Shown here: positions 1 to 64,000 of the stretch, piece after piece | How positions within the stretch are numbered: the stretch's first letter is position 1 | Layout of the letters: every line of letters starts with the position of its first letter | From: Methanomicrobiales archaeon | GTDB lineage: Archaea > Halobacteriota > Methanomicrobia > Methanomicrobiales > Methanospirillaceae | Assembly (NCBI GenBank): GCA_012729535.1 | Contig: JAAYCY010000010.1 | Coordinates: forward strand, 1 to 64,000 | Direction of reading: 5' to 3' | DNA: 64,000 nt | Notes under the pieces: model-generated | What the model was told of the DNA's origin: nothing | Databases searched by the model: none | Seen by the model: only the letters and a program-made list of their open reading frames with translations | Program-made: the position numbers and the translations under genes

Positions 1-502
1 CCTGATCATCTCCTATATCAAACCGCTTAAGGATAATGTCCGGGCCGGTGCAGAGAAAAGCAAAGACCGGACAAAGAACAGGGTTAGAAATGGAAGTTTT
101 TACATTTGTCACACAAGATTTCAGGTCATTTACATGGAGTGAATAAGATTCTGAAATCATTGGCAGTTTTCCAGGATCCACATAGGATACCGCCCCACTA
201 CACCCGGAGAGGATAGTTTTTTTGGGGCCGGGAGAGGTAAAAATATTCGTTGTCAGAACACTGATCCGGTTTTTTTCAGCCCTGATAGATTCAATTTCAT
301 CAATATTCGATATGTAGAGTTCAGTAATGAGAAAACCGGTTACATATTCTTCCTGGTCTCCGGGAGCTAAAAGGACTGTGGCAGCATGCTTTCCATTAAT
401 AAAAATTGCTGTTGGAATCTCGTCATAAAACTGTTTTTTTTGAGCCGGTGATTTTTTGTCACGTGTTCCAGGGTTAGAGAGATCGATGACCTCCATTATC
501 AT
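1..502 (-). CDS. fdhD: FdhD-like formate dehydrogenase accessory protein (partial)
   Basis: The minus-strand frame is open from an ATG at 502 (a second ATG lies at 496) to the window edge, giving 167 residues of the N-terminal part; the 3' end is outside. The protein reads EIPTAIFING near residue 28, GFLITE at 56-61, SGCSG at 99-103 and RFDIGDD at the edge, which follows the FdhD order (EVPVAL, GFLxxEG, cysteine loop, eDIGRHNA). FdhD hands sulfur from a cysteine desulfurase to the molybdenum/tungsten cofactor of formate dehydrogenase. Only one cysteine is seen in the loop where many FdhDs have CxxC. It is divergent from the gene at 559. A divergent FdhD paralogue remains possible. Confidence 0.72.
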   Translation of the reverse strand, partial: MIMEVIDLSNPGTRDKKSPAQKKQFYDEIPTAIFINGKHAATVLLAPGDQEEYVTGFLITELYISNIDEIESIRAEKNRISVLTTNIFTSPGPKKTILSGCSGAVSYVDPGKLPMISESYSLHVNDLKSCVTNVKTSISNPVLCPVFAFLCTGPDIILKRFDIGDDQ

Positions 503-558
503 ACTTATTGCAATATTGAACTTAAAAAACAAGTACTAACCCAAACAATATTATTCAG

Positions 559-1104
559 ATGGCAGAATATAAACCAGAACAAGTATTACCAAATAGTATG
601 AACCGATTGCGTCATAGTTACAGATATCAGTTACAGGTAATCTTTATCATACTCATCATGGCAATCATTAGTTTATCCTCCCCGGTAGCAGGAAATACTC
701 AGGAAAAAACAGAGACCACAGGTTTTTCCATCAGTACAATCACCCTGAAACCAAATGAAACAATAATAAGCCCAGGAATTACTATTACCCCAATCGTAAC
801 AGTAAACAATACCCAGATGTATTCAAACCTAAATGCTACCCTTCAATTCTCAGCTCGACTTGGAAATGTAAACCTGTTATCAGACAAGAAGGAATGGCCG
901 GTTCCCCACGTTGGAGAAGAAAATACATATTTCCTGCGATTTACAATCCCTTCAATTCTACCAGGGGAGTATCAATTAAACCTATCAGCCATCTTGATTG
1001 AGGCAGATAATAGAACAGTAATTCCGTACACAAAAGCAAAGACAGTAGTACAGGTTACTCATCCAAAGCCAGGGTCTGGTTCTCGGGATTGTGGATGTTC
1101 ATAA
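559..1104 (+). CDS. small secreted or membrane-anchored protein, unknown function
   Basis: 181 residues. A hydrophobic segment at about residues 24-46 looks like a signal peptide or N-terminal anchor. The remainder is a beta-rich, Asn/Thr-rich domain that resembles an Ig-like fold in composition, ending in a Gly/Ser-Cys tail. I recognise no family. There is no good ribosome binding site before the ATG at 559, and the ATG at 598 would shorten the N-terminus to a more normal signal peptide, so the start is uncertain. It converges on the pseudokinase gene at 1127-3568, whose ectodomain is also beta-sandwich-like; a functional link is only a guess. Confidence 0.6.
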   Translation: MAEYKPEQVLPNSMNRLRHSYRYQLQVIFIILIMAIISLSSPVAGNTQEKTETTGFSISTITLKPNETIISPGITITPIVTVNNTQMYSNLNATLQFSARLGNVNLLSDKKEWPVPHVGEENTYFLRFTIPSILPGEYQLNLSAILIEADNRTVIPYTKAKTVVQVTHPKPGSGSRDCGCS

Positions 1105-1126
1105 TCCAGGTAACTAACAATCTATC

Positions 1127-3568
1127 TCACATTTCATCACTTTCTAAATAATCAGGTTCTTCTGTTACGTTCCTTAACTCTTCAAGAAAATTTTCTACTG
1201 ATGAGTACCTGTCACGTTTATACCGGGCAATAAGCTTATGAAAACTATTATCATATCGGGCTAATGAGTCATCTCCTACTGACAAACTAATTTTATCATC
1301 GCCCGTTTCAACATTTACACCCTCAGGAGGGAGGATTTTGCCAGTGACAAGCCAGTACCATATTGCACCAAGTAAGAAAATATCCGTTCTTTTTCCAGGC
1401 TTACCAAAAAATACCGGATCGATTTGTTCAGGAGTTCGTGCGAAATACTCCTCGCTCCCGCTCCCACCAACCCTCTTTAGCGATTCACGAATCAAGCCGG
1501 ATATTTTGGGAACCATCGGCTCATCCAGGAGGATATGTTTAGGAGAGAGGTGATAATGACGAACTCCCTGTTTATGCAGGTATGCGAGACCTTCAGATAT
1601 TTTTTCGATGAGAGGCAGCCAGACATCCTCAGGGAGAGGAACAGGAAGGTCAGAAAGGGATATTCGCTGTTTTCCTTCGTAAAAGCCCCCGGCAACATAT
1701 TCAAGTTCAAGCATCACAACCGGGGAAAACTCTGCCCGGAACATACGGAGAACATAGGGATGTTTGAGTTGATACAGCAGTGATATTTCTGTATACAAAG
1801 ATGAACCGATCTTTTCTGTTGTCGTGGGTATCTTAAGCGCCCGCAATTCGCCGTTATCATTCCGGCGTACAAGAATGACCGTTGCAAAGGGATCATCCCC
1901 GAGAACACGGATAGGCGTATATCTATCCAACAGCTCATCAGGATACCCGGGAACATTTGGTTTAATTTCTAAATCCTTTTTTTCTTCTTTTTTCTTTGCT
2001 GCAGAACGAATTTTGTTCAAAGCATCCAGAACGTCCTCATTTGTTGGATCTAACTTTAATATCTCCTCAAGTAATGCAGCTGCTTCCTCTTCAAGACCCC
2101 ACTTGAGAAGGATTTCTGCCTGGTTAATATTTGCCCCAATATTTCCAGGATCAGACTGCAATAAAGACCTGAAATATTCGTATGCCTTCTCTGCTACTCC
2201 CCGTGCCAATAGGGCAATTCCCCGGTTATAAGGGATTTTAATACTCCTGAAAAATTCAGAACCCTCAATCAGAATACGAAGCGGGAGAATTACTTCAGAA
2301 TTATCATCAAGTGGTTCAGATAACTCAATAGGCACTATCCCAAAACCGCCTGCTCCAATCTCCTGGTCTTCAACTGAAATTGCTTTTTCTGAATGATTTG
2401 AGACTCCAAGGCTTGCAGTTGCCGATCCTGGCTTTGTCTTAAGATCCTCAATCCGGACATCAATATTCTCAATCGATTGAGAAATGTTTTTTTTCTGCCC
2501 TTTTGACTCTTTTATTTCACCAGTGCTCTCTTTTATTGCAACCTTTCCCGTTTTTATGTTTTTTCCAGGGTCTTCCAGTCTGGAAGTGTCAGCACTTCCA
2601 GTGCCCCCGGGAGCCGCAGAAGTAACTCCATCAAAGAGTTTTTTCTTACTATGGACTTTCTCAAGAAGTTTTTTCTCTTCTTTTAACTTTTGCAACTCAC
2701 GATCTTCTGGTTCGTTCTCATCCTCTTCATCCCATTTTTCTTCCCTTTGCCGGCGTTTTCTTAGGCCATGGATACCTACAAATGCACACACACCAAGTAT
2801 AAGGAAAATTATTAGGATTAATGGAATATTTGCTTCAATATAACCAAATAAGGTACCATCCGATACAGGCCCTGCACGTTTGATTTCCACAACCGGAGGA
2901 TTTTGATCACCACGAACAAACAGGCGGGTCATCGCTCCCCGTTCAACATCAACCGGAAACATCTGCTCAAATGAATTATTCAAAACACGGATTTCATATC
3001 TACCTGGTTTTAAGTCATCAATTATTGCAGGGGTATTTCCATACGTAAAAGAATCAAGAAAAACCTTCATATCCAGAAAAGGGCTGTCAACAAAAACCGA
3101 GCCATTTACTGGGGATGAAATGCCATCAGTAGGTACAATTTCAACCCGCTTGACATATGTTTCAGTGACTTTTTGATCTCCAACAGCTGATCGCATCACA
3201 ACAGAAAATGAAAGATCATAGGTACCGGGAATCCCCACAGGTAGCAGAGTCAGGCCAAAAGTAGCCATCTTCCCGGGAGTAATATTCATATCCTTCGTTA
3301 ATTCAACAAATGAAGGGATTGCAGTTATTTTAGTGAAATCCCCTTCATATAAAAGACCGAATCTTCTCATTTCGTCTTCCCAGCTGACAAGTCCGCTGTT
3401 TCGAAATGTTACGATGACCGGGTAGGAATGGCCAGGAAGCATCCGATCAGGAATTGTATCACTAATAAAAGACGGCCCAAAACCAGGAATTATTTCCTTT
3501 TCTTGTGCATAGCATGCCGGAATAATGGCAGTGAGTAGTATTAATGCAATAATAATTCTGAAATACAT
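1127..3568 (-). CDS. membrane receptor with PEGA-like ectodomain, TPR and pseudokinase domain
   Basis: 813 residues. Order seen: signal peptide 1-21; outer Ig-like domain about 30-145; PEGA-like domain about 155-218; membrane segment 243-266; charged linker; TPR-like helices about 450-515; protein-kinase fold about 548-805. The kinase fold keeps the ATP lysine (ALK, 577-579), a helix-C glutamate (E594) and a late TPEQ plus TDIFLLG segment. The HRD motif is HYH (671-673) and the DFG position reads SGL after KI (690-692), so both catalytic aspartates are missing. It is probably a pseudokinase that senses surface ligands and signals by binding, not phosphorylation. It is tandem with a paralogue at 3691-5736. 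Confidence 0.82.
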   Translation of the reverse strand: MYFRIIIALILLTAIIPACYAQEKEIIPGFGPSFISDTIPDRMLPGHSYPVIVTFRNSGLVSWEDEMRRFGLLYEGDFTKITAIPSFVELTKDMNITPGKMATFGLTLLPVGIPGTYDLSFSVVMRSAVGDQKVTETYVKRVEIVPTDGISSPVNGSVFVDSPFLDMKVFLDSFTYGNTPAIIDDLKPGRYEIRVLNNSFEQMFPVDVERGAMTRLFVRGDQNPPVVEIKRAGPVSDGTLFGYIEANIPLILIIFLILGVCAFVGIHGLRKRRQREEKWDEEDENEPEDRELQKLKEEKKLLEKVHSKKKLFDGVTSAAPGGTGSADTSRLEDPGKNIKTGKVAIKESTGEIKESKGQKKNISQSIENIDVRIEDLKTKPGSATASLGVSNHSEKAISVEDQEIGAGGFGIVPIELSEPLDDNSEVILPLRILIEGSEFFRSIKIPYNRGIALLARGVAEKAYEYFRSLLQSDPGNIGANINQAEILLKWGLEEEAAALLEEILKLDPTNEDVLDALNKIRSAAKKKEEKKDLEIKPNVPGYPDELLDRYTPIRVLGDDPFATVILVRRNDNGELRALKIPTTTEKIGSSLYTEISLLYQLKHPYVLRMFRAEFSPVVMLELEYVAGGFYEGKQRISLSDLPVPLPEDVWLPLIEKISEGLAYLHKQGVRHYHLSPKHILLDEPMVPKISGLIRESLKRVGGSGSEEYFARTPEQIDPVFFGKPGKRTDIFLLGAIWYWLVTGKILPPEGVNVETGDDKISLSVGDDSLARYDNSFHKLIARYKRDRYSSVENFLEELRNVTEEPDYLESDEM

Positions 3569-3690
3569 CCGGATTAACCAGTTAAGAATCTGATCCGCAT
3601 TCTGCCTATTTATAATGCCCGATACTATCGGTTTGGAATTATCACCGTGAAACGAAGGTCTTTTTCCCCTTATTACCGATAACGATCCTT

Positions 3691-5736
3691 TTATTCACCT
3701 GGAAGGTTTTCCAAATCAGATAATAATTCACTTAACATAAAATACCGTCCGGTTTTTTTTCTGGATAGCATTTTTTGGATGATAGCATCATATTTTTTCA
3801 GATTTTTCCGGATTTCTGAAGGAAGAATTAGCTCATCAGGATATTCTTCAAATGTCCCATTCCTTCCGGATGCACGAAACGCTTCCGGGCTATAGGGCAT
3901 ATAGCCGGTAAGCAGCTCATAAAAGATCACACCGACCTGGTAGATATCGGTCTTTCTTCCAGGATTTCCATATTTTTCACTATTTTTCTGTTCAGGAGTA
4001 ATATATGCAGCGTCTGCATCATGAACATCAGAATCATTGATGGAAAAACCAAGCTCGTTTCTTCCTCTTGCAAAACCAGAGATTTTTGCCCTGAGCTGTG
4101 GAGTCAGCAGAATATCCCCGGTCTGGAGATGATAATGTCGGACTCCAATATCATGGGCATATTTTAGTCCATCAGCGATATCCCGCACTAACGAGACTGC
4201 ATATTTATCCCGGACTGGTTTTGGCAGTCCAGAAAGAGACGTATGGACCATCCCTTTGTAAGATACCCCACCGAGATATTCATTTTCCAAGTATGATATA
4301 TCATCAAGAAATTCTGAACGGAATAAATGAACGATATTGGGGTGCCTAAGTGAGCGCCATACTGCAGTCTCTTTTTGCAGAATTTCGCTCTCCTCCTGTT
4401 TAAGATTACCTACCTTTAATGCCCTTACTGCACCACTGTCCTTTTTCCTTACCTTGTATACACGGGCATAGGAATCCGACCCAGCAACACCCAGAGGTTC
4501 ATACCGATCCCGTAAAGAGTGGGGAAAACCCCACATCCCTTCCATCTCTTTTCCTTCCTGGTCAGGATCCTCCACATCAATTGTGGATTCATTTTCAAAA
4601 GTTTCAATCTTTTTTTTGGTGCCTGAACCATCTTCATGCGGTAATTTTTTGTCTCTGGCAGTTTTACCCTTTCCAGAACCTGCTGCAGAGGCACCTGTTG
4701 ATTTATTATTTCCAGATGCTTTCCCCTGTCCTGAATCACTGATAATATCGCCAGATTTTCCACTTTTCCCCTGCTCTTTGCTAGTCCTTCGGAATTTCAC
4801 TTTTCCATCATGAGATGGTGAAACGAGAATAAAGGGGCGGGCAATCCTTCGGATTGGATGATGCTCAGGAACACGATTGGTATTCATCATGAGAACCTGA
4901 AATCCGAGGAAAAGAACGACAATAGTAATTAAAATGAGGAGGAGATTGTCCAGGAACCATCCCAGCAGAGTGTATTTTTGCAGGTGTTCAATGGTCACAG
5001 ATGGTTTTTCATCTCGAGAGAGATCAACGAACACCCTGCTGACAGACCCCTGCTGTACCTGAACTTCAGTCCATTGTGACGGAAAACCAGGGTGATTAAT
5101 CGTTATAATGTATTTTGCAGGATTCAGGTCAGGTAGTATCAGGGGCGTTTTACCCTTTTCTTCACTTCCCATCAAAACAGTGGCATCTGATGGATCTGAA
5201 TCGATAATTATTGAACCAACTGAACCTGAAGAAACACCCTCTTTGGGAATAATGGTAATTTTTTTGGTGTAACTATTTGGAAACGGAGTGTACCTGTTCT
5301 CTCCCTTACGGGTAGACATGGAAAAACTCAGTTCATATTCACCTGGTTTATCAGGAGGAGTGAGAGTAAAGGGGAATTGGTATTCATTCTGTGTTTCTAC
5401 CTTTATTCCTGAAGGAATCTGAGAAAAGACAGGAACAACTTCAATTGAGGATTGCAGGCCCTGGTACATGAGTCCGAATTTTTCAACACCCCATTCCCAT
5501 GAAACCATGCCATTGTTTCGGTACGTAATTGTCACTGGATAGACGGATCCGGCTTCCAAAACATGCGGAATAGTGTCAGATACATAATTCCCCATGTAAT
5601 AGCCAACACCTGCAGTTGGATCTGAATTATAAACGTTATCCGCCCCTAATGCAGGACTAACCAGATATAGCAGAATTATGAGGATCAGTACAAAAATCCT
5701 CCAATGATTGGAATTTTCACCTGCTATATGTTTCAT
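3691..5736 (-). CDS. membrane receptor with PEGA ectodomain and pseudokinase domain (paralogue)
   Basis: 681 residues: N-terminal signal/anchor about 12-31, Ig-like domain about 55-165, PEGA domain 172-240, membrane segment about 262-283, a Ser/Gly/Lys-rich linker to about 395, and a C-terminal kinase fold from about 405. K441 (RALKV) and E456 are kept, but HRD is HYH (534-536), the lysine after it is Gln, and the DFG region reads KISGFARG (551-558) without the aspartate. It has the same ectodomain order as the neighbour at 1127-3568 but no TPR block. The shared HYH signature argues for inherited loss of catalysis rather than two accidents. It is divergent from the ligase gene at 5794. Confidence 0.82.
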   Translation of the reverse strand: MKHIAGENSNHWRIFVLILIILLYLVSPALGADNVYNSDPTAGVGYYMGNYVSDTIPHVLEAGSVYPVTITYRNNGMVSWEWGVEKFGLMYQGLQSSIEVVPVFSQIPSGIKVETQNEYQFPFTLTPPDKPGEYELSFSMSTRKGENRYTPFPNSYTKKITIIPKEGVSSGSVGSIIIDSDPSDATVLMGSEEKGKTPLILPDLNPAKYIITINHPGFPSQWTEVQVQQGSVSRVFVDLSRDEKPSVTIEHLQKYTLLGWFLDNLLLILITIVVLFLGFQVLMMNTNRVPEHHPIRRIARPFILVSPSHDGKVKFRRTSKEQGKSGKSGDIISDSGQGKASGNNKSTGASAAGSGKGKTARDKKLPHEDGSGTKKKIETFENESTIDVEDPDQEGKEMEGMWGFPHSLRDRYEPLGVAGSDSYARVYKVRKKDSGAVRALKVGNLKQEESEILQKETAVWRSLRHPNIVHLFRSEFLDDISYLENEYLGGVSYKGMVHTSLSGLPKPVRDKYAVSLVRDIADGLKYAHDIGVRHYHLQTGDILLTPQLRAKISGFARGRNELGFSINDSDVHDADAAYITPEQKNSEKYGNPGRKTDIYQVGVIFYELLTGYMPYSPEAFRASGRNGTFEEYPDELILPSEIRKNLKKYDAIIQKMLSRKKTGRYFMLSELLSDLENLPGE

Positions 5737-5793
5737 CAGACCACCTGAGAACAGAAGAAATGTATAAACATTTCTTGCACCTATGATTCAAAA

Positions 5794-7146
5794 ATGCACG
5801 CATCAGGATATCTCAGACCAGAAATTGAAATGATGAATTATCAGGATCTGGAGGCTTTAATTGATGAGCGTATTAGATACACAGTCCATTATGCTGCAGA
5901 AAATTCTCCATTTTATAAAAAATTCTTCAGGGAACATAATTTTTCTCCGGATGATATCACCAGTCATGAAGACCTGCTTGAATTGCCAGTAATAAACGGC
6001 CAGGTAATCAGGGAAAACCAACCACCAGTATCACCTGATTTTATGATGAAAAGTATGGACTGGAAGAAAATCTATACGATACATGAAACCAGCGGAACAA
6101 GCGGGACTCCAAAGAGTTTTTTCCTTTCCTGGGATGACTGGAAACGATATGCAGAAAAATATGCACGGATTTTTGTTTCACAAGGATTTGGGCCGGGGGA
6201 CCGCATGATCATCTGTGCCAGTTACGGGATGAATGTGGGAGCTAATACCATGACTCTTGCAGCTCGTGATGTTGGAATGAGTGTTATTCCAACTGGTAAG
6301 TGCACCTTTCCTATACGACTGATCCAGTCATATAGGCCCACCGGAATTGTGGGGAGTGTTTTCAAATTCATACGTCTGGCGCGGAGAATGAAAGCAGAAG
6401 GGATTGATCCGAGATCATCAAGCCTGGAACGCCTGATTATTGGGGGAGAGAGTTTTGCAGATGAATCCAGAAAATACGTCCAGGAACTCTATGATTGTGA
6501 GGTCTACAACAGCTATGGAAGCACAGAAGGGACCATGTGCGGAGAATGCAAGGCAGTATCAGGACTTCACGTCCCGGAAGACATTGTTCATCTTGACATA
6601 CATGATCCCAGGCACCAGAAGTTTTTACCTGACGGTGAAGAGGGGCATATTGTCCTGACAACCCTGTTAAAACCTGGAGAAAAATGTGGATCGTTACTTA
6701 TTAATTATGATACAGATGACACAACAAAGGTCATCAGTAGAAACCGGTGTCCTTGTGGACGCACCCACATGAGAATCCAGAATCCCTGGCGTGAATCAGA
6801 GACCATCCAGATCTTCGAGGTGCCGATTAACCGGATAGACATTGAACGTGCAGTATTCCAGCCGGAAAACCTTCCTTCCCTTACCGGAGAGTACGAGGCA
6901 TTTGTATACGGAGATGAAGAAAATGAAATAACACTCCGAATATCAGTTGAGGCGGAAGATAAGGATGCCTGCAGTGTCCATGATATCACAGATAGTATTT
7001 CCGGCACAATCCTGAAAGAAAAATCCGAACTGCAGGGAAGCTATGATGATGGAATATTTAAAATTCTCGTGCATATCACTGGCCCTGGAGAACTTGAACT
7101 ACACCAGGTACGGGGAAGACCAAAACGGCTGATTGATAGAAGATAG
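5794..7146 (+). CDS. phenylacetate-CoA ligase / coenzyme F390 synthetase family protein
   Basis: 450 residues of the ANL adenylating superfamily, PaaK branch. Seen: the phosphate loop SGTSGTPK (100-107), YNSYGSTEG (238-246), INYDTDD (303-309) and a CPCGR motif (319-323) typical of PaaK-type enzymes. Family members activate aryl acids as acyl-AMP and then CoA esters; methanogen members include coenzyme F390 synthetase, which adenylylates coenzyme F420. The sequence alone cannot separate these roles. Met13 and Met14 are alternative starts; the first ATG is used because the alignment runs from the N-terminus. Its stop lies 2 nt from the convergent end of cmk. Confidence 0.75.
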   Translation: MHASGYLRPEIEMMNYQDLEALIDERIRYTVHYAAENSPFYKKFFREHNFSPDDITSHEDLLELPVINGQVIRENQPPVSPDFMMKSMDWKKIYTIHETSGTSGTPKSFFLSWDDWKRYAEKYARIFVSQGFGPGDRMIICASYGMNVGANTMTLAARDVGMSVIPTGKCTFPIRLIQSYRPTGIVGSVFKFIRLARRMKAEGIDPRSSSLERLIIGGESFADESRKYVQELYDCEVYNSYGSTEGTMCGECKAVSGLHVPEDIVHLDIHDPRHQKFLPDGEEGHIVLTTLLKPGEKCGSLLINYDTDDTTKVISRNRCPCGRTHMRIQNPWRESETIQIFEVPINRIDIERAVFQPENLPSLTGEYEAFVYGDEENEITLRISVEAEDKDACSVHDITDSISGTILKEKSELQGSYDDGIFKILVHITGPGELELHQVRGRPKRLIDRR

Positions 7147-7148
7147 CC

Positions 7149-7685
7149 CTAATCCAAACGGTTTAAGGCAGTAATTGCAGAAGAAACAATACTTCCCAAT
7201 TGCTCAACAGTCCACATTTCAGTATCAAGCACCATGTGATAGGGAGTCAGTGACCCGATATCAATACCATAATACTGGTGGTAACGAAGGGCTTCACTCG
7301 CCTCCCGGTTTTCAGTCGCTGACATAGCTGCCTGCATGTCAGCGAACTGGTCACGATCAAGGATTCGTTTTACCCTGCATTCAAGTGAAGCTTTCAGCCA
7401 GATCTTCAGATCGGCCTGTGGAATCATCCAGCCAGACAATCTCCCTTCTGCAATGATATGGGGATTTGAAAGGACAATATCCCGTTGCCGTTCATCAATC
7501 AGCTTATCCACAAAAGGATCATTCTCACAAAACGCTCCGAATTCTGCCAGAGACATATTCCGTTCCTTTGCCATCTGTCTGAATACTTCGCCAGCTGAAA
7601 TGACATCAAAACGATGAATTTCTGCGAGATGATAGGTAAGTGAGGTGGTCCCACTCCCTGGAAGACCGCTTATTGTGATTCGCAT
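7149..7685 (-). CDS. cmk: cytidylate kinase, archaeal type
   Basis: 178 residues from the ATG at 7685. A P-loop, GLPGSGTTS, lies at residues 7-15, followed by helices and the arginine-rich lid of the nucleoside monophosphate kinase fold. It phosphorylates CMP/dCMP to the diphosphate. Start and stop are fused with the upstream EMC3-like gene as TGATG, so translation is probably coupled; a TTG one codon upstream is less likely. It is the last gene of the ribosomal superoperon, an order (secY-adk-EMC3-cmk) common in Euryarchaeota. Confidence 0.9.
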   Translation of the reverse strand: MRITISGLPGSGTTSLTYHLAEIHRFDVISAGEVFRQMAKERNMSLAEFGAFCENDPFVDKLIDERQRDIVLSNPHIIAEGRLSGWMIPQADLKIWLKASLECRVKRILDRDQFADMQAAMSATENREASEALRYHQYYGIDIGSLTPYHMVLDTEMWTVEQLGSIVSSAITALNRLD

Positions 7686-8290
7686 CAAAGGCCCCCAATG
7701 TCAAGGGCCTTCCTGATAACCTGTGAGAGAGTGATTGAACAAAGCATGTACCAGATAATCCAGGCTGGAGCAGGTCCTAGTATCAGATCTGTCAGGTGAA
7801 CCATACCAAAGAACGGCATGTTTATCATGGCATCATAATTGTTTAGACGAAATATAAGCCAGAAAAATATGGGGAGTGTAATCACCATGATATAACCCAT
7901 GGGTTTAAACTGGGCCTGGCTCATCTCCATCTGGTCCTTCATCATGTGGTCACGCTTGGTTTCAAGTTTTTTAATCCGTTTTTCATCTTTTGACAGCATC
8001 GCTTCCCGGTATTCTTTCTGGAACTCTTTCATCCGGTTCTGGGTCTCTTTCATCTTTTTATAATCAATCGTATATTTCTGGATAATAGATGAGTAAAAAC
8101 CAGTCATTGCAGAAAGAATGATGATAACAATGTAAAATGGAATAAAAAAAGTGTCCACAAGAGGACCCAGTACAACATTGAGGGTCGTACCGATGGTATT
8201 CCTGACTGACTCAATACTTGCTATAAATAACAGCCCCATTGCAAGGATCAGGGGCATCATACTCATTGTTGCAGATTTTGAAGATGCCAT
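7685..8290 (-). CDS. EMC3/TMCO1 (DUF106) family membrane insertase, YidC-like
   Basis: 201 residues with hydrophobic segments near 11-30, 46-66, 133-150 and 165-190 and a charged coiled-coil between segments 2 and 3 (about 72-125). This layout matches archaeal DUF106/Ylp1, the Oxa1-YidC-EMC3 superfamily, which helps insert membrane proteins beside the ribosome. Its place directly after secY and adk in the ribosomal operon supports a role in protein export. The ATG at 8290 sits 5 nt after the adk stop. Confidence 0.85.
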   Translation of the reverse strand: MASSKSATMSMMPLILAMGLLFIASIESVRNTIGTTLNVVLGPLVDTFFIPFYIVIIILSAMTGFYSSIIQKYTIDYKKMKETQNRMKEFQKEYREAMLSKDEKRIKKLETKRDHMMKDQMEMSQAQFKPMGYIMVITLPIFFWLIFRLNNYDAMINMPFFGMVHLTDLILGPAPAWIIWYMLCSITLSQVIRKALDIGGL

Positions 8291-8295
8291 TAAAA

Positions 8296-8868
8296 TTACC
8301 TGAGGGTCTGGACCATATCTTCAACTGCTTTTTCAAGCAGGAAGTCAGGATTTTTAATATATCTGACAGTACAGCCGGTAAACATAGCATAAGATGCTGC
8401 AACCGCACGGTTAAAATCCTGATGGTCCTGAATATCCCGATATCCCTCGATATCACGCACCCGGGTTGGATCAGATAACCTTCTCTTTAAAATCTGATCT
8501 GAATCTGTTTCAACAAGGATGATAATATCGGGTTTTAATTCCTTCAAAACCCATTCAGGAAGTCCGGCCAGAAAACCGGATGGTGTCTTTACTGATGCAT
8601 GAGTATCGATGATAACATTTCCATCGATCCGGGCAATCGCCTGGGAAGCCAGTTGCTGAAGTCGTTTTTGAGTATTTTTATCCAGTTTACGCATTTCATC
8701 GCGATCCTGGACCATATTTTCTTTTTGTGCCACTTCAAACATAAAGGTACCAAAATTAATACTCTGATATGGTACCCCTTCTTCCTCAAGCCGTCTGATT
8801 GACTCGGTAATGACCGAGGTCTTACCGACCCCGGGCACTCCGGTAATGATGACTTTCTTCCCGGTCAT
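8296..8868 (-). CDS. adkA: adenylate kinase, archaeal AdkA type
   Basis: 190 residues from the ATG at 8868. The open frame runs further upstream into secY, but family alignment begins at MTGKK. P-loop GVPGVGKTS at residues 9-17; DRDEMRKLD and DTHASVKTP segments match the archaeal AdkA family, which interconverts ATP, AMP and ADP and is distinct from bacterial Adk. It begins 14 nt after the secY stop (8882), within the ribosomal-export operon. Confidence 0.92.
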   Translation of the reverse strand: MTGKKVIITGVPGVGKTSVITESIRRLEEEGVPYQSINFGTFMFEVAQKENMVQDRDEMRKLDKNTQKRLQQLASQAIARIDGNVIIDTHASVKTPSGFLAGLPEWVLKELKPDIIILVETDSDQILKRRLSDPTRVRDIEGYRDIQDHQDFNRAVAASYAMFTGCTVRYIKNPDFLLEKAVEDMVQTLR

Positions 8869-8881
8869 ATTGAAATCTCTT

Positions 8882-10321
8882 TTATTCTTTACCAAAGAAT
8901 GTTCGCATGAACGGATACATTTCCATGATCTGTTCACTGGCGATCTGTTCATACAATCGGTACGTAATGGAAACGGTAAGTAACAGACCAGTCCCTGAAA
9001 CTGAACCAATCACACCAAAGAGGTTTGCAACTACCGACATTATCCCAATAAATACTCCTCCGATAATGGTAACACGGGGGATGTACCGGTCAAGAACTTT
9101 TTCAAGTACTGCCGGATTACGTCGATATCCCGGAATTGACATTCCGGACATCTGGATCTGTCTTGCAACGGCCTTTGAATCAAGACCGGCAGTTTTGACC
9201 CAGAATAATGCAAACACTGCACCACCCACTACCATGAAGATGGTATCCAGTCCCAGGCGGATGAGGACTTCCCATGGAAGATGACCTCCGATGTAATTTG
9301 GCATCCACCACATCCAGTCAGAAGGACTGTTGATCGGAGCCAGGAACCACATCAGGCCACTTGTTGGTGTCTGACCCTCAAATGTTCCAAAGATTGTGAT
9401 TCCAATATTATTCAGGAACAAACCAATCATCTGGAAATTTGCCTGAAGAACACGGACAAGAATCATCGGGAGCACACTTGCATAAATCAGTTTGACAGGA
9501 AACCTGGCCCTGGCACCCCTGACCTGCGTATGTGCAAGTGGAATCTCCACGCGGGTAGATTCAACATACACGATAAGCAGGAATATTGCGATGGTAGTGA
9601 TGAATGCAATTAATTCTGTCCCAAAGTACTGAATGAAATTTGCTCCATCAAGCACGACTGCAAAAAGTCTGGGGAAGAAACCCACCGGATATGCATCATT
9701 CACCGGAGCCCAGTTAATGAAACCATTGATTATCGCTTCGGATATACCTGCAATAATAAACAGCCCAACACCTGAGCCTATCCCCCACTTGGTAACCACT
9801 TCATCCATCATGAAGATGAGAACCCCGCCAATACAGATCTGTATGAAGATCAATATCGAGAGGAGAGCAGCATTTCCTCCAAATAGTGCAGATGCAATAG
9901 TTGGATCCGGTTTTAAGAAACCTCCGACAATCATCGGAAGTGCTTCAACAACGATCATGATGAAGATCATGAGTTTTTGAAGACCCATGTACTGGATTTG
10001 ACCACGGATTTCTGAGGTATCGATATGAATAAGGTCAGCACCCTTGAGGAGCTGTAAAACAATAGAAGCAGTAACAATCGGACCGATACCAAGGTGGACA
10101 ATCGATCCACTCGACCCCGCAAGCAGGGCACGGAAATACTCAAACATATCCTGTGATTCAGCAGAAAGGCCAAATAGAGGAATGTTCGTGAGAATAAAAT
10201 AGACAATTAAAATTGCAGCAGTCCATGCTAATTTGTTCTTAAAGTGAACATGGCCTTCTGGCGCTTTCACTGCCGGCATCTTAGCCAGAATCGGCTCCAT
10301 CCGGTCGAGTATCTCACCCAT
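8882..10321 (-). CDS. secY: preprotein translocase subunit SecY
   Basis: 479 residues with about ten membrane segments and a conserved N-terminus (LDRMEPILAKMPAV) that places it in the archaeal SecY/Sec61-alpha family. It forms the protein-conducting channel of the cytoplasmic membrane. Plug and pore regions are in the usual order, and the C-terminal tail carries the ribosome/SRP-receptor binding loops. It follows L15 by 21 nt, in the standard archaeal spc order. Confidence 0.96.
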   Translation of the reverse strand: MGEILDRMEPILAKMPAVKAPEGHVHFKNKLAWTAAILIVYFILTNIPLFGLSAESQDMFEYFRALLAGSSGSIVHLGIGPIVTASIVLQLLKGADLIHIDTSEIRGQIQYMGLQKLMIFIMIVVEALPMIVGGFLKPDPTIASALFGGNAALLSILIFIQICIGGVLIFMMDEVVTKWGIGSGVGLFIIAGISEAIINGFINWAPVNDAYPVGFFPRLFAVVLDGANFIQYFGTELIAFITTIAIFLLIVYVESTRVEIPLAHTQVRGARARFPVKLIYASVLPMILVRVLQANFQMIGLFLNNIGITIFGTFEGQTPTSGLMWFLAPINSPSDWMWWMPNYIGGHLPWEVLIRLGLDTIFMVVGGAVFALFWVKTAGLDSKAVARQIQMSGMSIPGYRRNPAVLEKVLDRYIPRVTIIGGVFIGIMSVVANLFGVIGSVSGTGLLLTVSITYRLYEQIASEQIMEMYPFMRTFFGKE

Positions 10322-10342
10322 TCAGAACCTCCCAGAAATAAA

Positions 10343-10774
10343 TCAGGAGAGCAGGGCGTGTCCACCCTTTGCCTCGATCTTCTCGATCGCAGACTGGGAA
10401 AACGCCTCTGCAGTAATGTTCATCTTGCAGGTGACCTGACCACCACCAAGAACCTTGGCAATACCAATATCTGCTGCATTGAGAACGACAGACTCCCCAT
10501 CACGGGTAGCCATGCCCTGCTCAAGAAGGGAAGGGATGATCTGATCAATCTGACCGATATCCAGTACATCTCCAGTCAATGCAGACTGATGGTGGTGTTT
10601 AAAACCACAGCAACCATAGACCCAGTTAGCATGGACGACCCCTCTCACAAATTTATGATCTCTGGATCCTCCTCTGCCCCGGCCACCCCGGTTCCCTGCA
10701 CCACGACGGTTTTTGTGAGTTCCACCACCACAGGTTCGGGAACCCCGGTATTTGGAACGCTTATTCACTGGCAT
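10343..10774 (-). CDS. rpl15: large subunit ribosomal protein uL15
   Basis: 143 residues. The N-terminal glycine/arginine-rich stretch (GGGTHKNRRGAG, GGRGRGG) that threads into 23S rRNA is plain, followed by the globular C-terminal domain with AKVLGGG. Length is normal for the archaeal form. It sits between L30 and secY with short spacers. Confidence 0.95.
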   Translation of the reverse strand: MPVNKRSKYRGSRTCGGGTHKNRRGAGNRGGRGRGGSRDHKFVRGVVHANWVYGCCGFKHHHQSALTGDVLDIGQIDQIIPSLLEQGMATRDGESVVLNAADIGIAKVLGGGQVTCKMNITAEAFSQSAIEKIEAKGGHALLS

Positions 10775-10779
10775 TGCAA

Positions 10780-11241
10780 TTACCTCATTTTATAGAGGAG
10801 ATCATTGATGTTCTCCCCGTGATAGCCCAGGGAACCACCCTGTTGGACAGTCCTCTTCGTAGTCTTATACCCTTTCCTTGGCGGGTGGAGACGGAGTACC
10901 GGCTTTAGCCCAGGTACATCAGTAAGACGTGCCTGCCCTCCGGCCAGGGCCAATGCAAACTCAGAGATCCCATTATACTGTGAGTTATCTTTTACGTACT
11001 CATCAGTAAGACGAACATCTCCGATAAGTCGCCCACGATTGGCAAGCAGCTCTTCAAGAGTTTTTGCATTCACTTCACCATATGCGATAAAATCCTTGAC
11101 TTTCCGAATCATCCCAATATATGCAGGAGTATCCGGTATCAATACACAATGGTTAATGTGATGCAGGCGTAGCATCTTGAGGGTGTCTTTGATCTCACGA
11201 CGGGTTTTCACCGTTCCGCGGACCTGTACGACCGCATACAT
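10780..11241 (-). CDS. rpl30: large subunit ribosomal protein uL30
   Basis: 153 residues, the long archaeal/eukaryotic (L7-like) form. The N-terminal L30 fold reads [17 protein letters not shown] with [10 protein letters not shown]. The ATG at 11241 overlaps the S5 stop by one base, suggesting translational coupling. Confidence 0.95.
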
Positions 11242-11858
11242 TACTCCATTCCTCCAAGACGAATCATGTTCGTTGCTTTAAGCGCATTGAATGTTGCTTT
11301 TGCATAGTTGATAGTGGTCCGGGTCTGTCCCTGGGTCTGTGCCCAGACATCGCGGATTCCTGCAAGTTCAAGCACTTTCTTCCCAATATCTCCGGTAACA
11401 AGACCAATACCCTGAGGGGCAGGACGGAGTGTAACCTTAACACTGCCTGCATTCCCGGTCACGAGCATTGGAATTGAGTGAGGATGACTACAACCGCATT
11501 CCCATGAACCACAGCCACGACGGACCTTGATCAGGTTAATTTTTGCACTTGCGATAGCCTTTTTAATGGCTTCTCCAACCTGAGCATCTTTTCCCTGTCC
11601 GAACCCGATGTATCCATCGCGATTTCCAACAACTACAACTGCTCTGAATTTTACCCGGCGACCAGAATCGGTCATCCGCTGTACCATATTGATGTCGAGC
11701 ACCTCATCGACGAGGTCTGGAAGGAATGCATCGACGATCTCAGGTTCCTTGATGGGTTTCCCACTGGCGAGTATCTCGTCTATACTCTTTATTTCTCCAG
11801 CCTGGACCATTCGTCCAAGGCCGGTCAGGGGCACCCATTCTGACTTGTCAAATGCCAT
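11241..11858 (-). CDS. rps5: small subunit ribosomal protein uS5
   Basis: 205 residues. The double-stranded RNA-binding N-domain ([23 protein letters not shown]) and C-terminal domain with PAPQGIGLV are in place. It works at the decoding and mRNA-entry region of the 30S subunit. The frame starts directly after the L18 stop with one spare base. Confidence 0.96.
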
Positions 11859-11859
11859 A

Positions 11860-12387
11860 TCAGTTCAGCTCCCCCATTATTGCGTCAACCGTCGCTGCCA
11901 CATTGGCAGGAAGGCTGCCCGCACGGTCCGGAGCATATGCCGCAATGTGTTCTCCTTTGCACCGTTCATCAGCCGGAAGAATCTCCTCGTTGTGAGGGAT
12001 ATCAAATCCTGCTTCAACTGCTCCTTTCAGGGCAGCAAATACCCGGGCACCCCGAGTGGCACGGTTAAGGCCAATATCAAGTACTGCTCCTTCCTGGCCT
12101 GCATTTATTGCCCGGACTCCAAGAAGTATTCCGGTCAGGTATGCTGCCGGAGTGTTGTTTAGTGAACCCTCATATCCGAATTTACGAAGTTCTGATGAAT
12201 TAACTGCAACATGAGTTTTATCCCCTTCCATGTGAGCAGTAACAATCTGGCAGATAATATGACGGTTTGTCTTTCGGACTACCATCCTTGGCCGGGTAGC
12301 TACAACCAGCCGCATTCGGGCATGATAATTTGTTTTTCCCTCACGGCGGCGACGGAATGAAACAAAGTATCGTGGGCCGGTTGCCAT
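11860..12387 (-). CDS. rpl18: large subunit ribosomal protein uL18
   Basis: 175 residues, the long archaeal L18/L5e form that binds 5S rRNA. Seen: [14 protein letters not shown] near the N-terminus and [20 protein letters not shown] in the middle. The ATG at 12387 overlaps the last base of the L19e stop codon. Confidence 0.95.
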
Positions 12388-12833
12388 TATTGGTTCCTCC
12401 CAATTTCAATCTGTGCTTTCATGTGGGATACCGTCCTGAACTGCCCTCCAGCTGCACGACGATAAAATGACCGGTACATTGACCTTTCAATCTCCCCGGA
12501 TTCGCGGAGTTCACGGAGCACACGACGTTGTGCCCGGATACGCTGAATCCAGCGATCTTTACTATTTGTACGTGATCCAGCGGCTCCCTTCCTGCGACCA
12601 GGCCCCTTACAATGACCATAACTACGTTTAGCCATTTTGGCACGGGCTCTGCCACGGGAATTTCCCCGCTTCTGGTGGGCTGCAATTACGCCCTCCTGGA
12701 TCAGGTTTCTGATATCTTCTCGTGAGATTGCCTGCTGAATTTCACTCAGTTTCTCAGGATTGAACCATACACGGTTCACTCCACACTCAAGAACAGCGGC
12801 AGCGAGGCGTCTCTGACCAGAAATCTGACTCAT
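12387..12833 (-). CDS. rpl19e: large subunit ribosomal protein eL19
   Basis: 148 residues. The archaeal/eukaryote-specific L19e begins SQISGQRRLAAAVL and has the basic helix GRARAKMAKRSYGHCKGPG. There is no bacterial counterpart. It abuts the L32e stop without a spacer. Confidence 0.95.
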   Translation of the reverse strand: MSQISGQRRLAAAVLECGVNRVWFNPEKLSEIQQAISREDIRNLIQEGVIAAHQKRGNSRGRARAKMAKRSYGHCKGPGRRKGAAGSRTNSKDRWIQRIRAQRRVLRELRESGEIERSMYRSFYRRAAGGQFRTVSHMKAQIEIGRNQ

Positions 12834-13283
12834 TTATTCTTCCTCCCCGGAACTCTCTATTTCCTGTGCTGCTTCCTCACCAGATACCTTCTTTGAATTT
12901 GGATGACTTGCATCCTTGTAGTTCAGAATCCGGATCTTCATTTCAGCAGCTTTATTCTGTACCAGTTCGCGTTTCTTACGGCCGACGGTGGCTGCAATTC
13001 TGATTGCCTGAACTGCAGGATCTACTCCTTCCAGATCATTGAGGTTAAACACACGGACTTCTTTGAGACCACACGGGTGCATACCTCTTACTGCAAGCGG
13101 ACTTCCATACCCGGGGGTTGGATGTGGGCCTTTTGCCTTCCGCTGCTTTCGCTGTTTGCTGTGCAGACCACGGGGCCGTCTCCATGAATCGCGAATTGTT
13201 TTCTTCTTGTCAACACCTTCACGTTTAAAGCGAGCCTCTTTCGATTTTCTGACTTTAAGAAGCCGGCGGATTTCATCTGCCAT
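12834..13283 (-). CDS. rpl32e: large subunit ribosomal protein eL32
   Basis: 149 residues with the L32e core WRRPRGLHSKQRKQRKAKG, then YGSPLAVRGMHPCG. The C-terminal tail is acidic (about the last 15 residues, ending EEE), longer than in many archaea. The start overlaps the L6 stop. Confidence 0.94.
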   Translation of the reverse strand: MADEIRRLLKVRKSKEARFKREGVDKKKTIRDSWRRPRGLHSKQRKQRKAKGPHPTPGYGSPLAVRGMHPCGLKEVRVFNLNDLEGVDPAVQAIRIAATVGRKKRELVQNKAAEMKIRILNYKDASHPNSKKVSGEEAAQEIESSGEEE

Positions 13284-13813
13284 TACTGCTCACTCCGTGA
13301 AATGATGTATATGCCATCCTGAAAGACCCGGGGGTCACGATCCCGGATACGGGTGGCACGTTCGATGTTTGCTGCAGTGGAACCTACAATTTCCTTGTCT
13401 ATTCCAGTTACCGTAACTTCATCATTTCCAACTTTTACCGTTGTTCCTGGAAGTATTCGTGCATATCGAGGATGTTTCTCACCCAGGAAATTCACAATTT
13501 CAAGGCGATCTCCCTGGACTTTTATCTGGATTGGAAAGTGGCTGTAGACAATTTTCATTGTATATACATATCCTCTGCTTACTCCCGCACACATGTTAGT
13601 GCAGTGACTTGCAAGAGTTCCAACCATGGAAGTTACTGCCTTTTTTTGTGACTCAGTAGTGAACCGGACATCCTCAGCCTCAACGGTGATACCAATTCCC
13701 GGATACCACATATCCCGCATGAGGTCACCTTTTGGTCCTTTCACTTTCAGGACAGTTCCGTCCAGTGCAACAGTGACCCCTGCGGGTATGGATACAGTTC
13801 TCTCAACAATCAT
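13283..13813 (-). CDS. rpl6: large subunit ribosomal protein uL6
   Basis: 176 residues. It contains two L6 repeats and the conserved C-terminal region IERATRIRDRDPRVFQDGIY. Its N-terminus reads IVERTVSIPAGVTV. It binds 23S rRNA near the factor-binding site. It follows S8 by 8 nt. Confidence 0.95.
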   Translation of the reverse strand: MIVERTVSIPAGVTVALDGTVLKVKGPKGDLMRDMWYPGIGITVEAEDVRFTTESQKKAVTSMVGTLASHCTNMCAGVSRGYVYTMKIVYSHFPIQIKVQGDRLEIVNFLGEKHPRYARILPGTTVKVGNDEVTVTGIDKEIVGSTAANIERATRIRDRDPRVFQDGIYIISRSEQ

Positions 13814-13821
13814 TGTTTTCC

Positions 13822-14214
13822 TCAGTACACGTATCCGAGTAGTTCACCGCCAACTCCATTACGGCGGGCATCATGATGACCCATGACTCCTTTTGAAGTC
13901 GAAATCATGAGCAATCCAATACTTTTGGACGGAAGATACAGTTGTTCCCAATATTCCATCTCACTAAGAGATACAGAATACCGGGGAGATATACAACCAC
14001 ATTTATTGATCAATCCGGACATGACCACTTTGTATTGGCCACCCCGACCGTCCTCAATCCGGGTATATTCTCTGATATAACCGGCTTCTTTCATTATGCG
14101 GAGGAGCTCACCAATAAGTCTCCCGGCTGGCTGTACAATACATACTGACCGGCCGGTATCGGAGGCATTCTTCAGTGTGCTCATAGCATCCGCCACTATA
14201 TTCAGTCTTGCCAT
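13822..14214 (-). CDS. rps8: small subunit ribosomal protein uS8
   Basis: 130 residues. The archaeal S8 pattern is seen: [13 protein letters not shown] at the start and [20 protein letters not shown] near the end. It is a primary 16S rRNA-binding protein. Confidence 0.95.
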
Positions 14215-14224
14215 GATACTCCCC

Positions 14225-14395
14225 TCAATTCAGTTTCTTAAAGCCCATTTTCGGTGCCCATTCGCGGAAACACTGTCGACAGAAGAATATATTGTATCTG
14301 CGGACAAGACCCTGTTTCCTACCACAAAGCAGACATTCATGGGATCCACGTCCAAAAATTTTGGTCCGTTCTTTCCCGGCTTTGTTATTTGCCAT
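14225..14395 (-). CDS. rps14: small subunit ribosomal protein uS14, zinc type
   Basis: 56 residues, a short gene between L5 and S8 that is easy to miss. Translation gives a basic N-terminus, CLLC at residues 21-24 and CRQC at 39-42, then the REWAPKMGF tail. The four cysteines form the zinc-binding site of the type Z S14 found in archaea. The ATG overlaps the L5 stop as TAATG, and the TGA lies 10 nt before the S8 start. Confidence 0.96.
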
Positions 14396-14901
14396 TATTG
14401 TACCTCCACATTATAGCGATCTTTGAGGAAGAGTTTTGCATCATCAACAGTTACTAACTGCTTTAGCGGCAGTTTTTTCTGCTGAATGTGGCGTCTTGCA
14501 ATCCTTACACCATTTCTCCGAAGAACAACTGTCACATCAAGGCCAAATATTCCGACTTTTGGATCATAACTCTGCCCGGGATAATCGGTGTGTTCTTCAA
14601 TTCCAAAGGAAAAATTTCCTTGCTTGTCAAATGAGCGGGAATTTATCTTATTTTCAATGATACGGATTGAAGTTTCAAGGAATTTGGTTGCGGTTGATCC
14701 TCTGAGGGTGACCCGGCAACTCATAGGAGATCCTTTACGGATACCAAAAGCAGGAAGAGTCTGTTTGGCAACGCTTCTGACCGGTGAATTTCCGGTAATC
14801 TCAGAGATAATCCGTTCAGCATTAACCAGTTTATCTCCAGCTTCCCCGACACCCATATGGACAACAACCTTGTCAACTGCAACTGCTCTGTTTGGGTTCA
14901 T
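14395..14901 (-). CDS. rpl5: large subunit ribosomal protein uL5
   Basis: 168 residues. The family pattern is seen: [15 protein letters not shown] near the start, [17 protein letters not shown] in the middle and [11 protein letters not shown] toward the end. It binds 5S rRNA and the P-site tRNA. Its start overlaps the end of S4e by 4 nt (ATGA). Confidence 0.96.
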
Positions 14902-15623
14902 TCCTCAATCCCCCAACGATCAATTGCAGGTGACTCTCTGCCGACCATGACAACATACTCATCGATGGTCTCAAATGAGTCCCCAGACTCTTCGTCTTTC
15001 AGAATTACACGGTTTGGAAGACTTCCCGGAACAGTAATGCATTCAATTATCCTGCCAACAACACCGGAGTGTTTACCCCCGATGATCATAGCCATATTAC
15101 CACTCTGGAACGGGAAGTGATCTATTATCTGATCCTTCTCCCCTTCCTTCAGAGAGAGGACTATTGAATCGCCGGATTTGAACTGTTTATCAGTGATGAC
15201 ATTAGACCCGTCACGAAGATTGAGCTGAGTCTTTCCTCCTTTGATAATCGTCTTGTTAGTGATTTTAACAAGACGTGAGGATGCTGCTGCTTCATCGATC
15301 GGAATTGTTACGTGTCTTCCCTTTTTATCACGAAGAATTCGGAAATGTTTTCCGCTCTTTGGAATGGAAACGATATCAAAGATACCAATACCCATATCAG
15401 GGTGACGAACCGGTCTGCCATTCACGATAATGTTTCGCTCACGAAGAACATGCTTGGCTTCCTTCATATTCCGTACAAAACCCATGTGATCACGGGCCCA
15501 GACAATAATCGGAAGTGCATTTTTATTATGCGGGCCTGGAGAAGTCTTCGTGACAAATTTATCTGTCTTTTTTGTAATTCCCCAGGATTTTGGAGATACT
15601 ACCCGCTTGAGGTGATGTCCCAT
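14898..15623 (-). CDS. rps4e: small subunit ribosomal protein eS4
   Basis: 241 residues. Archaeal S4e has an S4 RNA-binding domain followed by a KOW-type domain; seen are HLKRVVSPKSWGI at the start and GKHSGVVGRI late in the protein. It is absent from bacteria. It starts 2 nt after the L24 stop. Confidence 0.95.
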   Translation of the reverse strand: MGHHLKRVVSPKSWGITKKTDKFVTKTSPGPHNKNALPIIVWARDHMGFVRNMKEAKHVLRERNIIVNGRPVRHPDMGIGIFDIVSIPKSGKHFRILRDKKGRHVTIPIDEAAASSRLVKITNKTIIKGGKTQLNLRDGSNVITDKQFKSGDSIVLSLKEGEKDQIIDHFPFQSGNMAMIIGGKHSGVVGRIIECITVPGSLPNRVILKDEESGDSFETIDEYVVMVGRESPAIDRWGIEE

Positions 15624-15625
15624 CT

Positions 15626-15988
15626 TTACTCACCACTCAGTTTCTGCTCACGCAGTTTGTCATCAAGATTCAGTTCGGTAATCACCACATTGGATGGATC
15701 CACTGGTCTTGGGACTTCAGTTCCGTCTGCTTTCTTCACTGAGACTCCATCTACCACTATTCGTGCACTTTTGGTAATGACAAAGTCCACAAGACCGGTA
15801 GAACCAGCATGATCCCCACGGATAACCTTAACCGTATCGCCTTTAATTACCCGGATGCTCCGGCGTTTGTATTTCCCCTGCAGTTCTTTAGAAAGAGCAG
15901 CGTGCAGGAGTGAGCCACGCATATGATGCGGAGCATTGTACCTGGCCTTTCTCTGTTTCCTGGGCTGACTACTAATTACTCGTACCAT
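15626..15988 (-). CDS. rpl24: large subunit ribosomal protein uL24
   Basis: 120 residues from the ATG at 15988 ([17 protein letters not shown]). An open frame extends 66 nt upstream, but archaeal L24 begins here. A KOW motif ([18 protein letters not shown]) marks the RNA-binding domain. It starts 10 nt after the L14 stop. Confidence 0.95.
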
Positions 15989-15998
15989 GTACCTCTCC

Positions 15999-16397
15999 TC
16001 ACACAATGATGGTGGCCATAGAGCCAATACGGGGGTACCGAATTGCAACCTCACGGGCTACCGGACCCTTGATTTCCGTCCCTCTTGGTTCATTCTTGTC
16101 ATCGACAACAACTACGGCATTATCCTCAAAACTGAGGCGAAGTCCACTTGGGCGCCGTATCTCTTTCTTTTGACGAATAACAACTGCACGAACCAGTTTG
16201 CGGCGCATGTCAGGGGTTCCCTTTTTAACAGACACCGTTGCAATGTCTGCAAGTCCTAATTTTGGTTGTCTTCTCCGGACACCATGATAACCAAAAACTG
16301 ATACCACCTGCACAACACGTGCTCCGGTGTTATCAGCACAGATCATTTTTGTACCGGTGCTGACTGCCCGTGGAACTTTAATTCCAAGGCCCTTCAT
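15999..16397 (-). CDS. rpl14: large subunit ribosomal protein uL14
   Basis: 132 residues. The archaeal L14 signature is clear: [18 protein letters not shown] and the late region [14 protein letters not shown]. It forms an intersubunit bridge at the 50S interface. The start overlaps the S17 stop by 4 nt. Confidence 0.96.
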
Positions 16398-16720
16398 GAC
16401 CGGTTCACCTCAACAACAACATAGGTTTTTGTCTTGGAAATTGGTCTGCATTCTGCTATACTTACCATGTCACCAACCCGTGCACCCAGACATGGAGGGT
16501 TGTGTGCATGAATCTTTGAACTCCGCTTCTCGTATCGCTGATATTTTCTGACAAAATGAAGATAGTCCCGCTGAACTACTATCGATCCTGTCATTTTATC
16601 GCTCACGACCTTGCCGGTAATCACCTGGCCGCGCACCGGCAAGGTGCCGTGAAACGGGCAGTTTACGTCACTACAGTCCTTATCCGGGACTGGGACATTT
16701 AATCCGATATCTCTTGCCAT
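16394..16720 (-). CDS. rps17: small subunit ribosomal protein uS17
   Basis: 108 residues. An archaeal N-terminal extension with [10 protein letters not shown] is followed by the OB-fold ([14 protein letters not shown]) and the C-terminal signature [16 protein letters not shown]. It begins 9 nt after the Rnp1 stop. Confidence 0.95.
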
Positions 16721-16729
16721 TATGAGCCT

Positions 16730-17005
16730 CTATCTCTTGATTCTCATGTTGATGCGTTTTTCCGGCGCCATTACAAGCGCTTTACCGTCCACATCAACAC
16801 AGGTTCCCGAAGGGAGTGTTATTCGGAAAGTTACACCGTTTTTTGCAATGTTCCGAATCCGGTCATTGGTTTTTACAAGAACCATGTGTCTGGTCTCTTC
16901 AACAACCATACCGATTATCCCTTCAAGATACTGGTTATTCGCTTGCTTCACCTGTACATCCAGACCAGTCAATTCATGACGAAGGATGTTCTGTGGGGTG
17001 ATCAT
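16730..17005 (-). CDS. rnp1: ribonuclease P protein component 1 (Rpp29/Pop4 homologue)
   Basis: 91 residues. The fold matches archaeal Rnp1: an N-terminal ILRHELTGLDVQV, GMVVEETRHMVLV in the Sm-like barrel and TFRITLPSG toward the end. It is a protein subunit of RNase P, which trims the 5' ends of tRNAs. Its place between L29 and S17 is standard in Euryarchaeota. The start overlaps the L29 stop (ATGA). Confidence 0.95.
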   Translation of the reverse strand: MITPQNILRHELTGLDVQVKQANNQYLEGIIGMVVEETRHMVLVKTNDRIRNIAKNGVTFRITLPSGTCVDVDGKALVMAPEKRINMRIKR

Positions 17006-17205
17006 GCCTGCATTCTACGGTTCTGCTCGGTTTTCATCCGGGCAATGGTCCGACGTATTTCACGAATCCTGCCAGCGTTTTCAGTGGAACCTCCGGCACT
17101 GACCTTTCCATGGTACTGAATAAGTTCCATCCGGAGTTTGTCTACCTGTTCCACAAGTTCCACATCGGAAAGCTGTGAGACATCCCGTGCTCGGAATATT
17201 GCCAT
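17002..17205 (-). CDS. rpl29: large subunit ribosomal protein uL29
   Basis: 67 residues, two long helices (VELVEQVDKLRMELIQ and IREIRRTIARMKTEQNRR). It lies at the polypeptide exit tunnel and helps dock SRP and SecY. Its ATG overlaps the S3 stop as TAATG. Confidence 0.95.
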   Translation of the reverse strand: MAIFRARDVSQLSDVELVEQVDKLRMELIQYHGKVSAGGSTENAGRIREIRRTIARMKTEQNRRMQA

Positions 17206-17918
17206 TACTCTTCCTCCATGAAGTCATCGGATTCATTAATGATAGCATCAAGATCCAGGTTTTCCTCATCATATTCTTCAGGAATCCGAGTAATATGAGC
17301 CATGTTCCGCTGTTTCTTGGTTACTTCTGCAGTAACCTCGAAGTGGTCCGGAAGGAGTGCACCCGGTGGAATAAGTCTGACCTGAACGCCAATTACACCA
17401 AGTTTCTTGATTGCAACTGCGTATCCCTTATCAACGAGAGTGTTTACCGGATCCCCGGAGTGCTTGATATATCCTTCAACAAACTTCTGGACACGACCAC
17501 GGGCACCGGTAAGTTTCCCCGAAATAACAACCTCACATCCCAGTGCACCGGAATCCATGATTCTCCGAAGGGTTGAAGAGCCTGCTTTCCTGAAATACCA
17601 GCCACGTTCAAGGGCACTTGCAAGTCTTTCAGCCATGATCTGGGCATTAAGGTTTGGATTATCAACCTGTTGAACCTCAATCTGGGGTGATTCGACACCA
17701 TAGGTAGTGGCAAGATCCTGTGTTAGACCTCTGACAACCTTACCACCTTTTCCAATGACTATCCCCGGCTTTTCTGCAAAGATTGTCACCTGGGTGCCAA
17801 GAGGAGTCCGGATGAGGTCCATGCCCCCATATCCTGCACGTTTTAGTTCATGTCCGAGATGTCTTTCAACACGAACTTTCCTGACGCCATCTGCAACGAA
17901 TTTTCGTTCTACTGCCAC
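17205..17918 (-). CDS. rps3: small subunit ribosomal protein uS3
   Basis: 237 residues from a GTG at 17918. The frame extends further upstream into L22, but archaeal S3 proteins begin with AxERKFV, which starts exactly at this GTG, and an AGGAGG sequence sits about 8 nt before it. A KH domain ([15 protein letters not shown]) is seen. The C-terminal about 25 residues are very acidic ([20 protein letters not shown]), an archaeal-style tail. Confidence 0.93.
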
Positions 17919-17922
17919 AATA

Positions 17923-18393
17923 TCAGGCCTCCTGCTCGCGGACGACCAGCTCAATGTTTACGGTCTGACGGTCTTTGGGAGTTGCCCGTCCCATTGCACG
18001 AGGCATGAAACTCCTTCTTCTTATGCCACGGTTTGCACATACATGGACAATACGAAGATGTTCACCTTCGAGTCCATTGTATTCTGCATTTTTCCGGACA
18101 TTGTTCAGTAGCCGGAGGTAAACCCGACTTGCTTTCTGGGGGTACCGGCCGGCATCCCAGCCGACAAGGCCCTTCCGGTGGGGGACATTCCGGTTAAACC
18201 GCTTGAAAGGGATTGGTTTTTCAAGAGCGACAACACTCTGCAGGTATGCAGAAGCATCATCAAGCTTCATGCCATTGATAAAACGTGCAATTTCTATTGC
18301 ATGTTTTGGCGAAACCGGAGCCTCGTTCACGCGTCCACGGGCAATGTCCTTCCCGGTCACCTGGTTTGAATAATCAAATCTGGTCATATTCAT
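17923..18393 (-). CDS. rpl22: large subunit ribosomal protein uL22
   Basis: 156 residues from the ATG at 18393, which is fused with the S19 stop as TGATG; another ATG two codons later is possible. The family region [18 protein letters not shown] and the long beta-hairpin lining the exit tunnel ([19 protein letters not shown]-like end) are seen. Length is normal for archaea. Confidence 0.94.
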
Positions 18394-18806
18394 CACTTCA
18401 GCGGAACGAATTTACTCGATCTGGTTGCACCAATACCGGCAGAACCATGTGTTACCCGCCTTCTCGTTAACGCAAATTCCCCAAGATAATGGAAGACAGA
18501 TTCAGGCTGGAGTTCAACACGGATAAATTCCTTACCATTATATATCTCCAGTTCTTTTCCGATCATTTCCGGGAGAACAATCATATCACGCTGGTGAGTC
18601 CTGATACGGGTGTTATCACTGCGGATATCTGAAAGGAGTTTTTCTTCTCCAATCGTCCAGCCACGGTTGACTTTTCTCCGGGCATATGAAGGCATGACAG
18701 GAAGCAGATCCTGCAGACTCATTTCACGAAGTTCATCAATTTTATAGCCATGGTAGGTAAATTCCTCCTTCCGTCGTGGCAGTTTCTTCTGTACTTTCTT
18801 TGCCAT
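18393..18806 (-). CDS. rps19: small subunit ribosomal protein uS19
   Basis: 137 residues from the ATG at 18806. A GGAGGTGA sequence lies 6 nt before it, which decides this start over an in-frame codon 9 nt upstream. The family motif [14 protein letters not shown] and the end region [15 protein letters not shown] are seen. It contacts 16S rRNA in the head of the small subunit. Confidence 0.95.
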
Positions 18807-18811
18807 CCCGT

Positions 18812-19522
18812 TCACCTCCGTCCTGTCCGCCGGGCTGCTATATGTCCAACCTTTCTACCCGGAGAAGTCCCACGGCTTACTGTCTTTGGTCTGCCCGGAT
18901 GCTGATGACCTCCACCACCAAATGGATGATCGATGACATTCATGGCCATGCCTCTGACACGAGGCCAGTTACTTGCGGTATTTTTCATCTTGTGATATTT
19001 CTTTCCGGCTTTTACGAACGGTTTTTCATTACGTCCTCCACCGGCGACAATACCAATTGTTGCCCGACACTGGCCGTTGAACCATTTCGTTGATCCACTC
19101 GGCATTTTGACTGCAACGCGACCTTCCATCTTATCTGTTACTGTTGCCTGCACACCGCCTGCACGGACGAATCTGCCGCCGTCATTTGGATTTGCTTCAA
19201 TATTACAGACAGATGAACCAGTAGGAATTGCCTGAAGCGGAAGGGTATTACCATTTTTAATTTCTGCTTCAGCCCCCCAGGTAAGAACATCCCCGATACC
19301 CATTCCCTCTGTTACCAGGACATATGCGTTCTCTCCATCAGGAACATCAACCAGTGCGATTGGGGTGTGCCGGGCTGGATCATGCTCAATATCCATGATC
19401 TTATAGCTGACTGTTTCTCCGGACCGGCCAAGGTGCCTTAGGGCTGCTTTATACCGGTGTGAAGGTGCACGATATGTCGGGCTTCCATGTCCACGACTCT
19501 GTGTAGTTATTCTATGTCCCAT
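18812..19522 (-). CDS. rpl2: large subunit ribosomal protein uL2
   Basis: 236 residues. The L2 signature PRVRGMAMNVIDHPFGGG near the C-terminus, with its conserved histidine, is intact; the N-terminus GHRITTQSRGHGSPTY is archaeal. It is needed for peptidyl-transferase centre assembly. Its stop lies within the S19 ribosome binding region. Confidence 0.96.
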   Translation of the reverse strand: MGHRITTQSRGHGSPTYRAPSHRYKAALRHLGRSGETVSYKIMDIEHDPARHTPIALVDVPDGENAYVLVTEGMGIGDVLTWGAEAEIKNGNTLPLQAIPTGSSVCNIEANPNDGGRFVRAGGVQATVTDKMEGRVAVKMPSGSTKWFNGQCRATIGIVAGGGRNEKPFVKAGKKYHKMKNTASNWPRVRGMAMNVIDHPFGGGGHQHPGRPKTVSRGTSPGRKVGHIAARRTGRR

Positions 19523-19531
19523 GTTGACACC

Positions 19532-19780
19532 TCACATTATTCCAAGCCGGCTGAGAATCTCTTCAGCAGCTTTCGGATTTGAAAAACTCACCATTGCTTT
19601 CTTCTCTCCGCGGTTTGTCATCAAAGTCCGGACTGAAGTGACGGGTTGATCAAACATCTTCTCAATAGACACTTTGATCTGTTCTTTTGATGCCTTCCGA
19701 TCGACGATGAACTGGATCTGACCATCACGCTCTACAATCATGCTGGCCTTTTCTGTTGCGTAAGGATATTTCAGAATCAT
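19532..19780 (-). CDS. rpl23: large subunit ribosomal protein uL23
   Basis: 82 residues, the short archaeal form. It reads ILKYPYATEKASMIVE at the start and VRTLMTNRGEKKAMVSF later. It docks SRP at the tunnel exit. The ATG overlaps the L4 stop as TAATG. Confidence 0.95.
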   Translation of the reverse strand: MILKYPYATEKASMIVERDGQIQFIVDRKASKEQIKVSIEKMFDQPVTSVRTLMTNRGEKKAMVSFSNPKAAEEILSRLGIM

Positions 19781-20529
19781 TACTGTTCACCACCAAGTTT
19801 CTTTACGGCATCTTCAGTCCAGAGTGTCAGGCGTGCTGCATGCGTTCCTGGTGCAAGCAGTTCAACATTAAGATTGTCTACCCGGCAAACATCAACACCA
19901 GCGAGGTTTCTGGCCGCCAGAAGATTTTCATTACAGGTGACGATAAGAAGACTCTTTCTCTGTTTGTAACGCCTCCCACGAAGCTTTCCCCGTCCGGCTC
20001 GAACCTTTCTTGACCGCTCTGCACGCTCGATATCTCCATAGACCCCAATTGCCCTCAGTGCAGAGATTACCTCTTTTGTCTTTTTCAGGGTTTCAAACTC
20101 TCCGGATAAAACATAGGGGAGTGAACCGTTGAAAACGTGACCACGTGAACGGACCAGATCTGATGATATTGTTGCAGCAATAGCTGATTGCAGTGCCTTG
20201 CGTTTTTCTTTCTGGTTAATTTCCCTGACCAGAACTTTCTCTACTTTTGGAGGATGTGCTTCACGTCCGCCTTTTGCCTGCGGAACTTTTGCTGCCCGTG
20301 AACTGTTTTTCAGACGCGGGACATGTGAAGCACCACGACCACTTCCCCACCCTACGGCAGAGGCAGTTATTCCTGCATAGACATATGCACCATGTGGCTG
20401 GTATCTTCTGCTCTGCTGGGCTATTACTGCTTTCTTGATAAGGTCGGGGCGATATTCTGAACTGAAGATCGATGGAAGGTCAATTTCATGAGCCACAGTT
20501 CCGGTAAGTGTCAATACCTGTGCTTTCAT
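19780..20529 (-). CDS. rpl4: large subunit ribosomal protein uL4
   Basis: 249 residues, the archaeal L4/L1e form. The tunnel loop region GWGSGRGASHVPR and the later KVRAGRGKLRGRRYKQRKS are seen. It begins 5 nt after the L3 stop. In bacteria L4 represses its own operon; nothing here shows that for this gene. Confidence 0.95.
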   Translation of the reverse strand: MKAQVLTLTGTVAHEIDLPSIFSSEYRPDLIKKAVIAQQSRRYQPHGAYVYAGITASAVGWGSGRGASHVPRLKNSSRAAKVPQAKGGREAHPPKVEKVLVREINQKEKRKALQSAIAATISSDLVRSRGHVFNGSLPYVLSGEFETLKKTKEVISALRAIGVYGDIERAERSRKVRAGRGKLRGRRYKQRKSLLIVTCNENLLAARNLAGVDVCRVDNLNVELLAPGTHAARLTLWTEDAVKKLGGEQ

Positions 20530-20534
20530 TTACT

Positions 20535-21548
20535 TCACCCCTGCTTACTCTCCAGACTTACAAATCCAATAGTTGGTTCGCGGATCTTGTGTTCTCCAAG
20601 GCGCATTGCATGCCTTATCCTGACAAGACGCTTTGAGGGGCCTGGAACTGAACCCTTAATAAGAACATATCGTGCCCGGACCAGACCATAATTGATAAAT
20701 CCACCTTCAGGAGTAATTTCAGTCCCGTCCTCACCGATCTTAATAAGACGCTTGTTAAACTCAGTTCTCTGATGATATCCCATCTGACCCATCATTGGTA
20801 CCTGCCATCGGACATGATGAGGAGTCCATGGTCCAAGAGTTCCGACATGACGCTCTTTTTTACCACGGGAGTGTTTTCTCTTTCGAAGGTGAACACCCCA
20901 CCGTTTTACCGGGCCCTGGGTTCCTTTACCCTTGGTAATGGCAGTCACATCAGTATACTGACCGACTTTAAAGAGAGACTGGATGCTAAAATCCTTACCT
21001 AAAATTGTAAGACCATATTCAAATCGTTCAGTCATGGAACCGCCATCAATGCGGGTTTCCATCAGGTCAGGAACCTTCTTTGGAACACCAGTAAGAACAG
21101 ATGGACGGGTATAGGTCAGTGCAAAGACATCTACGATCTTGCCAGCTTCAAGTGCTTCGCGGATTTTCTTTTCAGCTTCTTCACGCTTGTAGTTTTTCGG
21201 AAGGTTGAGTCTCCGGTTTAATTCCTTATCAAAAGAATCTGCCCAGATCTCTGTCAGGACGTGGTTACCATAGGTATCATGGTAATAAACCCGAATTGCA
21301 GCAACACGCATATCAGGAACTTCAATCACCGTGACTGGCACCATGATATCTTTCCCTTCGTTCGGGCTGTTGGCATGGTCATCTACCATGACAACATGGG
21401 TCATCCCCACCTTGTATCCTGCAAAACCCTGAAGTGCAGGCTCTCCCTGGTACGCCGGCCACGCATGATATTTTGGAACAGGGCTTTTTGCCCTCTTCCT
21501 TGGGCTGTATGCCAGAGAACCCATGCGGGGTCTGTGAATATTTGACAT
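20535..21548 (-). CDS. rpl3: large subunit ribosomal protein uL3
   Basis: 337 residues, the long archaeal/eukaryotic L3. Seen: [17 protein letters not shown] near the start, and the region [21 protein letters not shown] that reaches toward the peptidyl-transferase centre. It is the first protein gene of the superoperon. About 430 nt of transcribed but unassigned sequence lie between its likely promoter and this ATG. Confidence 0.96.
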
Positions 21549-22004
21549 GTATCAATCAGTCCTTCTTTTCTGTATCTGGGAACACCTGCAGAATCTGCAG
21601 ATGCTTCGATGCAGGAAAGAGACACGGGACTTGAGCTGTATGTGCGCTTTCGCCATAACTGCATCATGCCGGAACACGTTCGTAGATTTCTCCCTACCTC
21701 GCGGAGATCCTAAAGGATGCGCAGGAAACCTGCCAGAATATCTGCTCGCACGTGTAGACAAATCTATGATTGTCGTCCGGATACCGGTCTCTCGTAAGAT
21801 GCGTGATAACTCGGCTTACCCTGCAAGCAGGGTTCGGGCCGCATCGTCCACCCTTGCCGACATCACATCCCACTCTATCAGCCCATTGCAATTAAAGCAA
21901 TATTTGCCTGCTTCATGACTAAAAAAAGTCAGAATCAAAACATTCAGACCACTATGAAAGAGATTCCATAGGACCTAGGCTTCCTTAATATTCACCAAAA
22001 TAAG
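21549..22004 (-). other. long hairpin-rich leader of the ribosomal superoperon, possible RNA or decayed gene
   Basis: About 430 nt lie between a TATA-like box and rpl3 with no clear gene. On the minus strand several strong hairpins are seen: CCCTGCTTGCAGGG at about 21819-21832, CCGG-TAT-CCGG near 21780, GCAGG-TTT-CCTGC at about 21720-21733, a GCGAAAGC loop near 21650 and CTGCAG-ATT-CTGCAG near 21593. One minus frame also has coding flavour: a CFNC segment, then an in-frame TAA at about 21818-21820, then an open frame with a CRFC segment that ends 3 nt before the rpl3 ATG. I could not match it to SRP or RNase P RNA, or to a known protein. Confidence 0.45.
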
Positions 22005-22013
22005 GTATAAAGA
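22005..22013 (-). promoter_or_regulatory. TATA-like promoter of the ribosomal superoperon
   Basis: The minus strand reads CTTTATACC preceded by an A-rich stretch, fitting an archaeal TATA box with a BRE. The expected transcription start is about 25 nt downstream, near 21982, which would give rpl3 an unusually long leader. No better TATA box was seen nearer to rpl3. Confidence 0.45.
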
Positions 22014-22026
22014 TTTGGCAGCACCC

Positions 22027-22431
22027 TCATTCAAAATAGAGGTCGCCATCATCCTTGAGATACACTTCAATCTTTTCACGGATTAACCGTGACTTGTTCT
22101 TCTCAGGAATTTCATCCCTGATACGGTTCATGAGTTGTATACTGTCATATCTGACTTTTATACCAGCGCTTTCAGCTTCCTCAAATATTTTGTTGACCGC
22201 GACGAGAAGATCTGAACCTTTATCAATGGTACATAAATGCCTGGCATCAAGACTATAGAAGAAATCAAGTGTTTCGCGTGCTCTTTTAACATTTTCCATT
22301 GCAGATTTTTCTATGGTGCAGATATTTGCCTTGGAGGTATGGATGATATCGGCTATTTGCTGTTGGGTAAGGCCTGAACGCCTGTACCTGAGAACTTCTT
22401 TCTGACGGTCAGTAAGTAACCCTTCTTTCAT
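22027..22431 (-). CDS. tfx: Tfx family DNA-binding transcriptional regulator
   Basis: 134 residues. The N-terminal helix-turn-helix reads LLTDRQKEVLRYRRSGLTQQ and ANICTIEKSAMENVKRAR, which matches the Tfx family. Tfx of Methanothermobacter binds the promoter of the molybdenum formylmethanofuran dehydrogenase operon. The C-terminal part (about 65-134) is less conserved and may be a ligand or dimer domain. It is divergent from mtd, about 195 nt apart, so control of mtd is an attractive guess. Confidence 0.85.
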   Translation of the reverse strand: MKEGLLTDRQKEVLRYRRSGLTQQQIADIIHTSKANICTIEKSAMENVKRARETLDFFYSLDARHLCTIDKGSDLLVAVNKIFEEAESAGIKVRYDSIQLMNRIRDEIPEKNKSRLIREKIEVYLKDDGDLYFE

Positions 22432-22574
22432 AGAGAAACTTGTTCATTAAAATTTAAACAGGTTTCGTTAACCCACTCAATAATTCATTACAGTTAATGG
22501 AAAAAGACATATTTTTACACAAATCTCAGTAATTCGCGCCATTTCAAAGCAATTGATGAAAAAACGATTTCACA

Positions 22575-22583
22575 ATATTTATT
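22575..22583 (+). promoter_or_regulatory. TATA-like promoter of mtd
   Basis: AATATTTATT at about this position is an AT-rich TATA-like box. A start about 25 nt downstream would leave a leader of about 20 nt carrying the GAGGTG ribosome binding site of mtd (22618-22623). Confidence 0.45.
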
Positions 22584-22626
22584 ATGATATTTGGTCAAAG
22601 TATCGTTGAACACACAGAGGTGTAGT

Positions 22627-23469
22627 ATGGTTGTAAAAGTAGGAATTGCAAAACTTGGAAATATCGCCAGCGGTGTCATGGCAGAACTTCTGCTTGACGA
22701 GCGTGCAGACCGTGAAGACATGCAGACTTTCATGGCAACCTCCGGTACCAAACTTCAGCCAGAAGATATTGACCGCGTCGTTACCAATATGAAAGCATGG
22801 GGACCTGACTTTTGTGTTGTCGTTTCCCCGAACGGAGTTCTTCCAGGACCAAAGGGTGCCCGTGAAGCACTTGGTGCAGCAGGTATTCCCTGTGTTGTCA
22901 TAACTGACGACATCACCACAAAGAAAGAGGAATGGGAAGCACTCAAGGCAAGCGATTTCGGATACATCATCATGAAAGCTGACTCCATGATTGGAGCCCG
23001 CCGCGAATTCCTTGACCCCATCGAAATGGCAGATTACAATGGCAACCTTGTCAAAGTTCTCTCTATCACCGGAGCATTCCGCAAACTGCAGATCGCTCTT
23101 GATGAAGTAATCGACCAGGTAAAAGCAGGAAAGAAGGGCAAAGACCTTGCACTCCCAAAGATCGTAATGTCCTCAGACAAGGCAATAGAGGGAGAATTCA
23201 GCAACCCATACGCATATGCAAAAGCACGTGCAGCATATGAAATCGCGCAGGCAGTAGCCGGCGTCAATGTCAAGGGTTGTTTCATGACAAAAGGATTTGA
23301 AAACTACACCCCGATTGTTGCATCTGCACATGAGATGATGCGCCAGGCAATGCTCCTCTGTGACGGAGCACGCGAGATGGAAAAGGCAACTGACGCAGTT
23401 ATCCGTAAGCCACACAAGAATGATGGCACCCGTGTTGCTAAGAAAGCACTCATCAGCAAGCCAGAGTAA
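22627..23469 (+). CDS. mtd: F420-dependent methylenetetrahydromethanopterin dehydrogenase
   Basis: 280 residues from the ATG at 22627, chosen because GAGGTG lies 4 nt before it and Mtd proteins begin [12 protein letters not shown]; the open frame upstream is not coding. The full family pattern follows ([39 protein letters not shown]). Mtd reversibly oxidises methylene-H4MPT with coenzyme F420, a step of CO2-reducing methanogenesis. Mer, the next enzyme of the pathway, lies 1 kb away on the other strand. A T-run follows the stop. Confidence 0.97.
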
Positions 23470-23486
23470 AATCCCAAAAATTATCC

Positions 23487-23492
23487 TTTTTT
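23487..23492 (+). terminator. T-run terminator after mtd
   Basis: Six T residues lie about 17 nt after the mtd stop, with no strong hairpin, as usual for archaeal transcription ends. The convergent GalT-like gene ends 10 nt further on. Confidence 0.4.
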
Positions 23493-23502
23493 ATATTGAA
23501 AG

Positions 23503-24435
23503 TTACTCTCTGTTGCTATTCCGCCAGATACTTCCAAGTTCTTCAGGGAGCGTCATAATTACCGGTTCCAGGTGAAGTTTCTCCATAAATGCAGTATCTG
23601 ACGTGGATAACGGGTTGGGATTGATTCTGGCCACAATAGAGGCAAATCCAGAAAAATATTCACGCTCCTTATCGGTCCCAAAGAATATTGACATGTTCCA
23701 GGCACCATGACCCATGTCCTGGAGAAATTCAATAATTCGGAGAAGATCCTTAGCAAAGAGGAATACTGATGATTGAAAGTCGCTAATTGTCACTCCGGGA
23801 AGGATGCACCGGATCTCCTTTTCACCAATCGGGACATGGTGTGCATACCAGAAAAGGTTGGTTCCACTAAGACATCGTTCACTTTTTGATTCCGATTCAC
23901 GCAATAAGTCCCACCATGATCTTCCATGAAGGTGATAATATTCCTCCGACCCTTTAATATATGCATTAGGAAGGGTGTCAGGAACTACATCTGTCAGACC
24001 CTGAAGATGAGGATGAGGAAGAGAGGCACCTGCAGAAGGAAGATAATTCCAGTTGATAGAAACATAGCCTGTCTGCTCATTCATCACACAGATCTGCCCT
24101 AACAGAGCATCATACAGATGATCAAAAGTAAACTGAGAAACCTGGTGATCATGAGTCATAACGGTTACAATATGAAATAAAGCATATGGGTATAGATTTG
24201 GAAAAGTAGTACTCTCACCGATACAAAGTCTTGAACCACTGGGAAAGACCGGAGTGACCTCCTTAATCTTATCAGGACAGAAAGGGCAGCCATCATTTGA
24301 GTAAAGGGGAATAACCGGGGCGCCAATACCACGTCTGATCCGTTCAGGACAGATTCGGGTCCGTATACCAGTCAGGCATTCGGTTCTGTATTCAATAATA
24401 CCACCTGCATGATCATGACGACTGGAAAGAAACAT
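23503..24435 (-). CDS. galactose-1-phosphate uridylyltransferase-like protein (HIT superfamily)
   Basis: 310 residues. It has a CPFCP zinc motif (50-54) and the HPHLQ motif (141-145) whose second histidine carries the nucleotidyl intermediate in GalT enzymes. This fits a UDP-sugar or ADP-sugar nucleotidyl transferase; the sugar cannot be read from the sequence. It lies between mtd and mer, convergent with mtd and upstream of nothing obvious. Methanogens often carry GalT-like proteins without a Leloir pathway, so galactose metabolism should not be assumed. Confidence 0.72.
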   Translation of the reverse strand: MFLSSRHDHAGGIIEYRTECLTGIRTRICPERIRRGIGAPVIPLYSNDGCPFCPDKIKEVTPVFPSGSRLCIGESTTFPNLYPYALFHIVTVMTHDHQVSQFTFDHLYDALLGQICVMNEQTGYVSINWNYLPSAGASLPHPHLQGLTDVVPDTLPNAYIKGSEEYYHLHGRSWWDLLRESESKSERCLSGTNLFWYAHHVPIGEKEIRCILPGVTISDFQSSVFLFAKDLLRIIEFLQDMGHGAWNMSIFFGTDKEREYFSGFASIVARINPNPLSTSDTAFMEKLHLEPVIMTLPEELGSIWRNSNRE

Positions 24436-24532
24436 CTCATCTCCTCATGCCGTTTGAAGATATCAGTGTTTCCATGAGACAAAAACAAATTTATTCAATA
24501 TCATGTTAAAGACATAATAACTGACTAATCTT

Positions 24533-24538
24533 AAAAAA
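24533..24538 (-). terminator. T-run terminator after mer
   Basis: On the minus strand six T residues lie about 20 nt after the mer stop codon. No clear hairpin is seen. Confidence 0.4.
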
Positions 24539-24557
24539 GAGGATATTGAGAAAGAAT

Positions 24558-25544
24558 TTACACGACGTACTTGCCGAGCAGACGGATGGAGTTTACCATG
24601 TCCGGACCAAGCGGTGAGCCGAAGATAATCTGGGTTACACCAGACTTGGTGAGATTCTCGCACTTCTGCTTGACAGTGTCCGGGTTTCCTGCAATAGTAA
24701 AGGCATCGATGGTTGCGTCGTCAACATTCTCACCTGCAGTCTTGAAGTCGAACTTTGCAAGAGCTGCCTTAATGTTGGCAACCTTGCCAAGGTCCAGTCC
24801 ATGACGCTGGAGCAGTGGTTCTGGAGAACCTGCGGCGATGAAAGCTGCAACAATCTTTGCTGCGTTGCGTGCCTTTTTCTCATTCATGTCAATAGACATT
24901 GCAGTGTAAGCACCAATATCAAAGCCCTTTTTACCGACCTTGTCACAGGCAGCTTTGATGATTGGAATTGCAACATCGAAATCTTTCGGGTTGGATGCGT
25001 TAATCAGGGCGCCATCTCCGATAGTTCCTGCAAGTTCCAGGACTTTGGGTCCCTGGGCTCCAATGTACACTGGAATTCCCTTCTTTCCAGGCAGGGTGAC
25101 ACCAGTAAGCTTTGCACCATCATAATCGAAGAATTTCATGCCACTCTTCTTAACCTCTTCTCCACCCCAGAGCTTGCGCATCTGCACAACTGCTTCTTCA
25201 AGGCGGCCGACTGGCTTTTCAGGGGAGATTGCCAGCTTCGGAAGGGTGGAAAGGTCACCTGGTCCGATACCCATAACTGCCCGGCCATCAGATATCTCGT
25301 TAAGAGTGCAGGCAAATGAGGCCATTGCTGCCGGGGTGTCAGTAAATGAGTTCATGATTCCCGGACCCATCTTCAGGGTTGTTGTTGCCTGTGCAATTGC
25401 AGCGAGGGTCGGGTAGCAGTGGCGGTTGTTATAGTGGTTGGTAATCCAGGCAAAATCAATATCCTTTGACTCTGCAAGTTTACAATAATTGACCACCTGT
25501 TTGACGGTAATGTTTCCCGGAACGAATTCTATTCCATAACTCAA
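24558..25544 (-). CDS. mer: F420-dependent methylenetetrahydromethanopterin reductase
   Basis: 328 residues, a luciferase-like TIM barrel: YGIEFVPG start, AWITNHYNNR, GPGIMNSFTDTPA, GIGPGD and INASNPKDF all match Mer. It reduces methylene-H4MPT to methyl-H4MPT with F420H2. I place the start at a TTG (25544) because GAGGTG lies 7 nt before it and Mer proteins begin at xYGIEFVP. An in-frame ATG at 25559 overlaps the ribosome binding site and would add five residues. Confidence 0.95.
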   Translation of the reverse strand: MSYGIEFVPGNITVKQVVNYCKLAESKDIDFAWITNHYNNRHCYPTLAAIAQATTTLKMGPGIMNSFTDTPAAMASFACTLNEISDGRAVMGIGPGDLSTLPKLAISPEKPVGRLEEAVVQMRKLWGGEEVKKSGMKFFDYDGAKLTGVTLPGKKGIPVYIGAQGPKVLELAGTIGDGALINASNPKDFDVAIPIIKAACDKVGKKGFDIGAYTAMSIDMNEKKARNAAKIVAAFIAAGSPEPLLQRHGLDLGKVANIKAALAKFDFKTAGENVDDATIDAFTIAGNPDTVKQKCENLTKSGVTQIIFGSPLGPDMVNSIRLLGKYVV

Positions 25545-25614
25545 GGTAAAACACCTCATTCCACTATTAACACCCTTACCGGTAAAAATATTATCATTTG
25601 ATATTGGGGTTTTT

Positions 25615-25624
25615 TGATATATTT
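25615..25624 (-). promoter_or_regulatory. TATA-like promoter of mer
   Basis: The minus strand reads GAAATATATC, a strong TATA-type box, about 70 nt upstream of the TTG start. A transcript from about 25590 would have a leader near 45 nt. Confidence 0.5.
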
Positions 25625-25737
25625 CTCAATAATAATGACAATTCAAGATTTATTGTGAATCAGGAGAAAAATTTGGAAAAATATCCAGCCTAACGCATCG
25701 GTATCTCTTTGAGAAACGCACTCTATGAGGATATCTT

Positions 25738-25803
25738 ATGGTAATAAATTCAGGAACACTTGTATCAGATGAACAGAATACATATACACAGGATTTTGAG
25801 TGA
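25738..25803 (+). CDS. possible 21-residue small ORF upstream of the FtsZ-like gene
   Basis: ATG-to-TGA, 21 residues, with GAGGAT about 6 nt before the ATG. It lies in the intergenic region between mer and the FtsZ-like gene and ends 25 nt before that gene's ATG. It has no recognisable motif and may be chance; it is listed because the ribosome binding site is better than that of the gene it precedes. Confidence 0.25.
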   Translation: MVINSGTLVSDEQNTYTQDFE

Positions 25804-25828
25804 AATAATTCGGGTGTGATATGAACAC

Positions 25829-26968
25829 ATGAGACTGCTGATTCTCGGACTTGGTACTGCTGGAAGCAAAATTGCTGATGATATAATCAGACCATCAGAT
25901 AGTTCTTCCCGTTGTTCTGATTTGCATGCAATAGCAGTAGATAATGATCCGAATGTTCTGGAACACCTTCATCATATTGACGAGGAAGCAAAATTTTATT
26001 TCCCGAAAGATGATATCGAAGCCCCTGAACTTCTCACAACACGCTTTACCATTGATGAAGTTAAGAACAAACTGAAAGGATTTGATGTGGGAACCCATGA
26101 TGCTGTTCTCATCTGCGCCGGACTTGGAGGAGGACTCGTGGATCTTGTTCCGCATCTGGTTTCAATTATTAGGGAATCCATGTTTGAACCAGTTTTTGCA
26201 CTGGTTACGATTCCTGCCGAAGAAGAAGGAGAGAGACGACTCATCCAGGCGATGAAGAACCTCTATTCAATTCGTGCCCTGGTCGATGGAGTAATTATTT
26301 TTGATAATCAACTCTGGTTGGACAAAGCGAGGGGAGAACTTCAGGAAACAGCAATAAAAAAAGAAACATCCAAACCAGATCTATTCCGATTGCCCGGTAC
26401 TGCTGAAAAACAGAGTATGGATCCATATGACATAGTAAACAGGCACATTGCACGCAGGATACGTATTCTTATCAATGCTGGTGAAATTCAGAGACAAGCA
26501 CCACAAACTGTCCTGGATTCACGTGAAATTCTCAATACCATCATGGGAATGTCTTTTATTACCATCGGCTTTGCAGAAGAAAAACTCCCGGATTCTGGAA
26601 AAATCAATATTCTCCGGCAAAAAAATGAGACTCGCGTAGGCAGACAGGAACGGGCTGCAAGGATCGTAAAACTGGCAGAAAGAGCGGTTTTTAGAGAAAT
26701 ATCTGCATACTGCGATTTCTCTCAGGCAAAAAAGGCATTAATCCTATTATCAGGCCCTGAAGATGAACTCTCAATGAAAGGGTATATGGCTGTCAGGAAA
26801 TGGATCGATGAAAGTATTGATGGTTTTGAGATGCGTTCAGGGGACAATCCGGTATCAGCCCGAATTATGAACAGCGTATCAGTGCTTATCATCTTTTCAG
26901 GACTCCCAACGGTTACCAGAGTTCAGGATTTATACGAGCGGTTTGAACACAAAAAAAATAATGAATAA
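25829..26968 (+). CDS. FtsZ/tubulin-like family GTP-binding protein (non-canonical)
   Basis: 379 residues. The N-terminal Rossmann part is FtsZ-like: LILGLGTAGSKIAD (3-16), a VDND turn (37-40) and, where FtsZ has GGGTGTG, the sequence AGLGGGLVDL (97-106), so the T4 phosphate loop is altered but glycine-rich. The next strand (FALVTIPAEEEGERR) and the later FDNQLWL keep FtsZ order. Archaea carry several FtsZ-like groups besides division FtsZ and CetZ; this looks like one of them. It is divergent from mer and convergent with nrpR. Whether it binds GTP or polymerises cannot be told. Confidence 0.7.
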   Translation: MRLLILGLGTAGSKIADDIIRPSDSSSRCSDLHAIAVDNDPNVLEHLHHIDEEAKFYFPKDDIEAPELLTTRFTIDEVKNKLKGFDVGTHDAVLICAGLGGGLVDLVPHLVSIIRESMFEPVFALVTIPAEEEGERRLIQAMKNLYSIRALVDGVIIFDNQLWLDKARGELQETAIKKETSKPDLFRLPGTAEKQSMDPYDIVNRHIARRIRILINAGEIQRQAPQTVLDSREILNTIMGMSFITIGFAEEKLPDSGKINILRQKNETRVGRQERAARIVKLAERAVFREISAYCDFSQAKKALILLSGPEDELSMKGYMAVRKWIDESIDGFEMRSGDNPVSARIMNSVSVLIIFSGLPTVTRVQDLYERFEHKKNNE

Positions 26969-27919
26969 TCACCGGTCTCCCACCTTGGAGAAGGGAATTG
27001 TTCCTGCACCTATTTCGGTGTGAAATTTGTATCCTGCTTCAAAAACAGAACCGATAGAATTCATTCCGGAAAATGATACCAATGATATGCGGTGAGGATC
27101 GGTCAGAAGATTAAAGATCCTTCCCTTCCCCATTGTCAATGGAAACCGAAACCCGCAATCCTGCATCTCCGAGATAAGAGAACGACTCCGCTCCTCTGCT
27201 CCGGCTGGAATCTGCCTGACATTTGCGAGAAGCAGGCCTGAGTTAGTATCACAATACCTGGTTATTGCAGTAAGACCGGCCCCGATGAAAAGTTGAAGAG
27301 GATCAATCGTTGATCCCTGATATCCGATGATATTCATAAAACGGATAGGATTCTTATTTTCTATCTGGAGCGTTCCCCCATATGCAACTTTTACCGGTAT
27401 TCCATGGTGCTGAAATACCCCATCCATTGTAATACTACAAAGGGTGAGGATTCCGGTATGGCCAGGAGGAACTCTCGGGTCCCGGTCAACAAAAGAATAA
27501 CCTGAAAAGAAACTGCACCCGGCGTCCCTGACTTTATCAAAGATCAATGATACCGGATCTAACACTTCATTGGGTACTATTGTCAGGTTGTATGCTACAT
27601 CACCAGTTGAGGTAGAAGGATCAAACGTACTTCGGAAAGCCAATCGTTCCAATTTTGAGATAACAAATCCAATCCTGTCATCAACAAGCGCCCGATCGGT
27701 CTCCATGATACCAGAGGGCGTAAGTATTCTTCCCTGGTTGCCAACTTTCTCAGTAAATCCCCTGGTATCCAGGTATCGAAGATAATACTGCACAGCCCGG
27801 TCAGTCATTACGTACCCGCGTTCTGCCAACAATTCGGATAAACGCTTGGCACCCATCGGTTCCTGATGATCCTTTAAAATACGAAGGATTTCGATGTATT
27901 TATGCTCGGTCTTTATCAT
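26969..27919 (-). CDS. nrpR: NrpR-type nitrogen regulator (HTH plus one NrpR domain)
   Basis: 316 residues. An N-terminal winged helix (about 1-68: MGAKRLSELLAERGYVMTDRAVQYYLRYL) is joined to a single NrpR/DUF128 domain (about 80-310). NrpR represses nif and glnA promoters when 2-oxoglutarate is low. Methanococcus NrpR has two such domains; the HTH plus one-domain form resembles NrpRI of Methanosarcina, which works with a separate NrpRII. No partner gene is in this window. The start overlaps the dcd-like stop (ATGA), so the two are co-transcribed. Confidence 0.85.
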   Translation of the reverse strand: MIKTEHKYIEILRILKDHQEPMGAKRLSELLAERGYVMTDRAVQYYLRYLDTRGFTEKVGNQGRILTPSGIMETDRALVDDRIGFVISKLERLAFRSTFDPSTSTGDVAYNLTIVPNEVLDPVSLIFDKVRDAGCSFFSGYSFVDRDPRVPPGHTGILTLCSITMDGVFQHHGIPVKVAYGGTLQIENKNPIRFMNIIGYQGSTIDPLQLFIGAGLTAITRYCDTNSGLLLANVRQIPAGAEERSRSLISEMQDCGFRFPLTMGKGRIFNLLTDPHRISLVSFSGMNSIGSVFEAGYKFHTEIGAGTIPFSKVGDR

Positions 27920-28353
27920 CGCGCTGCTACCACCCCATGACTATCCTGATATCTCCCTGAATATCCAAGGGTAGGTATGTCTACTTCATGAAAGACCATT
28001 TGTACTATTCTGTGTCCTTCCTGTACAGATACATCTTCCGTTCCACAATTATAGAGACATAGCGTGAGATGTCCCCTGAATCCAGGATCCACAAACCCCC
28101 CACTAATAAATATTCCGCGCCTGGCAAAAGAAGAGCGACACCGAAGAGTCGCTGCAATATCATTAGGAAGTTCAACCCACTCTTTACTTGCTAAAAGAGT
28201 CATGATATTTCTCCTAATAATAACTGGTTCCGATGCCCTGAGATCATATGAAGCTGGCTGCTGACTCTCCTCGGCGTATGGTTCTATAACCAGACCTGAT
28301 TCTTCCTCTGGATTGTTTAAGCGTGATAGAATTGATTGTGCTGATAGGATCAT
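27916..28353 (-). CDS. dcd: dCTP deaminase / dUTPase family protein
   Basis: 145 residues. It has SYDLR (35-39), SSFARRG (74-80) and VDPGFRGHLTLCLYN (88-102), the active-site and trimer motifs of the Dcd/DUT fold. The product would be dUTP from dCTP, or dUMP in bifunctional forms. It is shorter than typical Dcd (about 170-200), the C-terminal tail being reduced. Its co-transcription with nrpR is unusual in content. Confidence 0.78.
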   Translation of the reverse strand: MILSAQSILSRLNNPEEESGLVIEPYAEESQQPASYDLRASEPVIIRRNIMTLLASKEWVELPNDIAATLRCRSSFARRGIFISGGFVDPGFRGHLTLCLYNCGTEDVSVQEGHRIVQMVFHEVDIPTLGYSGRYQDSHGVVAAR

Positions 28354-28405
28354 ACCTTATTGTGGGATAATAAAGATTATCAGCCTATGGATAGAAGTTC
28401 TGAGG

Positions 28406-28477
28406 GGATCCATGGGGTAGCGGATATCCTACCGGGCTTCGGACCCGGGGACGTGGGTTCGATTCCCACTGGATCCG
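28406..28477 (+). tRNA. trnR: tRNA-Arg (TCG)
   Basis: A 72-nt cloverleaf: acceptor GGATCCA pairing TGGATCC, anticodon stem CCGGG/CCCGG around loop CTTCGGA (anticodon TCG, codon CGA), T-loop GTTCGATTC. CCA is not encoded. It lies between the divergent dcd-like gene and the convergent surface-protein gene. Confidence 0.93.
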
Positions 28478-28481
28478 TCAC

Positions 28482-29912
28482 TTATAGCGATCTCCGACGG
28501 CTACTACGGCTTTTTCTTCTCGGTTGTTTCCTTCTGGACACTACCAGGTACACACCGGCAATAACAATGAGACCAATAACGACTAATGCACCATAATACC
28601 AAGGAATACCTCCCCCGGATGAGGGAACGGAATTGATGGTTGCAGGAGTATGAAGAACAATTGAATTTGGATTACTCTGTGTATTTACTGTGGTTGTATT
28701 TGGATAATAACCTCCTTTCTCAGCTTTTACCCGATATGACTTTCCTTCAACGGCAGGAAGGATGCTAAAACCATCCACACCGGTTTCATTAGTGGATAAT
28801 GAATCCTGGTTATCCCCCAGAAGAAAAACGGTCACATTAGACAAGGGTTTTCCGGCACTATCACTCACAAAGACAGAGAGATCGATCAATTCACTTGGTA
28901 AAACAACGATAAGTTCTCCGGTCTCATTTCCAGGAGTATACGCTTCCAAAGTTTCCTTGTACCCATCACGGATGACCCTGAACTCATATGGTCTCATTTC
29001 CAGAGAGCTCACCATCAGTCTGCCAAACTCATTGGTGATACCTAAGTATTCACCATCCAAACTTACCCTGGCACCTGAAAGAGGTTTTTGATCTTTATTA
29101 TATACAGAAACAAATACGGTCATCTTTGCTTTTTTTAGCGGGATATCTAAAACCTGATCCTCAAATAAGATTGTCCGGCTAAAATGTGATGGATCATACC
29201 CTTCTGCCGTGACATCAAATTCATGTTCAACATTCCGGCTGGTATTCGAGATCACTACACCTCTTTCATTGGTGATACCTGCTGTTTTCCCGTCAATTTG
29301 TATCAAGGCAGAAGGAACAGGCAGATTACTAATGGAATCAGTCACCCTTAAAGAGATCCGATCATTTCTAACAAGGGGATATTGGACCTGGGAGGAATCC
29401 CCCCCGGTAACAATTGTGTCATGCACTGCCTGAAAATCCTGCGCATTAATCTCAAGATTGTAGACCTTTTCAGCACGCAGAGCTAGATCAGCTTTTCCCT
29501 CATAATTACTGTATGCTTCAATGCGGCTTCCATCTTCGCTGGTAGCAGATATGTACGCATTCCGGACAGGAATAAGGGTATCAGCATCGAAAATATCAAT
29601 ATGCAATGTGCTGTTCCTAACCTGAAGAGGGACTAGGATTGCCGTATCATTTGCCGAAGGAGTCCCGATCCAGTCTGAATACCCCCCTTTAGCAACCCGG
29701 ATGGTGGGTTGATAGCCTTCAAAACTCATATTGTAGGCGCCATTAACGTCAGTTTTACCCGCAATTTTTCCATCTGAATAGATGATAGCTTCAGGGATCA
29801 GCACTGTCCGGTCAGACTGTTCAAAAACTATCACCATCACCGAAGAGCCTGATACGAGGCATAGTGAAAGGATAAGAATGATACTGGCGATACATGCCGC
29901 AGGAATATGCAT
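28482..29912 (-). CDS. surface protein with repeated carboxypeptidase-regulatory-like domains
   Basis: 476 residues. N-terminal signal peptide about 1-22; then about five repeats of a beta-sandwich with the pattern ITNExG (for example DGKTAGITNERG and DGEYLGITNEFG), as in CarboxypepD_reg/PEGA-type domains; a C-terminal membrane segment about 440-462 followed by a basic tail (RRKQPRRKSRSSRRR). It is therefore an outside-facing, C-terminally anchored protein. The ligand is unknown. It lies 4 nt beyond the 3' end of tRNA-Arg in opposite orientation. Confidence 0.75.
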   Translation of the reverse strand: MHIPAACIASIILILSLCLVSGSSVMVIVFEQSDRTVLIPEAIIYSDGKIAGKTDVNGAYNMSFEGYQPTIRVAKGGYSDWIGTPSANDTAILVPLQVRNSTLHIDIFDADTLIPVRNAYISATSEDGSRIEAYSNYEGKADLALRAEKVYNLEINAQDFQAVHDTIVTGGDSSQVQYPLVRNDRISLRVTDSISNLPVPSALIQIDGKTAGITNERGVVISNTSRNVEHEFDVTAEGYDPSHFSRTILFEDQVLDIPLKKAKMTVFVSVYNKDQKPLSGARVSLDGEYLGITNEFGRLMVSSLEMRPYEFRVIRDGYKETLEAYTPGNETGELIVVLPSELIDLSVFVSDSAGKPLSNVTVFLLGDNQDSLSTNETGVDGFSILPAVEGKSYRVKAEKGGYYPNTTTVNTQSNPNSIVLHTPATINSVPSSGGGIPWYYGALVVIGLIVIAGVYLVVSRRKQPRRKSRSSRRRSL

Positions 29913-29964
29913 ACCTAATATAGTGTGTTGGTGGTTCTATGAGAAAAGGATGCGGGATATCCCG

Positions 29965-31515
29965 TTATTCAGAAGTAGGTGATCTTCCGGGATTCCACAC
30001 CATTACATTTGGAACACGATCGATAAGCATCCCTTCTACCATAACCGGGTGGAGTCTTCGTGCCACCTCAATTGCTTTATCAAGGCGCCACTTCCTGTCT
30101 GCGTATAAGGTAAAGATAGGATCCCCTTTTGAAAGACTTACCCCTTGTTTAGCATGTAAATAAAGACCTGCCCCATGATCAGCCGGTGCCCCTGCAGTCC
30201 TTGCAATGGTGATCAATGAATGGTTATTTAAATCAACAACATACCCGTCGCTGTCAGCACGGACAATATACGAATGCTCACCCGGATTGATCTGATCTGA
30301 TGTAATATCAGCATTTCCACCTTGAATCGCTATAATTTCCTTAAATTTCTTCAAAGCTTTTCCAGATTTGATAATTTCCATAGCAAGGTCTGCTCCATTT
30401 CCACGATTGGCTTTTCCAGCCAGCTCAAGGGCTATTCCGGCAATCACACAACTTTTCTGCAGGAATGAACGGGGAGATTCATTCCCTTCCAGTACGCTTA
30501 ATGCTTCCTTAATCTCTAGTTTTGGCCCGATTGTACGACCAACAGGGGCATCTCCATAGGTCAGAGCACATTCAACCCGCATGTTTAGTCTTTCTCCAAG
30601 GTCAATAAACTGGCGGGCAAGTTTTCTGCCTTCTTCAATAGTTTGTACCTTGCAGTGTTTTCCTACAGGAATATCAATGGCCACGACATTGGCTCCGACG
30701 GCAAATTTTTTTGCCATAACACTTGCAATCATCTGACCTATCTGGTCAATTTTAAAGGGATATTCCTGGATAATGATTTTATCATCAGCTGGAGCAATAT
30801 TCGTCGCTCCTCCCCAGACAATCACAGCTCCGGTTTTTAATGTCATTTCCTGAACTTGTGTCGCACTAAATTCAACCGGAGCAAGAACCTCCATTAAATC
30901 AGCAGTTCCTCCGGCACCGGTAATAGCGCGGGAACTTGTTTTTGGGATCAATAATCCGGTTGCAGCGATAACAGGAACTACCACGAGAGTAATTTTGTTT
31001 CCAGGTACTCCACCGATAGAGTGTTTGTCAACAATCGGTCCGGTATGAAATGTAATCTGGTCACCAGTCTCAACCATAGACCGGGTCAGGGCTTCAATTT
31101 CATCCATGTCCAGCTGGTTGATATATGAACTAACTACAAATGCAGTAATTTCACTCGGAGAGAGAGTATCATGTACGATATCGGTAACAATCGTCCTGAT
31201 ATCATCACGGGAGAGTTTCTCCCCGTTCATTTTCTTTTTGATATAATCGAGCGACACAGGGCGGTCTGAAAATCTGACCTCAACCGTTTCACCTTCTTTT
31301 AAATCCAGTTGATTGCTGGTATGGTGATATACCCCTATTAGACCCTGACCAATCAGGGTTGCTGTTGTCTCAACATAATCTGCTGTTGCTTTTCCGGATC
31401 CTGGAGACGATACCACAACACGGTCACCAGGCAACACACCCAGTGATTTCGCATCATTCTGATGCAAAAGAATTCCCCGTGCAGCAATATCAACCAGTCT
31501 GACGGTAAGTCTCAT
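29965..31515 (-). CDS. deoA: AMP phosphorylase, archaeal
   Basis: 516 residues. An archaeal N-terminal domain (about 1-85) precedes the thymidine-phosphorylase fold. Phosphate and base loops are visible: [31 protein letters not shown] and [13 protein letters not shown]. Archaeal AMP phosphorylase splits AMP into adenine and ribose 1,5-bisphosphate, which feeds R15P isomerase and type III RuBisCO. The other two genes are not in this window. Confidence 0.92.
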
Positions 31516-31571
31516 ACCGGTATATGCAGCCTGATTCTATTTATGGTCGCCTGATTGGACCAACAAATAAT

Positions 31572-31579
31572 AAAAAAAA
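31572..31579 (-). terminator. T-run terminator after the S-layer gene
   Basis: The minus strand has eight T residues about 15 nt after the stop of the S-layer gene. This fits the oligo-T termination of archaeal RNA polymerase. Confidence 0.5.
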
Positions 31580-31593
31580 GTTTAGATTTTGTT

Positions 31594-34176
31594 TTAGTTC
31601 CGGCGCATTACAAGGAATGCGACAGCACCAAGACCTGCAAGTGCAACCAGTGCACCAAATCCTGGGGACTGCTGGGTCGGCTCAGGGGTTGGTGGAACGG
31701 TGGTTGGTTCAGGGGTTGGTGGAACGGTAGTTGGTTCAGGGGTCGGTTCAGGGGTTGCTTCCGGAGTCTGTTCAACAGTGGGTTCTACAGTTGGAATTGC
31801 TCCTGCTTCAACAACGTTGAAGAGAGCAGTCTCAACAACACCGGTGGTAACACCATTGACACGGACAATGTACTCATCCGGCTTGAAGGTGCTTGCATCG
31901 ACATTGAATGCCCACTTGTTCAGACCATCAGTGCCCTGCTGGACCTTGACAGTTCCGGTTGCGCCACTGAATTCACCACTCTGTGACTTGTCGGTCGGCT
32001 TGAATGAAGAGGAAGTAACCTCGACAAGCAGATCGTTGTCGTCATACATGAGGTTGGTGGTACCGCTGATCTCGAACTTTGAACCTACAGACTGTTCACC
32101 GATCGGATTGATGGTGACCTTTGCTTCCTCAACGAGGAACTGCATCTTGGTGTAGGTATCGTCTACCATTGCGGAGTTTATTGCCTGGATAAGTGCTTCT
32201 GCTGCATCGGTACCCTGGAGTGCACCTGAACCACCCAGCTTGAATATCTGGGAGTTACGGGTTGGGTATGCTCCATAGACGTACTGTGGCTCGAGTGGAT
32301 TGTCTGGATAGATATCAAACTCGTTGTTGTACATCGGGTGCTGGATTACTACAAAGTACTGTCCTGCATAGAGAGAGTCTGTTACGGAACTCTTGATTTC
32401 GTGCTCGAATGACATATCATCATTCACGCTTTCAGTTGCGTAGAGCACTTTGTTCTTTCCAAGAACCCAGATTGCGATACCTGCAGATGGGTCACCTTCT
32501 GCAGTTCCACGGATGAACATCTTGTCACCCTTTGCAACAACACTTGCAGATGCAGTTGCCTGGATGTATGGTTTCTTGATTACAAGGGAAACGGTGTCAT
32601 ACTGTGCATCGCTCAGGTGAGCCTTGTCACGTGGAGCGCTTATTGCATATACGGTATAGGTTCCTGCGTCAATCTCAAGGTTGGCGGTCTGCCACTTGAA
32701 TTCGTAATTGTCATCATCCTGGACATCAGCCTGGTCAAAGGATGCTGCCTGGTCATTGTTGACTTCCTTACGTGGAGATTTAAGCATTCCTCCATTATTT
32801 GGGAGGTTTGGACCGGTTATGAAGAGATAGGTAATGTCAGTCTCGGAGTTGGTACCGGAGAGCTTGACTTCCTCACCAAGGTAGTAACTCTGGTCACCAG
32901 AGGCAACGATGGTTACATCGCCCTTTTCTACCTTGACATCGACCTCATCAGACTTGTACTGGCTGCCGGACTTGCGTTCGACACGAATGGTGTACTTCTT
33001 GTCCTTGGTGTCTTTGGAAGACTTCCACTCAACAGTTCTGGTTCCGCTGGAATTAAGTTTTACAAGTGCGTAGAACTTGGTTCCATGGAATTCGGGGTCA
33101 TCGGGGACATCCTGCTTGATGCTCTTCCCTGCTCCGCCCTCATACTGGTACTTTCCAATCTCGTATGGACCTGCGGCTGCATCCTGCTTGACATCAGCCT
33201 GGGAATCGAGAATCATTGGTGGCTGATCATCTGGCTGGCCGGTCATTGAGCCGGTTCCTTTTGCCCAGACATAGTACTCAGCGTTTGGAACACCAGTAAT
33301 GGTTACAGAGTAGGGGTTGCCACGGACTACTGTGTCCTTGTTGGCTTCGATTTTCACCTGGTCGGTGGCAATCTGAACACTCTTTACTGCAGAAATAGTC
33401 TTACCGGTATAATCAGAACCGTCAGGTGCGGTATACTGATCCTTCATACTGTTTGCGTTACACTCTGCCCAGACCGTGTAGGTACCAGCTTTGTACATCC
33501 GGTTACCATACCGGTCTTCAGCTGCAGTGTACCATCCATCATTGGTAGCTGGATCGGTGTGCTTGTTATCCGGACTTACCCAGTACCAGAGCTGTTGGTT
33601 AACAGCCAGCTGAGTAAGTGGAATTTCCTTGCCGTTGTTTCCAACAAGTGTGGTATAGACACCACCATCTGCACTCTTTACTTTGATCTTGAAAGGTGCA
33701 TCTGCAGGCTGGGAGCCTGGACGGGTGATGATGCTCTGCATGTTGGTTTCAACAACAAAGTTTCCGTAGTTTCCTACCGGAATTGCCTTGCCGGTTACAT
33801 CCTCATCAACAGATCCATCCCAGATTTTAAGGTTCAGGGAAGGTTCCTTGATGTTAAATGCAAGTGAGCCTTTTATACTGCCATTCCACTGATACCAGTT
33901 GCCGGTCTTTCCGACGAAGATATCAGGGGATACATAGAATGACTGTGCATTGGTTACCTGCTGAATATCTGCAGGCTGCTCAGTCTCTGTGTTGGTACCT
34001 GGCTGCCACCATGCAATCTGGCCTGCTCCTCCAACTGCTGCAGATATGTCAAGACCTCTTTCTCCAATGAAGACTTCTCCACCGGCAGGAATCTTGTTGA
34101 TAGCTGCAGTTGCTGGGAGTGCCATGATTGTAAGTGCAACAAGCACCATCATGACTACTGCTAATCGTGCGTTCAT
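31594..34176 (-). CDS. PGF-CTERM S-layer glycoprotein, MEMAR_RS02690/DUF3821-like
   Basis: 860 residues from the ATG at 34176, where GGAGG lies 7 nt upstream. Signal peptide about 1-25; an N-terminal DUF3821-like domain (GEVFIGERGLDISAA, KTGNWYQWNG); several Ig-like repeats; a Thr/Pro/Glu stalk (repeats of TPEPTTVPP) and a C-terminal PGF-CTERM tail: SPGFGALVALAGL, hydrophobic helix, MRRN. Such tails are processed by an archaeosortase and lipid-linked to the membrane. It is probably the main or a major surface-layer protein, given its strong promoter. Confidence 0.9.
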   Translation of the reverse strand: MNARLAVVMMVLVALTIMALPATAAINKIPAGGEVFIGERGLDISAAVGGAGQIAWWQPGTNTETEQPADIQQVTNAQSFYVSPDIFVGKTGNWYQWNGSIKGSLAFNIKEPSLNLKIWDGSVDEDVTGKAIPVGNYGNFVVETNMQSIITRPGSQPADAPFKIKVKSADGGVYTTLVGNNGKEIPLTQLAVNQQLWYWVSPDNKHTDPATNDGWYTAAEDRYGNRMYKAGTYTVWAECNANSMKDQYTAPDGSDYTGKTISAVKSVQIATDQVKIEANKDTVVRGNPYSVTITGVPNAEYYVWAKGTGSMTGQPDDQPPMILDSQADVKQDAAAGPYEIGKYQYEGGAGKSIKQDVPDDPEFHGTKFYALVKLNSSGTRTVEWKSSKDTKDKKYTIRVERKSGSQYKSDEVDVKVEKGDVTIVASGDQSYYLGEEVKLSGTNSETDITYLFITGPNLPNNGGMLKSPRKEVNNDQAASFDQADVQDDDNYEFKWQTANLEIDAGTYTVYAISAPRDKAHLSDAQYDTVSLVIKKPYIQATASASVVAKGDKMFIRGTAEGDPSAGIAIWVLGKNKVLYATESVNDDMSFEHEIKSSVTDSLYAGQYFVVIQHPMYNNEFDIYPDNPLEPQYVYGAYPTRNSQIFKLGGSGALQGTDAAEALIQAINSAMVDDTYTKMQFLVEEAKVTINPIGEQSVGSKFEISGTTNLMYDDNDLLVEVTSSSFKPTDKSQSGEFSGATGTVKVQQGTDGLNKWAFNVDASTFKPDEYIVRVNGVTTGVVETALFNVVEAGAIPTVEPTVEQTPEATPEPTPEPTTVPPTPEPTTVPPTPEPTQQSPGFGALVALAGLGAVAFLVMRRN
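31682..31740 (-). repeat. 27-nt direct repeats encoding the Pro/Thr stalk
   Basis: A 27-nt unit starting at 31682, 31709 and (partial) 31736 recurs with one or two changes. Each unit adds nine residues (TVPPTPEPT) to the stalk of the S-layer protein. The exact period suggests slippage or unequal exchange. Confidence 0.75.
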
Positions 34177-34311
34177 TACATGTCCTCCGAACAAAGTTCG
34201 TTCGCATCTATCCGCCGATCAGTCATTATTATTGGTGACTGTTCACCGGACATGTGCACATACTCCGAGAAATCGAAGTATGAATAGATATTTGTGAAAT
34301 GCCTTTTATAT
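34177..34311 (-). promoter_or_regulatory. strong promoter and about 100-nt 5' leader of the S-layer gene
   Basis: The minus strand has a TATA box ATATAAAA at 34304-34311 after an A-rich BRE. The expected start is near 34280, giving a leader of about 105 nt. In it lie a perfect hairpin, GGTGA-ACAG-TCACC (34234-34247), and the GGAGG site near 34184. Long stable leaders are common for abundant S-layer mRNAs. Confidence 0.65.
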
Positions 34312-34536
34312 CCTTTTTGGTATTGCACTTAAAAAAATGGTAAAAATGTGTCCGCAATTTTTGATTATCCCAAAAAAATGGAAGTTTTCTTAACCCGGAT
34401 TTAATCGGTATGATCAGAAGCCATGTCAGATAATCAGGAAGATATAATTTTCGCGCATTTTCGTTTAATTTGAGAAGGGAGAGAGAACACCGTGCAAACA
34501 TTTATTTACCATATTATTCAACATATAGAGGCTCGC
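34312..34536. other. AT-rich intergenic region between S-layer promoter and tRNA-Gln
   Basis: No open frame with family similarity and no repeat was found here. It probably holds upstream control sequence for the S-layer gene and the promoter of tRNA-Gln (a TATA-like ATTTATTTACC near 34498-34510). Confidence 0.35.
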
Positions 34537-34609
34537 AGCCCGATAGTGTAGAGGTCAATCATACAAGGCTCTGGACCTTGTGACAGCAGTTCGAATCTGC
34601 TTCGGGCTA
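34537..34609 (+). tRNA. trnQ: tRNA-Gln (CTG)
   Basis: 73 nt. Acceptor AGCCCGA pairs TCGGGCT, the anticodon stem CAAGG/CCTTG flanks CTCTGGA (anticodon CTG, codon CAG), and the T-loop is GTTCGAATC. The last three bases overlap the stop codon of the fibrillarin gene on the other strand. Confidence 0.93.
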
Positions 34610-35221
34610 TTCATTTTTTGCCTCGAATATTCCCCATATAACCACATGACCGGTATGAAATCTCTCAATATCCAAAACATTGGTTACACAAATCCCGACA
34701 CCTTCAAGCATCTGCCTGACGGTACCGATGACAACATCCTTTTCTGTCCTGACACCCATCGAAAGCATTTTCAGAAAAAGGATGAGACTCCCACCTTTTT
34801 TTAACATCGGCAGGTTTTTAATTGCAATATCTGCCTGATCACGCTGAGAAATATCCTGAATCATAATATCCACCAGCTCAACAAAAGGCATGTATTGCTC
34901 CGGATATCTGGCATCACAAAAAAAAGGAATAATGTTTGTTCGTTTCTGAGCAAGACGAACCAGGTTTCTTACCGGCCTTGATGAGAATTCAACTGCATAG
35001 ACCACTTCAGCATAATCAGAAATGAACGATACCGTAGATCCTGCTGCTGCACCAAGGTAGAGTACACGTGCTCCGCACAAAGGAGGTTCCATGCAAACAT
35101 GACACAAAGCTGCTACTTTGCTCCGGTTCGGATCCCATACCCGCATTCCCTTATGTACAATATCTCCAGGAAGAATTTTCCCGGGAGAAACCAGTTTCCC
35201 ATCCTGCCATAAAAGGCTCAT
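34607..35221 (-). CDS. flpA: fibrillarin-like rRNA/tRNA 2'-O-methyltransferase
   Basis: 204 residues from the ATG at 35221, which overlaps the Nop5 stop as ATGA; an in-frame ATG at 35236 is the alternative. The SAM-binding motif VLYLGAAAGSTVSF and the region RVWDPNRSKVAA are typical. Fibrillarin is the methyltransferase of box C/D sRNPs with Nop5 and L7Ae. Its TAG stop lies inside the 3' end of tRNA-Gln on the other strand. Confidence 0.93.
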   Translation of the reverse strand: MSLLWQDGKLVSPGKILPGDIVHKGMRVWDPNRSKVAALCHVCMEPPLCGARVLYLGAAAGSTVSFISDYAEVVYAVEFSSRPVRNLVRLAQKRTNIIPFFCDARYPEQYMPFVELVDIMIQDISQRDQADIAIKNLPMLKKGGSLILFLKMLSMGVRTEKDVVIGTVRQMLEGVGICVTNVLDIERFHTGHVVIWGIFEAKNE

Positions 35222-36096
35222 TTTCCTACTCTGCATATCCGGTCCATAGCTCTGCGAATAAATTTTTCGTCCTTCAATCCACGGTAAAAATCAATTTTAG
35301 CGGCAATTGCCAGTTGACAGGCAAGAGACCTGCTTACCCTTCCTCTTACCCGTCTTTTAGCATTGTGGATGCTCTTGTTCTGGAAAATAATCCCGTGTTT
35401 CGGCGGATTAGTCCCAGAATTAAGGTGCATAAACAGAGAAGGACCTGCTCCGAATACCTGAAGCGATGAAGACGGCATCATTGCAAGTCGTTGTTTACTT
35501 CCAGCCAATGCCAGAAGCCGGGCTGCAACAACTGGACCAGATAGTGCAGACATATTCGGAAGCTCCCTTTCGGCATATTCTCGGACACTTTTTGCTATAG
35601 CAGCTCTTGAATCATATAAACAGCCAAAATTTTTTGCAAGAGGATAAAGAGGGTGATCTATAGATTTACCCATTTTATCAATAATACCCCGGACATTTCT
35701 CTCATATCCTGCTAGCTCTGTAGGATTAAGTGCAATATAATAATCCTCAATTTTTTCGGATAGACGTGAGAGAGCACGATCTGTTTCATCCAGTATTCTG
35801 ACCAGGTGAATAAGAGCCAGTTCCTGAGTATTGCACTTTTCCTGCAGATCATGAATAATAAGCCCGATAGAAATGGTGTGAAGAAGTGAAAGATATTCTG
35901 ACCTGTCTGCAACATAATTCCCTGACATTGCATCTTCCCACAAAGGGAAAAAACAAAAATCTCCTGCTTCCCTTAATAGACAGATATTCTTAATTATATC
36001 TTCGAATTGAGACGACCCAGGCATAATTGAAGCGTCCCCATTATTGCCATAATAGTGATACCAGAATTTTTTCTCTTTCTTATCGAGATTTGACAA
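35218..36096 (-). CDS. nop5: Nop5/Nop56-58 family box C/D sRNP scaffold protein
   Basis: 292 residues. The C-terminal Nop domain is clear: GPVVAARLLALAGSKQRLA, then FMHLNSGTNPPKHGIIFQ and a basic end. The N-terminal part (fibrillarin-binding) is more diverged. The start is a TTG at 36096: GAGGTGA lies 6 nt before it inside the end of the upstream permease gene, and no ATG is near. It bridges fibrillarin and the guide RNA, in the usual nop5-flpA pair. Confidence 0.9.
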   Translation of the reverse strand: MSNLDKKEKKFWYHYYGNNGDASIMPGSSQFEDIIKNICLLREAGDFCFFPLWEDAMSGNYVADRSEYLSLLHTISIGLIIHDLQEKCNTQELALIHLVRILDETDRALSRLSEKIEDYYIALNPTELAGYERNVRGIIDKMGKSIDHPLYPLAKNFGCLYDSRAAIAKSVREYAERELPNMSALSGPVVAARLLALAGSKQRLAMMPSSSLQVFGAGPSLFMHLNSGTNPPKHGIIFQNKSIHNAKRRVRGRVSRSLACQLAIAAKIDFYRGLKDEKFIRRAMDRICRVGK

Positions 36097-36097
36097 T

Positions 36098-37309
36098 TCA
36101 GATCACCTCTACACCAAATGAATAAAGAATTACCGGTATAGTAACTGCCCCCATACAGGGTATTCTGGAAGTAACTAATAATTCCGGGACCATTCCTATT
36201 GCTGTTGCTAACATTAGAATTACCAGGCCAAAGGGACCGGTCAGGATCCCACATAGTAAAACGAGCAGTATCGAAACACCCGTATTTAAATATGAACTAT
36301 TAAGACCTGATAGTGATTCAGCCATTCCACCAAATGAGATCGTAATAAGATATGCAAAAAGGGCAGTTACTCCGGCAATGAACAAGAGAAGGAATAATGG
36401 AGGAGTTTCAAATCCAGAGAAGGCGACCATTACCCCATTTCTCATCCTTCCAATTGCAATAAAAACCGCGATACCGATAATACTGTTAGCAAGTGTTGAA
36501 GCGCCAATTGCAGCCAGATAATTACGCCTTTCCTTATCATAGGGAATCAGTCCGGAAACAAGGGTGTTGGCAGAAGCTGTGGAAAGACCTGGAAGCCATC
36601 CAACCACAAGACCGGCAAAGGTTCCCGGAATTGCTGATAATAGTGCCTGGCAGCCGGACATCCAGGTTTTTGAATGATGTTGCCTTGGAATCATCTCCCC
36701 GGAGGCAGTGAGAAGGAAAGGAAGACCAAATAAGCCGGTAAGAATAGGCATCAGGATACTCCCTGCACCATAGGTATTCCAGGACAGATAGTCAAACCGG
36801 AAAGCAAAAAGGCCTAGGATACCTGATACCACAAACAACAGGAAAAGCCATCCAGGAGCATCACTGCGAACAATAATTATCCCCATGATAAGGACCAGGA
36901 GTGAACCGGTCAGCACATCAACAGATGACTGCATCAAGGGGATAAACCACATGGCACCGATTGCAAGGGGAATGGCAAATATTACTCCCCACAGACTGCC
37001 AAGTGCTGAAATCCTTACCGCATCTTCACCTTTGCCTTCCATCGTCATCGCATGAGCCGGAAGCACAGTCAAAGAAGTTCCTTCACCAGGAACTCCCAGA
37101 AATGTGGCAGGAACAATTTCGAGGAAGGAATGTGTTATAAGCGTGGCAATGAGCACTGCAGCCATACCTTCTGGGCCAAGAAAGGGGAGTATTGCCGGAG
37201 AAAATCCCAGCATAAAGGCTGCAATCATATTTGCGTGAATTCCAGGGGTCAGACCACTAATAGTCCCGAATAAAAGACCACATATAATACCAGTCAAAAC
37301 AGGAATCAT
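36098..37309 (-). CDS. TctA-family tripartite tricarboxylate transporter-like membrane protein
   Basis: 403 residues with about ten to eleven membrane segments. The N-terminus FGTISGLTPGIHANM and FLGVPGEGTSLTVLPAHAM match the TctA (PF01970) fold, including a glycine/proline hairpin repeated in each half (GWLPGLSTASANTL). Bacterial TctA works with TctB and a periplasmic binding protein; neither is seen here, so an archaeal stand-alone transporter is likely and the substrate unknown. Its last codons carry the ribosome binding site of nop5. Confidence 0.8.
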   Translation of the reverse strand: MIPVLTGIICGLLFGTISGLTPGIHANMIAAFMLGFSPAILPFLGPEGMAAVLIATLITHSFLEIVPATFLGVPGEGTSLTVLPAHAMTMEGKGEDAVRISALGSLWGVIFAIPLAIGAMWFIPLMQSSVDVLTGSLLVLIMGIIIVRSDAPGWLFLLFVVSGILGLFAFRFDYLSWNTYGAGSILMPILTGLFGLPFLLTASGEMIPRQHHSKTWMSGCQALLSAIPGTFAGLVVGWLPGLSTASANTLVSGLIPYDKERRNYLAAIGASTLANSIIGIAVFIAIGRMRNGVMVAFSGFETPPLFLLLFIAGVTALFAYLITISFGGMAESLSGLNSSYLNTGVSILLVLLCGILTGPFGLVILMLATAIGMVPELLVTSRIPCMGAVTIPVILYSFGVEVI

Positions 37310-37387
37310 CTGGTTCTCATGGATTTAAGTGTATGAACCGCATAAAATATCCGCATCGGTTCTGAATGAAAGCGGCAGGGGGATGAT

Positions 37388-38083
37388 ATGCGGATTGCAA
37401 TTACACGTCTAAAAGGGAAAGAGGGAGATGATCAGGCAAGGTGCGCACGAAGAGGCCATGATTGTTATTCAATATCTCCGTTGACAGGAGAAATGGACTT
37501 GGACCAGATAGACCTCTTTATTCAGGATGTAAAAGACAGAAAATTTGACTGTATCTTCTTTACCAGTGCTCTTCCGGCAACTCACTTGGGTCCATATCTA
37601 CAGCACCTTCCCCTTCCCCGGGTGATTGCTATCGGCCCTCAGACTGCAAAAGCTCTACGCGAAAACGGAATTATATGTGAAGTGCTGTATGAATTTTATT
37701 CCCGGGCTTTTGTTCCCTTTCTGGGTGATTGGATAGTCGGGAAAAAAATCGGGATTCCCAGATCTGATGCTCCAAATGAAAAACTCATGAACGGAATACA
37801 CAATGCAGGAGGGTTTCCAGTAGAATTCCAGATCTATTCACTTATCCCTACCAATGAACTCCTCAACCTGGAAAATGCTGAAGCAATCCTCTTTACCAGT
37901 GCGATGTCTTTCAAAACCGCCCTCTGGAAAAGAAGAGAAGACCTTATCCTGATTGCCATCGGTGAAATAACCGCAGAAGCGATGGAGAATGCAGGTCTGA
38001 TACCAGACGTTATTGGGGACGGATCGCTGGAAGGGACCCTGGACGAACTGAACCTGTTTCTCCTTATGAACCCGGGTGGATGA
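37388..38083 (+). CDS. hemD: uroporphyrinogen-III synthase
   Basis: 231 residues in two HemD-like halves: FTSALPATHL near residue 58, IAIGPQTAKALRENGI near 80, PRSDAPNEKLMNGI near 124, and a second FTSAMSFKTAL with IAIGEITAEAMENAG. The enzyme closes and inverts ring D to make uroporphyrinogen III, the precursor of siroheme, F430 and cobamides. Its stop overlaps the cbf5 start. Confidence 0.85.
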   Translation: MRIAITRLKGKEGDDQARCARRGHDCYSISPLTGEMDLDQIDLFIQDVKDRKFDCIFFTSALPATHLGPYLQHLPLPRVIAIGPQTAKALRENGIICEVLYEFYSRAFVPFLGDWIVGKKIGIPRSDAPNEKLMNGIHNAGGFPVEFQIYSLIPTNELLNLENAEAILFTSAMSFKTALWKRREDLILIAIGEITAEAMENAGLIPDVIGDGSLEGTLDELNLFLLMNPGG

Positions 38084-39015
38084 TGGAAGAAACCAATTCA
38101 ATATTACAAAATATTTCTTCTCACCAGGGCTCGATAATCCTGATTGATAAACCAAGGGGGCCCTCAAGTCACCAGGTAGCTGCCTGGGTAAGAGAGATGA
38201 CCGGAGTAAAATCGGTTGGTCATACCGGCACATTAGATCCCCCAGTGTCAGGAGTTCTTGTTATTCTCATCGGAAGAGCGGTCAGATTAACTACTATTCT
38301 GCACCAGGATGACAAGGAATACATCGCCCTGCTCCGCCTCCACGGAGACGTCCCTGAAGGTGAATTAAAAGAGGTTATATCACAGTTCACCGGGCGGATT
38401 TATCAGCGACCCCCCAAAAGAAGTGCAGTTAAACGTGCTCTTCGTATTCGGGAAATACAAGAGCTTGAGATGCTCTCTAGGGACGGACGGCTTGTGCTGC
38501 TTCGGATCAGGTGTGATTCAGGAACATACATCCGATCTCTCTGTCATCATATCGGCCTGGCCTGCGGAGTTGGCGGTCATATGGCTGAACTTCGAAGAAC
38601 CAGATCCGGCCCATTTCTTGAGAAGGACTGTGTTACTCTCCATACCCTTCGGGATGCAGTTGTTCAGGCGCAGCAAGGAAATGAAGAACCACTAAAGAAG
38701 ATGATCCGATCACCTCTTGAAGCACTTGAAGGAATTCCCCGGATATACATCAAGGAGTCAGCTGCTGATGCCATATGTCACGGTGCAAGGCTCTCATCCA
38801 GGGGAATTATCAGTCATGATAAGTTCCAGATGGAAGATTTGGTTTTGATGCTTGCGGGGGATGACCTGATCGGGATTGGTGAGGCATTGATGACCAGTTC
38901 CCGTATTGTCCCGGGCGAAAAGGGCCTGGTGGTCGCACCCCGCCTTATACTCCAGGATACTGGAGTCTACCCGGCGATATGGAAAACCCATAAGACGATG
39001 AGAGAGAAGTCTTAA
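38080..39015 (+). CDS. cbf5: Cbf5/TruB archaeal pseudouridine synthase
   Basis: 311 residues. The catalytic motif GHTGTLDPPVSGVL (47-60, catalytic Asp 53) and the later RIRCDSGTYIRSLCHHIG match TruB/Cbf5; a PUA domain follows about 225-305 (HGARLSSRGI, VAPRLILQDTGVYPAIWKT). It acts with H/ACA guide RNAs on rRNA and can modify tRNA U55. Its ATG overlaps the hemD stop. In many archaea cbf5 lies at the end of the spc operon; here it is apart. Confidence 0.93.
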   Translation: MMEETNSILQNISSHQGSIILIDKPRGPSSHQVAAWVREMTGVKSVGHTGTLDPPVSGVLVILIGRAVRLTTILHQDDKEYIALLRLHGDVPEGELKEVISQFTGRIYQRPPKRSAVKRALRIREIQELEMLSRDGRLVLLRIRCDSGTYIRSLCHHIGLACGVGGHMAELRRTRSGPFLEKDCVTLHTLRDAVVQAQQGNEEPLKKMIRSPLEALEGIPRIYIKESAADAICHGARLSSRGIISHDKFQMEDLVLMLAGDDLIGIGEALMTSSRIVPGEKGLVVAPRLILQDTGVYPAIWKTHKTMREKS

Positions 39016-39053
39016 AAGAGCTGACTGCCAATGTATGTAAGCATCTCATTATT

Positions 39054-39137
39054 GCTGAGGTAGTCTAGTCTGGGAAGGCGCAAGATTGGAAATCTTGTGG
39101 GAGCAATCCCTCGGGAGTTCAAATCTCCCCCTTAGCG
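39054..39137 (+). tRNA. trnS: tRNA-Ser (GGA)
   Basis: 84 nt with the long variable arm of serine tRNA. Acceptor GCTGAGG/CCTTAGC (one G-T pair), anticodon stem CAAGA/TCTTG around TTGGAAA (anticodon GGA, codons TCC/TCT), T-loop GTTCAAATC. Confidence 0.93.
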
Positions 39138-39435
39138 CTCATACTTCTTTTCATTGCCTGAGGAATATTCTCACGTATTCATACAGGACCATGTTTTTTA
39201 ATAAAAGAAATTAACAGGTTGGATGGACACACTATTGTTACCAGGAATTCATCAATATCAGGATTCTCTCAACACATCATCTTAGTTATTCTTTTTAATC
39301 CTGAACCGATCTACCTTCAAACACCTTCTGGTTGTTCGGTGATATTCGCTTCTCCAAAATCACTAATTCCTGCTCTCGTCAATGACTATGAAACAAATAA
39401 CCAGATAATATCAGCATTCCACCATTAATGACACT

Positions 39436-39463
39436 CACATTCAAAGTGTTATTGAATGTTTTT
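39436..39463 (+). terminator. hairpin plus T-run, terminator-like
   Basis: ACATTCAA and TTGAATGT pair perfectly (8 bp, 7-nt loop) and are followed by about six T residues. The 69-residue open frame 39219-39428 ends 7 nt before it. Such hairpin-plus-T terminators are not needed by archaeal polymerase. Confidence 0.4.
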
Positions 39464-39710
39464 TACCTACCGGTTTTATTGCAGGAGAAAGTTCTCTTCT
39501 CCCTAAATTTATCAAACCATTCGAATAGTCCCAATTATGAGAATTATTTTGATTCGGAGATATATAGCATCATAGAGTTTATTATCCCATTATCATAATT
39601 ATTGATGGTTTTTTTTAATAGATCTTCAAAATATCCAGATTATATCCGCATGGAAAATTAACGTGCAGATTGCCGTAATAATGAGACTAAGGATGACCAA
39701 AACATCCTGT

Positions 39711-39717
39711 AAAAAAA
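39711..39717 (-). terminator. T-run terminator of the leu operon
   Basis: Seven T residues on the minus strand about 17 nt after the leuB stop. Confidence 0.4.
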
Positions 39718-39733
39718 GTAGTGAGGGCAAACG

Positions 39734-40849
39734 TTACGATTTGGATATCCACTTCGAAATCCAGTCACCAACACCACTAGTACTGGCAGAGCCACCCATA
39801 TCTTTTGTTACAACTCCATCCCTGATTGAAGCTTCAATGCCCTGCAAAATCCGGGCAGCAGCTTCCTTTTCACCAAGGTGGTCCAGCAGCATTGATCCGG
39901 CCCAGATGGTTGCAAGCGGATTTGCCACGTTCTGACCCTTATATTTCGGTGCAGAACCATGAATTGGTTCAAACATGCTGGTCCCATCCGGATTAATATT
40001 ACCTCCGGGAGCAAGACCAAGACCTCCCTGGATCATGGCTCCAAGGTCGGTGATGATATCCCCAAACATGTTCGGAGTCACGACAACATCGAACCATTCC
40101 GGATTTTTCACAAACCACATGGTGATGGCATCAACAAAAGTAAACTCATGAGAAGTTCCCGGATATTTTGAGGCCGTTTCGAGGAACACATCCCGCCAGA
40201 GACCGTATACATCAGAGAGGACATTGGCCTTGTCTACCGAAGTAACCTTCTTCTCTCTCGTCTGTGCCAAATCAAAGGCATATGAGATAACCCTGCTGGC
40301 CCCTTCACGAGTGATAACGCCTATCTGGTACGCTAGTTCATCCGAATCGGTCTCGACATCCAGGCCAAATTTGACGGAATAGAGATCACGTTTAACCTCA
40401 AGATCCTTTTTTTCGTGGCCCTTTAGGCGTGAACCGATACCAACGTAGAAATCTTCTGTATTTTCCCGGACTACGACAAAGTCAATATCTTCAGGCTTCT
40501 TGTTTGCAAGAGGAGTTTCCACTCCGGCAAGCATCCTGATGGGACGAAGGTTGATATACTGGTCAAAGTAAAACCGGAGATTTAGAAGTATTCCCTTCTC
40601 CAGGATTCCTGGTTTAACCCGGTCATCGCCAATAGCACCAAAGTAGATAGCCGAAAATTTCTCCAGTTCCTTCAGGTCATTCTCGGTCAGAAGATCGCCG
40701 GTTTTAAGATACCGGTCTGCCCCTATATCAAATCCGGTCCATTCGATATCAAATCCGAACTTTTCTCCGGCAGCATTCAGGACTGTTTTTCCTGATTCGA
40801 TGATTTCAGGTCCGATGCCATCCCCTCCAATCACCGCTACTTTATGCAC
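39734..40849 (-). CDS. leuB: 3-isopropylmalate dehydrogenase family protein
   Basis: 371 residues. [22 protein letters not shown] and the metal/substrate region [15 protein letters not shown] match the beta-decarboxylating dehydrogenase family. It oxidises and decarboxylates 3-isopropylmalate in leucine synthesis. The start is a GTG at 40849 with GGAGTGA about 6 nt before it; it overlaps the leuD stop by 13 nt. Archaeal homologues can also serve 2-oxosuberate synthesis (AksF), but the operon points to leucine. Confidence 0.9.
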
Positions 40850-41325
40850 AGATCTTCACTCCTTATGGTTTTTGCATAGGCAACAAGGCCCCCGGCATCA
40901 ATAATCCGTTGGAGAAAATCAGGGACCGGTTCTACAGGCATCTTTTTTCCTGATACCTCCAGATATCCTTCACCCGTATGCGGGACCAAAGAATCCTTTT
41001 CAGAAATTTCTGATGCCTGTATGCATATCACAGGTAATAGTCCGACATTGATACTGTTCCGGTAAAAAATCCGGGCAAATGACTTGGCAACCACCATCTG
41101 AACACCGGCTCCTTTCAGAGCAAGGGGAGCATGTTCACGGGATGAACCGCATCCAAAATTACTGCCTGCAACTATGATATCACCCTGTTTTGCCTCTTTT
41201 GAGAATTCATCCCGGATACCTTCAAAGGCATGAGCAGCTAGTTCCTTTGAATCATTGATAGTCAGGAACCGGCCGGGAATAATTGCATCAGTATCAATAT
41301 TGTCACCAAATTTCCAGACCCGCAT
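40837..41325 (-). CDS. leuD: 3-isopropylmalate dehydratase small subunit
   Basis: 162 residues. [14 protein letters not shown] and [16 protein letters not shown] are the small-subunit signatures. The substrate loop after PGR reads FLTIND, which differs from the YLRT loop of the homoaconitase-type subunit, so an isopropylmalate role is preferred. GGAGGTG lies 5 nt before the ATG; the ATG overlaps the leuC stop (TAATG). Confidence 0.92.
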
Positions 41326-42578
41326 TATCGCACCTCCCGTGGATCAGTAATCTCACCCTGTACAGCAGTAGCAGCAGCAGTCGCTGCAGATCCGAGGTAA
41401 ACTTTTCCTTCGGCAGAACCCTGTCTTCCCTTGAAATTCCGGTTTGAGGTCGAGAAAGAAACTTCACCGGATGCGATGAGTCCAAACGATCCCCCCATAC
41501 ACGGGCCACAACAGGGAGCTTCCACAAGAGCTCCAGCTTTAACGAACTGTTCAATTATTCCGGCCCGAAGAGCTTTGAGGTACTCATCCTTTGATGCAGG
41601 AATAACAAGAACCCTAACACTGTCAGAGAATTTTTTATCTCCGAGAACCTCAGCAGCCTCCTGGAGATCTTCAAACCGTCCGTTCGTACACGAACCAATA
41701 AAGACCTGGTCTACCGGAGTTCCGGCGATATCAGTGACATCAACAACCTGGTCAACATTATGTGGTACGGCAACCTGCGGGACAAGGTCTGAAACATCAA
41801 AAGTTCGCCAGGAAGTATACACCGCGTCAGGATCACTGACAAGGACTTCGTCCCTGCAGGTACATCTGCCGGAGAGATACTCCGTTGTTACCTGGTCCGG
41901 AGGAACAATCCCTGCTTTCCCGCCCATTTCAATTGCCATGTTACAGCAGGTCATCCGGCCGGCCATGTTCATAGAACCCATGGTATCACCAGTAAACTCA
42001 ACCGCCTTGTAGGTGGCCCCATCTACGGTGATATCCTTAATGATATTCAGGATAAGATCCTTTGCGCCGACCCGTTTCTGGAACTTTCCGGTAACATCTG
42101 CCCTGATACTCTCCGGAACCCGGAAGTACAGGCATCCATACCGGAGAGCAAATCCCATGTCAGTAGATCCTACCCCGGTGGCAAATGCTCCAACTGCACC
42201 ATACATACAGGTATGTGAATCACTGCCAATGACGATATCACCCGGACAGACCCGTCCTTTTTCCAGGGTTACCTGGTGACAGACACCCTCCCTGATATCG
42301 TAATTATGAATGCCCTGCTCTTTTGCAAAGAGACGCATGTTCTTTTGAATCTCAGCAGCATTGAGGGAATCTGCCGGTACCTGGTGATCAAAAAGCATGA
42401 TAACCTTTGCCGGATCAAAGACTTTTTCACCACCCATTTCGTAAAACTTCTCTATTGCAAGCGGTCCGGTAATATCATGGATCATGGCCCCGCTTATCGG
42501 AGCCATGACCACTTCGCCTGCGGTTACCTCCTGTCCACAACGGGCGGAGAATATCTTTTCAGTGATTGTTCCTGCCAT
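41325..42578 (-). CDS. leuC: 3-isopropylmalate dehydratase large subunit
   Basis: 417 residues of the aconitase family. The three cysteines of the 4Fe-4S cluster sit in FIGSCTNG and [28 protein letters not shown] is also present. It isomerises 2- to 3-isopropylmalate together with LeuD. The start overlaps the leuA end by about 20 nt. Confidence 0.93.
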
Positions 42579-44091
42579 TCCGGTACACCATATTTATTGC
42601 GTTTATCATCGCCTCCGCTGACGCTAACACGACGTCAACACCTGATGCGGCAGCATCATACAGCCTGCCTTTCTCATCCTCAACCACCAGGGTGACATGT
42701 CCGATTGCATCACTCCCTTCAGATATCGCAGAGATATTAAATTCCTTTAAGGTCGCCTGTTTAGGAACGGTTCCAATCAAAGCCCTGATTGCAGCATCAA
42801 TTGCACCATCCCCGGTCTCACTACAGACCTCTTCCACGCCGTTCACACGAGCCCGGACCGTTGCAGTCGGAATCATGTGATTTCCAGTCATGACCGCGAT
42901 ATCCACCAGCTCTACGTACCGTCCTCCTGCAGATGTGCCAGTTACTGTTTCAGCAATCTCATACAGATCATGCTCGGTAACTTTCTTTCCTTTCGCAGAT
43001 ATCTGCTTAATCCTGCTGATTATCTCATCCATCTGCGTGTCATTTGCAGAAATGTGCACCTGGTTTAACATCTCCCGAACTGCATGTCTGCCGACATGTT
43101 TGCCCAGTTTCAGTCTTCTGCGGTGACCCACCATTTCAGGAGTCATAATACCCGGTTCAAAGGTACTGGAATTTTCAATGATACCCTGTGAGTGGATGCC
43201 ACTTTCGTGTGAGAAAGCAAATTCACCAGTCACCGGATAGGTCGGCGGGACCATTATACCTGAAAACCGTGAGATCATTCGTGAAGTCTCAACCAGCCGT
43301 TCGGTTTTAATCCCGGTCCTATAACCAAAGATGGACTCTATGACCATTACCGTGCAGGCTAAATCTGCATTCCCTGCTCGTTCACCAATTCCATTCACCG
43401 TCACCTGGACCTGGTCTGCACCAGCTTCCACTGCTGAAATGGTGTTTGCAGTAGCCATTCCAAAATCATTGTGACAATGAACATCAATGGTGACAGGAAT
43501 TTTCGGACGTAATGCACCAATCATTGCCTGCATGGAAGTCGGTGTTGCAACACCGACAGTATCAGGCACATTGATGGCAGTGGCCCCGGCATTAACTGCT
43601 GCAGTGTAAACCTCAATCAGTTCCGGAATCCCGGTCCTTGTGGCATCCATTGCGGAAAAAAGTACTTTATCCACATGATCACGGGCATACCGGATGATAT
43701 CACCGGTAATAGCAACCACTTCATCGTGGCTTTTTCGGATAGTATGGACTCTCTGTACCTCTGAAGTCGGGATAAAAACATGCACCATATCAACACCGGC
43801 ATCGATGCACCGGTCTATGTCTTTTTTAACAGACCTTGCCAGCCCACAAACGACTGCATCCAGATTTTCTGATGCTATAGCCTTTACTGTTGTGAACTCA
43901 TCGGTTGATGATGCAGGAAAACCTGCTTCAATGATATGGACACCAATGTCAGATAACTGGTGAGCGATTTCTATCTTATCTGAAGGTGTAAATGACACAC
44001 CCGGAGTCTGTTCCCCGTCACGGAGTGTCGTATCGAAAACAGTAATTTTTCTAGTACTATGCTTATCGCTGGAGAAAGCGACCTGCCGCAT
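42559..44091 (-). CDS. leuA: 2-isopropylmalate synthase
   Basis: 510 residues. The DRE-TIM barrel begins with [16 protein letters not shown] and has [13 protein letters not shown] and [10 protein letters not shown]; the C-terminal LeuA dimer domain (about 375-505) is the leucine-feedback domain. It condenses acetyl-CoA with 2-oxoisovalerate. Citramalate synthase (CimA) is the close alternative, but the leuCDB genes follow directly. It is the first gene of a four-gene operon. Confidence 0.88.
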
Positions 44092-44159
44092 CAGATGATA
44101 CGACGTTCCCTGTCCCGGTTACTTTTTGAGACATGATCATACAGGTTGTAGACGCCGGG

Positions 44160-44270
44160 TTAAATAGGTTTGGATCAGTGGTGCGGAGAAGTCCAGCCCC
44201 AATGCACCACAAACACCAGGGGTGTTGCTTCTTTGTAGCGTAATGGTGCAGATAGCACTGATCTTGGTGC
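44160..44270 (-). promoter_or_regulatory. leu operon promoter with TGGTGC repeat cluster
   Basis: A TATA-like box (TATTTAA on the minus strand, 44160-44166) lies about 70 nt before leuA. Directly upstream are four copies of TGGTGC or its complement (44179-44184, 44204-44209, 44244-44249, 44265-44270), an 8-bp inverted pair GATCAGTG/CACTGATC (44173-44180 and 44256-44263) and AACACC-AGG-GGTGTT (44212-44226). Such a cluster just before the TATA box looks like a regulator binding region. Confidence 0.45.
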
Positions 44271-44324
44271 AACCTTCAGAGATGTACAATCTAACTTCCA
44301 ATATCCATACCTGAAAAGGTGTTT

Positions 44325-44816
44325 TTATTTGAGAAGATGAACAATTTTTGGAATCGAATCAGCATTTTCAAACGTCTCGGTGTGTCCATCAATAAAGTTC
44401 ATGTTCGTGATTTTTGGAGTGAAATCCAAAGAAAGAGCATCTTTTACCCATTGTAAATTTTTATTAAACAGGTCTTCAGCCTGCATAAACTGAAAAGCAG
44501 GAGTGGTAATGGTATCATTAATGATATATGCAAAATCATACACCCTGAACCGGGTAGTTTCAGGGCTGATCTCCTCAACAGCGACAGTTTTTTCAAAGAC
44601 ATTCTCGAGCCTTTCTTTTGCAACGCTTTTTACATCCATTACCACATTGGCAAGAGCGTATGCACCAACCTCGATATGATCCGTTTTATAATTCATCTGA
44701 ATTGTCGCATCCCCGGTGGCACCTATTGAGATATCAACCAGTTCAACAGAAAATGCCTGTACGCAACAGGGAATGAGTACGAAAAAAAATAATGGAAAAA
44801 GGAAACTGAATCTCAT
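44325..44816 (-). CDS. secreted protein of unknown function
   Basis: 163 residues. A signal peptide about 1-21 (FPLFFFVLIPCCVQA) precedes a mixed alpha/beta domain with no motif I know. Codon use resembles its neighbours. It lies between leuA and iorB, on the same strand, and 15 nt after the iorB stop. Confidence 0.6.
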   Translation of the reverse strand: MRFSFLFPLFFFVLIPCCVQAFSVELVDISIGATGDATIQMNYKTDHIEVGAYALANVVMDVKSVAKERLENVFEKTVAVEEISPETTRFRVYDFAYIINDTITTPAFQFMQAEDLFNKNLQWVKDALSLDFTPKITNMNFIDGHTETFENADSIPKIVHLLK

Positions 44817-44830
44817 GTTACTGTTGGTAG

Positions 44831-45409
44831 TTAATCAGATTTTCCCGCTTCGATTCCCATATCAAAAGCTTTCAGATTGATATCTACAGTTTTTTGAGGT
44901 ACGGTCTCTCTGATTGCTTTTTCAATTGACTCCCGTTTCAGGGGGATTTCAGGAGATGCAGCACCAAGGAGCACGATATTCTGGGTCAAAAGATTCCCAG
45001 CCTCTTCTGCTATCTGGTGGCAGTCTATCATCTTATATTTTCGGGAATCCAGCATTTCCAGTAACATGTGTTCATCTGGTGCCGGATAATCCTGCATGAA
45101 TACCGAGGTCGGTACCACAAACTCCTGGCTGGTAAATATTTGTCCATTCTCTTTTAACCAGTGTACCGCACGAACCGTCTCCATAAGGTCAAATGAGAGG
45201 AGGAGATCAGCAGTCCCCGGGGGAATGAGAGGACCATATTGCTGACCGATTCTGATCTGCGACTCCACTGATCCGCCCCGCTGGGCCATTCCATGGGTTT
45301 CTGCTCCCCTGACCGGAATACCTTCAATTACACATGCTTTTCCCAGGATATTTGAGGTGAGAATTGTTCCCTGGCCACCAATACCTACGATCATGACATC
45401 AAAACTCAT
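44831..45409 (-). CDS. iorB: indolepyruvate:ferredoxin oxidoreductase beta subunit
   Basis: 192 residues from the ATG at 45409 (the frame extends upstream into iorA). FDVMIVGIGGQGTILTSN and GAETHGMAQRGGSV are the IorB signatures. With IorA it oxidatively decarboxylates arylpyruvates to arylacetyl-CoA, or runs in reverse for aromatic amino acid synthesis. GGAGGTGA lies 4 nt before the start; start and iorA stop overlap as ATGA. Confidence 0.93.
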   Translation of the reverse strand: MSFDVMIVGIGGQGTILTSNILGKACVIEGIPVRGAETHGMAQRGGSVESQIRIGQQYGPLIPPGTADLLLSFDLMETVRAVHWLKENGQIFTSQEFVVPTSVFMQDYPAPDEHMLLEMLDSRKYKMIDCHQIAEEAGNLLTQNIVLLGAASPEIPLKRESIEKAIRETVPQKTVDINLKAFDMGIEAGKSD

Positions 45410-47175
45410 TCCTTCACCTCCCTGCCAATTGCCCCTACCGGACATATCTGGACACACACTCCACACCCGGAACAGAGATCGGTGATTGCTGCAAGACCTC
45501 CACGAAGTTCAATTGCCGGACAACCGAATTTTATGCATGCTTTGCACCCGATACAGGACTCCTGGCGAACAGCATATTTCCCACGGTTGGTTTTTGATCG
45601 CTTTTCTGAAATTACGCAGGGTTGCCGGGCAATAACCACTTTTACTCCCATTGTAGCTTTCGCTTTTTTTAGAACATTAAGAAAGGTAGTAAGGTCGCTG
45701 GGGCTCACGGTCTCGACAAACGTCGCCCCACAAGCACGACATATCGCTTCAAGAGACACGGGAGGTGATGATACACCACAGGCTGTCAGTCCGGTAGTCG
45801 GGTTAGGCTGGTGACCTGTCATCGCCGTAATACGGTTGTCAAGGATAACAACAGTAATATTTGCACCATTATACACCGCATTTACCAGACCCTGAATACC
45901 AGAATGGAGAAAAGTGGAGTCACCAATGGTGCAGACAATATCCCTGGCATCACCTGCGAGAGACATTCCGGAAGCAATGGTAATAGATGCACCCATACAA
46001 ATGGTGGTGTCTACCGTACCAAGCTGAATTCCTAGTGTGTAGCACCCGATATCACTTGGAAATATGCCATCTCTGAAGACTTTCTTCATCGCATACATGG
46101 CTGTCCGATGCATACAACCGGCACAAAGAATCGGCGGCCGGTTTGGAAGTGCCGCAGGTTTTTGGGGCTCTTCATACCTGACAGAGGTAGCAATTCCCGC
46201 TGCGGTGAGATAATGTGCAACCCGTTCAGGTGACAGTTCTCCCTCGTATGGCACATGCCCGGACTTCTTTCCATATACCAGAACACAGCCGCTAACCTGT
46301 CTTACAATCTCTTCAATGACCGGCGAGAGTTCTTCAACGACGAGGATCTTGTCATGTTTTTGTATAAATCCGGCTAACCATCCTTCATCAACCGGGTATG
46401 CGCCAATGACAGCAAGTGATACATCAGGGCCGATAACTTCCCTGACATAGGATGCTCCAACACCGCCACAGATAACTGCCGCTTTTCCCTTAATCTCATA
46501 TCGGTTATACCCTAGTTCAATAAGCCTCTTCTTAATTATCGGTTGTTTTTGATTTAGTTTCTGATGAAGAATTCGAGTATGCGCAGGTATTACCACATAC
46601 TGCCGGGAATCCTTATCAAAAAACGCTGCCCGATCAGATTTCTTTACATCTCCCATGTCCACGTCACTTTTCGAGTGACAGATTCGGGTAGTCGGACGAA
46701 ACAGGACAGGAAGGGAGAATTCTTCCGAAAGGGCAAATGCATCCCGTACCATATCATGTGCCTCCTGCAGGGTAGAGGGATCAAGACAGGGGATCCGTGC
46801 AAACAGGCTATAACACCGGCTGTCCTGCTCATTCTGTGATGAATGTGCAAAGGGATCATCGGCACTCAATATGACAAAACCACCTTTTGCCCCGGTATAT
46901 GCCGAAACCATGAGAGGATCAGCGGCAACATTCAGACCCACATGCTTCATCGTGCAGATGGCTCGAAGACCGCACCATGATGCGGCCAGGGCTTCTTCAA
47001 ATGCAACTTTCTCATTGACAGACCATTCAACCTTATAGGCGCGGTCAGGATCCATTCTCAGGGTATCAATCACTTCTGATGAAGGAGTACCCGGATACCC
47101 ACAGACAATATCAACGGCTGCTTCAAGGCACCCGTGTGCAATAGCCTCATTTCCTAGCAGATAATGAACAACCAT
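45406..47175 (-). CDS. iorA: indolepyruvate:ferredoxin oxidoreductase alpha subunit
   Basis: 589 residues from the ATG at 47175 (a TTG two codons up is less likely). The N-terminal pyrimidine-binding domain has CGYPGTPSSEV, the thiamine region reads GDSTFLHSGIQG and LDNRITAMTGHQPNP, and the C-terminus has two 4Fe-4S motifs (CIGCKACIKFGCP and CSGCGVCVQICP). The arylpyruvate substrate fits aromatic amino acid use; in methanogens the enzyme can also make aromatic amino acids from imported arylacetates. The PaaK-type ligase at 5794 could supply arylacetyl-CoA, a loose link. Confidence 0.94.
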   Translation of the reverse strand: MVVHYLLGNEAIAHGCLEAAVDIVCGYPGTPSSEVIDTLRMDPDRAYKVEWSVNEKVAFEEALAASWCGLRAICTMKHVGLNVAADPLMVSAYTGAKGGFVILSADDPFAHSSQNEQDSRCYSLFARIPCLDPSTLQEAHDMVRDAFALSEEFSLPVLFRPTTRICHSKSDVDMGDVKKSDRAAFFDKDSRQYVVIPAHTRILHQKLNQKQPIIKKRLIELGYNRYEIKGKAAVICGGVGASYVREVIGPDVSLAVIGAYPVDEGWLAGFIQKHDKILVVEELSPVIEEIVRQVSGCVLVYGKKSGHVPYEGELSPERVAHYLTAAGIATSVRYEEPQKPAALPNRPPILCAGCMHRTAMYAMKKVFRDGIFPSDIGCYTLGIQLGTVDTTICMGASITIASGMSLAGDARDIVCTIGDSTFLHSGIQGLVNAVYNGANITVVILDNRITAMTGHQPNPTTGLTACGVSSPPVSLEAICRACGATFVETVSPSDLTTFLNVLKKAKATMGVKVVIARQPCVISEKRSKTNRGKYAVRQESCIGCKACIKFGCPAIELRGGLAAITDLCSGCGVCVQICPVGAIGREVKE

Positions 47176-47309
47176 ATACAAACCCGGAAGAGATTCACTA
47201 ATACTAATTAACCGTCATAATATGAGTCATATTCCCTTTTGCATATGGTGGAGTATAGATGAAATACACAAGATTTAATTAAGCGTGGGATCTACCTGAT
47301 AAGAGCCTC

Positions 47310-47383
47310 GGGCCCGTAGCATAGCCAGGTGGTGCACCCGGCTGATAACCGGGAGGTCATGCGTTCGAATCGCATCGGGCCCA
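47310..47383 (+). tRNA. trnI: tRNA-Ile (GAT)
   Basis: 74 nt. Acceptor GGGCCCG/CGGGCCC, anticodon stem CCCGG/CCGGG around CTGATAA (anticodon GAT), T-loop GTTCGAATC. Its anticodon stem and T-arm are the same as those of the tRNA with anticodon CAT at 60556. Confidence 0.94.
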
Positions 47384-47393
47384 TTCCTGTTTT

Positions 47394-47888
47394 ATGTCAA
47401 CTCTACAGTCCATTCTGGGTGATAAGCGAATTATTATCATTGCTTTCATAGGCGCAGCACTTGCAGTCACCCTGTATCTGGCCAGTCAGCAGATATTTGC
47501 AGGAATTGTAATCATCATTTTCGGGACACTAGTGTTAAGCCTGGCAATATCAGTTGATGTTGCAAAAAACCGGCGACCGATAATATATGCAGATTTCTCT
47601 GAAAATCATCGGGAAATAATCGTTGGAAATTCAGGCACAGGAACTGCTGAAAAAGTCGAAGTGAGTGTAGCAGGAATTGAAAACTCCTGGAAGATTGATA
47701 TTTTAGAGCCAGACAGGGCGATCAGCCTTTCCCTCCCCTCCATGATTTCTACTCTTACCGCGGAAGTTACATACCAGGTCCAGGATAATGCCAGAAAAAG
47801 CAGGGTTTTTAATCTGGGCAGCCCGGAAAAAGAGTACGATCCATTCAAACCACTGTTTCCAATTTTTAACTGGAAGGAAAAAAAATAA
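47394..47888 (+). CDS. membrane protein with two N-terminal helices, unknown
   Basis: 164 residues. Two hydrophobic helices (about 13-31 and 34-52) are followed by an outside or cytosolic beta-rich domain (about 60-150) that resembles a CARDB-type sandwich (IIVGNSGTGTAEKVEVSV). No enzyme motif. It begins 10 nt after tRNA-Ile on the same strand and may be read through from it. Confidence 0.55.
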   Translation: MSTLQSILGDKRIIIIAFIGAALAVTLYLASQQIFAGIVIIIFGTLVLSLAISVDVAKNRRPIIYADFSENHREIIVGNSGTGTAEKVEVSVAGIENSWKIDILEPDRAISLSLPSMISTLTAEVTYQVQDNARKSRVFNLGSPEKEYDPFKPLFPIFNWKEKK

Positions 47889-47902
47889 ACACCAGATCAT
47901 TA

Positions 47903-48481
47903 TCATGATCTGATGAAAGATATCGTTTTTTCAAGGGCAGAAATTAGATCTTTCTGGTTTTCAAGATATTGCTGCATTGCTTTGTAAAGCATGTACATTG
48001 CCTCGTATCCATAAAGGTCGATAACCTGCCGTGAAGAAATTTCTGCAAGATAAGAATCAATTACCAGTTCATCTGCACCATACATAATCTCGTAAAATTT
48101 TCCGTCTTCACTCAGGAGACAGAACTGGTCAGTTACCGCACGAGACAGGTTATCCGGCCGATATGGGACAGGATCGGCACATTTACCCAGAATGATCATT
48201 TTTTGTGGATAATGCCGGGGGTCATAAATCTCACCCTGGTTATCTTTCTTCCCTTTTTCAAGAAGTTCTACACCGGTTTTTGAGATAACCGGTTTTAACT
48301 GCATAGCCATCCGGCCCAAAAGCTCTGCATCCATCTTCCGGATTTCTTCTGAATATGCATCAATAGATGTATCATGCAGCCTGATTACCTCAACGAGCCG
48401 GTTAAATCCCTGTTCAATCATTTCTTCCATCTTAATCAGTACATACAAGTCATCCGGTGAGGCAAAGAACCGTCTGATCAT
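47903..48481 (-). CDS. conserved hypothetical protein, helical
   Basis: 192 residues, mostly helical by eye, with the segments MEEMIEQGFNRLVEVIRLHD and YEAMYMLYKAMQQYLENQK. I recognise no domain. Its start overlaps the methylthiotransferase stop (ATGA), so it is the second gene of that operon and may help the same process. Confidence 0.6.
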   Translation of the reverse strand: MIRRFFASPDDLYVLIKMEEMIEQGFNRLVEVIRLHDTSIDAYSEEIRKMDAELLGRMAMQLKPVISKTGVELLEKGKKDNQGEIYDPRHYPQKMIILGKCADPVPYRPDNLSRAVTDQFCLLSEDGKFYEIMYGADELVIDSYLAEISSRQVIDLYGYEAMYMLYKAMQQYLENQKDLISALEKTISFIRS

Positions 48482-49719
48482 GTTGGGACCAGTTCACCTA
48501 CCAGATAATGGGGAGTGCATTCGGTAATTTTTACCGTGCATAATGTACCAGGCGGGATATCTTTCTTAATCACGACCCCTTCATATGATGATGACCGGGC
48601 CATCGCTGACCCGGGCTTAGGCGATTCTGTTGTGACTACCTGCATTATTCTTCCCGTCTTAACCTCATTAGCCCTCAGCAGCATCTCATATGCATCATGG
48701 ATGATCTCGCGGGAGCGGTCTTTGCAAATTCGATCGGGAAGTTCCCCTTCGTGGTCCATCCCGGTCCCGGGGCGCCATGAGTACCTTGTTACATTGACCA
48801 TACCAGGTTTCATCATATGCAGAAGATGGAGGGTTTTCTGATGATCATCCTCTGTCTCTCCGGGAAATCCGGCAATGAAATCGGTTGCAATGGTAATATC
48901 CGGCATTTCAGATCTAAAAATACTGATGATATGCAGAATGTCGGTAACATGGTATCCCCGTCTCATGAGATCAAGCACCCTGTCTGATCCCGACTGGACT
49001 GGAATGTGTAGAAATGAAAAAAACGGCCCTTTTTTCATCGCCTGTGCAACATCCTGTGCAATCGGGAGAAGTGTTGCCGGGTTCATCATACCAGGACGGA
49101 TACGACAGGTTTCAGACATCCAAGGGATATTCTGGAATAAAGAACCCAGAGATTCCTGACCAGTATCCATTCCGTACGAGGAGAGATCCTGACCTGCAAG
49201 GCGAATTTCCACGGCACCTCCTTTTGTACACGCGGCAATTTGATCGATTATCTCACCAGAGGGAATACTTCGTATTCTTCCACGGGCACACCGGGTGATG
49301 CAGTAACTGCATGACCCCATACATCCCGGACCTACCTGCACAACCTTAACAGGCCCTTCCCAGGTAATTGGAATTTTTTTCCCGGCCTGGTGAATTGAGT
49401 CAGGATATATAATCCCGACACCGGGAAACTTTAGTAAAATTTCCGGACGGGCGAGAGGGAGACATCCGGTTATCCACAATTCTTTCCCGGCGTACTGTTT
49501 GATAAACCGGATCATCTTTCTCTCCGTCTTATCAATGACAATACAGGTGTTCAGAATTATGACATCAGCATCTTCTGGATTCGTTGTAATGGTGCAGTGA
49601 TGGTATTCCAGGATTTTTTTTAAGTATGCCGAGTCACCCTCGTTATAGGCACACCCAAAAGTGCTGATACCTACCTTCCGGTTGGAGAGATGCAAAACCC
49701 AGTTTTCCTGATCATCCAT
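48478..49719 (-). CDS. MiaB/CDKAL1-like tRNA methylthiotransferase
   Basis: 413 residues. The N-terminal UPF0004 domain has cysteines in STFGCAYNE, NTCIV and TGCLP for the second iron-sulfur cluster; the radical-SAM cluster is CMGSCSYC; a TRAM-like domain ends the protein (about 345-413). The archaeal branch (e-MtaB/CDKAL1) adds a methylthio group to t6A at position 37 of tRNAs that read ANN codons. A role outside tRNA is less likely. Confidence 0.9.
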   Translation of the reverse strand: MDDQENWVLHLSNRKVGISTFGCAYNEGDSAYLKKILEYHHCTITTNPEDADVIILNTCIVIDKTERKMIRFIKQYAGKELWITGCLPLARPEILLKFPGVGIIYPDSIHQAGKKIPITWEGPVKVVQVGPGCMGSCSYCITRCARGRIRSIPSGEIIDQIAACTKGGAVEIRLAGQDLSSYGMDTGQESLGSLFQNIPWMSETCRIRPGMMNPATLLPIAQDVAQAMKKGPFFSFLHIPVQSGSDRVLDLMRRGYHVTDILHIISIFRSEMPDITIATDFIAGFPGETEDDHQKTLHLLHMMKPGMVNVTRYSWRPGTGMDHEGELPDRICKDRSREIIHDAYEMLLRANEVKTGRIMQVVTTESPKPGSAMARSSSYEGVVIKKDIPPGTLCTVKITECTPHYLVGELVPT

Positions 49720-49754
49720 AAACCCATAACATTTGAAGGGAAGGATGAAAAATG

Positions 49755-49760
49755 TTTAAA
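49755..49760 (+). promoter_or_regulatory. TATA-like promoter of the NAD operon
   Basis: TTTAAA in a GAAAAATG context lies about 95 nt before the nadX ATG. Expected transcription start near 49783. Confidence 0.35.
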
Positions 49761-49850
49761 TCGGGAATGGTTTTGTTAAGAAGGTGATAACCGGTCATGA
49801 GAGTGTGTTCATCAGAGACCATATAACCATATTATGCATATATGTAGGCA

Positions 49851-50609
49851 ATGGTCAGAATCGGGCTTCTTGGGTGTGGCAATGTAGGGAAAATTATTGC
49901 CACCCACCAGGATGGATTTACGGTAGAGGCACTCTTTGACCGTCTGCCGGACCATGCAGAGGAACTTGCCCGAATATGTGGCGCTCCTGCATTCTCTGAT
50001 TTTCAGGAATTCATATCCCAGGACTTTGATATATGCGTAGAAGCTGCATCGGTTCTGGCAGTTAGGGAGTACGCACCGAAGATTATTGAAAATCATAAAA
50101 ATGCCCTCATCCTCTCCGTAGGGGCTCTTTCAGACTCTTATTTCAGGAAAGCCCTTCTGGAAAAAGCACGACAAAATAACAAAAAGGTCCATATCCCAAG
50201 TGGTGCCATTCTGGGACTTGACAACCTGAAAGTCGGCCAGATAAGCAGGATAGACTCGGTCCTTCTCCGGACTACAAAAAGTCCGGAAAGCCTGAAAATG
50301 CAGGTCACGAAGAGAACGCTTGCCTTTAGGGGAAAGGCCAACGAATGTATCAAACAGTTTCCGAAAAATATCAATGTATCAGTAGCAATCGCTCTTGCAA
50401 CTGAATGTGACGTGGATGTAGAACTCTGGGCAGATCCTGAAGTTGACCGTAACATCCATGAAATTTTTGTGACCGGTGAATTCGGAGAAGCAAACATCAG
50501 GGTCGTAAACCTTCCAAGTCCGGACAACCCGGCAACAAGTTACCTTGCAGCGCTTTCGGTGCTTTCCCTTCTCAAGAACCTTGACAGCCCACTGGTGATA
50601 GGATCGTGA
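49851..50609 (+). CDS. nadX: L-aspartate dehydrogenase
   Basis: 252 residues. Rossmann start IGLLGCGNVGKII; HIPSGAILGLDNLK and NINVSVAIALA match AspDH. It oxidises aspartate to iminoaspartate, the oxygen-independent entry to NAD synthesis. The next genes are nadA and nadC, overlapping. A weak ribosome binding site precedes the ATG. Confidence 0.92.
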   Translation: MVRIGLLGCGNVGKIIATHQDGFTVEALFDRLPDHAEELARICGAPAFSDFQEFISQDFDICVEAASVLAVREYAPKIIENHKNALILSVGALSDSYFRKALLEKARQNNKKVHIPSGAILGLDNLKVGQISRIDSVLLRTTKSPESLKMQVTKRTLAFRGKANECIKQFPKNINVSVAIALATECDVDVELWADPEVDRNIHEIFVTGEFGEANIRVVNLPSPDNPATSYLAALSVLSLLKNLDSPLVIGS

Positions 50610-51508
50610 CGAAGCGTAACCTTATCGCAGATGTACTGCGCCTGAAAACCGAAAGAAAAGCCCTCATCCTGGCACATAATTACCAGCTACCGGAAATACA
50701 CGCAGTGGCAGATGTCATTGGAGACAGCCTTGAACTTGCCCTTGCAGCACGAAAGGCAACTGAGCCGGTTCTGGTCATCTGTGGTGTCAGATTCATGGCA
50801 GAAACAGCCCATATTTTAAATCCTGACCGTACAGTCCTGATTCCGAATTTGGATGCAGGATGCCCGCTTGCAGACTTTCTGACACCTGATATCATCCTGG
50901 AAACGAAAAAACACTACCCTGAAGCTGCAGTTGTGGTATATATCAACTCCACGGCGGCATGCAAGGCAGTTGCTGATTCAGTATGTACATCAGGGAATGC
51001 AGTAAGGATTGTCAGTTCATTTCCAAACAGACAGGTCATATTCGGACCTGATACAAATCTTGCCTCTTATGTCCAGTCAGCTCTCCCAGAAAAAGAGATA
51101 ATTCCTATACCAGAGGGAGGGCATTGCTATGTTCACATGGAGTTTTCTCCAGAAGATATTGTAGAAGTAAAAACCACCGGAGCATCCGTTATTGCACACC
51201 CGGAATGCCCGGAGGAGGTACGGCGGCACGCAGATTATATTGCATCAACCGGAAAAATGGTTGAGATAGCAAAGACAGGAGACTCATGGTACATCTGCAC
51301 AGAATCCGGGATGCTTGAGAGGCTTTATGAACTCTGTCCGGATCAGTCATTTATCGGAAATGAAGATGCTATCTGTGCAGACATGAAAAAGATCACGCTC
51401 CAGGAACTGATGACATGTCTTCGTGATCTCTCCGGTACTGTTCAGGTTCCGCCTGAGATCATGGCTGGTGCCCGAAAATCCCTGGAATACATGTTAAGCG
51501 TCCCATGA
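50606..51508 (+). CDS. nadA: quinolinate synthase
   Basis: 300 residues. LILAHNYQLPEIHAVADVIGDSLELA is the NadA start; cluster cysteines fit CP in NLDAGCPLAD (about 93), HPECPEEV (about 198) and NEDAICADMK. It condenses iminoaspartate with DHAP. It begins with a GTG whose last two bases overlap the nadX stop (GTGA). Confidence 0.94.
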   Translation: MTKRNLIADVLRLKTERKALILAHNYQLPEIHAVADVIGDSLELALAARKATEPVLVICGVRFMAETAHILNPDRTVLIPNLDAGCPLADFLTPDIILETKKHYPEAAVVVYINSTAACKAVADSVCTSGNAVRIVSSFPNRQVIFGPDTNLASYVQSALPEKEIIPIPEGGHCYVHMEFSPEDIVEVKTTGASVIAHPECPEEVRRHADYIASTGKMVEIAKTGDSWYICTESGMLERLYELCPDQSFIGNEDAICADMKKITLQELMTCLRDLSGTVQVPPEIMAGARKSLEYMLSVP

Positions 51509-52347
51509 AACTTCCTGATATTCCCATTTCCAAACTCATTTCATTCGTTGAAGAAGACAGTCCTTTTGGAGATATTACATCGGAATCGGTAATTGATCCA
51601 AAAACGTGCTCCGCAGTCATTTCAGCAAGGCAGGATTTGATCCTTGCCGGGGCTTTAGAATGTGTGCAGCTTACAGAATGGTATGGTCTTTCTGTCGACA
51701 AGGTATGCCAGGACGGAACACCACATGGTACTGGCGATGAAATACTCATCATGTCCGGATCAATTCACACCATACTCCTTCTGGAGCGGACACTCCTTAA
51801 CATACTCGGGAGGATGAGTGGAATTGCAACCCAGACTCGGACATTCCAGGAGAGAGTAACTGCAATAAACCCCGGCTGCCGTATTGCAGCGACCAGGAAG
51901 ACTGCACCGGGTCTTAGGCTGATGGATAAAAAAGCAGCCATGATTGGGGGAGCTGATCCCCACCGGTTTTCACTTTCAGATGCAGTGCTTATTAAGGACA
52001 ACCACCGTGTTTTGGTGAAGGTTGATGAAGCAGTCAGACGTGCAAAAAGGGCAGGTGTATATCATCGCATTGAGGCTGAAGCAGACACTATAGAAGAAGC
52101 GGTAATGATAGCAGAGGCAGGGGCAGACATTCTCCTGCTTGATAACATGCCACCTGACCAGGTCCTGAAGACCGTTACTCTCCTGTCTGAAAAAGGGCTT
52201 CGGGAACTGGTTATAATAGAGGTTTCAGGAGGGATCACCGGAGACAATCTTGATGCGTATGCCTCTCTCCCCATTGACCGGATAAGCCTTGGAATGCTTA
52301 CTCATTCGGTTACAAACGCGGACCTGTCCCTTGATATTATGAAATAA
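51505..52347 (+). CDS. nadC: quinolinate phosphoribosyltransferase
   Basis: 280 residues. NILGRMSGIATQTR, AATRKTAPGLRLMDKKA and LIKDNHR are the NadC signatures. It makes nicotinate mononucleotide from quinolinate and PRPP. It starts within the nadA stop (ATGA). Its last 11 nt overlap the convergent gene at 52337. Confidence 0.95.
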   Translation: MKLPDIPISKLISFVEEDSPFGDITSESVIDPKTCSAVISARQDLILAGALECVQLTEWYGLSVDKVCQDGTPHGTGDEILIMSGSIHTILLLERTLLNILGRMSGIATQTRTFQERVTAINPGCRIAATRKTAPGLRLMDKKAAMIGGADPHRFSLSDAVLIKDNHRVLVKVDEAVRRAKRAGVYHRIEAEADTIEEAVMIAEAGADILLLDNMPPDQVLKTVTLLSEKGLRELVIIEVSGGITGDNLDAYASLPIDRISLGMLTHSVTNADLSLDIMK

Positions 52348-52705
52348 CCCGGATGTCAGATGTATCCTCAACCATGATCTCTTCTGTTCCCTTCCAGTGC
52401 TGAACTACCCCGGTAATGTCGATACTTCTTCCCTCTTGAATGTCAGGAATCAGACCGGCAGAAGCGGGGACAAACACCCTGACACCTGATACCTCAAGCA
52501 TAACACTCCCACCTTTCGCATAAGTAACCGGGCCGGCAATACCAGAGTAACTGACCAGAGTACCATCTGTTAGCCCGGGTACATAATCCTTTGAAAATTG
52601 TTCTTTTCCGATTCCGTCAAGAAAAATTGTTCCTGCGAAACACAAACAAGTAACAAGGGCCAGTATGCAGACAGCGACAATCTCCTGTCGACAGAGCACA
52701 ACCAT
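52337..52705 (-). CDS. small secreted OB-fold-like protein
   Basis: 122 residues. An N-terminal membrane or signal segment (about 8-29) precedes a beta-rich domain ending in IDITGVVQHWKGTEEIMVED, which has the look of an OB-fold (nucleic-acid or tRNA_anti-like). No catalytic residues. It ends inside nadC on the other strand. Confidence 0.55.
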   Translation of the reverse strand: MVVLCRQEIVAVCILALVTCLCFAGTIFLDGIGKEQFSKDYVPGLTDGTLVSYSGIAGPVTYAKGGSVMLEVSGVRVFVPASAGLIPDIQEGRSIDITGVVQHWKGTEEIMVEDTSDIRVIS

Positions 52706-52790
52706 CCCTCTCAGGTTAGCTGCAAATACCTATGAGGAATGGTAATTGACCAAGAGCCTTTGATATGATCAATTGCAGATAGAATATGGA

Positions 52791-54050
52791 ATGAATACCA
52801 TCCTGATTTTCATCATCGTGATGGTGGCAATATCTGTAATTGGATTCCGATTCAGACTTCCACCATTTTTTACCCTTATTGGTGGGGCAATTGCATTTGG
52901 TCTTATGATCGGGACTGACCCGGATACGGTCTTTCAACAGGTTGCTTTAGGATGCGCCAGTATATTCAACAGTCTTGGTATCCCAATCCTGGCAGGATCA
53001 GTCATCGCAAAATATCTTTCCGAGCAGGGATTTATCCAGCAGATTGTATCTGACCTTAAAACCCTGTTAAAGCGACCACCAACCCTGTCAGGTATCGCAG
53101 GATACCTTATCGCTGTTCCGTCAACCTGCCCGATAACTGCTTTTATCATCCTGACACCGGTTATTGAATTCTTCACTTCAGATGAACGAAAGCGTTCACT
53201 GCTAATTTACCTGGTTGCTATCGGGTCTGTTCTTGGTGTTGCCTATGTCTACCCGACTCCGGTGACCTACACACTCTTTGATGCCTTTGCACCCGATTAT
53301 TCTCCACTTACCTATAACCTGGTGGCGATTCCCTTATCACTCCTATTTATCGGGAGCATGATATGGTATGTCAGGAGACAATGCGACTTTGCTGATATTA
53401 CCCATGAGCAGATTGGTTACAAAAGAGAAGAAGGGACTTTTCATCTCAGGGCATGGGCACCATTCCTGGTGATTCTGCTTGCAATTCCGGTCGGGTACCT
53501 GCTCCTCAACCTGACCCATGCCGGTCTTTTGCAGTTTATCATGATTGCCGGGATGATCACCGCCGTTGCAACGGCTCGCCAGGATATCAGGTGGAGTGGA
53601 TGGGTTCTTGGAGCAAAACATGCAGGAGTAGTCATATTTGATATCTGTGGAGCCGGAGCACTCGGATATATTATACAGCAGAGTACGTTTCCGGCAGATG
53701 CCTCAATCCTGCTTGCGTCATCACTCCCGATCTTCCTGTTTCCCTTTGTTCTTGCTGCACTTATTCAGACAGCACAGGGATCACGTATCGTCACATCATA
53801 CCTGACCGCCCAGGTGCTTGCAACAACGGTAATTCCATCCATGATAAACCCGCTGGCCCTTTTCCTGATGATTATCGGAGGTGCAGGCCTTATCTGTTTC
53901 GTGACCGATCCTTATTTCTGGCTGCTTCACCGGACGACGGGAGATGATGTAAAAACTGTCTTTAAAAGGTATACAGTTCCCCAGGTACTATTTGGAATCG
54001 TCACGTACCTGGTTGCACTGCTTATCCAGTTTTTAATGCCAGTCAGATAA
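52791..54050 (+). CDS. GntP-family gluconate:H+ symporter-like permease
   Basis: 419 residues from the ATG at 52791 (the longer frame uses a TTG without a ribosome binding site). About eleven to twelve membrane helices; IAVPSTCPITAFIILTP and the C-terminal half match the GntP/CitM superfamily of carboxylate permeases. The carboxylate is not readable from sequence. A T-run terminator follows the stop. Confidence 0.72.
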   Translation: MNTILIFIIVMVAISVIGFRFRLPPFFTLIGGAIAFGLMIGTDPDTVFQQVALGCASIFNSLGIPILAGSVIAKYLSEQGFIQQIVSDLKTLLKRPPTLSGIAGYLIAVPSTCPITAFIILTPVIEFFTSDERKRSLLIYLVAIGSVLGVAYVYPTPVTYTLFDAFAPDYSPLTYNLVAIPLSLLFIGSMIWYVRRQCDFADITHEQIGYKREEGTFHLRAWAPFLVILLAIPVGYLLLNLTHAGLLQFIMIAGMITAVATARQDIRWSGWVLGAKHAGVVIFDICGAGALGYIIQQSTFPADASILLASSLPIFLFPFVLAALIQTAQGSRIVTSYLTAQVLATTVIPSMINPLALFLMIIGGAGLICFVTDPYFWLLHRTTGDDVKTVFKRYTVPQVLFGIVTYLVALLIQFLMPVR

Positions 54051-54055
54051 CCCCC

Positions 54056-54063
54056 TTTTTTTT
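54056..54063 (+). terminator. T-run terminator after the GntP-like permease
   Basis: Eight T residues start 6 nt after the stop codon, preceded by five C residues. Confidence 0.5.
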
Positions 54064-54108
54064 AATCTTCCTTGAAGTATATGAATAAGAAACCTCAGAT
54101 ATTTCTTC

Positions 54109-54669
54109 ATGCAATATTACCGGACCGTATTCCCGGTCATCATGGGGATCCTCATTGCAGCCCTTTTGAGCACAGGATGCCTTGCAAGTGAAGAAAATCC
54201 CGATGTCACCTATACTGAGACTGCTTCCCCAGGACTTGCCTGGTTAACAGCTTCACTGACAGATGTTTCAACAGGAGAACGGTTCTCAATCATGGACCTT
54301 GCAGAAGAAGGAAAACCAGTTATTATCCATAGTTTTGCCATATGGTGTCCTGGCTGCTCTATACAACTTCTCGAAGCTACAAAACTACAGGCTGCGTACC
54401 CGGATGAATATACGGTTATCGCTCTTGACATTGATCCGAATGACAGTGCAGATAAGGTAAGAAGACATAAGGAATCCAATAAATTTAAAGGAATTTTTTC
54501 TGCCGCACCCACAGATGTGACAAGAAGCCTGGTTAATGCATATGGACCCGGATTTATCCAGTCTATTCCCCAGACCATCATAATCTGTGATAAAACAGCC
54601 ACGTATCTTGAGGACGGGGTTTTCAGTGCAGATGTGTTGAGAAAGGCAACTGGAGAACTTTGTAATTAA
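54109..54669 (+). CDS. thioredoxin-like (TlpA-type) lipoprotein
   Basis: 186 residues. The signal ends in a lipobox-like LLSTGC (cysteine about 24). A thioredoxin fold follows with the redox pair in WCPGC (about 82-86) and a cis-proline region SIPQTII. It would act outside the membrane on thiols. CcdA, encoded 5 nt downstream, would supply electrons across the membrane. Confidence 0.85.
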   Translation: MQYYRTVFPVIMGILIAALLSTGCLASEENPDVTYTETASPGLAWLTASLTDVSTGERFSIMDLAEEGKPVIIHSFAIWCPGCSIQLLEATKLQAAYPDEYTVIALDIDPNDSADKVRRHKESNKFKGIFSAAPTDVTRSLVNAYGPGFIQSIPQTIIICDKTATYLEDGVFSADVLRKATGELCN

Positions 54670-54674
54670 TATCC

Positions 54675-55349
54675 ATGGAAATCACCCCTGAAACCTGGAT
54701 TATCTCTTTTTTAGCCGGGTTATATACACCGCTTGGAGCTATGTGTGTGCTGCCTCTCTACCCGGGGTACCTGGCATTTCTTGCCGGGCGAACAAAATCA
54801 GGGGGAAGTTCTACAGCTCTCCTGGGTCTTGCAGTGACCAGCGGAGTTCTCCTTGCCATGTTCTTTTTTGGCATGCTTTTCGTCTCCATTCTGAAAATTT
54901 CCACCGGAGATGTCATTGAAATACTCGGACCGGTCATCTACCTGATCCTGGCTATTATGAGTATTGCCATGATAGCAGGAGTTGATATCAGCAGGTTTTT
55001 TCCGGTAGTTTCAACTCCTACTGGGAAAACACCATACATAACAGCGGTCCTCTTTGGTGCATTTTTCGGTCTTGTAGCCCTACCCTGCAATCCGGGATCA
55101 ATCATCCTGTTATTTGCTATCTCATCAACTACTGCAGACTTTATCGCCAATTTTATCAATTTTGTACTGTTCGGTGTAGGAATGGCAAGCCCGCTTCTGT
55201 TCCTCTCATTTCTTTCTATGGAAAAAAGCAGAACGGTGATAAAATTTTTTACTACTCACCATCTGCTTATAAACCGAATTGCAGGAGTGTTGATGCTTAT
55301 TGTGGCACTCTATTACCTTGTTTTTGTGTTCCTCATGGAACACATCTGA
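54675..55349 (+). CDS. ccdA: CcdA/DsbD-type thiol transporter
   Basis: 224 residues, six membrane helices. The two essential cysteines sit in MCVLPLYPGYL and LPCNPGSI, the inverted-repeat motifs of CcdA. It moves reducing equivalents from cytosolic thioredoxin to outside proteins, here most likely the lipoprotein just upstream. Confidence 0.9.
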   Translation: MEITPETWIISFLAGLYTPLGAMCVLPLYPGYLAFLAGRTKSGGSSTALLGLAVTSGVLLAMFFFGMLFVSILKISTGDVIEILGPVIYLILAIMSIAMIAGVDISRFFPVVSTPTGKTPYITAVLFGAFFGLVALPCNPGSIILLFAISSTTADFIANFINFVLFGVGMASPLLFLSFLSMEKSRTVIKFFTTHHLLINRIAGVLMLIVALYYLVFVFLMEHI

Positions 55350-57035
55350 TTACCGATGATACCTCCGATAGATCAAAATTAAAATCACTATGACCAGCAT
55401 TAGGGAAATAGTCCGGATAATCTCGGTATCATTACTGGTTGTAGAGTCATCTGCCAGCTGACGATTTCTTACTCCCGACCAATCGATAAGATATACCGAG
55501 GCAAAGTATGAAGCAGCCTCCCTGTTTTGAATAATGACTCCTGCTTCACGATTAAAACAGGCTGAGTTCTCATTCCAGTTCATACTGGATACAAGAACCT
55601 GGTCATCGGCGATGACCCCTTTGGTATGAACTTTCAGGAGACCTGTCCTTTCAGGGTAGAGAACCTTTGCCTGAAGAGAAATGTTTTCACGGGCTGCCAA
55701 TGTTGAAAGGGTTGTTACCATCTCATCGTTGTCTTTGTCTCCCTCAATATTGTAATAATAACCGTCCAGAAGAATCCTAACATCCACTCCTCGCCGTGCA
55801 GCATTCACCGCTGCGGCAAGAAACGGATTCGAGGCATTTTTTGGATATTCTGTAATATATGCCTGCTGTATCCATACCCTGCTGCTGCTCTGATTAATCA
55901 TATCAGCGATGAGATGACTCGTGTCAGGTGAAAAAACCGGAGTAATTGTCGCACCTGAAAAAGGAAGGGGGGTAAATACCGGGTGATATGAATCAACTAC
56001 CTGCTCATCAAAGGACCCCTGACGGCCTTCTGCTTCCACCATACCAGGCCCGTCATAATCATCCAGGAAAACTGCACCGAAGTATGTAGCCAGTTCCGGT
56101 GAAGCAAGAAGCACACTCCATCCCCTGTTCCCTGAATGACCAGTTACAGGAAATGAATGCTCCTTGAAATTTTCTGTCGTCAGGAAGATCTGCCGGTTAT
56201 CCAGAACGATGTACTTTGCATGGTTATAGCGATATGGAGGATGGTTTTCATCTTCTCCGTCCATTATCATGACAGTTACCCCGGCCCGATTAAGAGTATG
56301 AATAACAGAAAACTCCTCTGCAGGAATACCACCAACCGGCCCGCCTTCCAGGAGTACATGGACTAAAACCCCCCGGTGTTTTGCATCAACGAGCAATTGA
56401 GCAATACCAGAATCGGTAAACTCGTAGACATTCAGCAGGATCTTCTCCTTTGCACTTCTGATAACGTCCTCCAGAACCTGCCTTGAACAGTCAGGTGACA
56501 CAGAGACTAAACCAGAAATATTATGGAATGTTTGCGGGACCAGCCTGCTTCCTCCGGCCATGAGAATCCGCTGATCCCATGATTTATCTGATGCACAAAA
56601 ATGGATCTGCCCTTTCCTGGATTTGAATGTACCAGGCCATGAAGCAGAATCATAAACCGTGCCATGTTGCGACAGGGCCAGTTCATCTTTTCTGTTAGAT
56701 AATTGAAACTTTCCCTGTGCCTGAACCTGGGGAACGGTTCCTACCCCGTCAAGGATTTCATAATCCGGGTAAGTACCAAAGACCTCCCTGAAGACTGCTG
56801 CATTGCGCGCTATGGTGCAGGTTTTCTCATCGCCACCCGGGGGACATACAGTAATCGAACCTTCACCGTCGGAGATAACATATTCACCAGGAATTCCATC
56901 CCATCCGATTCTGACATATTCATCCTCATCCCCGTTTGTCCATGTATCAGGATATATTTCGACAAAAAATGGCACTGCACTAACAACGGATGTGACACAA
57001 ACAAACACTGACAGCACTAGCAGGTAAATCCGCAT
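55350..57035 (-). CDS. secreted phospholipase D-like protein with C-terminal anchor
   Basis: 561 residues. Signal peptide 1-19; a beta domain about 22-105 that resembles a lamin-tail fold; two PLD repeats with intact HxKxxxxD motifs (HAKYIVLD and HTKGVIAD), each followed by an Asn/Ser-rich part; a membrane segment about 540-556 near the C-terminus. PLD-fold enzymes cut or transfer phosphodiesters of lipids or nucleic acids; being outside, it could act on DNA or envelope polymers. It meets ccdA head-on with zero spacer. Confidence 0.82.
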   Translation of the reverse strand: MRIYLLVLSVFVCVTSVVSAVPFFVEIYPDTWTNGDEDEYVRIGWDGIPGEYVISDGEGSITVCPPGGDEKTCTIARNAAVFREVFGTYPDYEILDGVGTVPQVQAQGKFQLSNRKDELALSQHGTVYDSASWPGTFKSRKGQIHFCASDKSWDQRILMAGGSRLVPQTFHNISGLVSVSPDCSRQVLEDVIRSAKEKILLNVYEFTDSGIAQLLVDAKHRGVLVHVLLEGGPVGGIPAEEFSVIHTLNRAGVTVMIMDGEDENHPPYRYNHAKYIVLDNRQIFLTTENFKEHSFPVTGHSGNRGWSVLLASPELATYFGAVFLDDYDGPGMVEAEGRQGSFDEQVVDSYHPVFTPLPFSGATITPVFSPDTSHLIADMINQSSSRVWIQQAYITEYPKNASNPFLAAAVNAARRGVDVRILLDGYYYNIEGDKDNDEMVTTLSTLAARENISLQAKVLYPERTGLLKVHTKGVIADDQVLVSSMNWNENSACFNREAGVIIQNREAASYFASVYLIDWSGVRNRQLADDSTTSNDTEIIRTISLMLVIVILILIYRRYHR

Positions 57036-57083
57036 GGAGAACAGGGTTTATCGATCATTGGTACATGAAGGTACTGAAATCAG

Positions 57084-57680
57084 ATGTACAAAGACCAGGG
57101 TGTTGTAGTCAAGATTGGGGGGAGCCTGATAGAACATACACCCTCAATTATCAGGACTATCAGGGAATCAGGTAGATCAATCCTTATCATTCCGGGAGGC
57201 GGGTTTTTTGCAGATCTGGTCCGGCACAGGAATCTATCTGATACAGCAGCGCATTTTATGGCGATTGCGGCGATGGATCAGTATGGATGGCTGCTTTCCA
57301 CGTATGGAATACCTGTCACAACAAAGCCGGCTTTGGAAAGTAAAGCGAAAATACTTCTTCCTTATACTCATCTCCTCCAGACAGATCCTCTTCCCCACTC
57401 CTGGGACATAACATCTGATACCATCAGTGCGTACTATGCAAATCTTTTGTCAGTTCCGCTCATCATCTTAAAATCGATACGGTATATTCGCAATTCTGAT
57501 ATCCCGGTAAAAACCCTGCTGCCCGGAATGATTACTGATGATCTTGACCGGGCATTCATTCCCTACATCTACTCAAATAAGGTATCAGGAATGATAATTC
57601 AGGGATCTGATAGTGCGATCCTGTCAGCTGTCCTGAAGGGAAAAGAGGTACCGGGAACCATCTTTAACGGTACCATTTAA
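57084..57680 (+). CDS. mfnE: amino acid kinase family, MfnE-like
   Basis: 198 residues. VVKIGGSLIE, IIPGGGFFADLVR and WDITSDTISAYYA follow the MfnE branch of the amino-acid kinase family. MfnE turns aminomethylfuran phosphate into the diphosphate in methanofuran synthesis. Another amino acid kinase role is possible. It starts a plus-strand group with the zinc ribbon and aEF1B genes. Confidence 0.8.
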   Translation: MYKDQGVVVKIGGSLIEHTPSIIRTIRESGRSILIIPGGGFFADLVRHRNLSDTAAHFMAIAAMDQYGWLLSTYGIPVTTKPALESKAKILLPYTHLLQTDPLPHSWDITSDTISAYYANLLSVPLIILKSIRYIRNSDIPVKTLLPGMITDDLDRAFIPYIYSNKVSGMIIQGSDSAILSAVLKGKEVPGTIFNGTI

Positions 57681-57726
57681 GGCGATGATGAATAAACCAA
57701 ATAAGCAGCTTTTTGGAAGTCTGAAT

Positions 57727-57888
57727 ATGAGTGGAACGAACTGCACATCATGTAATGGCCCAATGGCAGAAGAGGGCTCAGTAGAGTTCGGCTGTCCGGC
57801 ATGCGGGGCCAGAATCCGCCGGTGCTACCGGTGCAGAGAACAGAGTATTGAATATGTCTGCCCGACCTGTGGTCTCCGGGGGCCCTGA
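57727..57888 (+). CDS. small zinc-ribbon protein (HVO_2753-like)
   Basis: 53 residues from the ATG at 57727 (an ATG at 57685 would add 14 residues without family support). Four CxxC-type knuckles (CTSC, CPAC, CYRC, CPTC) and the end CGLRGP match archaeal HVO_2753-type double zinc ribbons, which commonly sit just before the aEF1B gene. Function is unsettled; translation-linked by context. Confidence 0.8.
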   Translation: MSGTNCTSCNGPMAEEGSVEFGCPACGARIRRCYRCREQSIEYVCPTCGLRGP

Positions 57889-57892
57889 TTCT

Positions 57893-58150
57893 ATGGGAGA
57901 CGTAGCGCTTATCATAAAGGTAATGCCTGAGTCACCAGAAATCAACCGGGACGGAATCATTGCATCTATCAAAGAAAAATTCCCCCGCGTCCAGGACATC
58001 AGAGAAGAACCGATAGGCTTTGGACTGGTTGCATTAAAAATCGCTCTGGTCGTACCAGATGCAGAAGGACAAACAGAAACCATCGAATCGACGCTCAATT
58101 CCATCGAAGGAGTCGAGCGTGCAGAAATCGTTGAATCAACCCTTGTGTAA
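57893..58150 (+). CDS. ef1b: translation elongation factor aEF1B (EF-1 beta)
   Basis: 85 residues from the ATG at 57893. GDVALIIKVMPESPEIN and IGFGLVALKIALVVPD match the archaeal EF-1 beta guanine nucleotide exchange factor of aEF1A. Starts 4 nt after the zinc-ribbon stop. Confidence 0.93.
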   Translation: MGDVALIIKVMPESPEINRDGIIASIKEKFPRVQDIREEPIGFGLVALKIALVVPDAEGQTETIESTLNSIEGVERAEIVESTLV

Positions 58151-58185
58151 ACAAGGATTGTAACAATCATTATTCAGGGGATCTT

Positions 58186-59139
58186 TTACTCCCCGTTCTC
58201 CAGAGTTGTAAAGACTTCTTTTGTCAACCTTCGGATCTTTTCTACAGACATCTGGAAATTCCTAACTTCCAGTGGTTCTATCCGTATCGGGACAGGGTAC
58301 ACACCACTACGGTTCATCCGGGCAGGCACCCCGATGCACACATCACCAATGTCATGAATTTCCGCCTTTATGTATGCCGAAACTGTCAGTATACGGTCTT
58401 CATCTCCAAGTATGGTTCTGACAAGGGTAGATATTGCTTCTCCCGGCCCCCAAACCGTCGCTCCCTTTGATGCAATGATCCGCTGACCTGAACACTTTAC
58501 CTGTTCCATGATCTCATCAATCGGAACCTGGGCAAAACTGGGCAGGTTAGAGATTTGTATTCCACCAATAGTAGTTGCAGACCAGAGAGGAACCATACTG
58601 TTACCGTGTTCACCGATGATACGGGTGTGGACTTCACTGACATGAACATGAAAGAATGCGGCTATTGCAGATTTCAGTCGCATAGAATCCAGATGTGTTC
58701 CGATTCCAAAGACTTCATTCGGCTTTTTCCCGGAATATTTCAGAGCCACATGTGTCATGATGTCAACGGGATTTGTGATCATCAGAATTAGCGAGTCTGG
58801 GGCCACATTGCTGATTTTTATTGAGAAATCCCTTACAATTTTAGCGTTTTCAAATGCCAGATCATTACGGGTCTGATCAGGCCTTCGTGGAACACCGGCA
58901 GTAAAGATGATAACATCCGCACCTGTAAGGTCATCAAAAGAGCAGGTCCAGCTTACATGGCTGTCTGTTCCGGTAGCAGCAAATGAATCATTAATATCAC
59001 GGGCAATTCCCTCCAGGATCCCTTCAGATCCAGGTCTTCCGTGGAGCTGAATTTCATGAATATATGGGATACGTGAGATTGAAAGAGCCGCGTACTGCCC
59101 CACCTTCCCGGTAGCACCGACAATCGCAACTTTTGCCAT
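58186..59139 (-). CDS. mdh: malate dehydrogenase (lactate/malate family)
   Basis: 317 residues. Rossmann start VAIVGATGKVGQYAA; the strand-2 end reads LHGRPGSE with no acidic residue, which suggests NADP(H) use; mobile loop GVPRRPDQTRNDL with the malate arginine; catalytic GEHGNSMVP. It converts oxaloacetate and malate in the incomplete TCA path of methanogens. Upstream lies the SRP RNA gene on the same strand. Confidence 0.9.
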   Translation of the reverse strand: MAKVAIVGATGKVGQYAALSISRIPYIHEIQLHGRPGSEGILEGIARDINDSFAATGTDSHVSWTCSFDDLTGADVIIFTAGVPRRPDQTRNDLAFENAKIVRDFSIKISNVAPDSLILMITNPVDIMTHVALKYSGKKPNEVFGIGTHLDSMRLKSAIAAFFHVHVSEVHTRIIGEHGNSMVPLWSATTIGGIQISNLPSFAQVPIDEIMEQVKCSGQRIIASKGATVWGPGEAISTLVRTILGDEDRILTVSAYIKAEIHDIGDVCIGVPARMNRSGVYPVPIRIEPLEVRNFQMSVEKIRRLTKEVFTTLENGE

Positions 59140-59184
59140 AAGAATCAGATTAATAGGGACACGTTATCAGTCGATCGGCCATTT

Positions 59185-59465
59185 CAGCCTTTTCCAAGGG
59201 TTTCCTTCTCCACCCCGCAACCCTATGGGCGCCGAATGTTCACGGTAAGTCTGCTCCCTTCCGGGCCTGAACCGGTTCCCGCGACAACAGGTCGTTCCTT
59301 CCTCCGAAGGTGTGATATCTGGCCACCGACCTCACAGGACAGGGTTTCTACGTCAGAAACACGACAGATACGGGCCGTATGTTCCAACCTTCCTCAAACT
59401 TCGCCCCCTGCATACCGACGATTTCAGGTCACAAGTGACGCCGATCCACCCGGGCTAGTCCCCAT
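59185..59465 (-). ncRNA. ffs: archaeal 7S signal recognition particle RNA
   Basis: On the minus strand the helix-8 core reads CAGGCCCGGAAGGGAGCAG (about 59252-59270), the SRP54-binding site, and the 5' part has the paired GTCAC/GTGAC hairpin of helices 3-4. About 280 nt; ends are estimated from a TATA-like TTTTTATT near 59486-59493 and from the loss of pairing at the 3' side. Helix 1 could not be placed. The promoter lies inside the 3' end of the gene at 59479. Confidence 0.9.
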
Positions 59466-59478
59466 TATTATGCTGCAG

Positions 59479-60516
59479 CTACGGAATAAAAACTTCCCCT
59501 CCAATCTTTTCTGTCCAATACGTCAGAAACGGATCATTTTTCCTAAAAGCCGCTTTGTCAAAGGGATCAAAGACCGTCAGTCGCCTTCCCAAAGGGAGAT
59601 CAGGACCCAGAAATTCGTATGAACCGTTGTAGAGCAAAATGTGGATCCCATTACCACGGGCTTCACAGATAAGGACAGGTTGTCCACTATAGACTGGTAG
59701 CCTTGTAGTAATATCCTCATAAATCCTGATTTCAGAAATCCCCAGTTTTATTTTATTCACGCGTATGCTCTGTATCGCACTCCAGACGGAAGCAAACCAC
59801 ACATCACACATGATGATTTCAGGAACACCAAACAGAGCTGCGGTGATTCCAAGAGTACCAGGGCCAGCACAGGCATCAATGAAAACATCAGGATGTAACC
59901 GACGTACCTGTTCCTCGACGCTGATTACTTTCGGATCAATGCCTTTTGGAAATTCAATATGCATATCAGCCTGTTTCTTGATTACAACAACAGGTCCCCT
60001 GCCACTTAAAAAGATATCAGCCCTCACATCACATCCGGATAGTAATCTTCCTTCCCGTATTGCGGATTCATGACCGGATATGACATCACCAGGTCCAGGG
60101 AATTCGTGTGAATGATAAACAATGCCCAGGAGTTCAGGAACCTGCTCATATACTTTTTTTGCAGCGGAATCAGGAATAATATCTGAAATCAGAAGGAGAG
60201 ATCTTCGGGGAAGAACGGGAGGCCGGCGGAGAAACATTCCTGGACATATGAGGGGAGTTCCAAGCTTTGAAAGAGGTTCAGTCCCGGATAATGCCCTTTC
60301 TTTCACGAGAACCTGGTAAACCTCTGCCATCACATCGTCAAGAGATCTCCTGTTGCACTGGCATGGACCAGTTATCTTTTCATTCGGATCCACGGGCAGG
60401 TCTTTAGACCTTGCTTTCGGTCTGCAATGTGGACAGGGAGCAAAAAGAACAGACGGGCGGGAACTCAAATCTCCAGGACAGATGATATGATCCTCGCCAC
60501 AACAGGAACACTTCAT
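59479..60516 (-). CDS. zinc-finger plus SAM-fold protein, conserved in methanogens
   Basis: 345 residues. The N-terminus has cysteine pairs (CSCC about 3-6, CPHC about 28-31, CQC about 52-54), which suggest zinc binding. The middle (about 205-235) reads DACAGPGTLGITAALFG, a SAM-binding-like motif of class I methyltransferases. The substrate is unknown. It lies next to tRNA-Ile2 and tRNA-Asn and the SRP RNA gene, so an RNA target is a fair guess. Confidence 0.65.
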   Translation of the reverse strand: MKCSCCGEDHIICPGDLSSRPSVLFAPCPHCRPKARSKDLPVDPNEKITGPCQCNRRSLDDVMAEVYQVLVKERALSGTEPLSKLGTPLICPGMFLRRPPVLPRRSLLLISDIIPDSAAKKVYEQVPELLGIVYHSHEFPGPGDVISGHESAIREGRLLSGCDVRADIFLSGRGPVVVIKKQADMHIEFPKGIDPKVISVEEQVRRLHPDVFIDACAGPGTLGITAALFGVPEIIMCDVWFASVWSAIQSIRVNKIKLGISEIRIYEDITTRLPVYSGQPVLICEARGNGIHILLYNGSYEFLGPDLPLGRRLTVFDPFDKAAFRKNDPFLTYWTEKIGGEVFIP

Positions 60517-60555
60517 TGAATTAAAATAATAACTTGTACAATAAAAAACAGGTCA

Positions 60556-60628
60556 TGGGCCTGATGCGATTCGAACGCATGACCGCCCGGTTATGAGCCG
60601 GGCGCTCTCACCGCTAAGCTACAGGCCC
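60556..60628 (-). tRNA. trnI: tRNA-Ile2 (CAT), agmatidine-type
   Basis: 73 nt, anticodon loop CTCATAA (CAT). A CAT anticodon may be Met or Ile2. The anticodon stem CCCGG/CCGGG and T-arm (CATGCGTTCGAATCGCATC) equal those of tRNA-Ile(GAT) at 47310, and the acceptor differs only slightly (GGGCCTG against GGGCCCG). It lacks initiator features. I therefore call it the AUA-reading isoleucine tRNA whose C34 is changed to agmatidine by TiaS. Confidence 0.8.
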
Positions 60629-60639
60629 AAAAAATGAGA

Positions 60640-60712
60640 CGCCGCCAACAGGACTCGAACCTGTGACATACTGGTTAACAGCCAGTCACTCTACCAACTG
60701 AGTTATGGCGGC
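60640..60712 (-). tRNA. trnN: tRNA-Asn (GTT)
   Basis: 73 nt. Acceptor GCCGCCA, anticodon stem ACTGG/CCAGT around CTGTTAA (GTT), T-loop GTTCGAGTC. It lies 11 nt upstream of tRNA-Ile2 in a two-tRNA unit. Confidence 0.94.
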
Positions 60713-60778
60713 TCAGATGTGCTTTAATACGTGCGACATTATTCCTAATAAATGTAATGATTGCTTGCAAAACAGGGA

Positions 60779-61063
60779 TCAGGGCTGCTTCATGAGGGAT
60801 AAAATACGAATAATTCCGTCAATGTCCTCATTCAGGTGCAGAAACATCTCCTCAGCCTTATTAGTAACCATGGCACCTGCACTTGAAGCGCGAATGTATC
60901 CACTGCTTTCCAGAACCCTGAGTGAGTACCGGATCCGGTGCTGGGGAACACTGAGTAGTTCAGATAATTTAATGATTCCAATGGGCTGGTGACTGGCAAC
61001 AGCCCTGAGGACCTCAATATGTCGTAATGTAAGATGTATGTCTTCAGATATTTTTTCCAGCAT
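60779..61063 (-). CDS. winged-helix transcriptional regulator, small
   Basis: 94 residues. The helix-turn-helix part reads VLRAVASHQPIGIIKLSEL and HRIRYSLRVLESSGYIRAS. It has only a DNA-binding domain and a short tail, as seen in many methanogen regulators. Target unknown. Confidence 0.72.
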   Translation of the reverse strand: MLEKISEDIHLTLRHIEVLRAVASHQPIGIIKLSELLSVPQHRIRYSLRVLESSGYIRASSAGAMVTNKAEEMFLHLNEDIDGIIRILSLMKQP

Positions 61064-61081
61064 TACAATCCCGGTGTTTTT

Positions 61082-61309
61082 TTACGTATGTACATCAAGC
61101 CACGCTTTTGTCTTGTGGTAATTTTTAACAAATATTACTGCCAGGATAACTGCCAGGACCAACGAAACTACTGCTCCAGGCACCCTGAAGGCTGCAGGAA
61201 AGAGAAAAAATGCAATAACCGACAATGCAAAAAACAAGATCACACCATTTAAAATAACGGTAAGGTGCCAGAACCTCCATTTGAACTGCTCTTTGGAATT
61301 ATCATCCAT
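61082..61309 (-). CDS. small two-helix membrane protein
   Basis: 75 residues with two hydrophobic helices (about 15-37 and 45-62) and charged ends. No family recognised. It ends 18 nt before the HTH gene starts, so the two are likely co-transcribed. Confidence 0.55.
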   Translation of the reverse strand: MDDNSKEQFKWRFWHLTVILNGVILFFALSVIAFFLFPAAFRVPGAVVSLVLAVILAVIFVKNYHKTKAWLDVHT

Positions 61310-61368
61310 TATTCAATCATTACTTTTTGCGTAAAAGTACTTGTGGTCTAACTTAAAACCTGTAAGAG

Positions 61369-62499
61369 ATGGATAGCCTCGATGACCTGATCAAAAGGTA
61401 TGGCGCAGCCATATACTGTATCTATGCTTCTTCAGAAAATGCAGCAATGCGCCATATAACCAGGTTTGTAACCCATGATCCGGTCACAATACTCAAAAAA
61501 TTACATAAGCCGCCTCTGATGATTGTCCCCCAGATGGAAGCATACCGGGCAGCCAGTGAATCACCTGCACAGGTAATGACCCGCCAGCAGGCAGGATATC
61601 TTGAGATATTTGAACACGAGAAAGATCCCTGGAAGATACAGGCAGAGATGATTGCAAGGGTATCTGACGGTCCATACCTGGTTCCTCCGGATTTTCCCAC
61701 CGCACTTGCGCGTGCTCTTGAGGTACATAACACTGTTATTGTGGATTCTGCATCACTGCTGTCAGCTCCACGCGCTATAAAAACTCCCGATGAAGTTCGA
61801 TGGATAACACGGGCACAACGGGCAGCAGAGGCTGCAATGGATACTGCAATAAACCGGATCAGGACATCGGATATACGTTCGGGAGTGCTCTGGTATGATG
61901 ATAAACCGCTGACGTCTGACCTGGTTAGATATGAGATGAACAAAACCATGCTGGCTCATGGCTGCACAGCGGACGATACCATCGTTTCCTGTGGAGAAGA
62001 GACGGCAATACCTCACTGTCCTGGTTCAGGGGAACTGAAAGCCCACGAACCCATTGTGATCGACGTCTTTCCCAGGGATACAAAAACCGGATATCATGCT
62101 GATATGACTCGGACAATAAGCAGAGGGGAGCCATCTGGAAAGGTAATAGAACTGTATAATACAGTAAAAGATGCCCTGATTTTATCAGAAAAGAGTGTCC
62201 GGGCTGGAAAAACTGGAGCGGAATGTTACCATGAAGTCAGGGATTTTTTCTCTGAACTTGGATTCAAGTCAGATACAGAAGGGTTTGTGCATAGCCTGGG
62301 ACATGGAGTAGGTCTTGAGATACATGAAGCTCCTTCTCTTTCAACAATGGGCGGGACATTACAATCAGGAAATGTCATTACCCTTGAACCCGGCCTTTAT
62401 TACCGGGGAATCGGGGGAGTCAGAATAGAAAACCTCGGGGTAGTGGAACAATCAGGATTTTCTAAAATTACCAGGTATCCCATGGAGATGATACTATGA
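61369..62499 (+). CDS. pepQ: M24 metallopeptidase, Xaa-Pro dipeptidase-like
   Basis: 376 residues. An N-terminal creatinase-like domain (to about 140) is followed by the pita-bread fold. Metal ligands fit VIDVFPRD, HADMTRTIS, GHGVGLEIHE, TLEPGLYY and VRIENLG. It would cut Xaa-Pro dipeptides. Its stop overlaps the map start. Confidence 0.88.
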   Translation: MDSLDDLIKRYGAAIYCIYASSENAAMRHITRFVTHDPVTILKKLHKPPLMIVPQMEAYRAASESPAQVMTRQQAGYLEIFEHEKDPWKIQAEMIARVSDGPYLVPPDFPTALARALEVHNTVIVDSASLLSAPRAIKTPDEVRWITRAQRAAEAAMDTAINRIRTSDIRSGVLWYDDKPLTSDLVRYEMNKTMLAHGCTADDTIVSCGEETAIPHCPGSGELKAHEPIVIDVFPRDTKTGYHADMTRTISRGEPSGKVIELYNTVKDALILSEKSVRAGKTGAECYHEVRDFFSELGFKSDTEGFVHSLGHGVGLEIHEAPSLSTMGGTLQSGNVITLEPGLYYRGIGGVRIENLGVVEQSGFSKITRYPMEMIL

Positions 62500-63371
62500 A
62501 AGAAGAGATATTTGACCGGTACATGCAGGCAGGATCTGCAGCAAAGAAGATCCTGACAGCCGGTGCCGACCAGATCAAACCAGATGTTCCACTCCTTGAA
62601 GTCGGCACATTTGTTGAAGATATGATCATTGAAATGGGATTTGGCATAGCATTCCCTGCTAATATTTCACTCAATGAAGCCGCTGCCCATGATACACCAT
62701 CCCCTGATGACACCCGGATTTTTACAACAGGAGATATGGTAAAACTGGATATTGGAGTGCATCTTGATGGATATATTGCAGATACCGCCTGCACGGTTGA
62801 CCTTGGTGACCAGCCATTACTCTGTGAAGCCTCAATTGCTGCGCGTGATGCGGCAATAGCTTTTGTAAGACCGGGAGTTGCGATTGGGGAACTTGGTAGT
62901 ATTGTGGCACAGGAGATAAAAAGCAGGGGATTTTTGCCGGTTGCGAACCTGACCGGACACGGCCTGGACCAGTACTGCCTCCACAAAGGACCTAATGTAC
63001 CAAACATTCCCGGGAGCGGAGGAGCAATACTTGAAGAAGATATGGTAGTGGCAATAGAACCTTTTGCAACGACCGGAACAGGATTTGTCCATGACGGCAG
63101 GCGGGAAGAAATATTCGGGCAACTAGTAAACCGTCCGGTCAGACTCCCTGCGGCACGGAAGATCCTCAAAGAGGTGGAAGAGAGAAAAGGTCTGCCATTT
63201 GCCCGCAGACACCTCCATGTAAAATCCGCAGACCTTGGCCTTGCCAGGCTGATTCATGATGGCATTTTACGGCCTTATCCGGTCCTTTCAGATGTTTCCG
63301 GCTCATACATCTCTCAAGCCGAACATACCATGATCGTGACTGCTGACGGATGTATCGTAACTACTGTATGA
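62496..63371 (+). CDS. map: methionine aminopeptidase, type 2
   Basis: 291 residues. FPANISLNEAAAHDTP, DIGVHLDGYIADTA, NLTGHGLDQYCLH and the type-2 insertion match archaeal Map. It removes the initiator Met from new proteins. Start overlaps the pepQ stop (ATGA), an unusual pairing of two related M24 enzymes. Confidence 0.94.
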   Translation: MKEEIFDRYMQAGSAAKKILTAGADQIKPDVPLLEVGTFVEDMIIEMGFGIAFPANISLNEAAAHDTPSPDDTRIFTTGDMVKLDIGVHLDGYIADTACTVDLGDQPLLCEASIAARDAAIAFVRPGVAIGELGSIVAQEIKSRGFLPVANLTGHGLDQYCLHKGPNVPNIPGSGGAILEEDMVVAIEPFATTGTGFVHDGRREEIFGQLVNRPVRLPAARKILKEVEERKGLPFARRHLHVKSADLGLARLIHDGILRPYPVLSDVSGSYISQAEHTMIVTADGCIVTTV

Positions 63372-63416
63372 TAGCGATTCTTCAGTGATGAAAACGTATT
63401 ATAAGGATTATCGAAA

Positions 63417-64000
63417 TGACCCGTGACGAGGAGATCCTGGACCTGATCGAACTGCTTCTGACCGCTGAGATCTACAATCAGCATACCGGCCTGACCGTGA
63501 ATGACCTAACTCCCCTATCACGGGAAGTCTATGGTATTCATTCCCTTGACGGGGAACGCACTCCGATTGTGGTGGCTGAAAGTGCCCTGCAACGGGTGCT
63601 TGGCATCCCGGATGCACATCTCAGGCTTGATAAACATCCCCTTACCCTGTACGAAGAATTCGGGCACCGGCTCAGGATTACATCACTTCCTGCAGGGCTT
63701 ACCTGGTTTCTTAAGAACGGCGGAAAACCAAGAATAGAAAAAAATCCGGCACTTGCCTGGTATGCACAGCAACAGGATCCGTCAATCGGTATTTCCTACG
63801 ATGAAGTCAGGGACGCAAACCCACGGTTCGAGGATAGCAGGGTTTACCTTGACCGCCGTATTTCCCGGATGCTTGCAGAGGATGACAAACTCAGGTCAGG
63901 TCTTGACCTTATCATAATCAGTGCTCCTGAAGAGGTTGAACAGACAATTGATGACATCATCTGTTCTGCAGACCAGCTCAGCCGAATTGTAAAACTTAAG
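63417..64000 (+). CDS. unrecognised protein, cut by the window end
   Basis: About 194 residues are visible, from an ATG at 63417 to the edge, open throughout. The part seen is acidic and mixed alpha/beta with no P-loop, zinc or membrane motif; it has segments such as HLRLDKHPLTLYEEFGHRL and SGLDLIIISAPEEVEQ. A TATA-like TATTATAAGG lies about 15 nt before it. I do not recognise the family. Confidence 0.65.

Follow-up and report, generated by a model that had tools for sequence, protein, structure and literature searches.

Two tandem genes of a Methanospirillum contig encode putative membrane receptors, here named K1 and K2, whose kinase domains keep the beta3 lysine and the helix-C glutamate and have lost the aspartates of both the HRD and the DFG motifs. 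Their prediction as catalytically dead proteins is well supported, as is the view that purifying selection maintains the dead active site throughout the genus. The simplest reading is that catalysis was lost once, in an ancestor of a small family that was then amplified in tandem.

The window analyzed comprises 64,000 nucleotides and begins at the edge of the 68.6-kb contig. Both genes lie on the minus strand, K1 upstream and K2 downstream (Table 1). An AMP-ligase gene is divergent from K1, with secY-adk-DUF106-cmk genes farther out; on the other side, a convergent gene for a 181-aa protein and a truncated frame similar to the formate dehydrogenase accessory gene fdhD follow K2. The K1-K2 cluster contains neither a gene for an active kinase nor one for an FHA or PP2C protein; such genes are located elsewhere in the genome.

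Table 1. Features of the window and of other Methanospirillum loci (positions with a prefix refer to loci other than the window).
Feature	Position	Strand	Details
K1, receptor pseudokinase, 681 aa	3691..5736	-	ORF, Pfam, model
K1 PEGA domain	5014..5217	-	residues 174-241; Pfam PF08308 1.4e-09
K1 transmembrane helix	4888..4965	-	about residues 258-283 (or 255-287), hydropathy; 265-283 in model
K1 pseudokinase domain	3706..4524	-	residues 405-677; PknB best by sequence and fold
K1 beta3 Lys441, kept	4414..4416	-	
K1 helix-C Glu456, kept	4369..4371	-	
K1 HYH (534-536) replacing HRD	4129..4137	-	12/12 K1-type genes
K1 ISGFA (552-556)	4069..4083	-	Gly554 at DFG Asp site, then Arg557
K2, receptor pseudokinase, 813 aa	1127..3568	-	ORF, Pfam
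K2 PEGA domain	2957..3103	-	residues 156-204; Pfam 2.3e-06
K2 transmembrane helix	2765..2830	-	about residues 247-268 (or 238-271); hydropathy
K2 cytoplasmic TPR block	2009..2212	-	residues 453-520; Pfam TPR_19 1.9e-07, 31.7 bits, cut-off 25
K2 pseudokinase domain	1169..1942	-	residues 543-800
K2 beta3 Lys579, kept	1832..1834	-	
K2 helix-C Glu594, kept	1787..1789	-	
K2 HYH (671-673) replacing HRD	1550..1558	-	11/11 K2 orthologues
K2 ISGLI (689-693)	1490..1504	-	Gly691 at DFG Asp site, then Arg694
Small beta-sandwich protein of 181 aa, exported or anchored in the membrane	559..1104	+	convergent with K2, 22 bp apart
fdhD-like frame	1-535	-	truncated by contig start
AMP-ligase gene	5794-7146		divergent from K1
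K3	L039:8880-11417; L073:5407-7899; L078:6107-8725		HYL and GFD motifs; in several, Arg for Lys and Gln for Glu
Membrane TPR protein after K3	L039:11356-12585; L073:4276-5403; L078:4794-6113		signal helix, TPRs, C-terminal transmembrane helix
Paralogue of the 181-aa protein and PP2C gene	L132:4391-4909 and 4923-5789; L133:4579-5346 and 5358-5969; L134:4977-5510 and 5520-6296		
Predicted active kinases	L136:6437-8897; L137:4716-6730		each beside an ArsR-type HTH-FHA protein
Kinase domains with HKN/HGN for HRD	L004 (G000:C42:227996-228694); L005 (G000:C25:3982-4725)		987- and 1921-aa frames; DFG-like Asp kept
PP2C-type gene, then 1115-aa protein	L139:5776-6555, then 6558-9902		weak partial kinase match in the 1115-aa protein

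Both proteins belong to the Hanks-type (eukaryotic-like) kinase fold. The Pfam Pkinase profile scores 82.1 bits (5.6e-23) in K1 and 55.6 bits (6.8e-15) in K2, with a curated cut-off of 31.7, and the best matches of the K1 kinase domain are to PknB, both by sequence profile (1.7e-26) and by fold (Foldseek, 3e-15; TM-score over target 0.70-0.81). K1 runs from an N-terminal signal-like helix through an ectodomain of NBR1-type Ig-like and PEGA domains, one transmembrane helix and a linker to the kinase fold. K2 likewise has a signal-like helix, an ectodomain homologous to that of K1 (~33% identity), a PEGA domain and one transmembrane helix, followed by TPRs and the kinase fold. In K1, the NBR1-type Ig match scores 17.5 and so misses the curated Pfam cut-off of 28. 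The AlphaFold model of K1 has a confident beta-rich ectodomain (residues 49-251), a disordered linker (about 296-400) and a kinase region mostly at pLDDT 60-95, with the activation loop below 50. A positively charged flank follows the transmembrane helix in the hydropathy analysis. As predicted from sequence and model, this is the layout of a single-pass receptor (signal helix, ectodomain, transmembrane helix, cytoplasmic kinase), and we infer its orientation. A sequence-only reading of the window had proposed Ig-like plus PEGA ectodomains, one membrane helix and an intracellular kinase fold for both genes, together with a TPR block in the gene at 1127-3568 (K2). All of these elements were recovered, the Ig-like domain of K1 by way of the modelled beta-rich fold and that of K2 by homology.

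The same reading had described HYH in place of HRD, a missing DFG aspartate and a retained ATP lysine and helix-C glutamate in both genes, and each residue is found as described (Table 1). By the accepted reading of sequences, a kinase fold counts as a pseudokinase if it lacks any one of the beta3 Lys, the HRD Asp and the DFG Asp (PMC12599244), and both aspartates are absent in 23/23 of the K1 and K2 domains compared. The APE glutamate, the helix-F aspartate and the late arginine are also retained. By alignment, the losses exceed the two aspartates and include the Gly-loop glycine, the catalytic-loop lysine and mostly the asparagine as well: an aspartate (D421 in K1, D559 in K2) takes the place of the second Gly-loop glycine, Lys168 (PKA numbering) is replaced by Gln or Ser, and the Asn171 site (PKA numbering) is occupied in K1 by Asp or Asn, in K2 by His or Tyr. 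We searched the K1 and K2 alignment for a catalytic acid placed elsewhere and found no conserved Asp/Glu column between E486 (hinge) and E582 (APE) (K1 numbering); a relocated catalytic acid was rejected for want of a candidate column.

The locus was collected from each of the 12 Methanospirillum genomes and from the one related genome that gave a full-length match. Kinase domains of 11 K1 and 11 K2 proteins from the genus and of one K1-type single copy from a Methanospirillaceae MAG (n=23) were compared with those of 28 predicted active archaeal kinases. HYH, the missing DFG aspartate, the lysine, the glutamate and the Gly-loop aspartate each occur in 23/23 domains, and a normal HRD/DFG pair in 0/23, whereas both catalytic aspartates are present in 28/28 kinases of the active set. 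The conservation of HYH and of the DFG-site glycine is more than chance, because these residues are invariant although just 41 of the 280 alignment columns are. The tyrosine of HYH and the derived arginine that precedes the motif are also found in 23/23 domains, and an arginine at DFG+1 is present in 22/23, compared with 0/28 active kinases, all 28 of which have Leu or Met. In K1 as in K2, the HYH codons show synonymous changes only (CAT/CAC, TAT/TAC). Most dN/dS values of the kinase domain lie at 0.03-0.14, with 0.23 in one close K2 pair; dS is saturated in several pairs, for which the values are rough. K1 and K2 were found in fixed order in 7/7 near-complete Methanospirillum genomes, with intact frames wherever a genome covers the full gene. 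These findings agree with the earlier proposal of a conserved, selected loss of catalysis. A pseudogene or a sequencing error was rejected, as the residues are identical genus-wide in two paralogues and dN/dS is low. Of 108 genomes of the family, the 12 of Methanospirillum and one relative are the only ones with strong full-length matches to the ectodomain profile; outside Methanospirillum, a contig scan with peptide patterns, of limited reach, detected just one Methanospirillaceae MAG and one distant bacterial kinase.

Most Methanospirillum species carry a third tandem gene, K3, which is more degenerate than K1 and K2. Its motif is HYL (HFL or HNL in two), the DFG aspartate is absent, and the lysine, the glutamate or both are lost; in genomes G200 and G198 it is without the Ig-like ectodomain. 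In some species, this gene may be drifting. The window genome has no K3, and its pair is a remnant of the three-gene array of most relatives. The contig edge was rejected as the cause, since the gene at 559-1104 comes directly after K2 and is followed by the truncated fdhD-like frame. The receptor pair of the sequence-only reading holds as a tandem of pseudokinases, within a family of two or three paralogues. A membrane TPR protein is encoded directly after K3 in three loci. It occurs only where the K3 ectodomain is full, being absent in the window genome, G200 and G198, and this distribution suggests that it is an extracellular partner of K3.

In a maximum-likelihood tree, all 31 K1-K3 domains fall into one clade (100/100), and the sister group (100/99) consists of kinases of other Methanomicrobiales that have HLD/HHD and DFG and are predicted to be active. 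Long branches meet inside the K1-K3 clade and the K2-K3 grouping (94/76) is unsure, and the monophyly of the whole clade was alone used. Given one K1-K3 clade and sister kinases that keep HxD/DFG, the sequences are most simply read as a single loss of catalysis before duplication, followed by tandem triplication. Independent losses of the HRD aspartate in K1 and K2 were rejected because the single clade shares the derived GVRHY and the Gly-loop aspartate. The presence of HYH in both copies, taken earlier as a sign of selected loss, is indeed conserved and selected, and reflects one ancestral loss, not two.

In the 181-aa protein encoded at 559-1104, a hydrophobic helix at the N terminus is combined with a beta-sandwich and with a CxC that is conserved at the C terminus. 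The convergent orientation of its gene places it outside the K1/K2 operon. It adjoins the receptors in 9/12 genomes of the genus, the other three being fragmented at that place, and outside the genus only weak matches were found, in 3/96 family genomes; it is as genus-restricted as the receptors. A structure search returned generic beta-sandwich matches only (NPC2, CARDB, NBR1), which do not reveal a type of ligand. A distant paralogue (BLAST 22% identity, 4e-6) is convergent with a PP2C gene, a few bases apart, in three inspected loci, and profile matches of the paralogue and PP2C are adjacent in four more genomes. This arrangement hints at a link of the 181-aa protein to phospho-signalling and gives no hint of a ligand role; its proposed function as a ligand or partner of the receptors is unproven.

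PknB has a single-pass topology with an ectodomain, and the PASTA receptor kinases PknB and StkP resemble K1 and K2 in this topology and in the kinase domain. However, K1 and K2 have PEGA and a weak Ig match instead of a PASTA ectodomain, which sets them outside the PASTA kinases, the chain is reversed, with the ectodomain N-terminal and the kinase C-terminal in K1 and K2, and the catalytic base and the metal aspartate are absent from them. The sister kinases L012 and L014 (with TPRs) and L013 (a membrane receptor with a Kelch ectodomain and a CARDB/HYDIN-like domain, encoded beside PP2C) have kinase domains 33-35% identical to that of K1. Unlike K1 and K2, they have HLD/HHD, DFG, a GEGGFA loop and K-P-x-N, and are predicted to be active.

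STRAD-alpha is a human pseudokinase activator of LKB1. Its sequence HRSVKASHILI...YLSGLR (PDB chains) resembles HYHLSPKHILL...KISGLIR of K2, with a histidine at the Asn171 site and Gly-Leu followed by an arginine. In STRAD-alpha, the arginine of GLR and this histidine replace the cation in ATP binding (PMC4718504). The likeness is convergent only, as the best 60 PDB matches are PknB, StkP, MARK, CDPK and similar kinases, which places K1 and K2 outside the STRAD family. The STRAD arginine lies one residue earlier than that of K2, and STRAD is no receptor. Cation-independent ATP binding and partner activation of the STRAD type would be a parallel of motifs only. For K1, MLKL offers another parallel, with GFE for DFG (GFA in K1) and HGK for HRD (PDB chains); MLKL binds ATP without Mg (PMC8141879), is homologous to K1 in fold only, and has a four-helix domain that K1 and K2 lack. 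Seven bacterial pseudokinase families (ActPs1-3, GLW, CP1, DYD, DLHK) are, like K1 and K2, conserved, lineage-restricted and in several cases membrane-bound proteins of the Hanks fold (PMC12599244). In these families all three motifs, or the ATP and metal motifs, are divergent (PMC12599244), whereas the beta3 lysine is kept in 23/23 K1 and K2 domains without VAIK divergence; by this motif pattern alone K1 and K2 fall outside the seven. No archaeal family is named in this review, which appeared in 2025 and covers bacterial pseudokinases (PMC12599244).

Pseudokinases usually serve in allosteric activation, switching, scaffolding or competition (PMC8141879). We lean slightly toward a joint reading of K1 and K2, with K3 where present, as non-catalytic receptor switches that probably dock to or tune active kinases. 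A ligand from the envelope or a neighbour cell would bind the Ig/PEGA ectodomains and alter the association among the receptors, whose kinase folds would act as non-catalytic docking or allosteric partners and phosphorylate nothing themselves. Residues that hold the kinase fold, namely the Lys-Glu pair and the anchors of the C-lobe, are kept in K1 and K2. The target would most plausibly be an active membrane Ser/Thr kinase of the same cell, encoded beside an FHA-HTH regulator. The genus has active-type membrane Ser/Thr kinases (HRD or HCD, DWG) encoded beside proteins that combine an ArsR-type HTH with an FHA domain. It also has a further TPR kinase, with FHA and PP2C genes nearby, and several phosphatases of the PP2C type. 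The partner kinase is the weakest step of the mechanism and its identity a guess, because the active kinase, FHA and PP2C genes are all outside the K1-K2 cluster. Binding of any nucleotide would need no divalent cation, as is the case for STRAD-alpha and MLKL, and candidates for a metal stand-in are the arginine at DFG+1 and, in K2, also the His/Tyr at the Asn171 site. By this analogy, cation-free binding has at best an even chance of being real. The Gly52 position in the nucleotide loop has been called critical (PMC8141879); its change to aspartate argues against ordinary nucleotide binding, and the STRAD-like idea may thus be wrong.

Two predicted active kinases (L136 and L137 in Table 1) are each encoded beside an ArsR-type HTH-FHA protein, and such neighbours possibly form an archaeal kinase-to-transcription-factor pathway conserved in the genus. 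In a bolder version of the switch reading, an all-dead K1-K2-K3 receptor complex would sense the envelope or a syntrophic partner and control this kinase-FHA-transcription-factor pathway in trans, with a STRAD-like arginine (and histidine) replacing the metal; we give it only a small chance.

K1 and K2 could instead be pure scaffolds, tethering cytoplasmic proteins to the envelope by means of the TPRs of K2 and the surface of the kinase fold, for example in sheath or S-layer positioning, with no influence on kinases. The TPRs of K2, the exported membrane TPR protein that follows K3, the confinement of the family to sheath-forming Methanospirillum and one relative, and the cluster without an active kinase, FHA or PP2C gene all fit such a role. 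However, the pseudo-active site (HYH, Lys, Glu and the DFG+1 arginine) is conserved like the fold residues, which suggests a role of the pocket, and scaffolding alone has in our view a modest chance of being the answer. The invariant pocket residues could also point to an atypical enzyme. Some sequence-predicted pseudokinases, namely CASK, SelO and SidJ, proved catalytic, and phosphotransfer or another transfer might proceed via a relocated residue, as in these and in WNK; the beta3 lysine and helix-C glutamate are invariant (23/23), and the His and Tyr in HYH, both invariant and derived, might serve as new residues of the active site. Such activity is quite unlikely, as the hinge-to-APE segment holds no invariant Asp/Glu in K1 and K2, Gly52 is Asp in all 23 domains, and the Lys168 and Asn171 sites differ between the two paralogues.

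Competitors are a recognised class of pseudokinases (PMC8141879), and the same genomes encode active membrane kinases with FHA-HTH partners, for whose ligand, substrate or FHA partners K1 and K2 might compete as decoys and so damp signalling. We would be surprised by this outcome: in the tree, K1-K3 have no close kin among the genus's active kinases, and the ectodomain profile gives strong full-length matches in the K1-K3 cluster only. That the genes are simply decaying on their way out is hardly credible. K3 has been lost from the window genome and elsewhere lacks the Ig-like domain and mostly the Lys/Glu, but K1 and K2 have intact frames where covered, low dN/dS and synonymous-only changes in HYH; for these two, decay is refuted by the intact frames and purifying selection.

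Two kinase domains of the same genome (L004 and L005 in Table 1) have HKN or HGN for HRD and possibly represent other pseudokinases or atypical kinases. Elsewhere, a PP2C-type gene precedes that of a 1115-aa protein with a weak partial kinase match (L139), and most Methanospirillum genomes show a comparably weak kinase match close to a PP2C gene.

Most of what is known about receptor pseudokinases comes from animals and plants, and those of prokaryotes have for the most part not been put to the test. Pseudokinases as such occur in all domains of life (PMC8141879). Among the papers searched, we found no archaeal receptor family with the K1/K2 motif pattern, although an earlier mention in a survey table is possible, and nothing of use turned up on archaeal PEGA kinases. 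What is apparently new here is a putative archaeal receptor pseudokinase family that keeps the beta3 lysine and has lost the HRD and DFG aspartates. In a cultured organism, M. hungatei JF-1, one can see catalysis lost a single time, a sister group predicted to be active, genes duplicated in tandem and conservation throughout the genus. K1 and K2 thus provide a clean natural experiment in which a receptor kinase turns into a non-catalytic signalling protein, and an entry point to environment sensing by a sheath-forming, syntrophic archaeon.
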